From Actinomycetes bacterium (GTDB taxonomy: Bacteria; Actinomycetota; Acidimicrobiia; Acidimicrobiales; RAAP-2): a DNA stretch of 64,000 nucleotides. Under the pieces are notes generated by a model. The model saw only the letters and a list, made by a program, of their open reading frames with translations. It made no database searches and was not told where the DNA came from. Below, piece by piece: positions 1-64,000 of the stretch. Where the stretch lies: assembly GCA_021809495.1 (NCBI GenBank), contig JAKAZI010000001.1, forward strand, positions 1 to 64,000, given 5' to 3'. A program made the position numbers and the translations under genes. The first letter of the stretch is position 1; every line of letters begins with the position of its first letter.

Positions 1-10
1 TCGTGGTTGG

Positions 11-673
11 TTAACTGATCTTCAAGAGGTCGACGACGAACACGAGGGTGTCGTTCGCCGCGATGCCGCCACCGCGCGCGACCGAGCCGTAGCCGAGTGA
101 CGGCGGCAGGATGAGCTCACGACGTCCACCGACGCGCATGCCCACCATTCCCTTGTCCCAGCCGGTGATGACCTGGCCGGCGCCGAGGGTGAAGGTGAAG
201 AGCTGGGCCGTCCAGGACGACTGGATGACCTTGCGCGTCGAGTACGTGGCGAGGACGTACTGCACCGTCAACTTCTGGCCGATCTTCGCCGCGGGACCGG
301 TACCGGTGATGAGGTCGCTCATCTCGGGCGTGGTGGGTGGCGCGCCGGCGGGCACGATGACCGTCGGCGCCTTGCCGAAGGTGCCCGCGGGCGAGGGGCT
401 GGCGACGGGAGCGAAGTGCACCGCGGCCGTGCTGGTCGTGGTGGTCGGCGCCGTGGTGGTGGACCCCACGCTGGTGGTGGTGGTCGCGGCGGCGGAGGTG
501 CTCGGCGTGGACTTGCCGCGGAACAGCAACGCCGCCGAGACGACGATCGCGACCGCGACGACGACGACGATCGACGTGCGTTGGATGGTCTTACGCCGCT
601 TCGCGGCGCGTTGTTGGGCCTCAATCTTTTGGCGACGGGCCGCCTTCTGTCGCTCTCGCTTCGCAGTTGCCAT
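11..673 (-). CDS. FKBP-type peptidyl-prolyl cis-trans isomerase, N-terminally membrane anchored
   Basis: C-terminal FKBP domain (GQKLTVQYVLATYSTRKVIQSSW...VITGWDKGMVGMRVGGRRELILPPSLGYG); Lys/Arg-rich N-terminus, TM helix, Thr/Ser linker; start trimmed to MATAKRE at 673. Confidence 0.88.
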   Translation of the reverse strand: MATAKRERQKAARRQKIEAQQRAAKRRKTIQRTSIVVVVAVAIVVSAALLFRGKSTPSTSAAATTTTSVGSTTTAPTTTTSTAAVHFAPVASPSPAGTFGKAPTVIVPAGAPPTTPEMSDLITGTGPAAKIGQKLTVQYVLATYSTRKVIQSSWTAQLFTFTLGAGQVITGWDKGMVGMRVGGRRELILPPSLGYGSVARGGGIAANDTLVFVVDLLKIS

Positions 674-730
674 GGGTGCGACTTTACTTGGCCCACGAAC
701 GGTCGTCGGTCGGTCAACTATCGTTGATGC

Positions 731-1948
731 ATGGCACTGGTAGTTCAGAAGTACGGCGGCACGTCGGTCGGTGACGCCGAGCGCATCCGCGCCGTCGCTG
801 ATCACGTGGCGCGGACCCGTGCCGCGGGCCACGACGTCGTAGTCGTCGTCTCGGCGATGGGTAAGTTCACCGACGACCTGATCCGCCTGGCCGACGACGT
901 CTCACCGACTCGGCCGCCGCGCGAGTTGGACATGCTGCTCACCGCCGGCGAGCGGATCTCGATGGCCCTGGTTTCGATGGCGCTGGCGGCCTGCGGCGTC
1001 GATTCGGCCTCCTTCACCGGTTCCCAGGCCGGGATCATCACCGACAGCGACCACACCAAGGCCAAGATCCTCGAGATGCGCCCCGATCGGATCCGCGAGG
1101 CGCTCGACGCCGGTCTGGTTCCCGTGGTCGCCGGCTTCCAGGGGGTGTCCACGGATCGCGACATCACGACCCTCGGCCGGGGCGGTTCGGACGTGACCGC
1201 GGTCGCGCTCGCGGCGGCGCTGAAGGCCGACGTCTGCGAGATCTACACCGACGTGACCGGCGTCTTCTCCGCCGACCCGCGGGTCGTCTCGTGCGCCCGG
1301 CGGCTGGCCAAGGTCTCCTTTGACGAGATGCTCGAGATGGCCGCGACCGGCGGCCGCGTTCTGATGCTGCGCTCGGTCGAGTTCGCCCGTCGGCATCAGG
1401 TGCCGTTGCACGTTCGTTCGAGTTTCACCTGGGAGCCAGGTACCTGGATCGTGGAGGAGGACCCCACCATGGAAGAAGCAGTCGTCTCGGCCGTGACCGA
1501 CGACACCTCGGAGGCCAAGATCACCGTGGGTGGAGTCCCCGACCGACCCGGTATCGCGGCCCACCTGTTCCGCGCGCTCGCCGATCGCTCGATCAACGTC
1601 GACATGATCGTCCAGAACACCGGCGCGAACGGACTCACCGACATCTCCTTCACCGTGGCGATGACCGACCTTGACGCCGCGCGCGACGCCTGCACGGCCG
1701 TGAAGGACGAGATCGGCGCCGCCGAGGTCACGACCGACGACAAGATCGGACGCGTCACCATCGTGGGCGCCGGGATGAAGTCCAGCCCCGGCATCACGGC
1801 CCTGATGTTCGAGACGCTCTCGGCCAACGGGATCAACATCGAGATGATCTCGACGAGTTCGATCCGCATCTCGTGCGTCGTGCGCGCCGACCGGGTGGCC
1901 GAGGCCGTTCGGCACCTGCACACCGCGTTCGGTCTCGACGCCGTTTAG
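731..1948 (+). CDS. lysC: Aspartate kinase
   Basis: [19 protein letters not shown]..., two C-terminal ACT domains. Confidence 0.97.
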
Positions 1949-2986
<1,038 letters not shown>

Positions 2987-3652
2987 TCAGTCGGCGCCGT
3001 CTCGTCCGACCTGGCGCCGCGCGAGGTTGACGCAGTGGTCGCCGAAGCGTTCGTAGAACCGAGCGAGCAGCGAGACCTCCACCGCGACGGGCAGCGCCAT
3101 CGAGCCCGACACCAGTTCAGCGGTCAGGGCCACGTGCAGCTCGTCGAGTTCGTCGTCGATGTCCTCGATGGCGCCGGTGGCTTCGAGCTTGCCGTCGATC
3201 ACGACGTCGGTCGCCTCACGCCAGATCGTGGAGGCGACCTCGCCCATGCGCTCGATCAGTCCGCGGCTGCGCGGGGACATCTCGGTGCCGAGCCCGCGCG
3301 CGGCGCGCCGGGCGATGTGCTCGGCGAGGTCGCCGTTGCGCTCGACCTCGGGTAGCACCCGAAGCAGGGTCAAGAGGGTGCGGCGCGTCTCGACGGACAA
3401 GGCGTCGCTCTCGAGCAACTGCGCTTCGACGGTGGCGACGATCTCGTTGACCAGGGTGTCGATCGCGTCGTCCTGCTCGACGACCCGCTTGGCCAGCTCC
3501 CGGTCGCCGGCGAGCAGGGAGTGGGTCGCCTCGGCCATCGCCTCGCCGACCATGGCGAACACCCGCACGACCGACTGGTGCATCACCGGGGTCACCGACG
3601 TCGGCACGATCGGGGCCGGTGATCGGTGCGAGATGCCAAAACGTCGATTCAT
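2987..3652 (-). CDS. PhoU-domain phosphate uptake regulator-like protein
   Basis: Helical PhoU-type repeats (SLLAGDRELAKRVVEQDDAIDTLVNEI; VEVSLLARFYERFGDHCVNLARR). Confidence 0.88.
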   Translation of the reverse strand: MNRRFGISHRSPAPIVPTSVTPVMHQSVVRVFAMVGEAMAEATHSLLAGDRELAKRVVEQDDAIDTLVNEIVATVEAQLLESDALSVETRRTLLTLLRVLPEVERNGDLAEHIARRAARGLGTEMSPRSRGLIERMGEVASTIWREATDVVIDGKLEATGAIEDIDDELDELHVALTAELVSGSMALPVAVEVSLLARFYERFGDHCVNLARRQVGRDGAD

Positions 3653-3709
3653 CGGTCCAGGCTACCGCCGTGTCACGGCCTTTCCCTATGGTTGGAACGA
3701 GGAGGCGTC

Positions 3710-5059
3710 ATGGTCGCGATCAGTGCGGTGGTCGGGTTGTTGGTGGGGGTGCTCGTCACCGCGGGGTGGTCCGCGCGTCGGATCCAAGCGGTGCGCGACG
3801 AGCTGGCGGCGTCTCGCGCGGCGGTGGCCGTGCGCGAGAGTGAGATCGCGAACGCTCGAGAGGTCGCCGAGCGCGAGCGGCTGGACCACGAGCGCGCCAT
3901 GACCGACGCCGAGTCCCAGTTCGAGAGTCTGTCGCGGCGCGTGCTCGCCCAGACGGTCGAGGCGTTCAATCAGACCCAGACCGAGGTCCAGCGAGAACGC
4001 GACGCCCGACTCGACACCACCCTGCAGCCGCTGCGCGACGCCCTCGACGCGTATCAGCGCAACCTCACGACCTTTGACAAGGAGCACGTCGGCGCGCTGG
4101 CCTCGGTGCGCCAGAGCGCGAACGAACTGCTCGAGGCCCAACGGCGCACCCAGGCCGAGACCCAGCGCCTCAATCAGTTGCTCGGACGCTCGAGCCAGCG
4201 CGGACACTGGGGCGAGGTCCAGCTGGCCAACGTCCTGCGGGCCTCGGGGCTCGTCGAGGGTCTCGACTTCGAGTTGCAGGTCTCGGCGGTCTCGGACGCG
4301 GGTCGCCTGCGACGGCCCGACTGCGTGGTGACCCTGCCCAACGGGCGGGTGGCGATCGACGCGAAGTTCCCCTTCGACCGCTTCGAGGAGGCGGTGTCGG
4401 CCGAGCCGGAGGCGCGCGACGCCCTCTACCGCGAGCACGCCCAGGCGCTGCGCGGCCACGTGAAGACCCTGCGCGAGAAGTCCTACTGGGAAGTGGTGGC
4501 TCCGTCACCCGAGTTCGTCGTCTGCTTCGTGCCGAGCGACGCCGCGGTGACGGCCGCCTTCAGCGTGGACGTCGAACTGCACGCGTACGCGACGCGCGAG
4601 CGCGTGCTGATCGCCGGTCCGACGAATCTGCTCGCTCTGCTCTGGTCGGTGCAGATGGTGTTGCGCCAGCACGAGGTGGCGGTCAACGCCGAAGAGATCC
4701 TGCGCGTCGCCGAGACCGTCTACGACCGGATCCGCGTGGTCGCTGGACCCATCGAGTCGGTCGGCAAGGCCCTCAACGACGCGACCAAGGCCTACAACAA
4801 GATGATCTCGTCGGTCGAGAGCCGCCTGATCCCCGCCGCGCGCACGATGCGCCGGCTGCGCGTGGCCTCGGCCGCGAAGCCGGTGCCCGACCTGGCCGAG
4901 GTGACGACCCTGGCCGCGGGGCTCGATCCCCAGCGCTGGGGGATCGACCCGTCCCCGGTACCGGAACTGTCGGACCTCGAGGTGCTCGAGCTCGAGTCCG
5001 ACGAACTCGGCGCCGAGGAGTTCGAGGTGGTCGAGGACGTGCAGGACCCAGAGACCTGA
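3710..5059 (+). CDS. rmuC: DNA recombination protein RmuC
   Basis: RGHWGEVQLANVLRASGL, DAKFPFDRFEEA, coiled-coil N-terminus with TM; start trimmed to MVAISAVVG after GAGGAG. Confidence 0.93.
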   Translation: MVAISAVVGLLVGVLVTAGWSARRIQAVRDELAASRAAVAVRESEIANAREVAERERLDHERAMTDAESQFESLSRRVLAQTVEAFNQTQTEVQRERDARLDTTLQPLRDALDAYQRNLTTFDKEHVGALASVRQSANELLEAQRRTQAETQRLNQLLGRSSQRGHWGEVQLANVLRASGLVEGLDFELQVSAVSDAGRLRRPDCVVTLPNGRVAIDAKFPFDRFEEAVSAEPEARDALYREHAQALRGHVKTLREKSYWEVVAPSPEFVVCFVPSDAAVTAAFSVDVELHAYATRERVLIAGPTNLLALLWSVQMVLRQHEVAVNAEEILRVAETVYDRIRVVAGPIESVGKALNDATKAYNKMISSVESRLIPAARTMRRLRVASAAKPVPDLAEVTTLAAGLDPQRWGIDPSPVPELSDLEVLELESDELGAEEFEVVEDVQDPET

Positions 5060-5099
5060 GCGGTTGTGTTGCGCGATCCAGTGAGTAAGTTGGAGCGTC

Positions 5100-6101
5100 G
5101 TGGCCCGTACTCGCGCGCAGCGCCGTCGCTACCAGGTGCTGGTGGGGTTCGCCCTCGTAGCCACCGTGCTGGTACTCGTCTTCGCGAACGACGTCGCCCA
5201 GTCCGGGCGCGAGTCACGCTCGCCCCGGCGCAGTGAGAACCGGACCTTCGGCGCGCTGGCCAATCGACTCATCACCGAGGAGAACACCGCCGAGGCCCGA
5301 CTCGCCTACCTCTTCGGCCACGGCGAGACCCTGAGCCGCTCGGTGCTGCTCGCCCGGCTCAGCCAGATCGCCCAGCAGTTGCCGGGCTGGGCGAACGACG
5401 CGCGACTGCTGCGTCGCCCGAGGATCGCCCACGGACTCAACTCGACGATCGCCGACCTCATGGCGCAGCGGGTGAACGACGACGCGACGATCATCGACAC
5501 GCTCGCCCAGGCCCTGCACCTGCCCTGGACGCCGGTAGCGACCGTGCCCGAGTCCTGGGTGAGCGCCCAGCAGTCGCTCGCCCAGACCGGAGCCACCTGG
5601 TCGGTGGCGCGCTGGGGCCTCGTCCACGAACCGGGCCTGGTGCACCTGGACGCGCTGAGCGGTGCGCTCGCCACGGTGCCGCTGCGAGCCGCCGTCTCGG
5701 CACTCGCCTCGTCGCCCTCACTCGTACTCACGCGGGGTATCGGTATCACCGCGGTCGCGGTGACGCCCGCCCCGCTGCCCGCCCCGGCCGGACAGCTCGT
5801 GCTGGCGCCGGTCACGCTGGTGCACCTCGCGGTGACGGTCTCGAACGCGGCGGTCGCCACCCAGCCGGTGAGCGTCACGGTGAGCGTGACCCCGATCGGC
5901 CGACTCGGCACGGCCCAGCGCCAGGTGATGTCGGTAACCCTCGGCTCGCTCGACTCCTACGGGTTCGTCTTCCACGACCTCGCGACCGTACCGAGCGAGC
6001 GTTTCACCTTGCGCATCGTCGCGAGCGGCGCGCCCAGTCGCCGGGGGTGGTCAACGACGCGGACCTACCTGGTGACGATGGCGCCGTCGGGCGCCGGGTG
6101 A
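5100..6101 (+). CDS. Hypothetical protein with one N-terminal TM segment
   Basis: GTG-started ORF; N-terminal hydrophobic helix VLVGFALVATVLVLVFA; no confident family. Confidence 0.7.
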   Translation: MARTRAQRRRYQVLVGFALVATVLVLVFANDVAQSGRESRSPRRSENRTFGALANRLITEENTAEARLAYLFGHGETLSRSVLLARLSQIAQQLPGWANDARLLRRPRIAHGLNSTIADLMAQRVNDDATIIDTLAQALHLPWTPVATVPESWVSAQQSLAQTGATWSVARWGLVHEPGLVHLDALSGALATVPLRAAVSALASSPSLVLTRGIGITAVAVTPAPLPAPAGQLVLAPVTLVHLAVTVSNAAVATQPVSVTVSVTPIGRLGTAQRQVMSVTLGSLDSYGFVFHDLATVPSERFTLRIVASGAPSRRGWSTTRTYLVTMAPSGAG

Positions 6102-6162
6102 TGATTTGACTTCGCCGACGTTGACCTAATGTGAGCAAGGGCCATTAAGGAAGTGAGGAACC

Positions 6163-7434
6163 GTGACCGAGTCAATTACTGTGACCGACAATCGGACGGG
6201 TGAAGTTCACGAGATCCCGATCAACAATGGCGGCATCGCCGCGAAGGAATTTCAAAAGGCGGTGCCGGGCGTCTGGTTCTTCGACCCGGGTTTCATGGCC
6301 ACCGCGGCCGCCGAGTCGGCGATCACGTACCTCGACGGCGACGCGGGCATCCTGCGCTACCGCGGCTACCCGATCGAACAGCTCGCCGAGAAGTCGACGT
6401 ACCTCGAGGTCGCCTACCTGCTCAACTACGGCGAACTGCCCACCGCCGAGCAGTTCGACGTGTGGAAGCGCGAGGTCACGTACCACACCTTCATCCACGA
6501 GAACGTGCGCAAGCGGTTCCTCGAGGGCTTCAACTACGACGCGCACCCGATGGGCATGCTGGTCTCGGCGGTCGCGGCCCTGTCGACCTACTACAAGGAC
6601 GCCAAGGTGCTCTCGGACCCCGAGGTCCTGCACAAGCAGGTGGTGCGTCTCATCGCCAAGATGCCGACGCTCGCGGCCGCGGCGCACCGGTTCTCGGTGG
6701 GGATGCCCTTCGTCTACCCCGACAACGGCCTCGACTACACCCAGAACTTCCTCTCGATGATGTGGAAGGTCGCCGAGCCCCGCTACGAGGCGAACCCGAT
6801 CCTGGCGCACGCGCTCGACGTGCTGTTCATCCTGCACGCGGACCACGAACAGAACTGCGGCACGACGTCGATGCGCACCGTCGGCTCGTCCCACGGCGAC
6901 CCCTACGTCGCCACCGCGGCGGCCACCGCGGCCCTCTACGGCCCGCGCCACGGCGGGGCCAACGAGGCCGTCTTGAAGATGCTCGCGAAGATCGGCAGCT
7001 ACGAGAACATCCCGGCGTACATCGAATCGGTGAAGCAGGGTCAGGTGATGCTCGAGGGCTTCGGCCACCGCGTCTACAAGAACTACGACCCGCGGGCCAA
7101 GATCATCAAGGAGACCGCCGACTCGGTCTTCTCGGTCACGGGCAAGAACCCGTTGCTCGACATCGCGCTCAAGCTCGAGGAGATCGCGCTGAAGGACGAC
7201 TACTTCATCTCGCGTCGCCTCTACCCGAACGTCGACTTCTACTCGGGTCTGATCTACCAGGCGATGGGCTTCCCGATGGAGATGTTCACGGTGCTGTTCG
7301 CGATCCCGCGCACGTCGGGCTGGCTCGCGCACTTCCAGGAGCTGCTCGACCAGGACCTCAAGATCACCCGGCCGCGCCAGCTCTACATCGGGTCCGACGT
7401 GCGTGACTACGTGCCGATGACCCAGCGCCCGTAG
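6163..7434 (+). CDS. gltA: Citrate synthase
   Basis: GDAGILRYRGYPIEQLAEKSTYLEVAYLLNYGELP; HGGANEAVLKML; GFGHRVYKNYDPRA. Confidence 0.97.
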   Translation: MTESITVTDNRTGEVHEIPINNGGIAAKEFQKAVPGVWFFDPGFMATAAAESAITYLDGDAGILRYRGYPIEQLAEKSTYLEVAYLLNYGELPTAEQFDVWKREVTYHTFIHENVRKRFLEGFNYDAHPMGMLVSAVAALSTYYKDAKVLSDPEVLHKQVVRLIAKMPTLAAAAHRFSVGMPFVYPDNGLDYTQNFLSMMWKVAEPRYEANPILAHALDVLFILHADHEQNCGTTSMRTVGSSHGDPYVATAAATAALYGPRHGGANEAVLKMLAKIGSYENIPAYIESVKQGQVMLEGFGHRVYKNYDPRAKIIKETADSVFSVTGKNPLLDIALKLEEIALKDDYFISRRLYPNVDFYSGLIYQAMGFPMEMFTVLFAIPRTSGWLAHFQELLDQDLKITRPRQLYIGSDVRDYVPMTQRP

Positions 7435-7436
7435 GG

Positions 7437-7907
7437 CTAGCGCGAGGCGTTGATCGCCTCGGTGAGTTGGGCCGCGTGGTCGTGCGGGTGGCGCGTGTAG
7501 ACGTCGAGCCACCGGTCGAGGGTGTAGCGCCCGACCTCGCTGTGCTCGCCGTAGCGCTCGAGGTCGCTCGGGGCGATGCGTCCCAGGACGTCGAGCGAGG
7601 CGTGGCGCACCGCGCGAAAGACCGCCACGGAGTTCTCGATCGCCAGGTCCCGGTACCCCAGGGTGGCGCACTCGGCCCACGCGGCTTCGTCGTAGCCCTG
7701 GATGATCGAGCCGACCGGCTCGGCCAAGAGTCGGCGCAGTCGGGCGTAGGACTGGGCCTCGCTGTCGGCGACGTGGTGGATCACCTGGCGGGCGCTCCAG
7801 CCGTCGGGGACGTGACGGTCGAGGTTCTCGGGCGTGACCGGCGCGAGCGCCGCGAGGAAGTGGTCGGTGCCGGCCGCGTAGTCGGCGATTCGTTCGGTGA
7901 GTCCCAT
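7437..7907 (-). CDS. DinB-like superfamily protein
   Basis: MGLTERIADYAAGTDHFLAAL...DGWSARQVIHHVADSEAQSYARLRRLL; start trimmed from ORF. Confidence 0.85.
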   Translation of the reverse strand: MGLTERIADYAAGTDHFLAALAPVTPENLDRHVPDGWSARQVIHHVADSEAQSYARLRRLLAEPVGSIIQGYDEAAWAECATLGYRDLAIENSVAVFRAVRHASLDVLGRIAPSDLERYGEHSEVGRYTLDRWLDVYTRHPHDHAAQLTEAINASR

Positions 7908-7909
7908 GT

Positions 7910-8773
7910 TCAGCCTTTCGTCGTGGTCGGATCGATGACCCGGGTGAGTCCTTCTTGCACCATCGACACCACCAACTGGCCCGCCTGGTTGAACAGGAAG
8001 CCGCGGGCGAGCCCTCGTCCGCCGTGGGCGATGGGGGAGTCGGTGTCGTAGAGGAGCCACTGGTCGGCCTTCAGGTCGCGGTGGAACCACATGCAGTGAT
8101 CGAGACTCGCGCCCATGAAGGTGCCGTCGTCCCAGCGCACGGCGTGCGGGGCCAGGATGGCGTCGAACAGGCTCATGTCACTCGCGTAGGTCACCACGCA
8201 GGCGTGCAGAAGCGGGTCGTCGGGCAGGGCGCCGTCGGCCTTGATCCAGAGGCGCTGGCGCGGTTCACGGTTGCGATGGGGGCTCCACGGCAGTTCGCCG
8301 ATGAAGCGCTGGTCGATGGGGTGGTTGCGCTTGAACCACTCGTCGATGTCGCCGAACTCGTTCTGCACGCGCACCGACAGCCGCTCGATGGTCTCGGGTC
8401 CGGGGACCTCGGGCATCGGGAACTGGTGCTCGAGACTGACCTCGTCGGTGTGGAAGCTCGCCTGCATGTTGTAGATCGCCCGGCCGTGTTGGATCGCCAC
8501 GACCCGTCGGGTCGTGAAGCTTCGTCCGTCTCGGATGCGGTCGACCTCGTAGAGGATCGGCGTGCTCGGGTCACCGGGCCGCAGGAAGTAGGAGTGCAGC
8601 GAGTGCACCCGGCCGCGCTCGACGGTGCGCCCCGCCGCCATCAGCGCCTGGGCCGCGACCTGACCGCCGAAGGTCCGCTGGCGCTCCTCCTTGGGGTGCT
8701 GGCCCCGGTAGGTGTTGACCTCGATGGTCTCGAGGTCGAGCAGCGTGAGTAGAAAGTCGAGCGCTTCGGACAT
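7910..8773 (-). CDS. tesB: Acyl-CoA thioesterase II
   Basis: TesB double hotdog motifs (FGGQVAAQALMAAGRTV, LHSYFLRPGDPSTPI, SLDHCMWFH); start MSEALDFLL. Confidence 0.93.
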   Translation of the reverse strand: MSEALDFLLTLLDLETIEVNTYRGQHPKEERQRTFGGQVAAQALMAAGRTVERGRVHSLHSYFLRPGDPSTPILYEVDRIRDGRSFTTRRVVAIQHGRAIYNMQASFHTDEVSLEHQFPMPEVPGPETIERLSVRVQNEFGDIDEWFKRNHPIDQRFIGELPWSPHRNREPRQRLWIKADGALPDDPLLHACVVTYASDMSLFDAILAPHAVRWDDGTFMGASLDHCMWFHRDLKADQWLLYDTDSPIAHGGRGLARGFLFNQAGQLVVSMVQEGLTRVIDPTTTKG

Positions 8774-8834
8774 GCTCCATTGTGGCACCGCCGCTGCGAT
8801 ACCCGGGCGGGCGCCGCCGGGTAGGCTGGTCCAG

Positions 8835-9338
8835 ATGATTGAACGGTTACGCGCCCTGTGGGCGTGGTCCAAGACCCACGAGGGTCGCAAGATCATCCGT
8901 TTCACGTCAGTCTCGGTCGTCTCGACCGTGGTGTCCTTCACGTCCATCTCGGTGCTCTACGGGTTCCACATCGTCAAGGGCGTCATCTACGCGACGGTCT
9001 ACGGGAACCTCATCGCCACCCTGCCGTCGTACTACCTGAACCGCAACTGGACCTGGGGCAAGCGCGGCCGCAGCCACTTCCGCACCGAGATCGTGCCCTT
9101 CTGGGCGATGTCGTTCCTCGGGATCGGGGTCTCGATGCTGGGCGCGAGCTGGGCCAAGGACATGGTCAAGGACCACCACTGGGCCCACATTGTCAACACC
9201 GCCCTCGTGTCGTCGACCAACCTCGTGAGCTTCGGCCTGTTCTGGGTCTTGAAGATGATGGTCTTTAACCGCATCTTCCACGACCACACGCTCGAGGAGA
9301 TGGACGAGCACCTCAGCGTCGAAGAGGCCCGCCGCTAG
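8835..9338 (+). CDS. GtrA-like family membrane protein
   Basis: HEGRKIIRFTSVSVVSTVVSFTSISVLYG, multi-TM, NRNWTWGKRG. Confidence 0.83.
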   Translation: MIERLRALWAWSKTHEGRKIIRFTSVSVVSTVVSFTSISVLYGFHIVKGVIYATVYGNLIATLPSYYLNRNWTWGKRGRSHFRTEIVPFWAMSFLGIGVSMLGASWAKDMVKDHHWAHIVNTALVSSTNLVSFGLFWVLKMMVFNRIFHDHTLEEMDEHLSVEEARR

Positions 9339-9823
9339 TCGCGAAAGTTGGTGAACTGCAGGGGGACCGTGAGGTCGGCCTCCTTCAGGTGCGCGATCGC
9401 CGTCTGGAGGTCGTCGCGCTGTTTGCCCGTGACGCGGACCTGATCGCCCTGGATCGAGGAGCTGAGGCTCTTGACGCCCATCTCCTTGACGAGCTTGTTG
9501 ATCTGCTTGCCGACTTCCTGGGAGATCCCCGCGCGCAGCGAGACCTTCTGACGGGCCGACCCGTGGCTCGCCTCGTCGACCTTGCCCGGGTCCAGTGACT
9601 TGAGCGAGACGCTTCGCTTGACCAACTTCTCTTCGAGCAGCGAGTACAACGCGCGCAGCCGGTCCTCGGTACTCGCGCTGAGCGAGAGCTCCTTTTCGGA
9701 GAACTCGATGAGCGCGTTGGTGTTCTTGAAGTCAAAGCGGGTGGTGGCTTCGCGGTTGGCCTGGTCGACCGCGTTGCGCACCTCTTGCAGGTCGATCTCG
9801 GAGACGACGTCGAAACTCGGCAT
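9335..9823 (-). CDS. YajQ family nucleotide/cyclic-di-GMP binding protein
   Basis: MPSFDVVSEIDLQEVRNAVDQANREATTRFDFKNT; QGDQVRVTGKQRDDLQTAIAHLK. Confidence 0.95.
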   Translation of the reverse strand: MPSFDVVSEIDLQEVRNAVDQANREATTRFDFKNTNALIEFSEKELSLSASTEDRLRALYSLLEEKLVKRSVSLKSLDPGKVDEASHGSARQKVSLRAGISQEVGKQINKLVKEMGVKSLSSSIQGDQVRVTGKQRDDLQTAIAHLKEADLTVPLQFTNFRD

Positions 9824-9891
9824 GACCCCATGGTAGAAGACGGACAGGGCCGAGGCGACGGTGGGGTCGGCGGTCTTGTAGGATGCTCGAC

Positions 9892-9976
9892 GGGTCGGTG
9901 CCCGAGCGGCCAATGGGATCTGGCTGTAAACCAGACGGCTTTGCCTACGGGGGTTCAAATCCCTCCCGGCCCACCA
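9892..9976 (+). tRNA. tRNA-Tyr (GTA), CCA encoded
   Basis: Acceptor GGGTCGG/CCGGCCC, anticodon loop CTGTAAA, long variable arm, GGTTCAAATCC T arm, A+CCA. Confidence 0.95.
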
Positions 9977-9977
9977 T

Positions 9978-10006
9978 GGCCGACCCCGCCACTGGCGGGG
10001 TCGGCC
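9978..10006 (+). terminator. Terminator-like hairpin directly after tRNA-Tyr
   Basis: Perfect 13-bp stem GGCCGACCCCGCC-ACT-GGCGGGGTCGGCC; no strong T tract. Confidence 0.6.
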
Positions 10007-10052
10007 GTCAGTGTTCTTCCGCCAAAGCGCGCGAGTCGTCGAGAGGAGTGGT

Positions 10053-11663
10053 GTGCATCGAGTCCGGGCGTTGACCGCGCGAATCCGCCACCACTACGAG
10101 CGCGTCGCGAACTCTTTCGAAACGGGCGTCCAGGTGCTCGAGCGGCGCTACACCCCGCTCGGTCGCTTCACGCCCGGCCCGTTCGAGGGCTGGTCGTTCC
10201 TCTGGCAGCCGGCCCTGCTCGGCCTGCTCGCCATGAGCCTGATCCTCGCGGGCGGCACGTTCACGAATTCGCCCTTCAAGTTCAACATGGCCGGCACGTG
10301 GTTCTTCGGCGAGCCGTCGCTCAACGCCACGGGTACGCCCAGTGAGACCAAGTCCCTGGTCGCGATCGTGCTCGTCTACGGGGGGCTGCTGCTGTTGATG
10401 CGGGTGTGGCTGCGACTAGCCGAGGTGATGAAGATCCACCCCGGCTCGCCGACCCGGCGCCTGTGGATCATGCTGATCCTCTGGAGCCTGCCCATGATCA
10501 TCGCCCCGCCGATGTTCTCGCGCGACGTCTTCAGCTACGCGGCCCAGGGTGAGATGACCAGTCACCACCTCAGTCCCTACGTGCTCGGGCCCTTCTCGCT
10601 CGGCTCGAGTCCCTACGTCAACCCCGTGGACCCGCTCTGGGGCAACGCCCCCGCCCCCTACGGCCCGCTCTTCTTGTTCCTCGACGGCAGCATCGCCCGC
10701 CTGAGCGGCCACCACCAGCTCGCGACCGTCGTCGGGCTGCGCCTGCTCGAGGTCATCGCCGTCGCGCTGATCGGACTCGGCCTGATCATGCTGGCGCGCG
10801 CGCTCGGACGCGACCCCGGCGAGGCGTTCGTTCTGGGCGCGATGAACCCCCTGGTCCTGTTGACGCTGATCGGCGGCGCCCACAACGACGCGATCATGAC
10901 GGCCCTGCTCGTCATCGGCATCGCCTTCGCCGTGCGACGACAACCGTGGCTGGCGCTGTTGTTCTGCTCGGCCGCCACCGCGATCAAGGCGCCGGCGGCC
11001 CTCGGGCTCGCCTACGTCGCCTGGACCTGGCTCGGGTCCTCGGCGAGCATCAAGGCGCGCCTCGTGCCCATCGCCAAGGCGACCCTCGTCGCGGCGGCGA
11101 CCCTCGGGTTCTCCTCGTGGATCGCCGGGTTCGGCTTCGGGTGGGTCCAGAACCTTCTCTCCAACGGCACCGTGCGATCGTGGGCCGCCCCGGCGACGGC
11201 CCTCGGGATGGCGCTCGGCAACACCCTGCACGCGCTGGGCCTGCACGCCGTCTCGACCACGTCAGTGCTCTCGGGGACCCGGTTCATCGGGCTCGCCGTC
11301 GCGGGGGCCTTCGCCATCTGGCTGCTCTGGCACGGCGAGCGGCGCGGGTGGGTCCGCTCCCTCGGGGTGTCGCTCGTGCTCGTGGTCGAGCTCGGCCCGG
11401 TCGTCCAGCCGTGGTACCTCGCCTGGGGACTGGTGCTGCTCGCCGCCAGCTATCGGGGCCGCGAGCACTTCTGGCTGCTCGCGCTCACGATCACCGGACC
11501 GTTCATCGGACTACCCGGCGGCCGCCAGCTGCTCACGGGGCTCGTCCACGCGAATCCCCTGCTCATCGCGGTCGCGGTGGCCATACTCGGGGGCGTGCTC
11601 GTCGCGCCGATGGGGCGCTGGACCCAGTGGTCCTGGCCCGAGGAACGCGCCCTCGTCAGTTAG
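10053..11663 (+). CDS. Polyprenol-phosphate-mannose-dependent alpha-1,6-mannosyltransferase MptA/MptB-like GT-C protein
   Basis: Multi-TM; MFSRDVFSYAAQGEM, SPYVNPVDPLWGNAPAPYGPLFLFLD loop; GTG start after GAGAGGAG. Confidence 0.78.
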   Translation: MHRVRALTARIRHHYERVANSFETGVQVLERRYTPLGRFTPGPFEGWSFLWQPALLGLLAMSLILAGGTFTNSPFKFNMAGTWFFGEPSLNATGTPSETKSLVAIVLVYGGLLLLMRVWLRLAEVMKIHPGSPTRRLWIMLILWSLPMIIAPPMFSRDVFSYAAQGEMTSHHLSPYVLGPFSLGSSPYVNPVDPLWGNAPAPYGPLFLFLDGSIARLSGHHQLATVVGLRLLEVIAVALIGLGLIMLARALGRDPGEAFVLGAMNPLVLLTLIGGAHNDAIMTALLVIGIAFAVRRQPWLALLFCSAATAIKAPAALGLAYVAWTWLGSSASIKARLVPIAKATLVAAATLGFSSWIAGFGFGWVQNLLSNGTVRSWAAPATALGMALGNTLHALGLHAVSTTSVLSGTRFIGLAVAGAFAIWLLWHGERRGWVRSLGVSLVLVVELGPVVQPWYLAWGLVLLAASYRGREHFWLLALTITGPFIGLPGGRQLLTGLVHANPLLIAVAVAILGGVLVAPMGRWTQWSWPEERALVS

Positions 11664-12190
11664 GGCCGATCGGGCATCACGTACTGGTACTCGACGACGT
11701 CGAGCCACGTCCCGTGCTTGCGGCCGACTTCGATCTCGGTTCCGACCAGGGTGAAGCCACACTTCTCGTGGAGCCGGATCGACCCGTCGTTCTCCCCGAC
11801 GATCCGCGCGATCAGCGAGTGAAAGCCCGACTCCTGGGCGACGGCGATCAGCTCGCGCAACAGCAGTTCGCCCACGCCGCGCCCGCGGGCCCCGCGGTGG
11901 ACGTAGACCGAGTTCTCGACCGTCGTGAGGTAGGCCGGACGCTCGCGAAAGGGCGAGACCAGGGCGAAACCGATGATCCGGTCCCCACCGGCGCCCGTTT
12001 CGCCGACTTCGTCGTCCTCGTTCACCGCCACGAGACAGGGGTGGGTCGCGCGGTGCCGGCGGATCCAGGCGACCTGCTCGTCGTAGGTTCGCGCGACGAG
12101 GTCGAAGGTCACCGTCGTCTCGACGACCTCGGGGTTGTAGATGTTCATCAGGGCCGCGGCGTCGCTCTCGTCGACCAGGCGGATGCGCAT
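11660..12190 (-). CDS. GNAT N-acetyltransferase (phosphinothricin acetyltransferase-like)
   Basis: MRIRLVDESDAAALMNIYNPEVVETTVTFD; GARGRGVGELLLRELIAVAQESGFHSLIARI. Confidence 0.88.
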   Translation of the reverse strand: MRIRLVDESDAAALMNIYNPEVVETTVTFDLVARTYDEQVAWIRRHRATHPCLVAVNEDDEVGETGAGGDRIIGFALVSPFRERPAYLTTVENSVYVHRGARGRGVGELLLRELIAVAQESGFHSLIARIVGENDGSIRLHEKCGFTLVGTEIEVGRKHGTWLDVVEYQYVMPDRP

Positions 12191-12271
12191 GCACCAAGGG
12201 TAGTGCGGCCCGGGTGGAAAGCGAGGGCCCCGGGGCACTACAATTCCCCTTCGCGTCGTTTACGGCGTGTC

Positions 12272-12343
<72 letters not shown>

Positions 12344-12348
12344 CGCCA

Positions 12349-12425
12349 GGCGGCGTAGCTCAGGTGGTTAGAGCACACGGCTCATAATCGTGGTGTCGCG
12401 GGTTCGACTCCCGCCGCCGCTACCA
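12349..12425 (+). tRNA. tRNA-Met (CAT), probably elongator, CCA encoded
   Basis: Acceptor GGCGGCG/CGCCGCT, anticodon loop CTCATAA, T arm GGGTTCGACTCCC, ACCA; no initiator GGG/CCC anticodon stem. Confidence 0.92.
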
Positions 12426-12466
12426 GGCACGGTTACCGGCAGTACCAGTAGGAAAGCGAGAAGACG

Positions 12467-12631
12467 ATGGCGAAGAACGAGAAGCGAGTGCAGGTGACCC
12501 TCGCCTGCGAGGACTGCAAACGGCGGAACTACATCACGATGAAGAACAAGGTGAACGACCGCGAACGCATCGAGATGAAGAAGTACTGCCGGTTCGAGCG
12601 GCGTCACACGCTGCACAAAGAGACCCGATAG
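12467..12631 (+). CDS. rpmG: 50S ribosomal protein L33
   Basis: [54 protein letters not shown]; absent from ORF track because <60 aa. Confidence 0.95.
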
Positions 12632-12685
12632 GGACGTTCCCCGGGGTTGGTGGTAGGCTAGACACTCCTTGCGGCCGTGGGCCTA

Positions 12686-12758
12686 AGGGCAGTGGCTCAA
12701 TTGGTAGAGCACCGGTCTCCAAAACCGGGGGTTGGGGGTTCGAGTCCCTCCTGCCCTG
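12686..12758 (+). tRNA. tRNA-Trp (CCA)
   Basis: Acceptor AGGGCAG/CTGCCCT, anticodon loop CTCCAAA, T arm GGTTCGAGTCC. Confidence 0.95.
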
Positions 12759-12806
12759 CTCGGAGATTCTTGAGAACCGCAGTACCAGATCAGTGAACGA
12801 GACGAG

Positions 12807-13103
12807 ATGAACCGCGAACAGAAGCGCATGATGCAGCGACAGGGCCAGGTGGGCGCCGACGGCGCCTCCACCCGTCGCGCCACCTCGGCCCAGGATCTCC
12901 AGCGGCGCCGCAGCGAGCGGACCAGACCCCGTCAGTTCCTGCGCGAGGTTCGCGACGAGATGCGTCAGGTCGCCTGGCCCAAGCGGCCCGAGGTCATCAA
13001 CTACACGACCATCGTCTTCTTCGTGCTCGTCTTCATGACCGCCCTCATCTTCGGGTTGGGCGCGGGATTCTCCAAATTCGTCACGTTCTTCTTCCAGAAG
13101 TAG
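12807..13103 (+). CDS. secE: Preprotein translocase subunit SecE
   Basis: FLREVRDEMRQVAWPKRPEVINYTTIVFFVLVFMTALIFGLG; upstream of nusG. Confidence 0.96.
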   Translation: MNREQKRMMQRQGQVGADGASTRRATSAQDLQRRRSERTRPRQFLREVRDEMRQVAWPKRPEVINYTTIVFFVLVFMTALIFGLGAGFSKFVTFFFQK

Positions 13104-13108
13104 GCAGC

Positions 13109-13753
13109 ATGAGCGATATGTCCACGACCGAGCACGACGAGCACGACGCTGGCCTTGAGGACGTCTTTGACGACGAGGTCGTCGACGCCGTCGAGAGCGC
13201 CTTCGACCGTCCCGGACGCTGGTACATCGTGCACACCTTCGCCGGCCACGAGCAGAAGGTCATCGGGGCGCTCAACAACATCATCAAGAGTCGCGAGCTC
13301 GGCGAGAGCATCTACGAGATCTACCTGCCCGAAGAGGACGTCACCGAGTTCAAGGGCGGCAAGAAGGTCACCGTCTCCAAGCGGATGTTCCCGAGCTACC
13401 TGCTGATCCGCTGCGAGCCGGACCCCGAGATCTTCTACGTCATCGGCTCGACGCCCGGGGTCACCGGCTTCGTCGGCGCCGAGAAGACGCGCCCGACGGC
13501 GCTGACCCGCCGCGAGGTCGACAACATCATCCGTCCCCACGTCGAGGGCGCGGAGCCGGCTCAGAAGCGCCGCATGCCGAGCCACGAGTTCGAGGTCAAC
13601 GACACCGTCCAGATCAAGACGGGTCCGTTCGCGACCTTCTCGGGCCACGTGGCCGAAATCAACGAAGATCAGCTGAAGGTCAAGGTGTTGGTCGACATCT
13701 TCGGCCGCGAGACCCCGGTGGAGCTCGACTTCACCCAGGTCACGAAGCTCTAG
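13109..13753 (+). CDS. nusG: Transcription termination/antitermination protein NusG
   Basis: [63 protein letters not shown]. Confidence 0.97.
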
Positions 13754-13770
13754 GACTAAGGAGAACCACC

Positions 13771-14196
13771 ATGGCGAAAAAGATCACCGCGATCGTCAAG
13801 ATCCAACTCGAGGCGGGTGCCGCGACGCCGGCGCCCCCGGTCGGTACCGCGCTCGGGCCGCACGGCATCCAGACGATGGAGTTCTGCAAGCAGTACAACG
13901 CGGCCACCGAGTCGATGCGCGGCACCACCATCCCGGTGGACATCACCATCTACGAGGACCGGTCGTTCACCTTCGTGCTCAAGACCCCCCCGACCCCGGT
14001 GTTGCTACGCCAGGCCGCGGGTGTCGCCAAGGGGGCCCGCACGGCGGGTCGCGAGACCGTCGCGTCGGTCACCATGGACCAGGTCGAGGAGATCGCCAAG
14101 ACCAAGCTCAAGGACCTCAACACCGACGACCTCGAGATGGCCAAACTGCAGGTGGCGGGCACGGCCCGCTCCATGGGCATCTCGGTAGCGGGCTAG
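13771..14196 (+). CDS. rplK: 50S ribosomal protein L11
   Basis: [25 protein letters not shown]. Confidence 0.98.
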
Positions 14197-14207
14197 GAGA
14201 TAGAACA

Positions 14208-14930
14208 GTGAAGCACGGCAAAAAGTACACGAACGCACTGGCCCAGGTCGACCGCGAGTCCCTCGTCGGCGTGACCGAGGCGATCGAGAAGGTCAAGGCC
14301 CTCGCCACGGCGAAGTTCGACGAGACGGTGGAGATCGCCGTTCGCCTCGGGGTCGACCCGCGCCGCGCCGAGCAGATCGTGCGCGGCACGCTCTCGCTGC
14401 CCGCGGGCACCGGCAAGACGAACCGGATCGTGGTCTTCGCCGCCGGTGAGGCCGCGCAGGCCGCGCGCGACGCGGGCGCCGACGAGGTCGGCGCCGACGA
14501 CCTCGTCGCCAAGGTGGCCGGGGGCTTCCTCGACTTCGACGTCGCGATCGCGACGCCGGACCTCATGGGCAAGGTCGGCGGACTGGGCCGCGTGCTCGGA
14601 CCGCGCGGTCTGATGCCGAACCCGAAGACGGGCACCGTCACCATGGACGTGGCGCGCGCCGTCGGCGAGTTCAAGGGTGGCCGCGTCGAGTACCGCACCG
14701 ACAAGATCGGCAACGTCCAGCTGCGCGTGGGCAAGGTGAGCTTCTCGACCGCGGACCTCGTGCGCAACGTGCACGCCGTCTTGGACGAGCTCGTGCGCGC
14801 CAAGCCGTCGAGCTCCAAGGGCCGCTACATGCTGAGCGTGACCGTCTCGTCGACGATGGGACCCGGGGTCAAGATCGACCCGTCGCGGGCCCGCGACGCC
14901 GACGAGGTCCTCGCCAGCGCCACCGCGTAG
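14208..14930 (+). CDS. rplA: 50S ribosomal protein L1
   Basis: [21 protein letters not shown]. Confidence 0.98.
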
Positions 14931-14933
14931 CTT

Positions 14934-14963
14934 TTGCGGTGGTGGGCGCGGACCCACTAGCAT
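14934..14963 (+). promoter_or_regulatory. Candidate promoter for rplJL
   Basis: TTGCGG-N18-TAGCAT. Confidence 0.5.
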
Positions 14964-14995
14964 GACCACCCGGCACCCTCGGGTGCGACAGTCGT

Positions 14996-15130
14996 AACAG
15001 AACGCCGAAGACATCCGGTGGGGGAGACCCCTCAAGGGACCATACGGTCCGCCTGACGAGGAGTTCGAGCGGGGCCGCGGCCCTCTCGGATGTCTTGGCC
15101 CGCACCGGGCGGCATCCGGAGAGGAGCACC
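14996..15130 (+). ncRNA. L10-leader-like regulatory RNA upstream of rplJ
   Basis: GCCGAAGACATCCGGTG motif; AAGACATCCG (15008-15017) pairs with CGGATGTCTT (15087-15096); long leader before rplJ. Confidence 0.7.
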
Positions 15131-15847
15131 ATGAGCAAGATTCGTCCCGACAAGGTCGCCACCGTCGACGAGGTCTCCTCGCGCGTCTCATCGACCGCGA
15201 CGGCCGTGGTCACCGAGTACCGCGGACTGACCGTCGCCCAGATCTCGACCCTGCGGCGCACCCTGCGCACGCTGGGCGCGGACTACAAGGTCTTCAAGAA
15301 CACCCTCGTGCTGCGCGCCATCGCCGGCACCTCGGTCGAGCCGATGGGCACCTTCCTGCAGGGTCCCACCGCCATCGCCTTCATCGACGGTGACGTCTCA
15401 GCGGTGGCCAAGGCGCTGCGCGACTTCACCAAGGAGGCGCCGGCCTTGATCGTCAAGGGCGGCGTGCTCGACGGCCGGGCCCTGTCGGCCAAGGACCTCA
15501 CCGCCCTCGCCGACCTGCCGAGCCGCGACGTGCTGCTCGCCCAGCTGGCCGGGTTGATCGCCTCACCGCTTCGCACCATGGCCGGCCTCTTGAAGGCCGT
15601 CCCGCAGAACCTCGCCTACGGCCTCGCGGCCCTGATCGACGCCAAGGGTGGCCCCGCCACCGCGTCGGTCGAGTCGCCGGCCACCGAGACTCCGGCCGGG
15701 GTCGAGGACGCCGCACCAGCGGCGAGCGACGACGCCGCGGCACCCGTCGCGGAGGTCGCGGACGAGGCGGCGGCTAGCGCCGACGCCGAACCCGAAACCC
15801 CCGAGGCGCCCGCAGTGGACGCCGCGAACGAAGAACCGGCCGAATAA
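15131..15847 (+). CDS. rplJ: 50S ribosomal protein L10 with extended acidic C-terminus
   Basis: VDEVSSRVSSTATAVVTEYRGLTVAQISTLRRTLR; start after GAGGAG. Confidence 0.96.
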   Translation: MSKIRPDKVATVDEVSSRVSSTATAVVTEYRGLTVAQISTLRRTLRTLGADYKVFKNTLVLRAIAGTSVEPMGTFLQGPTAIAFIDGDVSAVAKALRDFTKEAPALIVKGGVLDGRALSAKDLTALADLPSRDVLLAQLAGLIASPLRTMAGLLKAVPQNLAYGLAALIDAKGGPATASVESPATETPAGVEDAAPAASDDAAAPVAEVADEAAASADAEPETPEAPAVDAANEEPAE

Positions 15848-15879
15848 CAACCACGACGAAGTAGAGAGAAGGAGACATC

Positions 15880-16269
15880 ATGGCTGCAACCCTTACCAAG
15901 GAGCAGATCCTCGACGGAATCGCCGGTCTGACGGTGATCGAGTTGAGCGAACTGCTTAAAGAGTTCGAAGAGAAGTTCGGCGTCACGGCCGCGGCGCCCG
16001 TCGCCGTCGCCGCACCGGCCGCGGCCGGTGGTGGCGCGGACGAGGCCGTCGAGGAGAAGAGCGACTTCGACGTCATCCTCGTGAGCGGCGGCGAGAAGAA
16101 GATCCAGGTCATCAAGGAAGTGCGTTCCTTGACCAACCTGGGCCTGAAGGAAGCCAAGGACCTCGTCGACGGCGCCCCCAAGCCCGTCCTGGAGAAGGTC
16201 TCCAAGGCCGACGCGGAGAAGGCCAAGGCCGCCCTCGAGGCCGCCGGCGCCACCGTCGAACTCAAGTAA
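15880..16269 (+). CDS. rplL: 50S ribosomal protein L7/L12
   Basis: [43 protein letters not shown]. Confidence 0.98.
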
Positions 16270-16282
16270 TCAGGGGATTTAC

Positions 16283-16321
16283 GAGACGGGCCCGGTCGAT
16301 TCGTTCGGCCGGGCCCGTCTC
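16283..16321 (+). terminator. Terminator/attenuator-like hairpin after rplL
   Basis: Perfect 13-bp GAGACGGGCCCGG...CCGGGCCCGTCTC; second hairpin CCCGCGGT...ACCGCGGG at 16325-16345. Confidence 0.6.
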
Positions 16322-16407
16322 GCTCCCGCGGTACTTGACCGCGGGGGCGAAGTTGCCTAACGTGGCCGCAACCGCCTAGCGGCCGCGTACCCCGTGGGGG
16401 GCGCCAC

Positions 16408-16437
16408 TTGCGCGTCGCCCGCTCCAGGGACTAGAGT
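16408..16437 (+). promoter_or_regulatory. Candidate rpoBC promoter
   Basis: TTGCGC-N18-TAGAGT about 110 nt upstream of rpoB. Confidence 0.5.
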
Positions 16438-16547
16438 CGAAAGACCGTGCCCCTGCGTCTCACTTCGTCGTCCCCTGTTGTCGTCGCTGCTGCTGCGCGC
16501 GCACGTTTCTGCCTGGTTCACCCACCCACGACACGGAGGATAGACCG

Positions 16548-19500
16548 TTGACGTCTCGGTCCATTAGCCCGGAACGCTTTAACTTCTCAGCGCTGGGTGA
16601 AGCGTATCCGCTGCCCAACCTGCTCGAAATTCAGCGTGACAGTTTTGACCTGTTCATGCGCCAGGGATTGCGCGAGGCCTTCGCGGCCATCTCGCCGATC
16701 ACCGACTTCACCGGTCGCCTGAGCCTCGAGCTCGAGTTCGACCCCGACGACGCGGACCTGAAGAGCCCGCCGAAGTTCACGGTGGAGGAGTGCCGCCAAC
16801 GCGCCACGACCTTCAGCCAGCCGATCTTCGTGCGCGCGCGCTTCCTCAACTCCGAGACCGGTGAGATCAAGGAGCAGACCGTCTTCATGGGGGACTTCCC
16901 CATCATGACCGAGCAGGGCACCTTCATCATCAACGGCACCGAGCGCGTCGTGGTCAGCCAGCTGGTGCGCTCACCGGGCGTGCTGTTCCAGCCGGGCAAG
17001 GACGAGAAGGTGGCCTTCGAGGGCACCATCCACCCGAGCCGCGGCGAGTGGCTCCAGGTCGACCTCGAAGAGAAGAAGAACAAGTCGGCCAACGCCGGCG
17101 CGCGCATCGCGCGAAAGCGCCGCGTGTCGATCTTCTCGCTGCTGCGAGCCCTGGACACCGCGATCGACGAAGCGTTCTTCGAGAAGTTCGTGGCCCACTT
17201 CGAGTTCCTCGAGGACCAGTACCACGCGGACTGGAAGAAGGCGCACGTCGAGATCGCGCGTCACATGGACAAGTACAACATCGAGGACAGCCCCGAGGGC
17301 TTCCAGCGCGCCAGCCAGGAGACCGCCTGGCTCGAGATCTACCGCCGCGCCCGTCCCGGCGAGGTCCAGACCGTCGAGGCCGCCCGCCAGTACTTCGAGG
17401 GCGCCTTCTTCTCGGACAAGCGCTACGACCTGTCGCGCGTGGGCCGCTACAAGCTCGACCGCAAGCTCGGTGGCGAGGTCGCGAAGAACGTCGAGCTCTT
17501 CGGCGACCTGCTCGAGCGTCCGACCCCCGACCTGCACGTGCTGGCCAAGGCCGAGGTGCTCGCTACGGCGACCTACCTGCTCAACCTGGCGCGCGACCGC
17601 ACCGCCAAGGAGACGACCTACCACATCGACGACCAGGACCACTTCGCGAACCGCCGCATCCGCAGCGTGGGCGAGTTGATCCAAAACGCCCTGCGCACGG
17701 GTCTGTCGCGCATGGAGCGCGTCGTTCGTGAGCGCATGAACACCCAGGACGTCGAGGCCATCGCGCCCCAGACCCTGATCAACATCCGTCCCGTCATGTC
17801 GGCAATCAAGGAGTTCTTCGCGACCTCCCAGCTGAGCCAGTTCATGGACCAGAACAACCCCCTGTCGGGACTCACCCACAAGCGTCGCCTCTCGGCGCTC
17901 GGACCGGGCGGTCTATCGCGCGAGCGCGCCGGCCTCGAAGTGCGTGACGTCCACTCGTCCCACTACGGCCGCATGTGCCCGATCGAGACCCCGGAGGGCC
18001 CGAACGTCGGTCTGATCGGCTACCTCGCCAACTACGCGCGCATCAACGAGTACGGCTTCATCGAGACGCCCTACCGCGTCGTCGAAGGCGGTCGGGTCAC
18101 CGGCGAGGTCCGGTACTTCACCGCCGACGAGGAGGAGCGCTTCGTTATCGCCCAGGCCAACACCGAGCTCGACGAAGCCGGCAACCTGGTCGCCGACCGC
18201 GTGCTCGTTCGTCGCGGCCCGGTGGGCACCGGCGTGCGCGTCGGTTCGTCGAACCGGTCGTCCTCGACGACCTCGGAGATCGACTTCGTCAAGCCCGACG
18301 AGGTCGAGCTGATGGACGTCTCGACCCGCCAGGTCATCTCGGTGGCCACCTCGCTGATCCCCTTCGTCGAGCACGACGACGCCCAGCGCGCGCTCATGGG
18401 CGCCAACATGCAAAAGCAGGCCGTGCCGCTCGTCATGCCCGAGGCCCCCTTCGTGGGCACCGGCATGGAGGCGCGCGCGGCGCTCGACTCGGGTGACGTG
18501 CTGATCGCGGAGGGCGAGGGCGTCGTGCGCTCGGTCTCGGGCGACCGCATCGTCGTCGAGTACGAGAAGCACGTGACCGACCGCTACGGCAACACGCTCG
18601 GCAAGAAGCAGTACAACCTCAACAAGTTCCGCCGTTCGAACCAGGACACCTCGATCAACCAGAAGCCGCTCGTCTTCGGTGGCGAGGTCGTCAAGTCGGG
18701 CGACCTGCTGGCTGACGGCACCTCGACCAGCCACGGCGAGCTCGCGCTCGGCAAGAACCTGCTCGTGGCCTACATGCCGTGGGAGGGCTTCAACTACGAA
18801 GACGCGATCATCCTGTCCGAGCGCCTCGTGCGCGACGACGTGCTGACCTCGATCCACGTCAAGGAGTACGAGATCGACGCGCGCGACACCAAGCTTGGCG
18901 CCGAGGAGATCACCCGGGACATCCCGAACCTGCCCGACGACATCCTGGCCGACCTCGACGACCGCGGCATCGTGCGCATCGGCGCCGAAGTCCAGCCCGG
19001 CGACATCCTCGTCGGCAAGGTCACCCCGAAGGGTGAGACCGAGCAGAGCCCCGAGGAACGACTGCTTCGCGCCATCTTCGGCGAGAAGGCCCGCGAGGTG
19101 CGAGACACTTCGCTGAAGGTGCCCCACGGCGAGTCCGGCAAGGTCATCGACGTCAAGGTCTACAGCCGCGACGAAGACCACGAGATGCAGCCCGGCGTCA
19201 ACCAGCTCGTCAAGGTCTACGTCGCCCAGAAGCGCAAGATCTCCGAGGGCGACAAGCTCGCCGGACGACACGGCAACAAGGGCGTCATCTCCAAGGTGCT
19301 GCCCGAAGAGGACATGCCGTTCCTCGAAGACGGCACCCCGGTGGACATCATCCTCTCGCCGCTCGGCGTGCCGAGCCGCATGAACGTGGGCCAGGTCCTC
19401 GAGAGTCACCTGGGCTACGCCGCGCGTCACGGCTGGGCCGGCATCGAGGTCAACCCCGCGGTTGGCACCTCGGGCCACGACGACCAGAGCGATCCGGCCA

Positions 19501-20227
19501 ACCGGCCCTATCGCAAGACCCGCCCGCGCACCGAGCCGGCCGTCTACGTGGCGACCCCGTCCTTTGACGGCGCCCACTGGGACGAGCGCGACCGCGCCAA
19601 GGACAAGCCGACGATCCAGGAGACCTTCGCGACGCTCAACGTCGACGGCGCGCACGGTCAGCGACTGCTCGCGGGGGACAACGACGGCAAGGTCACCCTC
19701 TTCAACGGTCGCACCGGCGAGGCCTACGACAACCCGATCTCGGTGGGCTACGCCTACATCTTGAAGCTCGCCCACATGGTCGACGACAAGATCCACGCCC
19801 GCTCGACCGGCCCGTACTCGATGATCACGGCCCAGCCCCTCGGTGGCAAGGCCCAGTTCGGTGGCCAGCGATTCGGTGAGATGGAGGTCTGGGCCCTCGA
19901 GGCCTACGGCGCCGCTTACGCGCTCCAGGAGCTGCTGACCGTCAAGAGCGACGACATGAAGGGCCGCGAGCGCGCCTACGAGTCGATCGTCAAGGGTCAG
20001 AACCTGCCCGAGCCGGGGATCCCCGAGTCGTTCAAGGTGTTGATCAAGGAAATGCAGTCGCTGTGTCTCAACGTCGAGGTGCGCGACAAGGTCGGCGCCC
20101 ACGTGGACCTGGCCGACACCGAGGAGGACTTCTTCTCGGTGACCCGCGAGCTCGGCATCGACATCAGTCGACCCGAACGCGGTAGTGACGAAGAAGACGC
20201 CCGCCGTGCCGCCGAAAGGAAGTTGTC

Positions 20228-20231
<4 letters not shown>
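16548..20231 (+). CDS. rpoB: DNA-directed RNA polymerase subunit beta
   Basis: [59 protein letters not shown]; probable TTG start. Confidence 0.99.
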
Positions 20232-24253
<4,022 letters not shown>

Positions 24254-24258
24254 GCGGT

Positions 24259-24288
24259 TTGCCGTTGACCGCCGCTGTGTCGTAGAAT
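24259..24288 (+). promoter_or_regulatory. Candidate str-operon promoter
   Basis: TTGCCG-N18-TAGAAT upstream of rpsL. Confidence 0.5.
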
Positions 24289-24351
24289 TGACAGTCCGCG
24301 TGCTGACGTTGTCTGCACGCCCCGAAGAAGTACATCGAGAAGAGGTTTCGC

Positions 24352-24723
24352 GTGCCCACCATCGCGCAACTGGTCCGCAAGGGCCGGCAGGACAAAGTAT
24401 CCAAGACCAAGACGCCAGCGCTGAAGGGCGCGCCCCAGCGTCGCGGCGTGTGCACCCGCGTGCACACGGTCACGCCCAAGAAGCCGAACTCGGCGTTGCG
24501 CAAGGTGGCCCGCGTGCGGCTCACCTCGGGGGTCGAGGTCACGGCCTACATCCCCGGCGTCGGCCACAACCTCCAGGAGCACTCGATCGTCCTGGTTCGC
24601 GGCGGCCGTGTGAAGGACCTCCCGGGTGTTCGCTACAAGATCATCCGCGGCGCCCTTGACACCTCTGGCGTGCGCGACCGCAAGCAGGCCCGTAGCCGCT
24701 ACGGCGCCAAGAAGGAGAGCTAA
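24352..24723 (+). CDS. rpsL: 30S ribosomal protein S12
   Basis: [58 protein letters not shown] start. Confidence 0.99.
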
Positions 24724-25193
24724 TGCCTCGCAAAGGACCCGCCGAGCGCCGTGAACTGGTGCCCGACCCGATCTACAAGTCGGTCCTGGTGACCCAGGTG
24801 ACCAACAAGATCCTGGAGCGCGGCAAGCGCACCATCGCCGAGCGCATCGTCTACAGCGCCCTCGAGACCGTCGAGCAGAAGGCCGGCGGCGACCCCGTCG
24901 CGACCCTGAAGCGCGCCCTGGAGAACGTCCGTCCCGAGCTCGAGGTACGCAGCCGGCGCGTCGGCGGCACGACCTACCAGGTCCCCGTCGAGGTCCGCCC
25001 CCGTCGCGCGACCACCCTCGCCATCCGCTGGCTGACCGACTTCGCGAAGAAGCGTCGCGAGAAGACGATGGCCGAGCGCCTGGCCAATGAGATCATCGAC
25101 GCCGCCAACGGCGTCGGCGCGGCCGTCAAGCGCCGCGAGGACATGGCCAAGATGGCCGAGTCCAACAAGGCCTTCGCGCACTACCGCTGGTAA
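24723..25193 (+). CDS. rpsG: 30S ribosomal protein S7
   Basis: [36 protein letters not shown]. Confidence 0.99.
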
Positions 25194-25215
25194 CGAGAGA
25201 GAAAACCCGATCACT

Positions 25216-27306
25216 ATGACCGCACGTGAAATCCCCCTGGACAAGGTCCGCAACATCGGCATCATGGCGCACATCGACGCCGGCAAGACCACGACGACCG
25301 AACGGATCCTGTTCTACACGGGCAAGAACTACAAGATCGGCGAGGTCCACGAGGGCGCGGCGACCATGGACTGGATGGTCCAGGAGCAAGAGCGTGGTAT
25401 CACCATCACCTCGGCCGCGACCACCTGCCACTGGAACGGTCACCGGATCAACATCATCGACACCCCCGGCCACGTCGACTTCACCGTCGAGGTGGAGCGC
25501 TCGCTGCGCGTGCTCGACGGCGCCGTGGCGGTCTTTGACGCCGTGGCGGGCGTGGAGCCCCAGACCGAGACGGTCTGGCGCCAGGCCAACAAGTACCACG
25601 TGCCGCGCATCTGCTTCGTGAACAAGATGGACCGCGTCGGGGCCGACTTCTTCCGCTGCGTCGACATGATCGCCGACCGCCTCGACTGCGTGCCCGCGGT
25701 GATCCAGCTGCCGATCGGCGCCGAGTCGAACTACGAGGGCCTCATCGACCTCACGACCATGAAGGCCCTGGTCTGGCACGACGACGACCGCGGCGAGAAC
25801 TACGACGAGGTCGAGATCCCCGAGGCGCTGCGCGCCCAGGCCGAGCAGTACCACACGGCCCTGCTCGACGTGCTGACGACCTTTGACGACGAGCTCATGG
25901 AGAAGGTCCTCGGCGAGGAGACGATCACCCCCGCCGACATCCACCGGGCGCTTCGCGTGGGCACCCTCGAGAACCACTGCGTGCCGATCCTGAACGGGAC
26001 CGCCTTCAAGAACAAGGGCGTCCAGCCCATGCTCGACGCGGTCGTCGACTACCTGCCCTCGCCGGTGGACCTGCCCCCCACCCAGGGGACCAAGCCCGGC
26101 AAGGACGAGGTCGTCGAGCGCAAGCCGAGCGACGACGAGCCCTTCTCGGCGCTCGCCTTCAAGATCATGACCGACCCCTACGTCGGCAAGCTCACCTACC
26201 TGCGCGTCTACTCGGGCTCGCTCGAGAAGGGCGAGACGGTCGTCAACACCACCAAGGGCATGAAGAAGGAGCGCCTCGGGCGCCTGCTCTTGATGCACGC
26301 GAACAACCGCGAGGACCTCGACACGATCCGCACGGGTGACATCGTCGCCGCGGTGGGACTCAAGCAGGTCACGACCGGTGACACCCTGTCGGACACCTCG
26401 AGCCCCGTCCAGCTCGAGACGCTGACCTTCCCCGAGCCGGTCATCCACGTCGCCGTCGAGCCCAAGACCAAGGCCGACCAGGAGAAGCTCGGCAAGGCGC
26501 TCTACGCGCTCTCCGAGGAGGACCCGACGTTCCGCGTGCGCACCGACGAAGAGACCGGTCAGACGGTCATCTCGGGCATGGGCGAGCTGCACCTCGAGGT
26601 GCTGGTGGACCGCATGCTTCGCGAGTTCTCGGTCGACGCCAACGTCGGTAAGCCCCAGGTGGCCTACCGCGAGACGATCCGCAAGAAGGTCGAGAAGGTC
26701 GAAGAGAAGTACGTCCGCCAGACCGGTGGTAAGGGTCAGTACGGCCACGTCGTGATCACCCTCGAGCCCACCGGGCCCGGCGGCGGCTACGAGTTCGTCG
26801 ACGAGATCACCGGCGGGGTCATCCCCAAGGAGTACATCCAGCCGGTCAACCAGGGCATCACCGAGGCGCTGACCTCGGGCGTGCTCGCCGGTTACCAGGT
26901 CGTGGACGTGCGCGTGCGGCTCACCTTCGGTAGCTACCACGACGTCGACTCCTCGGAGATGGCCTTCAAGATCGCCGGTTCGATCGCGGTCAAGAAGGCG
27001 GCCCGCCTGGCCAATCCCGTCCTGCTCGAGCCCGTGATGGCCGTCGAGGTCGTCACGCCCGAGGACTACATGGGTGACGTCATCGGTGACCTTTCGAGCC
27101 GGCGTGGCCGGATCGAGGGCATGGAGCAGAGGGGCAACAGTCAGGCAATTCGCGCCTTGGTGCCACTGGCCGACATGTTCGGCTACGCTACTGACCTGCG
27201 TTCGCGCACCCAGGGGCGCGCGACGTACACCATGCAGTTCCACTCGTACGCGGAAGTCCCAGACGCGATCGCCAAGGAGATCGTCGCGAAGGCCACTGGC
27301 GCGTAG
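25216..27306 (+). CDS. fusA: Elongation factor G
   Basis: [24 protein letters not shown]; start trimmed to [12 protein letters not shown]. Confidence 0.98.
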
Positions 27307-27417
27307 GAGGCTGGGCAACCAGTGCATTTGAGGTCCAAACCGTCGTCGGGGCGGGCCGCAAGAAACCAGACGTGCCCACCGCGGGCCCGTCACGAGAGAG
27401 AAAGTTAGTCCCCGACA

Positions 27418-28605
<1,188 letters not shown>

Positions 28606-28607
28606 TC

Positions 28608-28931
28608 GTGGCCGACAACCGTCAAATGATCCGGATCCGGCTGAAGGCCTTCGACCACGGAGTCCTCGACCAGTCAACGGCGAAGATCGTCCAGACGGTC
28701 GAACGGACCAACGCCCGCGTCCAGGGACCGGTGCCGCTGCCGACCGAGACCCACCGCTACACGGTGGTTCGCGGTCCCCACAAGCACAAGGACAGTCGCG
28801 AGCACTTCGAGATGCGCGTGCACAAGCGCCTGCTCGACATCGTGGACCACACCGCCAAGACGGTCGACTCGCTCCAGCGTCTCGACCTGCCGGCCGGCGT
28901 GGACATCGAGATCAAGATTCGTCAGGGTTGA
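28608..28931 (+). CDS. rpsJ: 30S ribosomal protein S10
   Basis: [41 protein letters not shown]. Confidence 0.99.
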
Positions 28932-28937
28932 ACCGTC

Positions 28938-28967
28938 GACCCCGCCGGCCTTTGCGCCGGCGGGGTC
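28938..28967 (+). terminator. Terminator-like hairpin between rpsJ and rplC
   Basis: Perfect 12-bp GACCCCGCCGGC-CTTTGC-GCCGGCGGGGTC 7 nt after rpsJ stop. Confidence 0.65.
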
Positions 28968-28981
28968 CGATGGTGTACGGT
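28952..28981 (+). promoter_or_regulatory. Candidate rplC-operon promoter
   Basis: TTGCGC-N18-TACGGT; -35 overlaps loop/3' arm of preceding hairpin. Confidence 0.35.
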
Positions 28982-28999
28982 AGGTAGCCCGCCTTACGG

Positions 29000-29139
29000 G
29001 GTGGGAAAAGTGATGTGTTCAGTTGCCTCCGCGGAGGGACGCTGAACCGAACCAGTCGAGCGCTCCGTTCGGGTTTATCACCTGAACGGGGCGTCTGTGT
29101 GTCGGGATCCGACGCTCAGAACAGCAGAGAGAGGCAAAC
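29000..29139 (+). ncRNA. Candidate structured 5' leader of the rplC operon
   Basis: GTTCAG (29017-29022) can pair with CTGAAC at 29042-29047 or 29082-29087; internal CCTCCGCGGAGG; CGTTC/GAACG hairpin 29066-29088. Confidence 0.4.
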
Positions 29140-29799
29140 GTGGCGACCAAAGCGATCGTCGGCGAGAAGGTGGGCATGACCCAGATCTGGGATGACCAGA
29201 ACCGGGCCGTTCCCGTCACGGTGGTACGGGTGAGCCCGGCCCGCGTCGTCCAGGTGAAGACCCCGGAGAAGGAGGGCTACAGCGCCGTCCAGGTGACCTG
29301 GGGCACGCGTCGGCTGAACACGCTGACCAAGCCCGAACTCGGACACTTCGAGAAGGCGGGCGTCGCGCCCGGCACCAAGCTCGTCGAGCTGCGCCTCGAC
29401 GACGTCGCCGGGTACGTCGTCGGCCAGGAGATCCTCGCGTCCACCTTCGAGAAGGGCGAGAAGATCGACGCGACGGCCGTCGCCAAGGGCAAGGGCTTCG
29501 CCGGTGGCATGAAGCGCCACAACTTCAAGGGCCAGGGCGGCGCGCACGGTAACCACAAGCACCACCGCGCGCCGGGCTCCATCGGCGCCTGTGCGACGCC
29601 GGGACGCGTGTTCAAGGGCACGCGCATGGCCGGGCGCATGGGTGGCTCCCAGGTGACCACGACCAACCTCGAGGTGGTCAGCGTCGACGTCGACCGTCAC
29701 CTCGTGCTCGTCAAGGGTGCCGTTCCGGGCCCGCGCGGCGGGGTCGTGGTGCTGCGCACCTCGGTGAAGAACCCGATGAAGGCCGGAGGTCTGCGATGA
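29140..29799 (+). CDS. rplC: 50S ribosomal protein L3
   Basis: MATKAIVGEKVGMTQIWDDQNRAVPVTVV; GTG start after GAGAGAGG. Confidence 0.98.
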   Translation: MATKAIVGEKVGMTQIWDDQNRAVPVTVVRVSPARVVQVKTPEKEGYSAVQVTWGTRRLNTLTKPELGHFEKAGVAPGTKLVELRLDDVAGYVVGQEILASTFEKGEKIDATAVAKGKGFAGGMKRHNFKGQGGAHGNHKHHRAPGSIGACATPGRVFKGTRMAGRMGGSQVTTTNLEVVSVDVDRHLVLVKGAVPGPRGGVVVLRTSVKNPMKAGGLR

Positions 29800-30476
29800 G
29801 CGACGTCTTTACCCTGCGCGGTCCCGTGAAGAAGGACCGTCCCGCACCCGTCTCGCGCAGCGTCGAGCGCCGCAGCCTCGACGGCGCGACGCTCGGCACC
29901 GTCGAGCTCGAGCCCACGATCTTTGGCATCGAGCCCAACATGGCCGTGCTGCACCAGGTCGTCACGGCCCAGCTGGCCGCGAAGCGCTCGGGCACCCAGT
30001 CGACCAAGACCCGCAAAGAGGTCTCGGGTGGTGGCAAGAAGCCGTTCCGCCAGAAGGGCACCGGCGGGGCCCGCCAGGGCACCATCCGCGCGCCGCACTA
30101 CCCCGGCGGTGGTATCGCGCTCGGGCCCAAGCCGCGCAAGTACGACCAGAAGACGCCCAAGAAGATGATCCGCCTGGCCCTCTACTCGGCGCTGTCGGAT
30201 CGCGCGGCCGAGTCGCGCGTGGCGCTGGTGGACTCCTTTGACACCTGGACCGAGCCCAAGACCAAGACCGCGCTCGGGGCGCTCAGCGCACTGGGCCTCG
30301 AGGGCAAGATCCTCGTCGTGATCAACCGCGGCGACGCCGTCGCCTACTACTCGTTCAACAACCTCGACCACGTCAAGACCATCGACGAGGGCGAGATCAA
30401 CGCTTACGACGTGCTCGAGGCGGACTGGGTGCTCTTCACCGACGCCACGCTGCCGCGCGCCAAGGAGGACAACTGA
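29796..30476 (+). CDS. rplD: 50S ribosomal protein L4
   Basis: TQSTKTRKEVSGGGKKPFRQKGTGGARQGTIRAPHYPGGGIALGPKPR. Confidence 0.98.
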   Translation: MSDVFTLRGPVKKDRPAPVSRSVERRSLDGATLGTVELEPTIFGIEPNMAVLHQVVTAQLAAKRSGTQSTKTRKEVSGGGKKPFRQKGTGGARQGTIRAPHYPGGGIALGPKPRKYDQKTPKKMIRLALYSALSDRAAESRVALVDSFDTWTEPKTKTALGALSALGLEGKILVVINRGDAVAYYSFNNLDHVKTIDEGEINAYDVLEADWVLFTDATLPRAKEDN

Positions 30477-30766
30477 TGCGCGACGCCATGAGCATCCTGA
30501 TTCGCCCGGTGGTCTCTGAGAAGACCTACGCCCTGATGGACCGGGGCACCTACGTCTTCGTCGTCGACCCCCGCGCCACCAAGATCGACGTGCGCAACGC
30601 CGTCGAGCAGGCCTTCAGCGTGAAGGTCGTCAACGTCAACACCCTGAACCGCAAGGGCAAGTCGACTCGCAACCTGCGCACCGGCGTGCGCGGCTCGCGT
30701 CCCGGCTCCAAGCGCGCCATCGTCACCCTGCGCCAGGGCGACACGATCAACCTCTTCGAGAGTTAA
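30476..30766 (+). CDS. rplW: 50S ribosomal protein L23
   Basis: [41 protein letters not shown]. Confidence 0.97.
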
Positions 30767-30774
30767 GGAACGCC

Positions 30775-31608
30775 ATGGCACTGCGTCACCGCAAACCCAC
30801 GAGCCCGGGCCGCCGGTTCCAGACGGTCTCGGACTTCGCCGAGATCACCAAGGACCACCCCGAGAAGTCGCTGCTCGAGCCCAAGCCCCGCACGGGCGGA
30901 CGCAACAGCTACGGCCGCAAGACGTCGCGTCACCGCGGCGGCGGCCACAAGCAGCAGTACCGCGTCATCGACTTCAAGCGAAACAAGGACGGCGTGCCGG
31001 CCACGGTCGCGGCGATCGAGTACGACCCGAACCGTTCGTGTCGCATCGCCCTGCTGCACTACGCCGACGGTGAGAAGCGCTACATCCTCGCCGCCCACGG
31101 CCTGAAGGTCGGCGACGTCGTCTCCTCGGGTCCCAAGGCCGACATCCGTACGGGTAACGCCCTGCCGATGCGCTTCATCCCGACCGGTTCGACCGTGCAC
31201 AACGTCGAGCTGCGCCCCGGCGGCGGCGGCAAGATGGCCCGCAGCGCCGGCATGAGCGTCCAGCTCGTGGCCAAGGACGGCGGCTTCGCCACCCTGCGTC
31301 TGCCCTCGACCGAGATGCGCCGCGTCCCGATCGACTGCCGCGCGACGCTCGGCGAGATCGGCAACTCCGAGCACGAGCTCATCAAGGTGGGCAAGGCCGG
31401 TCGCAACCGCTGGAAGGGCATCCGCCCCCAGACTCGTGGTGTGGCCATGAACCCCGTCGACCACCCGCTCGGTGGTGGTGAGGGCAAGACCTCGGGTGGA
31501 CGCCACCCGGTCTCCCCGTGGGGTCAGCCAGAAGGTCGTACGCGTCTGCCGAAGTCCTCGGACGCGCTCATCATTCGTCGTCGTCGCGGACGCGGATCGC
31601 GGAGGTAG
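30775..31608 (+). CDS. rplB: 50S ribosomal protein L2
   Basis: [61 protein letters not shown]. Confidence 0.99.
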
Positions 31609-31611
31609 GAA

Positions 31612-31890
31612 ATGTCACGCAGCTTGAAGAAGGGTCCGTTCATCGACGCCCACCTGTTGAAGAAGGTGGATGCCATGAACGCGGCCAACGAGAAGAAGGT
31701 CATCAAGACCTGGAGCCGACGTTCGACCGTCATCCCCGACATGGTCGGGCACACCTTCGCCGTCCACGACGGCCGTCGCCACGTGCCGGTCTTCGTCAAC
31801 GAGTCGATGGTCGGCCACAAGCTCGGCGAATTCGCCCCGACGCGGACCTTCAAGTTCCACGCGGGCCAGGAAAAGACGGGTAGGCGATAA
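31612..31890 (+). CDS. rpsS: 30S ribosomal protein S19
   Basis: [19 protein letters not shown]. Confidence 0.99.
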
Positions 31891-32564
31891 TGACCGGTCC
31901 GAAGACCAACGAACGCCCCGGGACCCGCGCGGTACTGCGCGGGTACCACATGTCGGCGAGCAAGGCCCGCGTGGTGCTCAACCTCATCCGCGGCGAGGAC
32001 GTGAACACGGCGCGCGAGATCCTCGCGCTCACCAGCCGTGAAGCAGCCGACGTCGTCGGCAAGGTGCTCGCCTCGGCCGTCGCCAACGCCGTGAACAACG
32101 ACGGACAGTCGGCCGACGAGCTCTACGTCTCGGCGGCCTTCGCCGACGAGGGCGTGACGATGAAGCGGTTCTCGCCCCGTGCGCGCGGTCGCGCCGGCAA
32201 GATCCTCAAGCGGGCCTGTCACATCACGGTGATCGTGTCACGCCTCGAAGAAGACCGACTCGAGGTGCTGCGCGCCGCGCGCAACGCCCAGGCGACCGCG
32301 TCGCGCAGCCGCCGGGTGGCGTCCTCGCGCAAGCGCGCCGACCAGCAGGCGAGCCTCAACAAGCGCGAGGCGGCCCAAGAGGCCGAAGCGCTCGAGGCCG
32401 AGGCGACCGAGGTCGAGACCGATGTCACGACCGACGTCGTGACCGACGTCACGACGACCGACGTCGTCGAGACGACCACCGAGACGAGCGACGAGGCGAC
32501 CGACGAGACGGACGCGAGCGACGAGGCGACCGATGTCGTCGAGACCGAAGAGACGGAGAAGTAA
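31890..32564 (+). CDS. rplV: 50S ribosomal protein L22 with about 100-aa C-terminal extension
   Basis: L22 core to [10 protein letters not shown], then basic segment and Thr/Asp/Glu repeat tail. Confidence 0.96.
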
Positions 32565-33488
32565 ATGGGTCAGAAGGTAAATCCCTACGGGTTCCGTCTC
32601 GGCATCACGACGGACTGGAAGTCGCGTTGGTTCAAGGAGAAGGGGTACAAGGACCTCGTCGTCGAGGACTGGAAGATCCGCGACTACCTGACCCGCCAGC
32701 TCGAGAGCGCCGCCGTGAGCCGCATCGAGATCGAGCGCAACTCCGACCGCATCCGCGTCGACATCCACACGGCCCGTCCGGGTATCGTGATCGGCCGTCG
32801 CGGTGGCGAGGCCGACCGCCTGAAGAAGGACCTCGAGAAGATCACGGGTCAGAAGAACAAGATCTCCCTGAACATCCAGGAGATCAAGCAGCCCGAACTC
32901 GACGCGGCGTTGATCGCCCAGGGGATCTGCGACCAGCTGATCCGTCGCGTGGCCTTCCGCCGCGCGATGAAGCGGGGCATCCAGACCGTCCAGAAGGCCG
33001 GCGCCTTGGGCGTGAAGATCCAGGCGTCGGGTCGTCTCGGCGGCGCGGAGATGTCGCGGCGCGAGTCCTACCGTGAGGGCCGGGTCCCGCTGCACACGCT
33101 GCGCGCGGACATCGACTACGGCTTTCGCGAGGCGCGCACCTCGACGGGGCGCATCGGTGTGAAGGTCTGGATCTACAAGGGCGACATCCTGCCCTACCAG
33201 TTGACCAACGACGAGAAGATCGTTCGCGAGGCCGCGATGGCGGCCGGCGACGCGGTCCCGGTCGGCTCGGGTGCCGCGCCCAAGGGCGTCGTGCGCGCCG
33301 GCGGCGGACGTCGCCGGGCGGTCGAGGCCGAGGCCCCGGTGGCCCCGGTCGTCGTCGAGGAGCGCCCGGCCGACCTGCTGGTCGCCCCCGAGGACGTCGA
33401 ACGGCAGTTGAGTGTCGAAGAGGAGATCGAGCGTCGCACGGCGCAGGATCACACCGACACGCCGCACTTTCGAAAGGACGTGGAGTAA
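32565..33488 (+). CDS. rpsC: 30S ribosomal protein S3 with C-terminal extension
   Basis: [54 protein letters not shown]. Confidence 0.98.
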
Positions 33489-33490
33489 TC

Positions 33491-33928
33491 ATGTTGATGC
33501 CCCGCAAGGTGAAGCACCGCAAGCAGCAGCGCGGCCGCATGACCGGAATGGCCAAGGGCGGCACGGAGCTGATCTTCGGTGACTTCGGGATCCAGGCATT
33601 GGAGGCCGGGTGGATCACGGCGCGCCAGATTGAGGCCGCCCGTATCGCGATGACCCGCCACGTGCGCCGTGGTGGCAAGGTCTGGATCCGGGTCTTCCCG
33701 GACAAGCCCGTCACCCAGAAGCCGGCCGAGACCCGCATGGGTTCGGGCAAGGGCAACCCGGAGTTCTGGGTCGCCGTCGTCAAGCCCGGCCGCGTGATGT
33801 TCGAACTGGGTGGGGTCGACGAGGCCCTCGCGCGCGCCGCCATGGAGCGCGCCATCCAGAAGCTGCCGATCAAGGCGAAGTTCGTCGTGCGTCCCGGGAC
33901 CCACGGCACCCCGGAGGTGACGATCTGA
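33491..33928 (+). CDS. rplP: 50S ribosomal protein L16
   Basis: [37 protein letters not shown]. Confidence 0.98.
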
Positions 33929-34161
33929 TGGCTAAGACCAGTGAGCGTCGGGCCGAGCTGCGTCAGCTCGGCGACAACGAACTCGTTGAGCGTCTCGGTG
34001 AGACGCGGCGCGAGTTGTTCAACCTCCGGTTCCAGCTGGCCACCGGCCAGTTGGACGACTCCGCGCGGTTGCGCGAGGTCCGCAAGGACATCGCCCGGCT
34101 CGCCACCCTCGTTCGCGAGCGTGAGATCGCGGCCGCCGAGGCCCAGGAAGCAGGTGAGTGA
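33928..34161 (+). CDS. rpmC: 50S ribosomal protein L29
   Basis: [36 protein letters not shown]. Confidence 0.97.
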
Positions 34162-34439
34162 TGACTGACGAGACCAACCCCGTGAAGCGCGAGAACCCGC
34201 GCAAGGTGCGCGAGGGCATCGTCGTGTCGGACAAGATGAACGCGACGCTGGTCGTCGCCGTGAACGAGCGGGTGAGCCACCCGCGCTACGGCAAGACGGT
34301 CCAGCGCACGAAGAAGCTGTACGTGCACGACGCGGCCAATGACGCCAAGGTGGGCGACCGGGTTCGGGTCCAAGAGACCCGTCCGCTGTCCAAGCTGAAG
34401 CGCTGGCGCCTGACCGAGATCGTGGAGCGTGCGCGATGA
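34158..34439 (+). CDS. rpsQ: 30S ribosomal protein S17
   Basis: [41 protein letters not shown]. Confidence 0.98.
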
Positions 34440-34804
34440 TCCAGCAGGAATCCCGACTCAAGGTCGCCGACAACTCGGGCGCCAAGGAAGTGCTGTGCAT
34501 TCGCGTGCTCGGCGGATCGCGGCGTCGCTACGCCTCGATCGGTGACGTCTTCATCGCCACGGTGAAGGACGCCATCCCGGGCGCCGCGGTGAAGAAGGGT
34601 GACGTGGTGCGCTGCGTCGTCGTGCGTACCGCCAAGGAGAAGCGTCGTCCCGACGGCTCCTACATCAAGTTCGACGAGAACGCGGCCGTGCTGATCAACG
34701 ATCAGCTCCAGCCGCGCGGCACCCGAATCTTCGGGCCCGTCGGGCGCGAACTGCGCGACAAGAAGTTCATGCGAATCATTTCGCTGGCGCCGGAGGTGTT
34801 GTAA
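34436..34804 (+). CDS. rplN: 50S ribosomal protein L14
   Basis: [37 protein letters not shown]. Confidence 0.99.
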
Positions 34805-35109
34805 TGAAGATTCGTAAGGGTGACGACGTGCTCGTGCTCGCCGGCAAGTTCCGCGGTGAGCGGGCCATCGTCGAAGAGGCCAAGCCCCAGAGTGACAAGG
34901 TCGTGCTCGACGGGCTGAACATCGCCAAGCGGCACACCAAGCAGACCGGCGCCATGATGCAGGCCGGGATCATCGACAAGGTCATGCCGATGCACGTGTC
35001 CAACGTCGCGCTGTGGTGCGACGGTCACAAGGGGCCGGCCAAGGTCGGCTACTCCGAAGTGGACGGCACCAAGGTGCGCGTCTGTCGCAAGTGTGGGGAG
35101 GCGCTGTGA
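34804..35109 (+). CDS. rplX: 50S ribosomal protein L24
   Basis: [46 protein letters not shown]. Confidence 0.97.
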
Positions 35110-35663
35110 GCGTACGTCCACGTCTGAAGACCCGGTACGACGAGGAGATCCGCGCGGCGTTGCAGGCCGAGCTGGGTCTGGCCAACGTCATGCAGGTCCC
35201 ACGACTCGAGAAGATCGTCCTGAACTCGGGCGTCGGCCGCGCCACCCAGCAGGCCTCGCTGCTCGAGGGCGCCCAGCGCGACCTCGAGCTCATCACGGGC
35301 CAGAAGCCGATCGTCACCCGCGCGAAGAAGTCCATCGCGAGCTTCAAGCTGCGCGAGACCCAGCCGATCGGCGTCAAGGTGACGCTGCGCGGCGATCGGG
35401 CGTGGGAGTTCTTCGACCGGTTGATCAGCCTCGCGATCCCGCGCATCCGTGACTTCCGCGGTCTGTCGGCCAAGTCCTTCGACGGGCACGGGAACTACAC
35501 CTTTGGCATCAACGACCAGTTGATCTTCCCCGAGATCGACTACGACAAGATCGATGCGCCGCGTGGATTCGACATCACGATCGTCACCACGGCCGCGACC
35601 GACGAGCAGGGTCGCGCATTCCTGCGCGCCTACGGCTTCCCCTTCAAGCAGGAGACTCGATAG
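35106..35663 (+). CDS. rplE: 50S ribosomal protein L5
   Basis: [22 protein letters not shown] start overlapping rplX stop. Confidence 0.97.
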
Positions 35664-35665
35664 AC

Positions 35666-35851
35666 ATGGCGAAGAAGTCGCTTCGAATCAAGCAGCAGCA
35701 GACCCCCAAGTTCTCGACGCGCGCCTACACGCGCTGCGAGCGCTGCGGCCGGCCGCGCTCGGTGTACCGCAAGTTCGGACTCTGCCGCATCTGCCTGCGC
35801 CAAATGGTGCACGCGGGTGAAGTGCCGGGTGTCACCAAGGCGAGTTGGTAG
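35666..35851 (+). CDS. rpsZ: 30S ribosomal protein S14 type Z (zinc-binding)
   Basis: 61 aa, [23 protein letters not shown] zinc ribbon. Confidence 0.97.
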
Positions 35852-35859
35852 GAGATCTC

Positions 35860-36264
35860 ATGACGATGACCGACCCGATCGCCGACATGCTCACGCGTAT
35901 TCGCAACGCGAACGCGGCCATGTTCGACCACGTATCCATGCCGAGTTCGAAGTTGAAGGAGAACCTCGCCACGCTGCTCCAGCGTGAGGGCTTCATCAAC
36001 AGCTTCACCGTGACTCGCACCGAGGGCAAGCCCGGCGCCACCCTGCGCATCGAGCTGAAGTACTCGGCCGACCGACAGAAGACCATCGTGGGCTTGAAGC
36101 GCGTCTCCAAGCCCGGTCTGCGTATCTACAAGAAGTCCGACCAGATGCCCAAGGTGCTCGGCGGCGTGGGCGTGGCCGTCGTCTCGACGAGCCACGGTCT
36201 CATGACCGACCGCGAAGCCCGCAAGGCGAAGCTGGGCGGCGAGGTGCTGTGTTATGTCTGGTAA
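35860..36264 (+). CDS. rpsH: 30S ribosomal protein S8
   Basis: [37 protein letters not shown]. Confidence 0.98.
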
Positions 36265-36293
36265 CCGGCCCGTGAATCACCAGGAGGAAGCTC

Positions 36294-36833
36294 ATGTCGC
36301 GCATCGGTCGTAACCCGATCACGGTCCCCTCGACGGTCACCGTCGACGTGGTGGACAGCGTGGTGACGGTCGCCGGCCCCAACGGGACGATGACGCGCAC
36401 GCTGCCCGACGGGATCACGATCACCCGCGAGGGGGACGTGCTCGCCGTCGAGCGTCGCAACGACGAGACCCAGTACCGTGCCCTGCACGGACTCACCCGG
36501 ACCCTGGTCGCCAACATGGTCGTCGGCGTGACGACCGGCTGGACCAAGGAGCTCGAGATCATCGGCGTCGGTTACCGCGCGGCCGCCTCGGGCGCCGACG
36601 CGCTCGACCTGTCGCTCGGCTTCAGCCACCCGGTCAAGTTCACCGCGCCCGCCGGGGTCACCTTCGAGGTCCCCACGCCGACGCGCGTCGTCGTCAAGGG
36701 CGCCGACAAGGAAGTCGTCGGCCAGGTGGCCGCGACCATCCGCAAGATTCGTAAGCCCGAGCCCTACAAGGGCAAGGGTGTGCGCTACCTCGGTGAGAAG
36801 GTTCTGCGCAAGGCTGGAAAGGCGGCGAAGTAA
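36294..36833 (+). CDS. rplF: 50S ribosomal protein L6
   Basis: [39 protein letters not shown]. Confidence 0.98.
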
Positions 36834-37189
36834 TGGCCCGTACGACTCGTGAACTCCGCCAGCGCCGTCACCGGCGACTGCGCAAGCACCTGGCCGGCAC
36901 GGCCGAGCGGCCCCGCGTCGCCCTGAGCCGCTCCAACCGCCACATCTCGGCCCAGATCATCGACGACGACGCGGGCCGCACGCTCGCCGCCGCCTCGTCG
37001 GTGGAGACCTCGCTGCGCAGCGTCTCGGGTGGCAACATCGAGGGCGCCAAGGCCGTCGCGGCGGTGCTCGCCGAGCGGGCCCAGGCCGCCAACATCACCA
37101 CCGTGGTCTTTGACCGCGGGGGTTTCGACTACCACGGGCGCGTCGCCGCCTTCGCCGACGCGCTGCGTCAGGCCGGACTGGAGTTCTAA
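36833..37189 (+). CDS. rplR: 50S ribosomal protein L18
   Basis: [56 protein letters not shown]. Confidence 0.98.
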
Positions 37190-37746
37190 TGGATCTGGAA
37201 CAGTACGAAGAGCGGACCATCAAGGTCAACCGCGTGTCCAAGGTCGTCAAGGGTGGTCGTCGGTTCTCCTTCACCGCATTGATGGTGATCGGTGACGGCA
37301 ACGGCCGCGTCGGTCTGGGCTACGGCAAGGCCAAGGAGGCCGGTCTGGCCGTGCAGAAGGGACTCGAAGAGGCTCGCAAGAACATCTTCGAGGTGCCCCT
37401 CGCCGGGTCCACGATCGTCTACCCGGTGATCGGCAGCTCCGGCGCCGGTCGCGTGCTGATGAAGCCCGCCGCGCCCGGTACCGGTGTGATCGCCGGCGGC
37501 GCCGCGCGCGCCATCCTCGAGATGGCCGGCGTGAAGGACATCATCGCCAAGTCGTTGGGCTCGTCCAACGGCATCAACGTCGCCCACGCGACCATCGAGG
37601 GGCTCAAGCAGTTGCGCCGCCCCGAGCGCATCGCCGCCCAGCGTGGAAAGGCCCTCGACGAGGTCATCCCGTCGGGGACGCTTCGCGCCTACCGCGAACG
37701 CCAGCGTGAGGGCGACCTGTTCAAGACGGAGACCACGCATGGCTAA
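37189..37746 (+). CDS. rpsE: 30S ribosomal protein S5
   Basis: [43 protein letters not shown]. Confidence 0.98.
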
Positions 37747-37924
37747 GTTGAAGGTGACCCAAGTCCGATCGTCGATCGCCACCAAGCCCAAGCACCGCGG
37801 CACGCTGCGCGCGCTCGGGCTGCGCGGCATCGGCCAGTCCAACGTGCTGCCCGACCGTCCCGAGATTCACGGGATGATCGCCCGCGTGCCGCACCTGATC
37901 ACCGTAGAAGAGGTGGCTGAATGA
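37739..37924 (+). CDS. rpmD: 50S ribosomal protein L30
   Basis: [47 protein letters not shown]; overlaps rpsE end. Confidence 0.97.
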
Positions 37925-38406
37925 AGTTGCACGATCTCCAGGCCCCCGCCGGCTCCAAGCACCGCAAGAAGATCGTCGGTCGCGGTATCGGCGGACACGG
38001 CGGCAAGACCGCCGGCCGCGGCACCAAGGGTCAGAAGGCCCGCCGCCAGATCCCCGCGGGCTTCGAGGGTGGCCAGCTGCCCCTGATGCAGCGCATCCCC
38101 AAGCTCAAGGGCTTCACGAACCCGTTCCGCGTGGAGTACACGCCCGTCAACCTCGACGCGATCACCGCGCTCGGGGCCGACGTCGTCACGCCCGAGGTGC
38201 TCGTCGCCAACGGGCTGGCGCGAAAGAACGACCTCGTGAAGGTGCTCGGTCGCGGCTCACTCGACAAGGCGGTCTCAATCTCGGCGCACGGATTCTCGGC
38301 GTCGGCTCGCAGCGCCATCGAGGCGGCCGGTGGCAGCGTCACCGTCTTGGACAAGCCCTTCGCGGTTCGTCCGCCGGCCTCCGGCAACCAGCACCAGAAC
38401 CGCTAG
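37921..38406 (+). CDS. rplO: 50S ribosomal protein L15
   Basis: [41 protein letters not shown]. Confidence 0.98.
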   Translation: MKLHDLQAPAGSKHRKKIVGRGIGGHGGKTAGRGTKGQKARRQIPAGFEGGQLPLMQRIPKLKGFTNPFRVEYTPVNLDAITALGADVVTPEVLVANGLARKNDLVKVLGRGSLDKAVSISAHGFSASARSAIEAAGGSVTVLDKPFAVRPPASGNQHQNR

Positions 38407-38415
38407 GGCGTCGTC

Positions 38416-39705
38416 GTGCTGCGTCGACTCGCGAACATCTTTCGCGTACCGGACCTTCGCAACAAGGTCATCTTCACGGTCGCGATCATCTGCCTCTACC
38501 AGCTCGGCGCCAACCTGCCCATCCCCGGGGTCAGTTGGTCCCAGGTCCAGGTGCTCCAGTCCAAGGCCGGCGCGTCGGGCGTGCTCGGCTTCTTGAACCT
38601 GTTCAGTGGCGGGGCGCTCACGCGCCTCGCGGTCTTCGGCCTCGGGGTCATGCCCTACATCACGAGCTCCATCGTGATCCAGCTGCTCACCACCGTCATC
38701 CCCAAGCTGACCGAGTGGCGTGACCAGGGCGCCGTGGGCGAGAAGCGCATCACCCAGACGACGCGCTACCTCACCATCGGCCTGGCGCTGCTGCAGTCGA
38801 CCGGCCTGATCTACGCCTTCCACGGCCACGACCAGGCCCTGCTCGGCTTCAACATCGACCTGATCCCCCGGTTCAACCTGTGGCTGGGCCTGTTCATGGT
38901 GGCCATCATGACCGCCGGGACGGCCTTCGTGATGTGGCTCGCCGAGTTGATCACCCAGCGCGGCGTCGGCCAGGGGATGAGCCTCTTGATCTTCGCGAAC
39001 GTCGTGGCGGGCCTGCCCTCGGGCGGTCGCGCGGTCTACGCCGAGGGCGGGCCGGTCAAGTTCTACACCATCGTGGTCATCTCGATCGCCCTGCTGGTGC
39101 TCATCGTCTTCATGGACAACGGCCAGCGCCGGATCCCGGTCACCTTCGCGCGACGGGTCGTCGGGCGCAAGGAGATGGGCGGTAATTCGACCTACATCCC
39201 CTTGAAGGTGAACCAGTCGGGCGTGATCCCGATCATCTTCGCCTCCTCGGTGCTCTACATCCCGGTCCTGTTGTCCAACGTCGTGCCGTGGACGGGCTTC
39301 CAGCACTTCGTCAACTCGTCGTTGCAGCCGACCAGCTTCTTCTACATCCTCTCGGACTTCGCGCTCATCTTGGCCTTCACGTTCTTCTACGTGTACATCG
39401 CCTTCGAGCCCCACCAGCAGGCCGAGTTGCTGCGCCAGCAGGGCGGCTTCGTCCCGGGCATCCGCCCGGGCCTGCCGACCGAGAAGTACTTCGCCAAGAT
39501 GCTCTCGCGCATCACCACGGTCGGCGCGGTCTTCCTCGCCGGCGTCGCGGTGGTGCCCGCGGTCCTGATGGCGCTGTGGCACATCAACCGCTTCCCGTAC
39601 TACGGCACGACCTTGCTGATCGCGGTCGGCGTCGCGCTCGAGACGATGCGCCAGATCGACAGCCAGCTCATGATGCGCAACTACGAAGGGTTCCTCAAGC
39701 GCTGA
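38416..39705 (+). CDS. secY: Preprotein translocase subunit SecY
   Basis: MLRRLANIFRVPDLRNKVIFTVAIICLYQLGANLPIPGV; 10-TM pattern; GTG start. Confidence 0.98.
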   Translation: MLRRLANIFRVPDLRNKVIFTVAIICLYQLGANLPIPGVSWSQVQVLQSKAGASGVLGFLNLFSGGALTRLAVFGLGVMPYITSSIVIQLLTTVIPKLTEWRDQGAVGEKRITQTTRYLTIGLALLQSTGLIYAFHGHDQALLGFNIDLIPRFNLWLGLFMVAIMTAGTAFVMWLAELITQRGVGQGMSLLIFANVVAGLPSGGRAVYAEGGPVKFYTIVVISIALLVLIVFMDNGQRRIPVTFARRVVGRKEMGGNSTYIPLKVNQSGVIPIIFASSVLYIPVLLSNVVPWTGFQHFVNSSLQPTSFFYILSDFALILAFTFFYVYIAFEPHQQAELLRQQGGFVPGIRPGLPTEKYFAKMLSRITTVGAVFLAGVAVVPAVLMALWHINRFPYYGTTLLIAVGVALETMRQIDSQLMMRNYEGFLKR

Positions 39706-39706
39706 C

Positions 39707-40363
39707 ATGGCCCGGTTGATCCTCGTCGTCCTGGGTAAACAGGGAGCCGGTAAGGGCACCCAGTGCAAGCGGCTGGCCGAGCGGTACTCCATTCCGCACG
39801 TGTCCACCGGCGACATGCTGCGCGCGGCCGTGAAGGCCGGCACGCCCGTCGGGCGTGACGTCGCCGCCGTGCTCGAGGCCGGCGAGCTCGTCTCGGACGA
39901 CCTCGTGAACCGGTTGGTCGCAGAGCGCTTCGCCCAGCCCGACGCGGCCGCGGGCGCCCTGCTCGACGGCTTTCCGCGCACCTTCGCCCAGGCCGCGGCC
40001 CTCGAGGCCATCCTCGGTGCCGACGGCGTCAAGCTCTGCGTGAACCTCGAGGTGTCGGTCGAACTGGTGACCCGGCGTCTTTCGGCGCGACGGGTCTGCG
40101 TCGACTGCGGGGCGATCTACACCGACACCGACCCCGAGGCCGTGTCGGGCGTCTGCTCGAACTGCGGGGGCCAGGTGGTCCAGCGCGCCGACGACCAGCC
40201 CGGGGCCATCCGCAGCCGCCTCGAGGCCTACGAGCGCGACACCGCGCCGCTGCTCGACTTCTACGCCGAGCGCGACCTGCTCGTCACGGTCGACGGCTCG
40301 CTCGATCCCGACGAGGTCACGGCGTCGATCCTCGCCGTGATCGACGAACGGCTCTCGCGATGA
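39707..40363 (+). CDS. adk: Adenylate kinase
   Basis: VLGKQGAGKGTQCKRLAERYSIPHVSTGDMLRAAV; DGFPRTFAQAAAL; zinc lid C-x2-C...C-x2-C. Confidence 0.96.
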   Translation: MARLILVVLGKQGAGKGTQCKRLAERYSIPHVSTGDMLRAAVKAGTPVGRDVAAVLEAGELVSDDLVNRLVAERFAQPDAAAGALLDGFPRTFAQAAALEAILGADGVKLCVNLEVSVELVTRRLSARRVCVDCGAIYTDTDPEAVSGVCSNCGGQVVQRADDQPGAIRSRLEAYERDTAPLLDFYAERDLLVTVDGSLDPDEVTASILAVIDERLSR

Positions 40364-41100
40364 GGCGTTCGCCCGACGAACTGGCCAAGATGCGCAAGGC
40401 CGGCCGGGTCGTCGCCGAGATCCACGAGGCCACCCGCGCCGCGATCCGCCCGGGCGTCACGACGGCCGAGCTGAACGAGGTGGCCGCGGCCGTGCTCGAG
40501 AAGCGCCACGCGCGCTCGAACTTTCTTAACTACAACGGCTTTCCCGCGGTGATCTGCACGAGCCCCAACGACATGATCGTCCACGGGATCCCCGGCGACG
40601 TCGTGCTGCACGAGGGCGACATCATCTCGGTGGACTGCGGCGCGATCGTCGAGGGCTACCACGGCGACGCCGCCTACACGACCGGGGTCGGTGCGATCAG
40701 CGCCGAGGCGAAACGCCTCATCGAGGTGACCGAGCGTTCCCTCTGGGCCGGCATCGACCAGCTCGTGGTCGGCAACCGGCTCCACGAGGTCGGCCGCGCG
40801 GTCCAGCGCGTCGCCGAGGCGGCCGGGTACGGGGTGGTGCGCGAGTACGTCGGCCACGCCATCGGCACCGAGATGCACGAGAACCCCCAGGTGCCCAACT
40901 ACTGGCCCGGCACGCCCGGTCCGACCCTGAAGAGTGGCATGGTCTTCGCCATCGAGCCGATGGTCAACGTCGGAACCTACGACACCTACACGCTCGACGA
41001 CGGCTGGAGCGTCATGACGGCCGACGGGTCGCTGTCGGCGCACTTCGAACACACCATCGCGGTGACCGACGACGGCCCCGAGGTCTTCACCGTCCTCTAG
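40360..41100 (+). CDS. map: Methionine aminopeptidase type I
   Basis: VICTSPNDMIVHGIPGDVVLHEGDIISVDCGAIVEGYHGDAAYT. Confidence 0.97.
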   Translation: MRRSPDELAKMRKAGRVVAEIHEATRAAIRPGVTTAELNEVAAAVLEKRHARSNFLNYNGFPAVICTSPNDMIVHGIPGDVVLHEGDIISVDCGAIVEGYHGDAAYTTGVGAISAEAKRLIEVTERSLWAGIDQLVVGNRLHEVGRAVQRVAEAAGYGVVREYVGHAIGTEMHENPQVPNYWPGTPGPTLKSGMVFAIEPMVNVGTYDTYTLDDGWSVMTADGSLSAHFEHTIAVTDDGPEVFTVL

Positions 41101-41771
41101 TCGCTGACTCCGAGCACGCTCGCGAGGCGCGCCATCGCGGCGGCGGTTCGCTCGCCCCACCAGAAGAGGTCGCGGCCGTCCACGTAGCGAACCGGGGCCA
41201 CGGTCTCGAGTTCGGCGCGGTGGCGCTCGGCGAAGGGGTAGGGCTCGCTCGGCGCGAGCACCAGGTCGGGACGGGTCGCCGCCATCTCGTCGAGGCCGAC
41301 GTGCGGGTAGGCCCCCCGGTGCGCGAGGGCGTTCTCGAATCCGAGGTGGGCGAGCAGGGACGATCCGTAGGTCGGCGCGCCGAGCGCGATCCAGGGCCGG
41401 CGCCAGATGGGCACGACCACGCGGTGGCGCGGCGCTCGGGGTGCGGCCCGACGCGTCGCCGCCCAGGGGTGGCCGACCACCTCGGCGAGCGCGGCCAGCT
41501 CACGGTCGACGTCGGCGAGGCTGCGCACGGCCGTCGCGTGCACGGCCAGTCCCCGCGCGAGCAAGGCGTCGTAGTCCTCGCGCCGGTTCTCCTCCTCGTC
41601 GAGCACGACGAGGTCGGGCGCGAGCGCGACGATGGCCTCGAGGTCCGGGTCCTTCGTCCCCCCGACGCGCGCCACCCCCGCCACGTCACAGAACCGGGTC
41701 ACGGCGACCGGGCGCCGACCCCACGCCTCGAGGGTCTCGCTCACCGAGGGGACCAGGCTGACGACGCGCAC
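41097..41771 (-). CDS. Helical-backbone metal receptor / BtuF-like protein without signal peptide
   Basis: MRVVSLVPSVSETLEAWGRRPVAVTRFCD...GTKDPDLEAIVALAPDLVVLDEEENRREDYDALLARGL. Confidence 0.82.
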   Translation of the reverse strand: MRVVSLVPSVSETLEAWGRRPVAVTRFCDVAGVARVGGTKDPDLEAIVALAPDLVVLDEEENRREDYDALLARGLAVHATAVRSLADVDRELAALAEVVGHPWAATRRAAPRAPRHRVVVPIWRRPWIALGAPTYGSSLLAHLGFENALAHRGAYPHVGLDEMAATRPDLVLAPSEPYPFAERHRAELETVAPVRYVDGRDLFWWGERTAAAMARLASVLGVSD

Positions 41772-42416
41772 CTAGGGCTCGGGGTGGGCCCGGTCGTGGT
41801 AGCGCTGGGCGAAGAGCGCGGCCTCGGTGCGCCGCTGGAAGCCGAGCTTGGCGAGCAGGTTCGACACGTAGTTCTTCACGGTCTTTTCCGCGAGGAACAT
41901 CTCGGCGGCGATCTCGCGGTTGGAGAGGCCCTCACTCAGCAGCTCCAGGATCCGGCGCTCCTGGTGGCTCAGGCTCTCGAGGCGGATGTCCTCGGTGATC
42001 TGGCGGCGCAGGCGCTCGCGGGCCCGTTCGATCTGGTCGCTACTGAGCAGCATCTCGCCGTTGGCGACGCGGCGAATCGAGTCCACCAGGTCGTCGCCGC
42101 GCACGTTCTTCAAGACGTAGCCCTTGGCCCCGGCGAGCACCGAGGCCGACATGGCCTCGTTGTCCGCGAAGGACGTGAGCATCAGGCACGCGAGGTCGAT
42201 GCGCCGATCGCGCAGCGTGCGACAGAGGTCGACCCCGCTGCCGTCGGGCAGGCGCACGTCGAGCACGGCCACGTCGATGGCGTCGACGTCGACGGACTCG
42301 GCCTCCTCGACCGAGGCGGCCTCGGCCACGACCGACAGGTCGTCGTGGGCCTCGAGCAACTCGCGCAGACCCCGGCGCACGATCTCGTGGTCGTCGACCA
42401 GGAGCAGCCGGATCAC
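41772..42416 (-). CDS. NarL/FixJ (DevR/DosR-like) response regulator
   Basis: LLLVDDHEIVRRGLRELL receiver; LSHQERRILELLSEGLSNREIAAEMFLAEKTVKNYVSNLLAKLGFQRRTEAALFA LuxR HTH; probable GTG start. Confidence 0.93.
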   Translation of the reverse strand: MIRLLLVDDHEIVRRGLRELLEAHDDLSVVAEAASVEEAESVDVDAIDVAVLDVRLPDGSGVDLCRTLRDRRIDLACLMLTSFADNEAMSASVLAGAKGYVLKNVRGDDLVDSIRRVANGEMLLSSDQIERARERLRRQITEDIRLESLSHQERRILELLSEGLSNREIAAEMFLAEKTVKNYVSNLLAKLGFQRRTEAALFAQRYHDRAHPEP

Positions 42417-42417
42417 G

Positions 42418-43569
42418 TCAGTCCTGTCTGAGGGCGGTCCATCGAACCAGTGTGCCACGCCCGGGCTCGGATTCGAACGTGGCGTCGCCGCCGAGCTCGC
42501 GCGCCCGGCTGCGCATGTTGCGAAGCCCCCGTCCGGGGCCGACGGGGGCGGTGAACCCGACGCCGTTGTCGCGCACGCTCAGCACGAGCATCGGCCCCTC
42601 GACGGCGAGGGTGACCTCGGCCTCGCTCGCGCGGGCGTGGCGAGCGACGTTAGAGAGCGCCTCGCGCAGCGCCTGGAGGGCGTGGCGGGCACAGCGCGTC
42701 GAGAGCTCGAGGTCGGCCTCGTTGGGCAGGCGCAGCGTGACCTTGATGCCGAGGCGCGTGGCGACCTCGTCGGACATCGCGCGCAGGCGCGCCACGAGGT
42801 TCGTGCCGTCCACGTCGTCCTGGTCGATCTCGAAGATCGTCGTGCGGATCTCGTGGATGGTCGTGTCCAGTTCGTCCACCGCGCGGTTGATCCGCTCGCG
42901 ATCGGCCTCGTTCAGGGTGGAGCGCAGCGTGATCTGCAGGGCGAGCCCGACGCCGAAGAGCCGCTGGATCACGGTGTCGTGCAGGTCGCGCGCGAGTCGC
43001 TCGCGCTCTTCGCCGAGGGTGAGCTCGCGCAGGTGGTGGCGGATCGTGGCCTGGTCGATCACGAGGCCCGCCGCGCGGCCGAAGGCCTCGACCAGGATCT
43101 CGTCCTCCTCGTCGAAGGGTCGTCCGTCGGTCCGATCGGTCAGGTAGAGGTTGCCAAAGACGTGGCCGTCGGCGCTCGTGACCGGAACGCCGAGGAAGTT
43201 GGTCATCACCGGGTGGTGCGCGGGGAAGCCGGCTGCGCCCCCGTGGTGCGCGAGGTCCTCCACGCGCACCGGCGCGCCGCCGAGGATCGTCTCGCCGAGC
43301 ACGCCGCGCCCGTGGGGGGCGGCGCCGATGCGTTCGCGCAGTTCGTCGTCGACGCCGTAGGTCACGAAGCGCGAGAGGGTAGCGCCGTCTCTCCCGACCA
43401 CGCCGAGGGCGCCGTAGCGGGCCCCGACGAGCTGGCTCGCGGTCTCGACGATCAGCGTCAGCAGGTCCGAGAGGTCCGCGTCGGTCTCGATAAGCATGAT
43501 CGCGTCGATCAACGCGTGGAGCCTCGCAGGATCGGTGATCCGATGAAAGGGCACGCCCGATTCTCCCAC
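42418..43569 (-). CDS. DevS-like GAF-domain sensor histidine kinase
   Basis: GAF motifs (FPAHHPVMTNFLGVPVTSADGHVFGNLYLTDR), HisKA_3 RERLARDLHDTVIQRLFGVGLALQ, HATPase C-terminus. Confidence 0.93.
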   Translation of the reverse strand: MGESGVPFHRITDPARLHALIDAIMLIETDADLSDLLTLIVETASQLVGARYGALGVVGRDGATLSRFVTYGVDDELRERIGAAPHGRGVLGETILGGAPVRVEDLAHHGGAAGFPAHHPVMTNFLGVPVTSADGHVFGNLYLTDRTDGRPFDEEDEILVEAFGRAAGLVIDQATIRHHLRELTLGEERERLARDLHDTVIQRLFGVGLALQITLRSTLNEADRERINRAVDELDTTIHEIRTTIFEIDQDDVDGTNLVARLRAMSDEVATRLGIKVTLRLPNEADLELSTRCARHALQALREALSNVARHARASEAEVTLAVEGPMLVLSVRDNGVGFTAPVGPGRGLRNMRSRARELGGDATFESEPGRGTLVRWTALRQD

Positions 43570-43581
43570 ACCGCGTAGCGG

Positions 43582-43977
43582 TTACCCGATCCGTTCCCCC
43601 GAGATGATCGTGAGCGGCAGGGCGATGATCGACGCCCCACCGGCCACCGCGCGGGTGAGGGCCACCGAGAGCGCGGGCTCCCCGGCGGGCACCGCCGCGA
43701 TCCCCGAGGCCATGACCGCCCAGGTGGCCCCGTCGGGCTCGAGGCCGTCGATCTGGACCGAGAGGACGTCGCCGCGTCGCGCGGCGACCACGACGGCCTC
43801 CTCGGCGCTGGCGAGCAGGAGTTCGTGGTCGTCGACCACGGCGATGCGGGCCGGCAGGGCCGCGGGCAGGCAGCGCACGGAGATCACGACCCGGGCGTAG
43901 TCGGCGTGGCGCAGCAGGCCCAGGCACTCGTCGCGCGGTATCGTGGCGCGTCGCACGCGGTCCCCCGGTACACTCAT
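43582..43977 (-). CDS. Probable PPOX-class (pyridoxamine 5'-phosphate oxidase-like) flavin-binding protein
   Basis: 131-aa ORF; LLRHADYARVVISV...ARIAVVDDHELLLAS...VLSVQIDGLEPDGATWAVMASGIA resembles split-barrel PPOX-like proteins; weak family call. Confidence 0.6.
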   Translation of the reverse strand: MSVPGDRVRRATIPRDECLGLLRHADYARVVISVRCLPAALPARIAVVDDHELLLASAEEAVVVAARRGDVLSVQIDGLEPDGATWAVMASGIAAVPAGEPALSVALTRAVAGGASIIALPLTIISGERIG

Positions 43978-44051
43978 GCAACCAGCATGAACCGAGTTTC
44001 TCCACCCTCACTAGGGCCGGGGGTCACTTTTTGGACCCGTGGACGGCGCGT

Positions 44052-44077
44052 GCGCGGCCCCGTGGGTCCGCGCTTTT
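44052..44077 (+). terminator. Hairpin followed by TTTT upstream of infA
   Basis: GCGCGG...CCGCGC then TTTT; overlaps candidate infA -35. Confidence 0.35.
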
Positions 44078-44103
44078 GCGTTCGGTGAAAAAAACGGTAG
44101 AAT
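44076..44103 (+). promoter_or_regulatory. Candidate infA-operon promoter
   Basis: TTGCGT-N16-TAGAAT. Confidence 0.5.
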
Positions 44104-44116
44104 GGTCAGCCGACCT

Positions 44117-44157
44117 GTGGGCGAGCCCACGGTCATCTGCGACGAGCCGCTCGTCGC
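44117..44157 (+). promoter_or_regulatory. Tandem hairpins in infA 5' leader
   Basis: GTGGGCGAGCCCAC (44117-44130) and GCGACGAG-CCG-CTCGTCGC (44139-44157). Confidence 0.5.
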
Positions 44158-44184
44158 CGTATTGCCGTAACAAGGAGAAGGAAC

Positions 44185-44409
44185 CTGAGTAAGCCGAAGG
44201 AAGACGCGTTCACCGTTGAGGGAACGGTCGTCGAGCCACTACCGAACGCCATGTTTCGTGTCGAGTTGGAGAACGGGTACACCGTCCTCGCGCACAGCTC
44301 GGGCAAGATGCGCATGCACCGCATCCGCATCCTGCCCGGCGACAAGGTCCAGGTGGAGATCACGCCCTACGACATGACCCGCGGCCGCATCACCTATCGC
44401 TACAAATAA
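44185..44409 (+). CDS. infA: Translation initiation factor IF-1 with apparent CTG start
   Basis: (M)[79 protein letters not shown] 7 nt upstream; no suitable ATG/GTG/TTG in frame. Confidence 0.95.
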
Positions 44410-44435
44410 TCAGGGACTGAGTCGAGAGAGAAGAC

Positions 44436-44549
44436 ATGAAGGTTCGCGCCAGCGTCAAGACCATGTGTGAGAAGTGCAAAGTCATCAGACGGAACGGTCA
44501 CGTCCGCGTGATCTGCGAGAACCCGCGTCACAAGCAGCGTCAGGGCTAG
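44436..44549 (+). CDS. rpmJ: 50S ribosomal protein L36
   Basis: [37 protein letters not shown]. Confidence 0.98.
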
Positions 44550-44559
44550 GAGAGAAAAG

Positions 44560-44937
44560 ATGGCTCGTATTGCCGGTGTCGACATCCCGCGCGAGAAGCG
44601 CACGGTGATCTCGCTCACGTACATTTTCGGCGTTGGTCCCACGACCGCCCAGCAGATCTGCGCGGCGACGGGGATCGACGAGTCGATCCGCGTGAAGGAC
44701 CTCACCGATGGTGACGTCAACAAGTTGCGCACCTACATCGACCAGAACGTCACGGTCGAGGGTGACCTGCGCCGCGACGTCGCCCAGGACATCAAGCGCA
44801 AGATGGAGATCAACTGCCTCCAGGGGATCCGCCACCGCAAGGGCCTGCCCGTACGCGGTCAGCGCACCCGCACCAACGCCCGCACCCGTAAGGGACCCAA
44901 GCGCACCGTCGCCGGCAAGAAGAAGGTAACCAAGTAA
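44560..44937 (+). CDS. rpsM: 30S ribosomal protein S13
   Basis: [40 protein letters not shown]. Confidence 0.99.
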
Positions 44938-45335
44938 TGGCGAAGCCCACCACCAACGCTCGCAAGGGACGTCGCAAGGAGCGCAAGAACGTCGCCTTCG
45001 GCGTCGCGCACATCAAGAGCTCGTTCAACAACACGATCGTGTCGATCACCGACCCCGAGGGCAACGTCCTGTCGTGGGCCTCGTCGGGCAACGTCGGCTT
45101 CAAGGGATCGCGCAAGTCCACGCCGTTCGCCGCACAGCTGGCCGCCGAGAAGTGCGCGCGCGCCGCGATGGAACACGGCGTGAAGAAGGTCGACGTCCTG
45201 GTCCGCGGACCGGGCTCGGGCCGCGAGACGGCGATCCGCTCGCTCGCCGCGGCCGGTATCGAAGTGGTGGCCATCAAGGACGTGACGCCGTTGCCCCACA
45301 ACGGCTGCCGTCCGAAGAAGCGTCGTCGAGGCTAA
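44937..45335 (+). CDS. rpsK: 30S ribosomal protein S11
   Basis: [43 protein letters not shown]. Confidence 0.99.
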
Positions 45336-45344
45336 GGAAGAATC

Positions 45345-45989
45345 ATGGCTCGTTACACCGGTCCCGTTTGCCGACTCTGTCGGCGTGAGCGCACCAAGCT
45401 CTACCTGAAGGGGGAGCGCTGCTTCACCCTGAAGTGCCCCGTGTCGGAGAACTCCGACCGCCAGACCCGCGCCTTCCCGCCCGGCATGCACGGTCGTGAC
45501 CGTCAGCGCCAGGGCTCGGAGTACCTGACCCAGCTTCGCGAGAAGCAGAAGGCCCGGCGCATCTACGGTCTGCTCGAAAAGCAGTTCCGCAACCTCTACG
45601 AAGAGGCCAGCCGTCGCCCCGGCATCACCGGGACGAACCTGCTGCAGTTCCTCGAGCTTCGCCTCGACAACGTGGCCTACCGTGCCGGGTGGGGCGCCTC
45701 GCGCTCCCAGGCCCGCCAGTTCGTGCGCCACGGCCACGTGATGGTCAACGCCAAGCGCGTGACCATCCCCAGTTTCCGGGTCCGTCCCGGTGACGTCGTG
45801 ACCCTGAAGGTCGCCACCCGCGAGAACTTCAACGTCAAGCGCAACCTCGACATCATGGACCGCTCGGTGCCGGGTTGGCTGGAGAAGGGCGAGGACGGCT
45901 TCGCCGTCACCGTTCGCATCGTTCCCCAGCGCGAGCAGATCGACGAATCCATCCGCGAGCAGCTCATCGTCGAGCTGTACTCGAAGTAG
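45345..45989 (+). CDS. rpsD: 30S ribosomal protein S4
   Basis: MARYTGPVCRLCRRERTKLYLKGERC; FPPGMHGRDRQRQGSEY; S4 domain. Confidence 0.98.
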   Translation: MARYTGPVCRLCRRERTKLYLKGERCFTLKCPVSENSDRQTRAFPPGMHGRDRQRQGSEYLTQLREKQKARRIYGLLEKQFRNLYEEASRRPGITGTNLLQFLELRLDNVAYRAGWGASRSQARQFVRHGHVMVNAKRVTIPSFRVRPGDVVTLKVATRENFNVKRNLDIMDRSVPGWLEKGEDGFAVTVRIVPQREQIDESIREQLIVELYSK

Positions 45990-46019
45990 TCGCAGTCCGT
46001 AGTCCCAGAAGGAGCCCGC

Positions 46020-46961
46020 ATGCTGATCATCCAACGACCAACCATCGACGCCATCGGCGACGAGGAGAACAACCGCCAGGCCTTTGGAATCGGACCACTC
46101 GACCCCGGCTTCGGCCACACCCTGGGTAACTCGCTGCGTCGGACCCTGCTGTCGTCGATCCCCGGCGCGGCCGCGACGCGCGTGAAGTTCGACGCGGTGC
46201 TGCACGAGTTCGGTGTGATCGAAGGCGTGAAGGAAGACGTCCAGGACATCTGCCTGAACCTGAAGGACCTGCTCTTGCGCGTGCACAGCGACGAGCCGGT
46301 CGTGCTGCGCCTCGACAAGCGCGGCGAGGGTCCCGTGCTCGCCTCGGACCTCTCGACGACCGCTGACGTCGAGATCTTGAACGGCGACCTGCACCTGGCC
46401 TACCTGACGTCGGCCAAGGGCTCGCTCAGCTTCGAGCTGACCGTCGAGCGTGGCAAGGGCTACGTCGGCGCCGAGGGCAACAAGGGCACCTCGACGATCG
46501 GGGTGATCCCCCTCGACGCGATCTTCTCGCCCGTTCGCCGCGTGTCCTTCGAAGTCGAGCCGGTACGCGTCGAGCAGTCCAAGGACTTCGACCGCCTGGT
46601 CATCGAGGTCGAGACCGACGGGTCGATCAGCCCCGCCGAGGCGCTGTCCTCGGCCGGCAAGACCCTCGGGGCGCTCGTGGACCTGATCGCCCACTTCGAC
46701 GAAGAGGCGCCGTCGCTCGAGTTGGGCGACGTCGGCACGGCCCAGGCCGCCGCCAGCGAGCTCGACATCCGCATCGAGGAGCTCGGTCTCACCGAGCGCT
46801 CGCGTAACTGCCTGAAGCGCGCGGGCATCAACACCGTGGCCCAGCTGATCAACGCGACCGAGCGGGACCTCACGTCAATCACCAACTTCGGCGCCACGTC
46901 GCTGAAGGACGTCACCGACCGTCTCGACGAGCGCGGTCTTTCACTGCGAGTAGAGGACTAG
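46020..46961 (+). CDS. rpoA: DNA-directed RNA polymerase subunit alpha
   Basis: FGIGPLDPGFGHTLGNSLRRTLLSSIPGAA; C-terminal alpha-CTD. Confidence 0.98.
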   Translation: MLIIQRPTIDAIGDEENNRQAFGIGPLDPGFGHTLGNSLRRTLLSSIPGAAATRVKFDAVLHEFGVIEGVKEDVQDICLNLKDLLLRVHSDEPVVLRLDKRGEGPVLASDLSTTADVEILNGDLHLAYLTSAKGSLSFELTVERGKGYVGAEGNKGTSTIGVIPLDAIFSPVRRVSFEVEPVRVEQSKDFDRLVIEVETDGSISPAEALSSAGKTLGALVDLIAHFDEEAPSLELGDVGTAQAAASELDIRIEELGLTERSRNCLKRAGINTVAQLINATERDLTSITNFGATSLKDVTDRLDERGLSLRVED

Positions 46962-46963
46962 TC

Positions 46964-47326
46964 ATGCGCGGGACTCCTACCAAGGGCAAGCGGTTCGGGG
47001 GCGACAACGCCCACCAGAAGGCCATGATGGGTAACCTCGTGGCCTCGATGATCGCGGCCGAGTCGATCGTGACGACCGAGGCCAAGGCCAAGGCGTTGCG
47101 CCCCATCGTCGAGAAGGTCGTCACCGCGGCGAAGAACTCGCCCGAAGGCTCCGTGCACGCCCATCGCCGCGTCGTGGCGTTCATCCGCGACAAGGACATG
47201 GCCCAGAAGCTCTTCACCGAGATCGCGCCGCGCTACAGCGACCGTCCCGGTGGCTACACCCGGATCTTGAAGCTCGGGCCGCGTCAGGGCGACAACGCCC
47301 CGATGGCGCGCATTGAGTTCGTCTGA
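46964..47326 (+). CDS. rplQ: 50S ribosomal protein L17
   Basis: MRGTPTKGKRFGGDNAHQKAMMGNLVASMI; GGYTRILKLGPRQGDNAPMARIEFV. Confidence 0.97.
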   Translation: MRGTPTKGKRFGGDNAHQKAMMGNLVASMIAAESIVTTEAKAKALRPIVEKVVTAAKNSPEGSVHAHRRVVAFIRDKDMAQKLFTEIAPRYSDRPGGYTRILKLGPRQGDNAPMARIEFV

Positions 47327-48170
47327 TCAATCGCTGACCGCCACCCGTCGGTGGCGGATGGACCTCGCCTACGACGGCGCCGCCTTCGCCGGTTTCGCGC
47401 CCCAACCCGGGCGCGACACGGTCGTGGGGGCCCTCGGTGAGGCGATCGCGAGGACGTTGCGCCTCGACGCCGCGCCCTTCATTGTCGGGGCCGGACGCAC
47501 CGACGCCGGCGTGCACGCGCTCGCCCAGGTGATTTCACTGGACCTCGGGGCCGCGGTTCTGAGCGAGGACAGCACCGACTGGTTCCTGCGCTCGCTCAAC
47601 CACCAGCTGCGCGGACGAGTCGTGGTCGCGCGCGCGCGGGTGCTCGACGACTTCCACGCCCGCTTTGACGCCACGTGGCGTCAGTATCGCTACCTCGTCG
47701 CGACGGGGCCGGCCCTGGCTGCGACGAGCGCCCTCGCCTGGGCGGTGGCGGCACCGCTCGACCTCGCGGCGATGAACGACGCCTCGGCGTGTCTGGTCGG
47801 CGTGCACGACTTTCGGGCGTTCTGTAAACGCGCCCCCGACAAGACGCCCGACGAACCCCTGCTTCGCCACGTGTACGAGGCCACGTGGACCGACGAACCG
47901 GACCGTTTGGGCGTCGCCGCCGCCGGGGGGTTCGTCGTCTTTCGTATCCGCGCGAACGCCTTCTGTCACAACCAGGTGCGCCGCCTCGTGGGATCGCTCG
48001 TCGCGGTCGGGCGAGGTGAACTGGAGCCCGAGGAGATCGCCGCGCGCCTGCAGAGCGGTGACGCGCGCCGACTGCCGGCCCCGGCCCCGGCGGCCGGCCT
48101 GGCACTCGTGGGCGTCGGCTACGACGACCTCCACGGCGGTCCGTCGGGCCCGGGCGCGCCGATCCGCTGA
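47313..48170 (+). CDS. truA: tRNA pseudouridine(38-40) synthase TruA
   Basis: MDLAYDGAAFAGFAPQPGRDTV; VGAGRTDAGVHALAQV; FCHNQVRRLVGSLVAVG; start uncertain (TTG 47313 or ATG 47358). Confidence 0.94.
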   Translation: MSSSDQSLTATRRWRMDLAYDGAAFAGFAPQPGRDTVVGALGEAIARTLRLDAAPFIVGAGRTDAGVHALAQVISLDLGAAVLSEDSTDWFLRSLNHQLRGRVVVARARVLDDFHARFDATWRQYRYLVATGPALAATSALAWAVAAPLDLAAMNDASACLVGVHDFRAFCKRAPDKTPDEPLLRHVYEATWTDEPDRLGVAAAGGFVVFRIRANAFCHNQVRRLVGSLVAVGRGELEPEEIAARLQSGDARRLPAPAPAAGLALVGVGYDDLHGGPSGPGAPIR

Positions 48171-48446
48171 CCAGACAACGGCGAAACGCTCGCGTACTTC
48201 GGGCCCAGGGTGAGAGCGGCTCGGCGACGGACCCGTCTGAGCCCGACCGTCGTCGAGCCGACGACACCGGGCGTCCGCGAGTGCGCCGCGACAACGGCAC
48301 GCGCGGTGGCGTCCGAGCTGTCAACCGGCTGACGGGTGGCGGATCTCCTCTGTAATAAATAGGGAGAAACTATAAGACGTGACAAATACCAATGATGGGA
48401 CTTTGGGCCCTGTTCGCGCGAGAGCGGGCTTCGTACGCTCAGGTTT

Positions 48447-49148
48447 ATGCAAGACATGCAACGCAGCAGGCAGAGTGTGCAGCACCTGGCACCAGCACGC
48501 GACTTCCTGAGCGCGCAAGAGGTAGGGCAGTTGCTCAAGGTCGATCGTTCCACGGTCTATCGGATGGCCGAGAGCGGGGGACTGCCCTCCGTGAAGGTGG
48601 GCCGACAGTGGCGGTTCCCCGCCGCCGCGATCGAGCGCCTGCTGCGAACCGGTGAGCGCGTCGGCGCAACGACCCGCGAAGACCGCGAGGCCATGGTGCG
48701 CGCGGTCGGTTCGTCCCTGCCGCTGATCGAGCTCTCGGCCCAACTGCTCGGGGTCATGATGATCGCGACCGACATGGACGGACAGCCCGTGACCGACCTC
48801 GTCAACCCCTGCGGGTGGTTCGCCCAGCACGCCGAGGACCAGGGTTTCGTGTCGACCTGCCTGGGCTACTGGAAGCAGCTCGCCGACGACCCGGACTTCG
48901 ACGTCCGCTTCCACCTCGGACCGCTCAACGTCGAGTGCGCGCGCACCTTCGTGCGGGTGGGCACGCAGCTCGTCGGCATGCTCTTCGTCGGCGGCATCGA
49001 TCCGACGGGCGAGGACGAGCGACCGCTCTATCGGCTCAACGCCGAAGGTCGGACCCGGGTGCTGACGTACCTGCCGGCCGTCGCCGCGGCGATTTCGCGG
49101 CTCGCGGCGCAACCACGTACGAGCGTCGAGACAGGGAGGACCATATGA
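48447..49148 (+). CDS. Transcriptional regulator: excisionase-type HTH + PocR sensory domain
   Basis: FLSAQEVGQLLKVDRSTVYRMAESGGLPSVKVGRQWRFPAAAIERLL; PocR-like DLVNPCGWF...GFVSTCLGYWKQL...NVECARTFVRVGTQLVGMLFVGGI. Confidence 0.85.
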   Translation: MQDMQRSRQSVQHLAPARDFLSAQEVGQLLKVDRSTVYRMAESGGLPSVKVGRQWRFPAAAIERLLRTGERVGATTREDREAMVRAVGSSLPLIELSAQLLGVMMIATDMDGQPVTDLVNPCGWFAQHAEDQGFVSTCLGYWKQLADDPDFDVRFHLGPLNVECARTFVRVGTQLVGMLFVGGIDPTGEDERPLYRLNAEGRTRVLTYLPAVAAAISRLAAQPRTSVETGRTI

Positions 49149-50386
49149 AACGGCTTCTGATACTGGGCGGCGGGACTGCCGGAACGATGGCGGCGAACCG
49201 CCTTCGCAAGCGGCTCGACCGCGCCGAATGGGAGATCACGGTCGTGGACCAGAACGAGGCCCACGTCTACCAACCCGGGAACCTGTTCGTGCCCTTTGGC
49301 ATCTACGAGCCGAACGATCTGGTGAAGCCGCGTCGCCGGTTCTTGCCCGAGGGGGTGGAGCTGGTGCTCGGCGAGATCGATCGCGTCGAGCCCGAGGACA
49401 ACCGCGTCGTGCTCGCCGACGAGCGGGTGCTCGCCTACGACTACCTGATCATCGCCACGGGCACCTCGCCGCGCCCCGACCAGACGCCGGGCATGCTCGG
49501 GCCACAGTGGCGAAAGAGCATCCACGAGTTCTACACGCTCGAGGGTGCGACGGCCCTGGCCGACACGCTCGCCGACTGGCAGGGTGGGCGCATGGTCGTG
49601 CACATCGTGGACATGCCCATCAAGTGCCCCGTCGCGCCGCTCGAGTTCACGTTCCTCGCCGACGCGTTCTTCACCGAACGAGCGATGCGCGACCGGGTGG
49701 AACTGGTGTTCGTGACGCCGCTCGACGGTGCGTTCACCAAGCCGATCGCCTCCAAGCACCTCGGCGGAATCCTCGAGGAGCGCGGGGTCAGCCTCGAGAG
49801 CGACTTCATGGTCGAACGCATCGACGCCGACGCGAAGACGCTCGTCTCCTTTGACGAGCGCGAGGTCCCCTTCGACCTGCTCGTCACCATCCCGCTCAAC
49901 ATGGGCGCGGACTACGTGGCGCGCTCGGGTCTGGGTGACGACCTCAACTACGTGCCCGTCGACAAGCAGACGCTGCTCGCCAAGGGTTACGACAACATCT
50001 TCGCGCTCGGTGACGCCTCGGACATCCCGACCTCCAAGGCCGGCTCGGTCGCCCACTTCTCGATCGAGTTGTTCGAGGACAACTTCATCAGCCACATCCA
50101 CGGTCGTCCCATGACCAAGCTCTTCGACGGCCACGCCAACTGCTTCATCGAATCCGGCCACGGCAAGGGCATGCTCATCGACTTCAACTACGACACCGAG
50201 CCGCTGCCCGGCAAGTACCCACTGCCCGGCTTCGGCCCGTTCAGCCTGCTGCGCGAGTCCGAGGCGAACCACTGGGGCAAGATGACCTTCCGCTGGGTCT
50301 ACTGGAACCTGCTGCTCACCGGTAAGGAGATGCCCTTCGAGCCACTGATGTCGATGGCCGGCAAAGAGGTCGAGGTGCACGCATGA
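49145..50386 (+). CDS. Sulfide:quinone oxidoreductase-like FAD/NAD(P)-dependent oxidoreductase
   Basis: MKRLLILGGGTAGTMAANRLRKRL Rossmann motif; VDMPIKCPVAPLEFTFLAD; GDASDIPTSKAGSVAHF; GHANCFIESG; C-terminal aromatic/amphipathic helices. Confidence 0.88.
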   Translation: MKRLLILGGGTAGTMAANRLRKRLDRAEWEITVVDQNEAHVYQPGNLFVPFGIYEPNDLVKPRRRFLPEGVELVLGEIDRVEPEDNRVVLADERVLAYDYLIIATGTSPRPDQTPGMLGPQWRKSIHEFYTLEGATALADTLADWQGGRMVVHIVDMPIKCPVAPLEFTFLADAFFTERAMRDRVELVFVTPLDGAFTKPIASKHLGGILEERGVSLESDFMVERIDADAKTLVSFDEREVPFDLLVTIPLNMGADYVARSGLGDDLNYVPVDKQTLLAKGYDNIFALGDASDIPTSKAGSVAHFSIELFEDNFISHIHGRPMTKLFDGHANCFIESGHGKGMLIDFNYDTEPLPGKYPLPGFGPFSLLRESEANHWGKMTFRWVYWNLLLTGKEMPFEPLMSMAGKEVEVHA

Positions 50387-51105
50387 GCGTCACGACCTCG
50401 CCAACCGTGGAAGAACGCCTCGAGCGCATGGCCGAGCAACTCGCCGAGGTCACCGACGAGTTGCGCCGCCAGCGCGAGAGCCGCGAGCGCTGGCAGGAAC
50501 TGCTCGACGACCTCGCGCCACTCGCCGAACAGGCGATGTCCACCACCATCAGCCACCTCGACCTCGACTCGAGCGACGTGGAGAATCTGTTCAACCTCGC
50601 CCACACCTTCGCGCGCAACGCGTCGGTGCTCGAGGCGTGGATCGGCCCGCTGCGCTCGATGTCGGCACTGGCCGAGGAGCTGGCCCCGCTCGCCACCCCC
50701 GCCGTCGCCAGTCTGAACGAGCGACTCCAGCAGCTCGACGAGCGGGGCTACTTCGCCTTCGCCCGGCGCAGCGTCGACGTGCTGGACAACGTGGTGACCT
50801 CCTTTAGCGAAGAGGACGTCAGGTTGCTCGGCGAGAACATCGTGCTCATCCTCCAGACGATCAGACAGATGACCCAACCCGAGGTCATGGGCATGCTTTC
50901 GCGCACCGCGCTGACCATGCAGCAAGAGGAGCCGGCGGCCGAGGCGCCGTCGCTTCGCGGGCTCGTGCGACAGTTCCGCGACCCGCTGGTGCGCCACGGA
51001 CTCGCCCGGACCCTCGTCGCGCTGCGATCGGTGGGTGCGGAGTCGAACCGGCGACGCGAGCCAGATACGCAAGCGACGCCTGATCAGAAGAGCAAGAGGA
51101 GGTAG
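50383..51105 (+). CDS. DUF1641-domain protein
   Basis: Helical; FAFARRSVDVLDNVVTSFSEEDVRLLGENIVLILQTIRQMTQPEVMGML; ATGA overlap with SQR-like gene. Confidence 0.82.
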   Translation: MSVTTSPTVEERLERMAEQLAEVTDELRRQRESRERWQELLDDLAPLAEQAMSTTISHLDLDSSDVENLFNLAHTFARNASVLEAWIGPLRSMSALAEELAPLATPAVASLNERLQQLDERGYFAFARRSVDVLDNVVTSFSEEDVRLLGENIVLILQTIRQMTQPEVMGMLSRTALTMQQEEPAAEAPSLRGLVRQFRDPLVRHGLARTLVALRSVGAESNRRREPDTQATPDQKSKRR

Positions 51106-51110
51106 TCATC

Positions 51111-51425
51111 ATGACCACAGCGACAATCAACGGCAGCGAAGTCCACGTCGACGCGGAGGGTTTCCTGACCGACTACGACGAGTGGACGGAGGAACTGGCG
51201 CAGGTGCTCGCCGCGAACATCGGCATCGAGCTGACCGACGAGCACTGGGACGTCATTCGCTTCCTGCGCGAGGACTTCCCCCGCCAGGGCGAGACGGCGA
51301 CGATCCGGCGCACGTCAACGGTGGGCGGCTTTGACACCAAGAGGCTGTTCGTACTGTTCCCGAAGAAGCCGGCGAAGAAGATGGCCTACATCGCTGGACT
51401 GCCCAAGCCGAGGGGCTGCGTGTAA
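51111..51425 (+). CDS. TusE/DsrC-like sulfur relay protein
   Basis: DAEGFLTDYDEWTEELAQVLAANIGIELTDEHWDVIRFLREDF; C-terminal IAGLPKPRGCV arm with penultimate Cys. Confidence 0.92.
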   Translation: MTTATINGSEVHVDAEGFLTDYDEWTEELAQVLAANIGIELTDEHWDVIRFLREDFPRQGETATIRRTSTVGGFDTKRLFVLFPKKPAKKMAYIAGLPKPRGCV

Positions 51426-51448
51426 CAACCGAAAGAGGAGGCAACGCA

Positions 51449-51964
51449 ATGACTGAAGAGAAGGTCGAATCGACCGCGCCGGTACCGAATTTCGATGGGG
51501 GCGAGACGGATCGCAAACTCGCCATCATCTGTTCCAAGGGCAATCTCGACATGGCCTACCCCGGGCTGGTGCTCGGCAACGCCGCCCTCGGTGAGGGCAT
51601 CGAGGTCCACCTGTTCTTCACCTTCTGGGGATTCGACATGATCACCAAGAAGCGCATGAACAACCTGAAGTTGACGCCGCTCGGCAACACCGCGATGCAC
51701 ATGCCCCAGGGACTCGGCGGCGTGCCGGGCGTGACGGCGATGGCGACCGCGATGATGCGCAAGCAGATCGAGGCCGTTGGCGTGCCCGAGGTGCCGGACT
51801 TCCTCGAGCAGATCGTGGCGTCGGGCGGACACCTGTGGGCGTGCAAGATGTCGGCGGACATGATGAAGCTTGAAAAGGACGATCTCTACGACGCCGTCGA
51901 GGGGATTATCAACGCGAGCGACTTCATCGAAATCGCCGACGGAGCCCAGCTCCTGTTCATCTAG
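51449..51964 (+). CDS. DsrE2-like (DsrE/DsrF family) protein
   Basis: RKLAIICSKGNLDMAYPGLVLGNAALGEGIEVHLFFTFWGFDMIT; GGHLWACKMSADMMKLEKDDL. Confidence 0.9.
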   Translation: MTEEKVESTAPVPNFDGGETDRKLAIICSKGNLDMAYPGLVLGNAALGEGIEVHLFFTFWGFDMITKKRMNNLKLTPLGNTAMHMPQGLGGVPGVTAMATAMMRKQIEAVGVPEVPDFLEQIVASGGHLWACKMSADMMKLEKDDLYDAVEGIINASDFIEIADGAQLLFI

Positions 51965-51978
51965 AGGGCGCGGAACAC

Positions 51979-51993
51979 CCGAGCGGCGCTCGG
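51979..51993 (+). terminator. Weak hairpin downstream of DsrE2-like gene
   Basis: CCGAGC-GGC-GCTCGG, 15 nt after stop; no T tract. Confidence 0.3.
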
Positions 51994-52061
51994 TCGCGAG
52001 GGGACTGAACCCGAGACGACGAGTCGATCGGTGATGGCCATGTATCGGTAGGCTCCCATTT

Positions 52062-54005
52062 GTGACTTTCGAGACCCCCGGCACCGACACCTTCGACCTG
52101 GACCCGTCCATCCGGCCCCAGGACGACCTCTTTCGCCACGTCAACCAGCGGTGGTTCGACGCGACACCCATCCCCGAGGACCGCGCCAGCTACGGCACCT
52201 TCTGGCTGCTCGCCGAGGCCGCCGAGCGCAGCGTGCGCGAGATCGTCGAGGCGGCGCGCGACGCGCAGCCCGGGACCGAAGCGCGCAAACTCGGCGACCT
52301 CTACGCGAGCTTCCTCGACGAGGCGCGTCTCGAGTCCCTGGGGGTGGCACCGATCGCACCGACGCTCGCGGCCGCACAGGCCCTCACCTCGATTCCTGGT
52401 TTTCTCACCCTGGTCGGCTCGCTCGAGCGCGAGGGCCTCGCCGGTTTCTACCAACTCTTCGTGGACAATGACCCGGGCGACCCCACGCGCTACCTCGTCT
52501 TTCTCGAACAGGGCGGCCTGTCGCTGCCCGATGAGAGCTACTACCGCGAAGAGCACTTCGCCGAGGTTCGAGCCGCCTTCGTCGCCCACGTCGCGCGCAG
52601 CCTGGAACTCGCCGGGCTCGACGACGCCGCGGCGCGCGCGCAGCGGGTGATGGCCCTCGAGACCGAACTGGCCGGCGGACACTGGGACACCGTGCGCTCG
52701 CGCGACGTCAGCGCCACCTACAACCTGGTGACCCGCGACGCCTGGCTGGCCCAGGCACCGGTACTCGCCGACTGGGTCGACACCGTCGGCTCGGCACCCT
52801 TTGGCGAACTCGTGCTTCGCCAGCCGAGCTTCACCGCCACCCTCGCGGCGATGCTCGACGAGGCGCGCCTGGAGTCCTGGCGCGACTGGCTGACCTGGCA
52901 GGTGGTGCGCGGCGCGTCACCGTACCTGTCCGCGGACTTCGTCAACGCCCACTTCGACTTCTACGGCCGCACCCTCACCGGCGCACCGGAGCTGCGCGCG
53001 CGCTGGAAGCGCGCCGTCGCCCTCGTCGAGGGCGCGATGGGCGAAGCGGTCGGGCACCTCTACGTGGAGCGACACTTCGCCCCCGAGGCCAAGGCCCGCA
53101 TGGACGAGCTCGTGGCGAACCTGATCGAGGCCTACCGAGCGTCGATCGCGCAACTCGACTGGATGGGACCCGCGACGCGTGAGCGGGCCCTGGCCAAGCT
53201 CGACGCCTTCACCCCCAAGATCGGCTACCCGCCGCGGTGGCGGGACTACTCGGCGCTGAGCGTCGCCGCGGGCGACCTGATGGGCAGCGTGCGCGCGGCC
53301 AGCGCCTTCGAGTTCGACCGCCAGATGGCCAAGATCGGCCAGCCGGTCGACCATGACGAGTGGTTCATGACCCCCCAGACGGTGAACGCCTACTACAACC
53401 CGGGGATGAACGAGATCGTCTTTCCCGCGGCGATCCTCCAGCCCCCCTTCTTCGACGCGAACCGCGACGACGCCGCCAACTACGGCGCGATCGGGGCCGT
53501 GATTGGCCACGAGATCGGTCACGGCTTCGACGACCAGGGTTCGAAGTTCGACGGGTCGGGTCGTCTCGCCGACTGGTGGGACGACGAGGACCGCGCGGCC
53601 TTCGAGGCGCGCACGAAGGCCCTGATCGACCAGTACGACGCCCTGGTGCCGCGCGAGGTCCCCGGCCAGCACGTGAACGGGGGACTCACGATCGGCGAGA
53701 ACATCGGCGACCTCGGCGGACTGGCCATCGCGTGGCGCGCCTACCGGCTCGCGTGCGCCGACGCCGACCCCGTGATCGACGGACGCACGAGCGCCGAGCG
53801 GTTCCTGTTCGCCTGGGCCGTGAGCTGGCGCCACATCGCCCGGCCGCCCGAGGTCGAGCGCCTGCTCGCGATCGATCCCCACAGTCCGCCAGAATTCCGC
53901 TGTAACCAGGTAGTACGGAATTTGGACGTCTTCTACGACGCCTTCGGGGTCGCGCCGGGGGACGCTTTGTGGCTCGATCCGAGCGAGCGCGTCGCGATCT
54001 GGTAG
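52062..54005 (+). CDS. M13 (neprilysin/PepO-like) family zinc metallopeptidase
   Basis: VIGHEIGHGFDDQGSKFDGSGRLADWW, VNAYYNPGMNEIVFPAAILQPPFF, GENIGDLGGL; GTG start. Confidence 0.95.
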   Translation: MTFETPGTDTFDLDPSIRPQDDLFRHVNQRWFDATPIPEDRASYGTFWLLAEAAERSVREIVEAARDAQPGTEARKLGDLYASFLDEARLESLGVAPIAPTLAAAQALTSIPGFLTLVGSLEREGLAGFYQLFVDNDPGDPTRYLVFLEQGGLSLPDESYYREEHFAEVRAAFVAHVARSLELAGLDDAAARAQRVMALETELAGGHWDTVRSRDVSATYNLVTRDAWLAQAPVLADWVDTVGSAPFGELVLRQPSFTATLAAMLDEARLESWRDWLTWQVVRGASPYLSADFVNAHFDFYGRTLTGAPELRARWKRAVALVEGAMGEAVGHLYVERHFAPEAKARMDELVANLIEAYRASIAQLDWMGPATRERALAKLDAFTPKIGYPPRWRDYSALSVAAGDLMGSVRAASAFEFDRQMAKIGQPVDHDEWFMTPQTVNAYYNPGMNEIVFPAAILQPPFFDANRDDAANYGAIGAVIGHEIGHGFDDQGSKFDGSGRLADWWDDEDRAAFEARTKALIDQYDALVPREVPGQHVNGGLTIGENIGDLGGLAIAWRAYRLACADADPVIDGRTSAERFLFAWAVSWRHIARPPEVERLLAIDPHSPPEFRCNQVVRNLDVFYDAFGVAPGDALWLDPSERVAIW

Positions 54006-54011
54006 GTCAAC

Positions 54012-54041
54012 TTGCCTCGGGACCCCCGGAGTTTGTAGGCT
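54012..54041 (+). promoter_or_regulatory. Candidate rplM-rpsI promoter
   Basis: TTGCCT-N18-TAGGCT. Confidence 0.5.
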
Positions 54042-54091
54042 AGAGAGTCCCCCGAGCCCGTCGTGGCGGCGGGGCCTGGTAAGGAAGAACT

Positions 54092-54538
54092 GTGCGTACC
54101 TATAGCCCGAAAGCTAACGACATCACACGTGCCTGGCACGTCATCGACGCCGAAGGATTAGTGCTCGGTCGACTCGCGACCGTCGTCGCCTCGCTGTTGC
54201 GTGGCAAGCACCGGACCTACTTCGCGCCGCACTTGGACACCGGTGACTTCGTCGTGATCGTCAACGCCGACAAGGTCGTGCTCACGGCCAACAAGGCGGC
54301 CCAGAAGTTCGCCTACCACCACTCGGGTTACCCGGGCGGACTGCGCTCGACCTCGTGGTCGAAGCTGCTCGCCGAGGACCCCGCGACGCTCGTCTTTGAC
54401 GCCGTGAAGGGCATGGTCCCGCACAACCGTCTCGGTCGCGCCCAGATGGAGAAGCTCTTCGTCTACGCCGGCCCCAAGCACCCGCACGCGGCCCAGCAAC
54501 CCGTTCCGTTCGACACCTCAGCGATTCGCCGCGGTTAA
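54092..54538 (+). CDS. rplM: 50S ribosomal protein L13
   Basis: [53 protein letters not shown]. Confidence 0.98.
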
Positions 54539-54546
54539 GGAGACTG

Positions 54547-54936
54547 ATGACCACGCCTATTCAGACCACCGGACGTCGTAAGGAAGCGGTGGCGCGCGTG
54601 CGCCTGCGCCCGGGCACCGGCACCATCACGATCAACCACCGGGCCTTTGACAACTACTTCACCTCGGCGACGCACCGCCAGATGGTGATGGAGCCGCTGC
54701 GGCTCATCGACGTCCAGCAGAACTACGACATCGACGCCACCATCGAAGGTGGCGGCGTCGCCGGGCAGGCCGGCGCGCTGCGCCTGGGCATCGCCCGCTC
54801 CCTGCTCGAGGTCGACGAGACCGTGCGCCCGGCGCTGAAGAAGGCCGGACTCTTGACGCGCGACGCGCGCAAGAAGGAGACCAAGAAGTACGGCCTCAAG
54901 AAGGCCCGTAAGGCTCCTCAGTACTCGAAGCGTTAG
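54547..54936 (+). CDS. rpsI: 30S ribosomal protein S9
   Basis: [40 protein letters not shown]. Confidence 0.98.
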
Positions 54937-54939
54937 TCG

Positions 54940-56235
54940 GTGCCCGTGCGATTCGGCACGGACGGCATCCGCGGACGCGCCTACGACGAAGTCTCCGTCG
55001 ACCTCGCCTATCGGCTCGGTCGCGCGGTGGCCGCCGTCTTTGACGCCCCGGTCGTCGTCGGTTACGACACCCGTGAGAGTTCGCCGGTCCTCGCGACCGC
55101 GGTGCTGGCCGGACTCGTGGACGGCGAGGCGGCGGTCACCGACCTCGGGGTCATCCCGACCCCCGGCGTGGCCGTGGTCGCGCGAGCGCGCGCCAGCGTC
55201 GGCGTCGTCGTCTCGGCCTCGCACAACCCCTACTTCGACAACGGGCTGAAGGTGCTCGGCCCGGGCGGGTCCAAGCTCGACCACCTGACCGAGGCGGTGC
55301 TCGCCGCGGCCCTCGAGGCCGCCGCCCCCGCGCCCGCTGACCTCGATCGCCACGTGTGCGTTGACGAGGCGGCCCAGGGTCAGTACCTCAACCTGCTGCG
55401 CGAACTCGTGCCCGGCGACTTCAGCGCGTTGCACGTGGTGCTCGACTGCGCGAACGGGGCCGCGAGCGAGGTGGCACCCGCGCTGATGCGCGCGAGCGGC
55501 GCGCGCGTGAGCGTGATCCACGACGCCCCCAACGGCACCAACATCAACGCCCACTGCGGCTCGACCCACGTCGAGGACCTGGTGGCGACGGTGCGCGAAC
55601 TCGGCGCGGACGTCGGACTCGCCTTTGACGGCGACGCCGACCGGCTCATCGCCGTGGACGCGACCGGGACGGTCCGCGACGGGGACGACCTCATGGTCTT
55701 GTTCGCGCTCGACCTGGCGAGGCGGCGCGAGCTCGGCGGTGGCGTGGTTGTGACCACGATGAGCAACCTTGGCCTGCGCCGCGCGCTCGAGGCGGCGGCC
55801 CTCGACGTCGTGGAGACCGACGTGGGGGACCGTAACGTCCTGCTCGCACTCGAGGACCGCCAGTGGTGCTTCGGTGGCGAGCAGTCCGGCCACCTGATCT
55901 TCTGTGAACTCGCGCCCACCGGCGACGGCCTGCTCACCGGCATGCTGCTGCTCGACCTCATCGCGCGTCGCGGGCCACTCGCCGAACAGGCGAGCGCCGC
56001 GTGGCATCGGGTGCCCCAGGCGCTGGTGAACGTCGCGCGCGAGGACTTCGACGACGCGGTCGTCGACCGGCTGAGCGAGGAGCTCGTCGCGCGCTATCGA
56101 CTCGCCGACGAGGACTGGCGAATGGTCGTGCGTCCCTCGGGCACCGAGCCCGTCGTGCGGGTGATGGTCGAGGCCCTCGACGGCGACTTCGTCGACGAGT
56201 TCACGTCGGCGTTGCGCGCGGCCTTCGCCGCCTAG
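54940..56235 (+). CDS. glmM: Phosphoglucosamine mutase
   Basis: RFGTDGIRGRA; VVVSASHNPYFDNGLKVLG; GLAFDGDADRLIAVD; RPSGTEPVVRVMVEA. Confidence 0.97.
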   Translation: MPVRFGTDGIRGRAYDEVSVDLAYRLGRAVAAVFDAPVVVGYDTRESSPVLATAVLAGLVDGEAAVTDLGVIPTPGVAVVARARASVGVVVSASHNPYFDNGLKVLGPGGSKLDHLTEAVLAAALEAAAPAPADLDRHVCVDEAAQGQYLNLLRELVPGDFSALHVVLDCANGAASEVAPALMRASGARVSVIHDAPNGTNINAHCGSTHVEDLVATVRELGADVGLAFDGDADRLIAVDATGTVRDGDDLMVLFALDLARRRELGGGVVVTTMSNLGLRRALEAAALDVVETDVGDRNVLLALEDRQWCFGGEQSGHLIFCELAPTGDGLLTGMLLLDLIARRGPLAEQASAAWHRVPQALVNVAREDFDDAVVDRLSEELVARYRLADEDWRMVVRPSGTEPVVRVMVEALDGDFVDEFTSALRAAFAA

Positions 56236-56273
56236 CGAGAAGGCCGTCGCGGACCCCCGAGTAGGCTGGGCCC

Positions 56274-58115
56274 ATGTGCGGCATCATCGGGGTCGTCGGC
56301 GATACCGACACCGTTTCGACGCTCCTGTCCGGCCTCGAGCGTCTGGAGTACCGCGGTTACGACTCGGCGGGCGTCGCGCTGGTGCGACCCGGCGAGACCT
56401 GGCGGGCGCGCTGCGCGGACGGGACCGAGTCGGTCGCGGCGCTGCGTCTGGCCTGTGACGACGCACCGGTGGGCTTCCGTTCGGGCATCGGCCACACGCG
56501 CTGGGCCACCCACGGCGCCCCCGAGGCGGTCAACGCCCACCCGCACCTGGACTGCTCGGGCAACGTCGCGATCATCCACAACGGCATCATCGAGAACCAT
56601 ACCGAACTCCAGGAGGGACTCGAGGCCCGCGGACACGTCTTCACCTCGGTGACCGACTCCGAGGTCCTCGCCCACCTCATCGAAGAGGCCCGCGGCCAAG
56701 GACTCGAGCTGCTCGACGCGGTGCGCGCCGCCCTCGCGGTCGTGCGCGGGGCCTTCGCGCTCGCCGCGATGGACGCCACCGAGTCCGACGTCATCGTCGC
56801 CGCGCGCCGGATCTCGCCCTTGGTCGTGGGCACCGCGGCCGGGGTCACCTACCTCGCGAGTGACGTGCCGGCGATCCTCGATCGCGCGAGCGCCTTCTAC
56901 GCCGTCAACGACGACGAGGTGGTGCGTCTCGGGCCCGAGGGGTTTCGCGCCGTCGACCTCGAGGGCGCCCCGGTGCGACTGCACCAGCTCACCATCGACT
57001 GGGACCTCGAGACCGCCGAGAAGGGCGGTCACGACGACTTCATGACCAAGGAGATCCTCGAGCAGCCCGACGCGCTGCGCGCGACGCTGCTCGACCGGCG
57101 CCGTCCCGACGGGACGATCACCTTCGACGAGCTGCGCGTGAGCGACGACGAGCTGCGCGCGGTCAAGCGGGTCGTGCTCGTCGCGGCGGGCACGTCGCAT
57201 CACGCGGCGCTCGTGGCCAAGTACGCGATCGAGCGCTGGGCGCGACTGAGCGTCGAGGTCGACATCGCGAGCGAGTATCGCTACCGCGACCCCGTCGTCG
57301 AGATCGGCACGCTCGTCATCGGGGTCTCCCAGAGCGGCGAGACCATCGACACCATCCAGGCGGTGCGCGAGGCCAAGCGTCGCGGCGCCCGCGTCGTGGC
57401 GATCGCCAACATCGTCGATTCGAGCCTCGCGCGCGAGGCCGACGCCGTGATCTACACCCGCGCGGGCCTCGAGGTCTCGGTCGCCTCCACGAAGTCCTTC
57501 GTCGCCCAGGTGGCCGCCCTCGAGCTGCTGGCGCTGCGTCTCGCCCAGTTGCGCCAGTCCCTCGACGAGGGGGAGATCGACGCCCTGGTGCGCGGCCTCG
57601 GTGCCGTGGGCGCACTGGTCGACAAGGCCCTCGGGCGTCGCGACGCGGTCACCGAGGTCGCCACGGCGCTCTTGGACGCGCGCGACTTCTTCTTCCTCGG
57701 CCGCCACGTCGGCTTCCCGACGGCCCTCGAAGGGGCCCTCAAGCTCAAGGAGATCTCGTACCGACACGCCGAGGGCTACCCGGCCGGCGAGCTCAAACAC
57801 GGACCCCTCGCGCTGATCGAACCGGGCGTCGTCGTCGTCGCGGTCGCGACCGACCTCGCCCTGCACGAGAAACTGCTGTCCAACCTGGCCGAGGTGAAGG
57901 CCCGCGGCGCCACCGTCGTCGCGGTCGCGACGGACGACGACGAGACCATCGACTCCGTCGCGGACTACGTCTTGCGCGTGCCGGCCACCGAGCCGATGTT
58001 CTCGCCGATGGTCGACGTCGTCGCCCTGCAGCTCTTCGCCTACGCGACGGCCCGCGGGCTCGGGCGTAACGTCGACCGGCCGCGCAACCTGGCTAAGACG
58101 GTGACGGTCGAATAG
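56274..58115 (+). CDS. glmS: Glutamine--fructose-6-phosphate aminotransferase
   Basis: MCGIIGVVGDTDTVSTLLSGLERLEYRGYDSAGVA; HTRWATHGAP; SIS domains. Confidence 0.98.
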   Translation: MCGIIGVVGDTDTVSTLLSGLERLEYRGYDSAGVALVRPGETWRARCADGTESVAALRLACDDAPVGFRSGIGHTRWATHGAPEAVNAHPHLDCSGNVAIIHNGIIENHTELQEGLEARGHVFTSVTDSEVLAHLIEEARGQGLELLDAVRAALAVVRGAFALAAMDATESDVIVAARRISPLVVGTAAGVTYLASDVPAILDRASAFYAVNDDEVVRLGPEGFRAVDLEGAPVRLHQLTIDWDLETAEKGGHDDFMTKEILEQPDALRATLLDRRRPDGTITFDELRVSDDELRAVKRVVLVAAGTSHHAALVAKYAIERWARLSVEVDIASEYRYRDPVVEIGTLVIGVSQSGETIDTIQAVREAKRRGARVVAIANIVDSSLAREADAVIYTRAGLEVSVASTKSFVAQVAALELLALRLAQLRQSLDEGEIDALVRGLGAVGALVDKALGRRDAVTEVATALLDARDFFFLGRHVGFPTALEGALKLKEISYRHAEGYPAGELKHGPLALIEPGVVVVAVATDLALHEKLLSNLAEVKARGATVVAVATDDDETIDSVADYVLRVPATEPMFSPMVDVVALQLFAYATARGLGRNVDRPRNLAKTVTVE

Positions 58116-58489
58116 TGGGTGTGCGCGGTGTGGGGGTCGACGTCGTGGACGTGGCGCGGTTCCAGTTGGCCCTGACGCGCCGGCCGCGCATCGTGACGCG
58201 GCTCTTCACCGAGGGCGAGCAGCGCGACGCGCGCGGCAAGACCGAGCGGCTCGCGGCGCGCTTCGCCGCCAAAGAAGCCGTCATGAAGACCCTTGGGGTG
58301 GGTGTCGGCTCGGTGCCCTGGCAGTCGATCGAGGTGGTGCGACTGGCGAGTGGTGCGCCGACCATCGCGGTCCACGGGCCGGCCGCGGAGCTGGCCGCGC
58401 GCCGCGGGGTGACCCGCTTTCACGTCTCACTGACCCACAGCGACCTCAGCGCGATCGCCATGGTCGTCGGGAGCGACGATGCCGGTTGA
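58115..58489 (+). CDS. acpS: Holo-[acyl-carrier-protein] synthase
   Basis: GVGVDVVDVARFQLAL; RLAARFAAKEAVMKTLGVG; HVSLTHSD. Confidence 0.93.
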   Translation: MGVRGVGVDVVDVARFQLALTRRPRIVTRLFTEGEQRDARGKTERLAARFAAKEAVMKTLGVGVGSVPWQSIEVVRLASGAPTIAVHGPAAELAARRGVTRFHVSLTHSDLSAIAMVVGSDDAG

Positions 58490-59630
58490 GGGCGTGCGCC
58501 GCCCGGCCTGGGCCGAGATCTCGCGCTCGGCGCTCGCGCACAACATCGCGGCCCTGCAGCGGGTGCTCGGTGACACCAAACTCTGCGCCGTCGTCAAGGC
58601 CAACGGCTACGGCCACGGCGCGCCGCTCGCGGCGCGCGCGGCCCTGGACGGTGGCGCCCACGCGCTCGCCGTCGCGATCGTCGACGAGGGCATCGAGCTG
58701 CGCGGCAGCGGGGTGACGGCGCCGATCCTGCTGCTCGCCGAGATCCCGCCCGAGACGATCCCCGACGCGCTCAGCCACTCGCTCTCCCTGACGGTGGGTT
58801 CGCTCCAAGGCGCCCGCCACGCCGCGGCGGCGGCCGAGCGGCTCGGCGGACTGCACCGGGTCCACGTGAAGATCGACACCGGCATGCATCGCATGGGCGT
58901 GCCCCCCGAGCTGGTCGACGAGGTCGTGGACGTGCTGCTCGCGTCGTCGGCCATCGACCTCGAGGGCGTCTACACGCACTTCTCGACCGCCGACGGCCCG
59001 AGTGACGAGGACCGCGCCTTCACGCGACAACAGCTTGCGCTCTTCGAGGGGGTCATCGCGCGCCTTAACGCGCGCGGCGTTCACCCGCGCATCGTGCACG
59101 CCGCCAACTCGGCGGGTGCGCTCGGCTACCCCGCCTCGCGGCTCTCGATGGCGCGCGTCGGGCTCGCCCTCTACGGCTACCTGCCCGACCCGTGGCTTGC
59201 GACGACCCTCGCCGAGGCGGGGGTGACACTCGAGCCGGCCCTGACTCTGCGCGCCCAGGTCGTCGCGGCCCGGCGCCTCGAGTCCGGTGAACGGCCGAGT
59301 TACGGTCGACGCCGCGCGCTGACGAAGGCGGCGACGGTCGTGACCGTGCCCTTCGGCTACGCCGACGGCTACCCGCGCCGGCTCTTCGAGGCCGGTGCCA
59401 ACGTGCTCATCGGCGCCCGGCGCTACCCCCTCGCCGGCACCGTCACGATGGACCAGTTGCTCATCGACGTCGGCGACGACGAGGTCGCCGTCGGCGACGA
59501 CGTCGTGCTGCTCGGTCGCCAGGGCGACGAGTTGATCAGCGCCGACGAGTGGGCGACGCTCGCCGGCACGATCACGTGGGAGATCCTCTGTGGCATCGGC
59601 GCGCGGGTGCCGCGGGTCCTGGTGGATTAG
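58479..59630 (+). CDS. alr: Alanine racemase
   Basis: AVVKANGYGHGAPLAARAALDGGA; KIDTGMHRMG; TMDQLLIDVGD. Confidence 0.97.
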   Translation: MPVEGVRRPAWAEISRSALAHNIAALQRVLGDTKLCAVVKANGYGHGAPLAARAALDGGAHALAVAIVDEGIELRGSGVTAPILLLAEIPPETIPDALSHSLSLTVGSLQGARHAAAAAERLGGLHRVHVKIDTGMHRMGVPPELVDEVVDVLLASSAIDLEGVYTHFSTADGPSDEDRAFTRQQLALFEGVIARLNARGVHPRIVHAANSAGALGYPASRLSMARVGLALYGYLPDPWLATTLAEAGVTLEPALTLRAQVVAARRLESGERPSYGRRRALTKAATVVTVPFGYADGYPRRLFEAGANVLIGARRYPLAGTVTMDQLLIDVGDDEVAVGDDVVLLGRQGDELISADEWATLAGTITWEILCGIGARVPRVLVD

Positions 59631-60176
59631 ATGTCCCTGGACGTCGCGGCCCTGTCGAGCTGCACGCGCTGTCGGCTCAGCGAGTCGCGCACGCGCGTGG
59701 TCATCGGCACCGGGCCAACGGACGCGGCGCTGGTGCTCGTCGGCGAGGCCCCGGGCCGCCAGGAGGACGAGGGCGGCGAGCCCTTCATCGGTCGCAGCGG
59801 TCAGCTGCTCTTCAAACTCATCGAGGAGGTCGTGGGCCTTACGCGCGCGCAGTGCTACGTCACCAACACCGTGAAGTGCCGCCCCCCGGCCAACCGCGTG
59901 CCGGCGCGCGACGAGCTCGAGGCCTGCCGGCCGTGGCTCGTCGACCAGCTGGCCGACCTGTCCGCGCGCGTGACGCTCACCCTCGGACTGACGGCGGCGC
60001 GCGAGGTGCTCGGCGCCACCCTGTCGATGTCGGCCGTGCACGGCCGCGCCCGTCACCTGGGCACCGGCACGGGGATCGCGACCTACCACCCCGCGGCCGC
60101 GCTGCGCGACCCCGCGCTCGTCGCGGTGATGCGCGCCGACCTCGCGATCGTGCGCACCCTCGTGGCGGCGTCGTGA
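59631..60176 (+). CDS. Uracil-DNA glycosylase, family 4
   Basis: CTRCRLSESRTRVVIGTGPTDAALVLVGEAPGRQEDEGGEPFIGRSGQLL; NTVKCRPPANR. Confidence 0.92.
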   Translation: MSLDVAALSSCTRCRLSESRTRVVIGTGPTDAALVLVGEAPGRQEDEGGEPFIGRSGQLLFKLIEEVVGLTRAQCYVTNTVKCRPPANRVPARDELEACRPWLVDQLADLSARVTLTLGLTAAREVLGATLSMSAVHGRARHLGTGTGIATYHPAAALRDPALVAVMRADLAIVRTLVAAS

Positions 60177-60643
60177 GCCGCGTCACCGCCGACCCCTCGG
60201 CGACCGAACGGGCGGGCGAGGAGTTCGCGCGACTGCTGCGCCCCGGCGACGTCGTGCTGCTCTCGGGGCCGCTCGGCGCGGGCAAGACCACCTTCGTACG
60301 CGGCCTCGCGCGCGGACTCGGCGTGCTCGAGCGCGCGACGAGCCCGACGTTCACCATGGTGCGCGAGCACCGCTGCCACAACGACCTCGGCATCGTTACC
60401 CTGCATCACGCCGACGTCTACCGGATCCAGAGCCTGGACGAGGTCGTCGACCTCGCGCTCGGCGAGCTCGTCGAGGAGGCGGCCGTCGCGGTCGTCGAGT
60501 GGGGCGAACTCGCGGCCCCGGTCTTCGGTGAGGACGTCCTCACGGTCTTCATCGGCGTCGGGTCCGACGACCGACGCACCATCGACGCGGACGGGGCCGG
60601 GGCGCGCGATCGCGCCGAGGCGCTCGCTCGGTGGGCGTCGTGA
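60173..60643 (+). CDS. tsaE: tRNA t6A biosynthesis ATPase TsaE
   Basis: VVLLSGPLGAGKTTFVRGLARGLGVLERATSPTFTMVREHR; start trimmed to GTG 60173. Confidence 0.95.
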   Translation: MSRVTADPSATERAGEEFARLLRPGDVVLLSGPLGAGKTTFVRGLARGLGVLERATSPTFTMVREHRCHNDLGIVTLHHADVYRIQSLDEVVDLALGELVEEAAVAVVEWGELAAPVFGEDVLTVFIGVGSDDRRTIDADGAGARDRAEALARWAS

Positions 60644-61308
60644 TCGCGCTCGCGATCGAGACCGCGACGACGGCCTGCTCGATCGGACTGGTCGACGGGA
60701 GTCGACGCGAGGCGCGCCTGCTCGCTTCGGATCGACGACACGTCGAGGTCCTCGCCCCGGGCATCCAGGCGCTGCTCGCCGACTGCTCGCTTCGCGCGAG
60801 CGACCTCGAGCGGGTGGTGGTGGACCGGGGCCCCGGCCTGTTCACCGGACTGCGCGTCGGCCTCGCGACGGCGCTCGCGCTCGCCGACGCGACGGGCGCC
60901 GGACTCGTCGGGGTCACCTCGCTCGAGCTGCTCGCGCACGGCGCGCACGGCGATGGCGTTCGCGGGCGTTTCGTCGCCGTGGTCGACGGCCGGCGCGGTG
61001 AGGTCTTCACCCAGAGCTTCGAGCTCGGCGACGAGGTCGCCGCCCTCGGCGCCGCGGCGGTCGAGCGACCACGCGACGTCGTGATCGCCTGGGCGACCAA
61101 CGGCGTTCGCGTCACCTTCGCCGGCGACGGGGTGGCGCGCTACGCGAGCGACTTCGACGCCGTGCCCAACGGCACCGTGCACCCGCTGCTCGTGCCGCCG
61201 GTCCTCGCCGCGCTCGAACTCGCCGGGCGCGAGCCGGGCCCGGTCGCGCCGCTCTACCTGCGCGAGGCCGACGCGGTCGCGAACTTCGTCACGCGAGACG
61301 GCGCGTGA
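60631..61308 (+). CDS. tsaB: tRNA t6A biosynthesis protein TsaB
   Basis: ALAIETATTACSIGLVDG; GPGLFTGLRVGLATALALAD; start could be 60640. Confidence 0.94.
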   Translation: MGVVIALAIETATTACSIGLVDGSRREARLLASDRRHVEVLAPGIQALLADCSLRASDLERVVVDRGPGLFTGLRVGLATALALADATGAGLVGVTSLELLAHGAHGDGVRGRFVAVVDGRRGEVFTQSFELGDEVAALGAAAVERPRDVVIAWATNGVRVTFAGDGVARYASDFDAVPNGTVHPLLVPPVLAALELAGREPGPVAPLYLREADAVANFVTRDGA

Positions 61309-61799
61309 ACGATCGCCCGACGACCTGGACGATCCGTCTCGCCGAGCGCCGCGACGTGCCGGCGCTGCTCGAGATCGAAGAGGCGCAGTTCCCCGAGCCG
61401 TGGTCGCGCGGGATGCTGCTCGACGAACTCGCCAACGTCGCCACCCGCCGCTACACCGTCGCCGTCGAGGCCGGCGTCGTGCTCGGCTACCTCGGGGTGA
61501 TGTTCGTGCTCGACGAGCTGCACGTCAACACCATCGGGGTTCGCCGCGAGTTCGAGGGCCGCGGCGTCGCCTCGTCACTGCTCGACGAAGCCTGGGGCGA
61601 CGCGGCCGCGCGCGGGATCACGCGCGCGACGCTCGAGGTCGCGGTCTCCAACAAGCGCGCCCAGGCCCTCTACGCGCGCTACGGCTTCGCGCCGGTCGGC
61701 GTGCGCAAGAACTACTACGAGAAGAGCCACGAGGACGCCCTGGTGCTCTGGGCGGACCTGGAGGTCCCCGGGGGGATCGGACCTACGCTGGAACCGTGA
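61305..61799 (+). CDS. rimI: Ribosomal-protein-alanine N-acetyltransferase RimI-like
   Basis: GNAT fold; ISO: ELHVNTIGVRREFEGRGVASSLLDEAW; VAVSNKRAQALYARYGFAPVGVRKNYY; between tsaB and tsaD. Confidence 0.92.
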   Translation: MNDRPTTWTIRLAERRDVPALLEIEEAQFPEPWSRGMLLDELANVATRRYTVAVEAGVVLGYLGVMFVLDELHVNTIGVRREFEGRGVASSLLDEAWGDAAARGITRATLEVAVSNKRAQALYARYGFAPVGVRKNYYEKSHEDALVLWADLEVPGGIGPTLEP

Positions 61800-62806
61800 G
61801 CGTCGTGCTGGGCATCGAGACGAGTTGCGACGAGACCGCGGCCGCGGTCGTAGACGACGCGTGGCGGGTGCGCAGCTCGGTCGTCGAGTCCTCGATCGAC
61901 CAGCATCGTGACTTCGGTGGCGTGGTGCCCGAGCTCGCGGGGCGCGCCCACGTCGCCACGATCGTCCCGGTCGTGCGCGCCGCGCTCGAGTCGGCCGGGC
62001 TCGACGTGCGCCACCCGGCCATCGACGCCGTCGCGGTGACCGCGGGTCCCGGGCTCATCGGCTCGCTGCTCGTGGGCCTCGCCGCGGCGAAGGCCTACGC
62101 GCTCAGCTGGGACGTGCCCCTCGTGACCGTGAACCACCTCGAGGGCCACCTGTTCGCGCCCCTGCTCGAGACGCCCGACCTCGCCTGGCCGGTGTTGACG
62201 CTGCTCGTCTCGGGCGGGCACACGATGCTCGTCTACCAGCGCGGTCCCGGCGACCACGAGGTGATCGGCGAGACGATCGACGACGCGGCGGGCGAGGCCT
62301 ACGACAAGATCGCGCGCTGGCTCGGACTCGGCTACCCCGGGGGTCCGCCCATCGACCGACTCGCCGGGGACGGGGACCCGACCTCGCTGCGACTGCCGGT
62401 CTCGATGACCGGCGACGACCTCGACTTCTCGTTCTCGGGCCTCAAGTCCGCCGTCGTGCGCGCGGGCGAGAAGCGCCCCGATCTCGTCGTGGCCGACGTC
62501 GCGGCCGCCTTCCAGGGCGCCGCCGTCGAGCAGTTGACCCGCAAGCTGCGCCGCGCCCTCGAGCGCTACGACGTCGCGGGGGTCGCGATCGCCGGCGGGG
62601 TCGCCGCGAACTCGGCGCTGCGCGCCGCGGTCGCCCAGATCGCGAAGGACGCGGGCATCGCCGCCCACGTGCCGAGCCTCGCCATGTGCACCGACAACGC
62701 CGCCATGATCGCGGCCGCCGGGCTCGCGCGCTTCGGCCGGGGTCACGTGAGCCCACTTGACGTCTCGGCCGATCCCAACTGGGCGCTCGCCGACGTGAGG
62801 CCGTGA
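61796..62806 (+). CDS. tsaD: tRNA t6A threonylcarbamoyltransferase TsaD
   Basis: VLGIETSCDETAAAVVDD; VTAGPGLIGSLLVGL; VNHLEGHLFAPLLE; start trimmed to GTG 61796. Confidence 0.97.
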   Translation: MSVVLGIETSCDETAAAVVDDAWRVRSSVVESSIDQHRDFGGVVPELAGRAHVATIVPVVRAALESAGLDVRHPAIDAVAVTAGPGLIGSLLVGLAAAKAYALSWDVPLVTVNHLEGHLFAPLLETPDLAWPVLTLLVSGGHTMLVYQRGPGDHEVIGETIDDAAGEAYDKIARWLGLGYPGGPPIDRLAGDGDPTSLRLPVSMTGDDLDFSFSGLKSAVVRAGEKRPDLVVADVAAAFQGAAVEQLTRKLRRALERYDVAGVAIAGGVAANSALRAAVAQIAKDAGIAAHVPSLAMCTDNAAMIAAAGLARFGRGHVSPLDVSADPNWALADVRP

Positions 62807-63411
62807 TGGCGCGCTGGGTGGCCCTCGACGAAGGCGACTGCGACCGCGACCCGATGGTCCAGTTCGCGCGCTGGTTCGACGAGGGGTCGGTCATGGTCGA
62901 CCGCGAAGCGGTCGCGCTCGTCACCGCGAGCGCCGACGGACGTCCGAGCGCGCGCATGGTGCTGCTGCGCCACCTCGACGCGACCTCGATCGGGTGGTAC
63001 ACGAACTACGAGAGCGTCAAGGGCCGCCAGCTCGCCGAGAATCCCCACGCCGCGATCCTCTGGTACTGCGAGCCCCTCGGCCGCCAGGTGCGCTTCGAGG
63101 GGCTCGTTGCACCGATGAGCGACGCCGAGTCCGACGTGTACTTCGCCCAGCGACCCCGCGGCCACCAGATCGGCGCCCACGCGAGCCGCCAGAGCGAACC
63201 GCTCGCGAGCCGCGCGGCGCTCGAAGCACGCGTGGCGGAGCTCGAAGCGAGCTACGCGGGCCGCGACGTCGCGCGCCCCGCGCACTGGGGCGGCTACCGG
63301 CTCACCCCGACGTTCGTCGAGTTCTTCCAGCAGCGCGCCGACCGGCTCCACGACCGGCTCTGGTACACCGCGACGCCCGACGGGTGGCGCATCGAGCGCC
63401 ACTACCCCTAG
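62803..63411 (+). CDS. pdxH: Pyridoxamine 5'-phosphate oxidase
   Basis: AVALVTASADGRPSARMVLLRHLDATSIGWYTNYESVKGRQLAENPHAAILWYCEPLGRQVRFEG; WRIERHYP. Confidence 0.93.
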   Translation: MMARWVALDEGDCDRDPMVQFARWFDEGSVMVDREAVALVTASADGRPSARMVLLRHLDATSIGWYTNYESVKGRQLAENPHAAILWYCEPLGRQVRFEGLVAPMSDAESDVYFAQRPRGHQIGAHASRQSEPLASRAALEARVAELEASYAGRDVARPAHWGGYRLTPTFVEFFQQRADRLHDRLWYTATPDGWRIERHYP

Positions 63412-63424
63412 CGCGCCGCGCTCG

Positions 63425-64000
63425 TCACTCGAGGACGTCGCTCGTCACCCGGTGATCGCTCACCGCGCGTAGCGCGAGGGCGCCGAAGATGAGTGCCGCC
63501 GCGAGCGAGGCGAGTCCCCCCATCCGGTAGACGCTGCGCGGGGCGAGCAGTCCGAGGGCGGCGCCACCGAGGAGGAAGGCCCCGACCTGGGCCGACTGGG
63601 TGAGCGCGTTCACCGCCGCGAAGGCCCGCCCGCGCAGTGCCTCGGGGGTTCGCAGCGTGAAGAGGGTCATCGCCGCCACGTTCACGATCCCCACCGCGAG
63701 GCCCGCGATCGCCATGAAGGGGTAGATCTCGCCCACGTCGGTGACGAAGCTCACCCCCGACACCGACAGACCCGCGAGCACGACCATCAGCATGAGGCGT
63801 CGCACGAGCGGGTAGATCTCGTGGCTCTGGCGTCCGGCGAGAACTGAACCGACGATCGTCCCGGCGCCGAAGGCCGCGCCGAGCGCGCCGTAGTCGAGCG
63901 GCGTGCCGTGCAGGGTGCGGATCACGAAGAAGACCTCCGCGACGTTCACCATGCCGAGCGCGAGCAAGAAGACGAAGAAGTCGAGCACGACCGGCGCGAG
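63425..64000 (-). CDS. MFS-type transporter (partial, continues beyond window)
   Basis: Multi-TM; GALGAAFGAGTIVGSVLAGRQ; ALRGRAFAAVNALTQSAQVGAFLLGGAALG; ORF runs to window edge. Confidence 0.75.
   Translation of the reverse strand, partial: LAPVVLDFFVFLLALGMVNVAEVFFVIRTLHGTPLDYGALGAAFGAGTIVGSVLAGRQSHEIYPLVRRLMLMVVLAGLSVSGVSFVTDVGEIYPFMAIAGLAVGIVNVAAMTLFTLRTPEALRGRAFAAVNALTQSAQVGAFLLGGAALGLLAPRSVYRMGGLASLAAALIFGALALRAVSDHRVTSDVLE

Follow-up and report, generated by a model that had tools for sequence, protein, structure and literature searches.

The window, a 64,000-nt stretch (positions 1 to 64,000 of contig JAKAZI010000001.1, assembly GCA_021809495.1), contains five intact co-directional open reading frames on the + strand, at 48447-49148, 49145-50386, 50383-51105, 51111-51425 and 51449-51964. 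They lie where the original prediction had placed them and their spacing was exactly as described, with two 4-nt overlaps followed by gaps of 5 nt and 23 nt. When the locus was compared with its orthologue L051 (90% SQR identity), third codon positions held most of the differences and dN/dS was ~0.10-0.29 for all five genes; since the gene order of the cassette is also kept far beyond the genus, these reading frames are judged to be real genes under purifying selection and not chance ORFs. The identities proposed for their products, namely a PocR-type regulator, a sulfide:quinone oxidoreductase (SQR), a DUF1641 protein, a DsrC of the TusE type and a DsrE2, had strong support from family models, from cysteines that do not vary and from the conservation of the cassette across phyla, as did the view that the five genes form one unit. 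At the level of domain models the agreement was partial: in the window copies HTH_17, Pyr_redox_2, DsrC and DsrE_2 exceeded the Pfam cut-offs, whereas DUF1641 fell below its own and PocR was not detected.

The flavoprotein (49145..50386, +) gave a full-length match to NF049943, the NCBIfam model of the type III SQR "selenoprotein subtype" (640.8 bits, cut-off 525). The type III label of the window protein is that of this model, its best PDB match being human SQOR (149 bits, 1.7e-42), which we take to be a type II enzyme. The best NDH-2 chain reached 38 bits, so that by score the protein does not group with NDH-2, in keeping with the SQR-like character originally assigned; the NF049943 match and the PDB scores ruled out an NDH-2 or a CoA-disulfide reductase. 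Gly8, Gly10 and Gly13 of the FAD-binding GxGxxG motif were invariant in the SQR alignment, and the redox cysteines Cys161 and Cys333 were present in 100/100 and 99/100 homologues, respectively. By these sequence criteria the flavoprotein is a sulfide:quinone oxidoreductase. At the HxxU position the window gene has a cysteine codon (TGC), in contrast to the TGA of seven Actinomycetota relatives, so it encodes the Cys form of the selenoprotein subtype and not a selenoprotein.

The product of the third gene (50383..51105, +) is all-helical and has no cysteine. It scored 15.9 with the DUF1641 model (PF07849, cut-off 21), and 25/25 homologues at the same gene position matched this family (E up to 0.1; best 5.9e-9); the structure model of the window protein was helical, with a pTM of 0.28. 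In Bacillus subtilis, the DUF1641 protein ForE is required for menaquinone binding and reduction in the ForCE1 formate dehydrogenase (PMC8808070). On the basis of this precedent, the homologues and the helical model, the window protein, which resembles ForE, is predicted to be a quinone-coupling accessory subunit. As in ForCE, the DUF1641 gene adjoins that of a catalytic oxidoreductase (PMC8808070); unlike in ForCE, which is a molybdenum formate dehydrogenase, the partner is a flavoprotein SQR and the window DUF1641 copy lies below the Pfam cut-off. The protein is not obligatory to the cassette, because about half of the cassettes (40/82) are devoid of its gene.

The last two genes encode putative sulfur carriers. 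The DsrC (51111..51425, +; PF04358, 114.5 bits, cut-off 24.9) has Cys103 as CysA and Ala92 at the CysB position, 11 residues before it; CysA was kept in 91/91 DsrC proteins, all of which had A, S or T in place of CysB. A DsrC with CysA only is as described in organisms without DsrAB (PMC3397948), and by this signature, with DsrAB absent, the cassette protein is of the TusE type. The DsrE2 (51449..51964, +; PF13686, DsrE_2, 115.6 bits, cut-off 25) bears a cysteine, Cys132, that was found in 86/86 homologues, and missed the cut-off of the DsrE2 equivalog NF047629 (112 vs 210 bits).

The original prediction treated the arrangement as a feature of the window, but the cassette is widespread. Among the loci with 2 kb or more of downstream sequence, which were taken as informative (n=82), DsrC and DsrE2 lay directly 3' of SQR in 80, from at least 8 phyla, so the gene-neighbourhood check proposed earlier gave SQR-DsrC-DsrE2, with DUF1641 in about half, as the common order. 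DsrC was found in 22/101 close relatives, each time adjoining the cassette SQR, and was the sole DsrC of the genome in 39/40 cassette genomes. No dsrA exceeded the cut-off in these 40 genomes; the only credible one (G112) lay beside a second, CysB-bearing DsrC. This, together with the missing CysB of the cassette proteins, ruled out the Dsr pathway and a DsrC of that pathway, and the absence of TusA from 25/40 cassette genomes ruled it out as an obligatory partner. Judged from the sole DsrC, the single credible dsrA and the many genomes without TusA, the proposed relay is independent of both Dsr and TusA. The original prediction had noted no TusA, dsrAB or sHdr gene in the window; extending the search to the whole genome gave no dsrA and no CCG domain (no HdrB), which ruled out sHdr there, but one TusA gene was present on another contig.

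The first gene (48447..49148, +) encodes a regulator with an N-terminal HTH_17 domain (55.2 bits) and a PocR-like sensory domain with Cys122, Cys138 and Cys164, which were kept in 16-19 of 22 proteins. Although PocR (PF10114) was undetected in the window copy, 14/16 homologues at the same gene position matched it (best 6e-35). Two TGCA half-sites (48448 and 48457; 48448..48460, +) lie 9 bp apart. Pairs with exactly this spacing numbered 21 in the 19 loci that have the regulator gene (0.24 expected) and 5 in 4 Chloroflexota loci that have it, whereas the 36 Actinomycetota loci lacking the gene had no such pair. Because they track the PocR-HTH gene, these repeats are predicted to be the operator of the regulator.

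Further upstream, a DosR/DevR-type box, GGGACTTTGGGCCCT (48397..48411, +), matched exactly the published stringent consensus GGGACTTNNGNCCCT (PMC6448022); just 2 sites in the whole 1.54-Mb genome do so. The box sits at the promoter position, with a predicted -10 element TACGCT (48434..48439, +) found 22 nt after it and 7 nt before the ATG, which predicts a leaderless transcript. A generic sigma-70 scan found no promoter; TANNNT was located 19-25 nt 3' of the box in 15/33 loci, with 1.6 expected. Boxes preceded 15/51 Actinomycetota cassettes at ≤1 mismatch (~0.1 expected from shuffles, which ignore relatedness among loci) and 23/51 at ≤2 mismatches, so they were recognisable in only a minority. 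Since the box is found before Actinomycetota cassettes without the regulator gene and not before Chloroflexota cassettes that have it, the PocR-HTH protein was rejected as the reader of the GGGACTT box. A better candidate is the DosR/DevR-like response regulator (41772..42458, -) encoded ~5 kb upstream of the operon, whose best PDB match was DevR of M. tuberculosis (3c3w, 203 bits; next VraR, 123). It is paired with a DosS/DosT-like sensor histidine kinase (42418..43569, -) with HisKA_3, HATPase_c and one GAF domain, whose best PDB matches were GAF domains from kinases of the DevS type (146 and 125 bits). The original prediction had included neither the box, nor the TGCA repeats spaced by 9 bp in the promoter region, nor this DosRS-like pair 5 kb away.

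These features make it fairly probable that the locus is a sulfide-oxidising module in which SQR delivers electrons to quinone and sulfur follows a persulfide relay from DsrE2 to DsrC, under DosR-type and PocR-HTH control. Sulfide would be oxidised at the FAD and the Cys161/Cys333 pair, with electrons passing to the quinone pool, and the DUF1641 protein may aid SQR as a ForE-like quinone-coupling subunit. Sulfane sulfur would leave SQR as a protein persulfide and move to Cys132 of DsrE2 and then to Cys103 of DsrC, an order that we infer from the invariant cysteines, the strict linkage and the known transfer from DsrEFH to DsrC; DsrC would then pass it to an acceptor encoded outside the cassette. 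In Actinomycetota, transcription would proceed from the DosR-type promoter, where the box is present and its binding presumed, while the PocR-HTH protein may bind the TGCA repeats at the transcript start and fine-tune the operon that encodes it, with a sulfur ligand as the probable signal. The most likely role would be to clear toxic sulfide, with quinone taking the electrons and a relay of protein persulfides under hypoxia control, and to gain electrons near the oxic-anoxic boundary.

Type III is the least known SQR type, and in Methylacidiphilum fumariolicum a type III SQR-TusA-DsrE2 operon (MFUM_v2_0219-21) is up-regulated ~1.7-fold under H2S (PMC10205796). The cassette is similar in that a type III SQR goes together with DsrE2 (co-transcribed in M. 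fumariolicum) and differs in having a TusE-type DsrC as carrier instead of TusA, which is missing from most cassette genomes, as well as DUF1641 and PocR-HTH genes. With the DsrEFH-DsrC relay of Allochromatium vinosum and the TusBCD-TusE relay of E. coli (PMC3397948) it has in common DsrE-type and DsrC/TusE proteins whose persulfide cysteine is invariant; it departs from these systems in having DsrE2 instead of the heterohexamer, SQR as the sulfur source encoded alongside, no DsrAB and a DsrC devoid of CysB. More tentatively, the cassette may represent an undescribed and widespread pathway from sulfide to protein persulfide, in which a type III SQR loads a dedicated DsrE2 and TusE-type DsrC without TusA, Dsr or sHdr. 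DUF1641 would then be a subunit of general use in quinone coupling, common to this pathway and the ForCE formate dehydrogenases, and Actinomycetota would have brought the cassette under hypoxia control by DosR, with a PocR-type protein as second regulator acting on TGCA sites repeated every 9 bp.

The single-cysteine DsrC also resembles TusE in a way that would suit biosynthesis rather than removal, with SQR replacing a cysteine desulfurase and DsrC passing the sulfur taken from sulfide to an enzyme of tRNA thiolation, for instance MnmA, the known partner of TusE (PMC3397948); TusA would not be needed. We consider this unlikely, because a cassette as sporadic as this one (22 of 101 close relatives) is odd for a housekeeping function and its DosR-, Fnr-, CsoR- or PocR-type control points to a conditional one. 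The cassette has no TusBCD, which, with TusA missing from 25/40 genomes, speaks against a TusE of the Tus tRNA-thiolation relay acting on MnmA.

It is likewise improbable that the SQR-like enzyme works in reverse or on another substrate, reducing polysulfide or a protein persulfide with quinol while DsrC and DsrE2 supply the sulfane sulfur. The Sec-bearing relatives, from Actinomycetota of family f64, had AprBA, a DsrEFH-like trio and TusA close by in the one locus examined, suggesting that the enzyme family also takes part in anaerobic sulfur metabolism. However, known SQRs work in the direction of sulfide oxidation, and many cassette hosts belong to genera that we presume to be aerobic (Nocardioides, Kribbella and Terrabacter). 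The closest operon with data is, moreover, induced by H2S (PMC10205796). It is very doubtful that in the window genome the module feeds an energy pathway, with more oxidation steps or electron transfer by way of a cluster on contig C18 that encodes TusA, FlpD/MvhD, another DsrE2 and an HdrA-like flavoprotein of 920 aa. The genome has no HdrB-type CCG domain, and its closest relative with the cassette, G025 (93% complete), lacks TusA, so this cluster cannot be the general acceptor.

Sulfide removal through the DsrE2-DsrC relay would bear on where sulfane sulfur goes once SQR has formed it in organisms that have neither Dsr nor sHdr (PMC10205796), for which a carrier pair in strict linkage, with one copy in each genome, offers a defined and testable answer, also in culturable Nocardioides. 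If true, DUF1641 gains a general quinone-coupling role, and sulfide handling joins the functions under DosR-type hypoxia regulators, well beyond mycobacteria. As in the mycobacterial DosR regulon, the box fits the published consensus and DosR- and DosS-like genes are encoded, here 5 kb off (PMC6448022, PMC2275270); in contrast, the predicted target is a sulfide oxidation operon, of which no report under DosR was found in the regulon literature (PMC6448022, PMC2275270). The other boxes of the genome are not in themselves evidence of a DosR regulon. Among the exact or near matches, one is located directly 5' of an isocitrate-dehydrogenase-like gene, one within an IS21-like transposition gene (names read from the translations) and one in a setting without a clear assignment, and a 1-mismatch box at 38027 falls inside a gene for a ribosomal protein on the opposite strand.

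The five ORFs of the cassette, all on the forward strand, lay at 48447-49148 (PocR-HTH regulator), 49145-50386 (SQR), 50383-51105 (DUF1641), 51111-51425 (DsrC) and 51449-51964 (DsrE2), with two 4-nt overlaps and two gaps, in agreement with the original prediction of a putative sulfur operon. Comparison of the window with the orthologous locus L051 gave dN/dS values of ~0.10-0.29, indicating purifying selection on all five ORFs. The assembly from which the window comes (G000) has 1.54 Mb and is 89% complete; its nearest relatives with a name place it in the Actinomycetota. The flavoprotein matched the NCBIfam model NF049943 (type III SQR, selenoprotein subtype) from end to end with 640.8 bits, the cut-off being 525 bits, and the solved structures closest to it were mitochondrial SQOR chains (149 bits vs 38 bits for the best NDH-2 chain), so that its earlier assignment as SQR-like, and not as NDH-2, was upheld.

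The redox cysteines of the SQR, Cys161 and Cys333, were kept in 100/100 and 99/100 homologues, respectively, and Cys333 aligns with the HxxU site of selenoprotein-subtype SQRs (PMC13188914). A TGA codon was found at exactly this position in seven Actinomycetota relatives, and the SQR of the window is therefore the Cys form. At one Sec-form locus (L165, G190:C30:246000-259000), which lacked the DsrC/DsrE2 cassette, the SQR was close to a DsrEFH/TusBCD-like trio, TusA and AprBA, the non-SQR names being read from translations. Two further SQR homologues (L049 and L050) had no DsrC or DsrE2 nearby, and that of L049 had lost the Cys333 equivalent (HGTG).

Since the loci were collected by SQR similarity, the set represents this SQR clade and not all SQRs; counts were restricted to the 82 loci with at least 2 kb downstream. 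DsrC and DsrE2 were located directly 3' of the SQR in 80 of them and DUF1641 was present in 42, showing that the SQR-DsrC-DsrE2 part of the original prediction recurs. The host phyla included Actinomycetota, Chloroflexota, Bacteroidota, Ignavibacteriota, Verrucomicrobiota, Calditrichota, Rhodothermota and Deinococcota. Mapped onto the SQR tree, DUF1641 presence was clustered, requiring 7 changes vs 30.1 with shuffled labels, and forms with and without it were found inside the same genus. The DUF1641 and PocR identities proposed earlier were sustained by the homologues of the same gene positions, where the domains were clear in 25/25 and found in 14/16, respectively, but not by the window copies themselves, in which DUF1641 was weak and PocR was undetected.

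The CysA of DsrC (Cys103) was conserved in 91/91 homologues, and the CysB position, Ala92 in the window, was occupied by Ala, Ser or Thr in 91/91; DsrC proteins with CysA but without CysB have been reported in organisms without DsrAB (PMC3397948). Cys132 of DsrE2 was likewise invariant (86/86 homologues). DsrC was found in 22/101 relatives, always adjoining this SQR, and the cassette copy was the sole DsrC in 39 of the 40 cassette genomes, the exception (G112) having a credible dsrA and a second, CysB-bearing DsrC. TusA was not found in 25 of these 40 genomes. One cluster on another contig of the G000 assembly (C18, L131:7653-11710) contained TusA, FlpD/MvhD, a second DsrE2 and a 920-aa HdrA-like flavoprotein bearing ferredoxin-type motifs; HdrB was absent from this cluster, and no CCG domain was found in the G000 genome.

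Members of the SQR family oxidise sulfide and reduce quinone. The SQR of the cassette would oxidise sulfide and pass the electrons to quinone, and the sulfur could then move from SQR to DsrE2 and on to DsrC. Sulfur transfer from DsrEFH to DsrC is known in A. vinosum (PMC3397948). ForE is a DUF1641 protein that ForCE1 needs for menaquinone binding and reduction (PMC8808070), and by analogy the DUF1641 protein of the cassette may have a ForE-like role in quinone coupling. An operon of Methylacidiphilum that encodes a type III SQR, TusA and DsrE2 is ~1.7-fold up under H2S (PMC10205796).

Upstream of the regulator gene, the window and L051 have in common a stretch centred on GGGACTTT. The predicted DosR box at 48397-48411 was an exact match to the published stringent consensus GGGACTTNNGNCCCT (PMC6448022). 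Boxes with at most one mismatch were found within 200 bp upstream of 15/51 other Actinomycetota cassettes, where 0.06 (shuffles, which ignore kinship among loci) or 0.16 (sliding windows) were expected, and in 0/33 cassettes of other phyla. Whole genomes contained 0-6 exact boxes, G000 having two. In 15 of the 33 box-bearing loci, which are partly related, TANNNT occurred 19-25 nt 3' of the box (1.6 expected); in the window, the predicted promoter element TACGCT lies 22 nt 3' of the box and 7 nt 5' of the ATG. A response regulator (41772-42458, reverse strand) and a kinase (42418-43569, reverse strand) are encoded about 5 kb upstream of the operon; the nearest match of the former was M. tuberculosis DevR, and those of the latter were DevS-type kinases. 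Another DosR-like box, with one mismatch, at 38027-38041 (reverse strand) lies inside a ribosomal protein gene and is probably due to chance. The parts and chemistry of the cassette belong to known kinds; the literature searched, which has few subscription papers, contained no description of the SQR-DUF1641-DsrC-DsrE2 combination as a unit, of its exclusive DsrC or of its DosR-type promoter.

Pairs of TGCA exactly 9 bp apart numbered 21 in the 19 loci with the PocR-HTH gene (0.24 expected; maximum of 3 in 1000 shuffles), and none was found in the 36 Actinomycetota loci without it. Chloroflexota with this gene had five such pairs in four loci. The TGCA array, with half-sites at 48448 and 48457 in the window, is a predicted second operator of PocR-HTH cassettes; it partly overlaps N-terminal codons, and a protein-level cause of the repeats therefore retains some plausibility. 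Upstream ATACC-N6-GGTAT palindromes, which resemble CsoR-family operators, were present in 6/35 cassettes without the PocR-HTH gene (L053, L054, L074, L075, L077 and L079, all Actinomycetota). Several cassettes were flanked by CsoR-like and DUF302-like genes. A divergent Crp/Fnr-like gene was located immediately 5' of the cassette in ~17 loci (Bacteroidota such as L085, L095, L105 and L117), and a MerR-like gene was found in six other loci, both names being read from translations.
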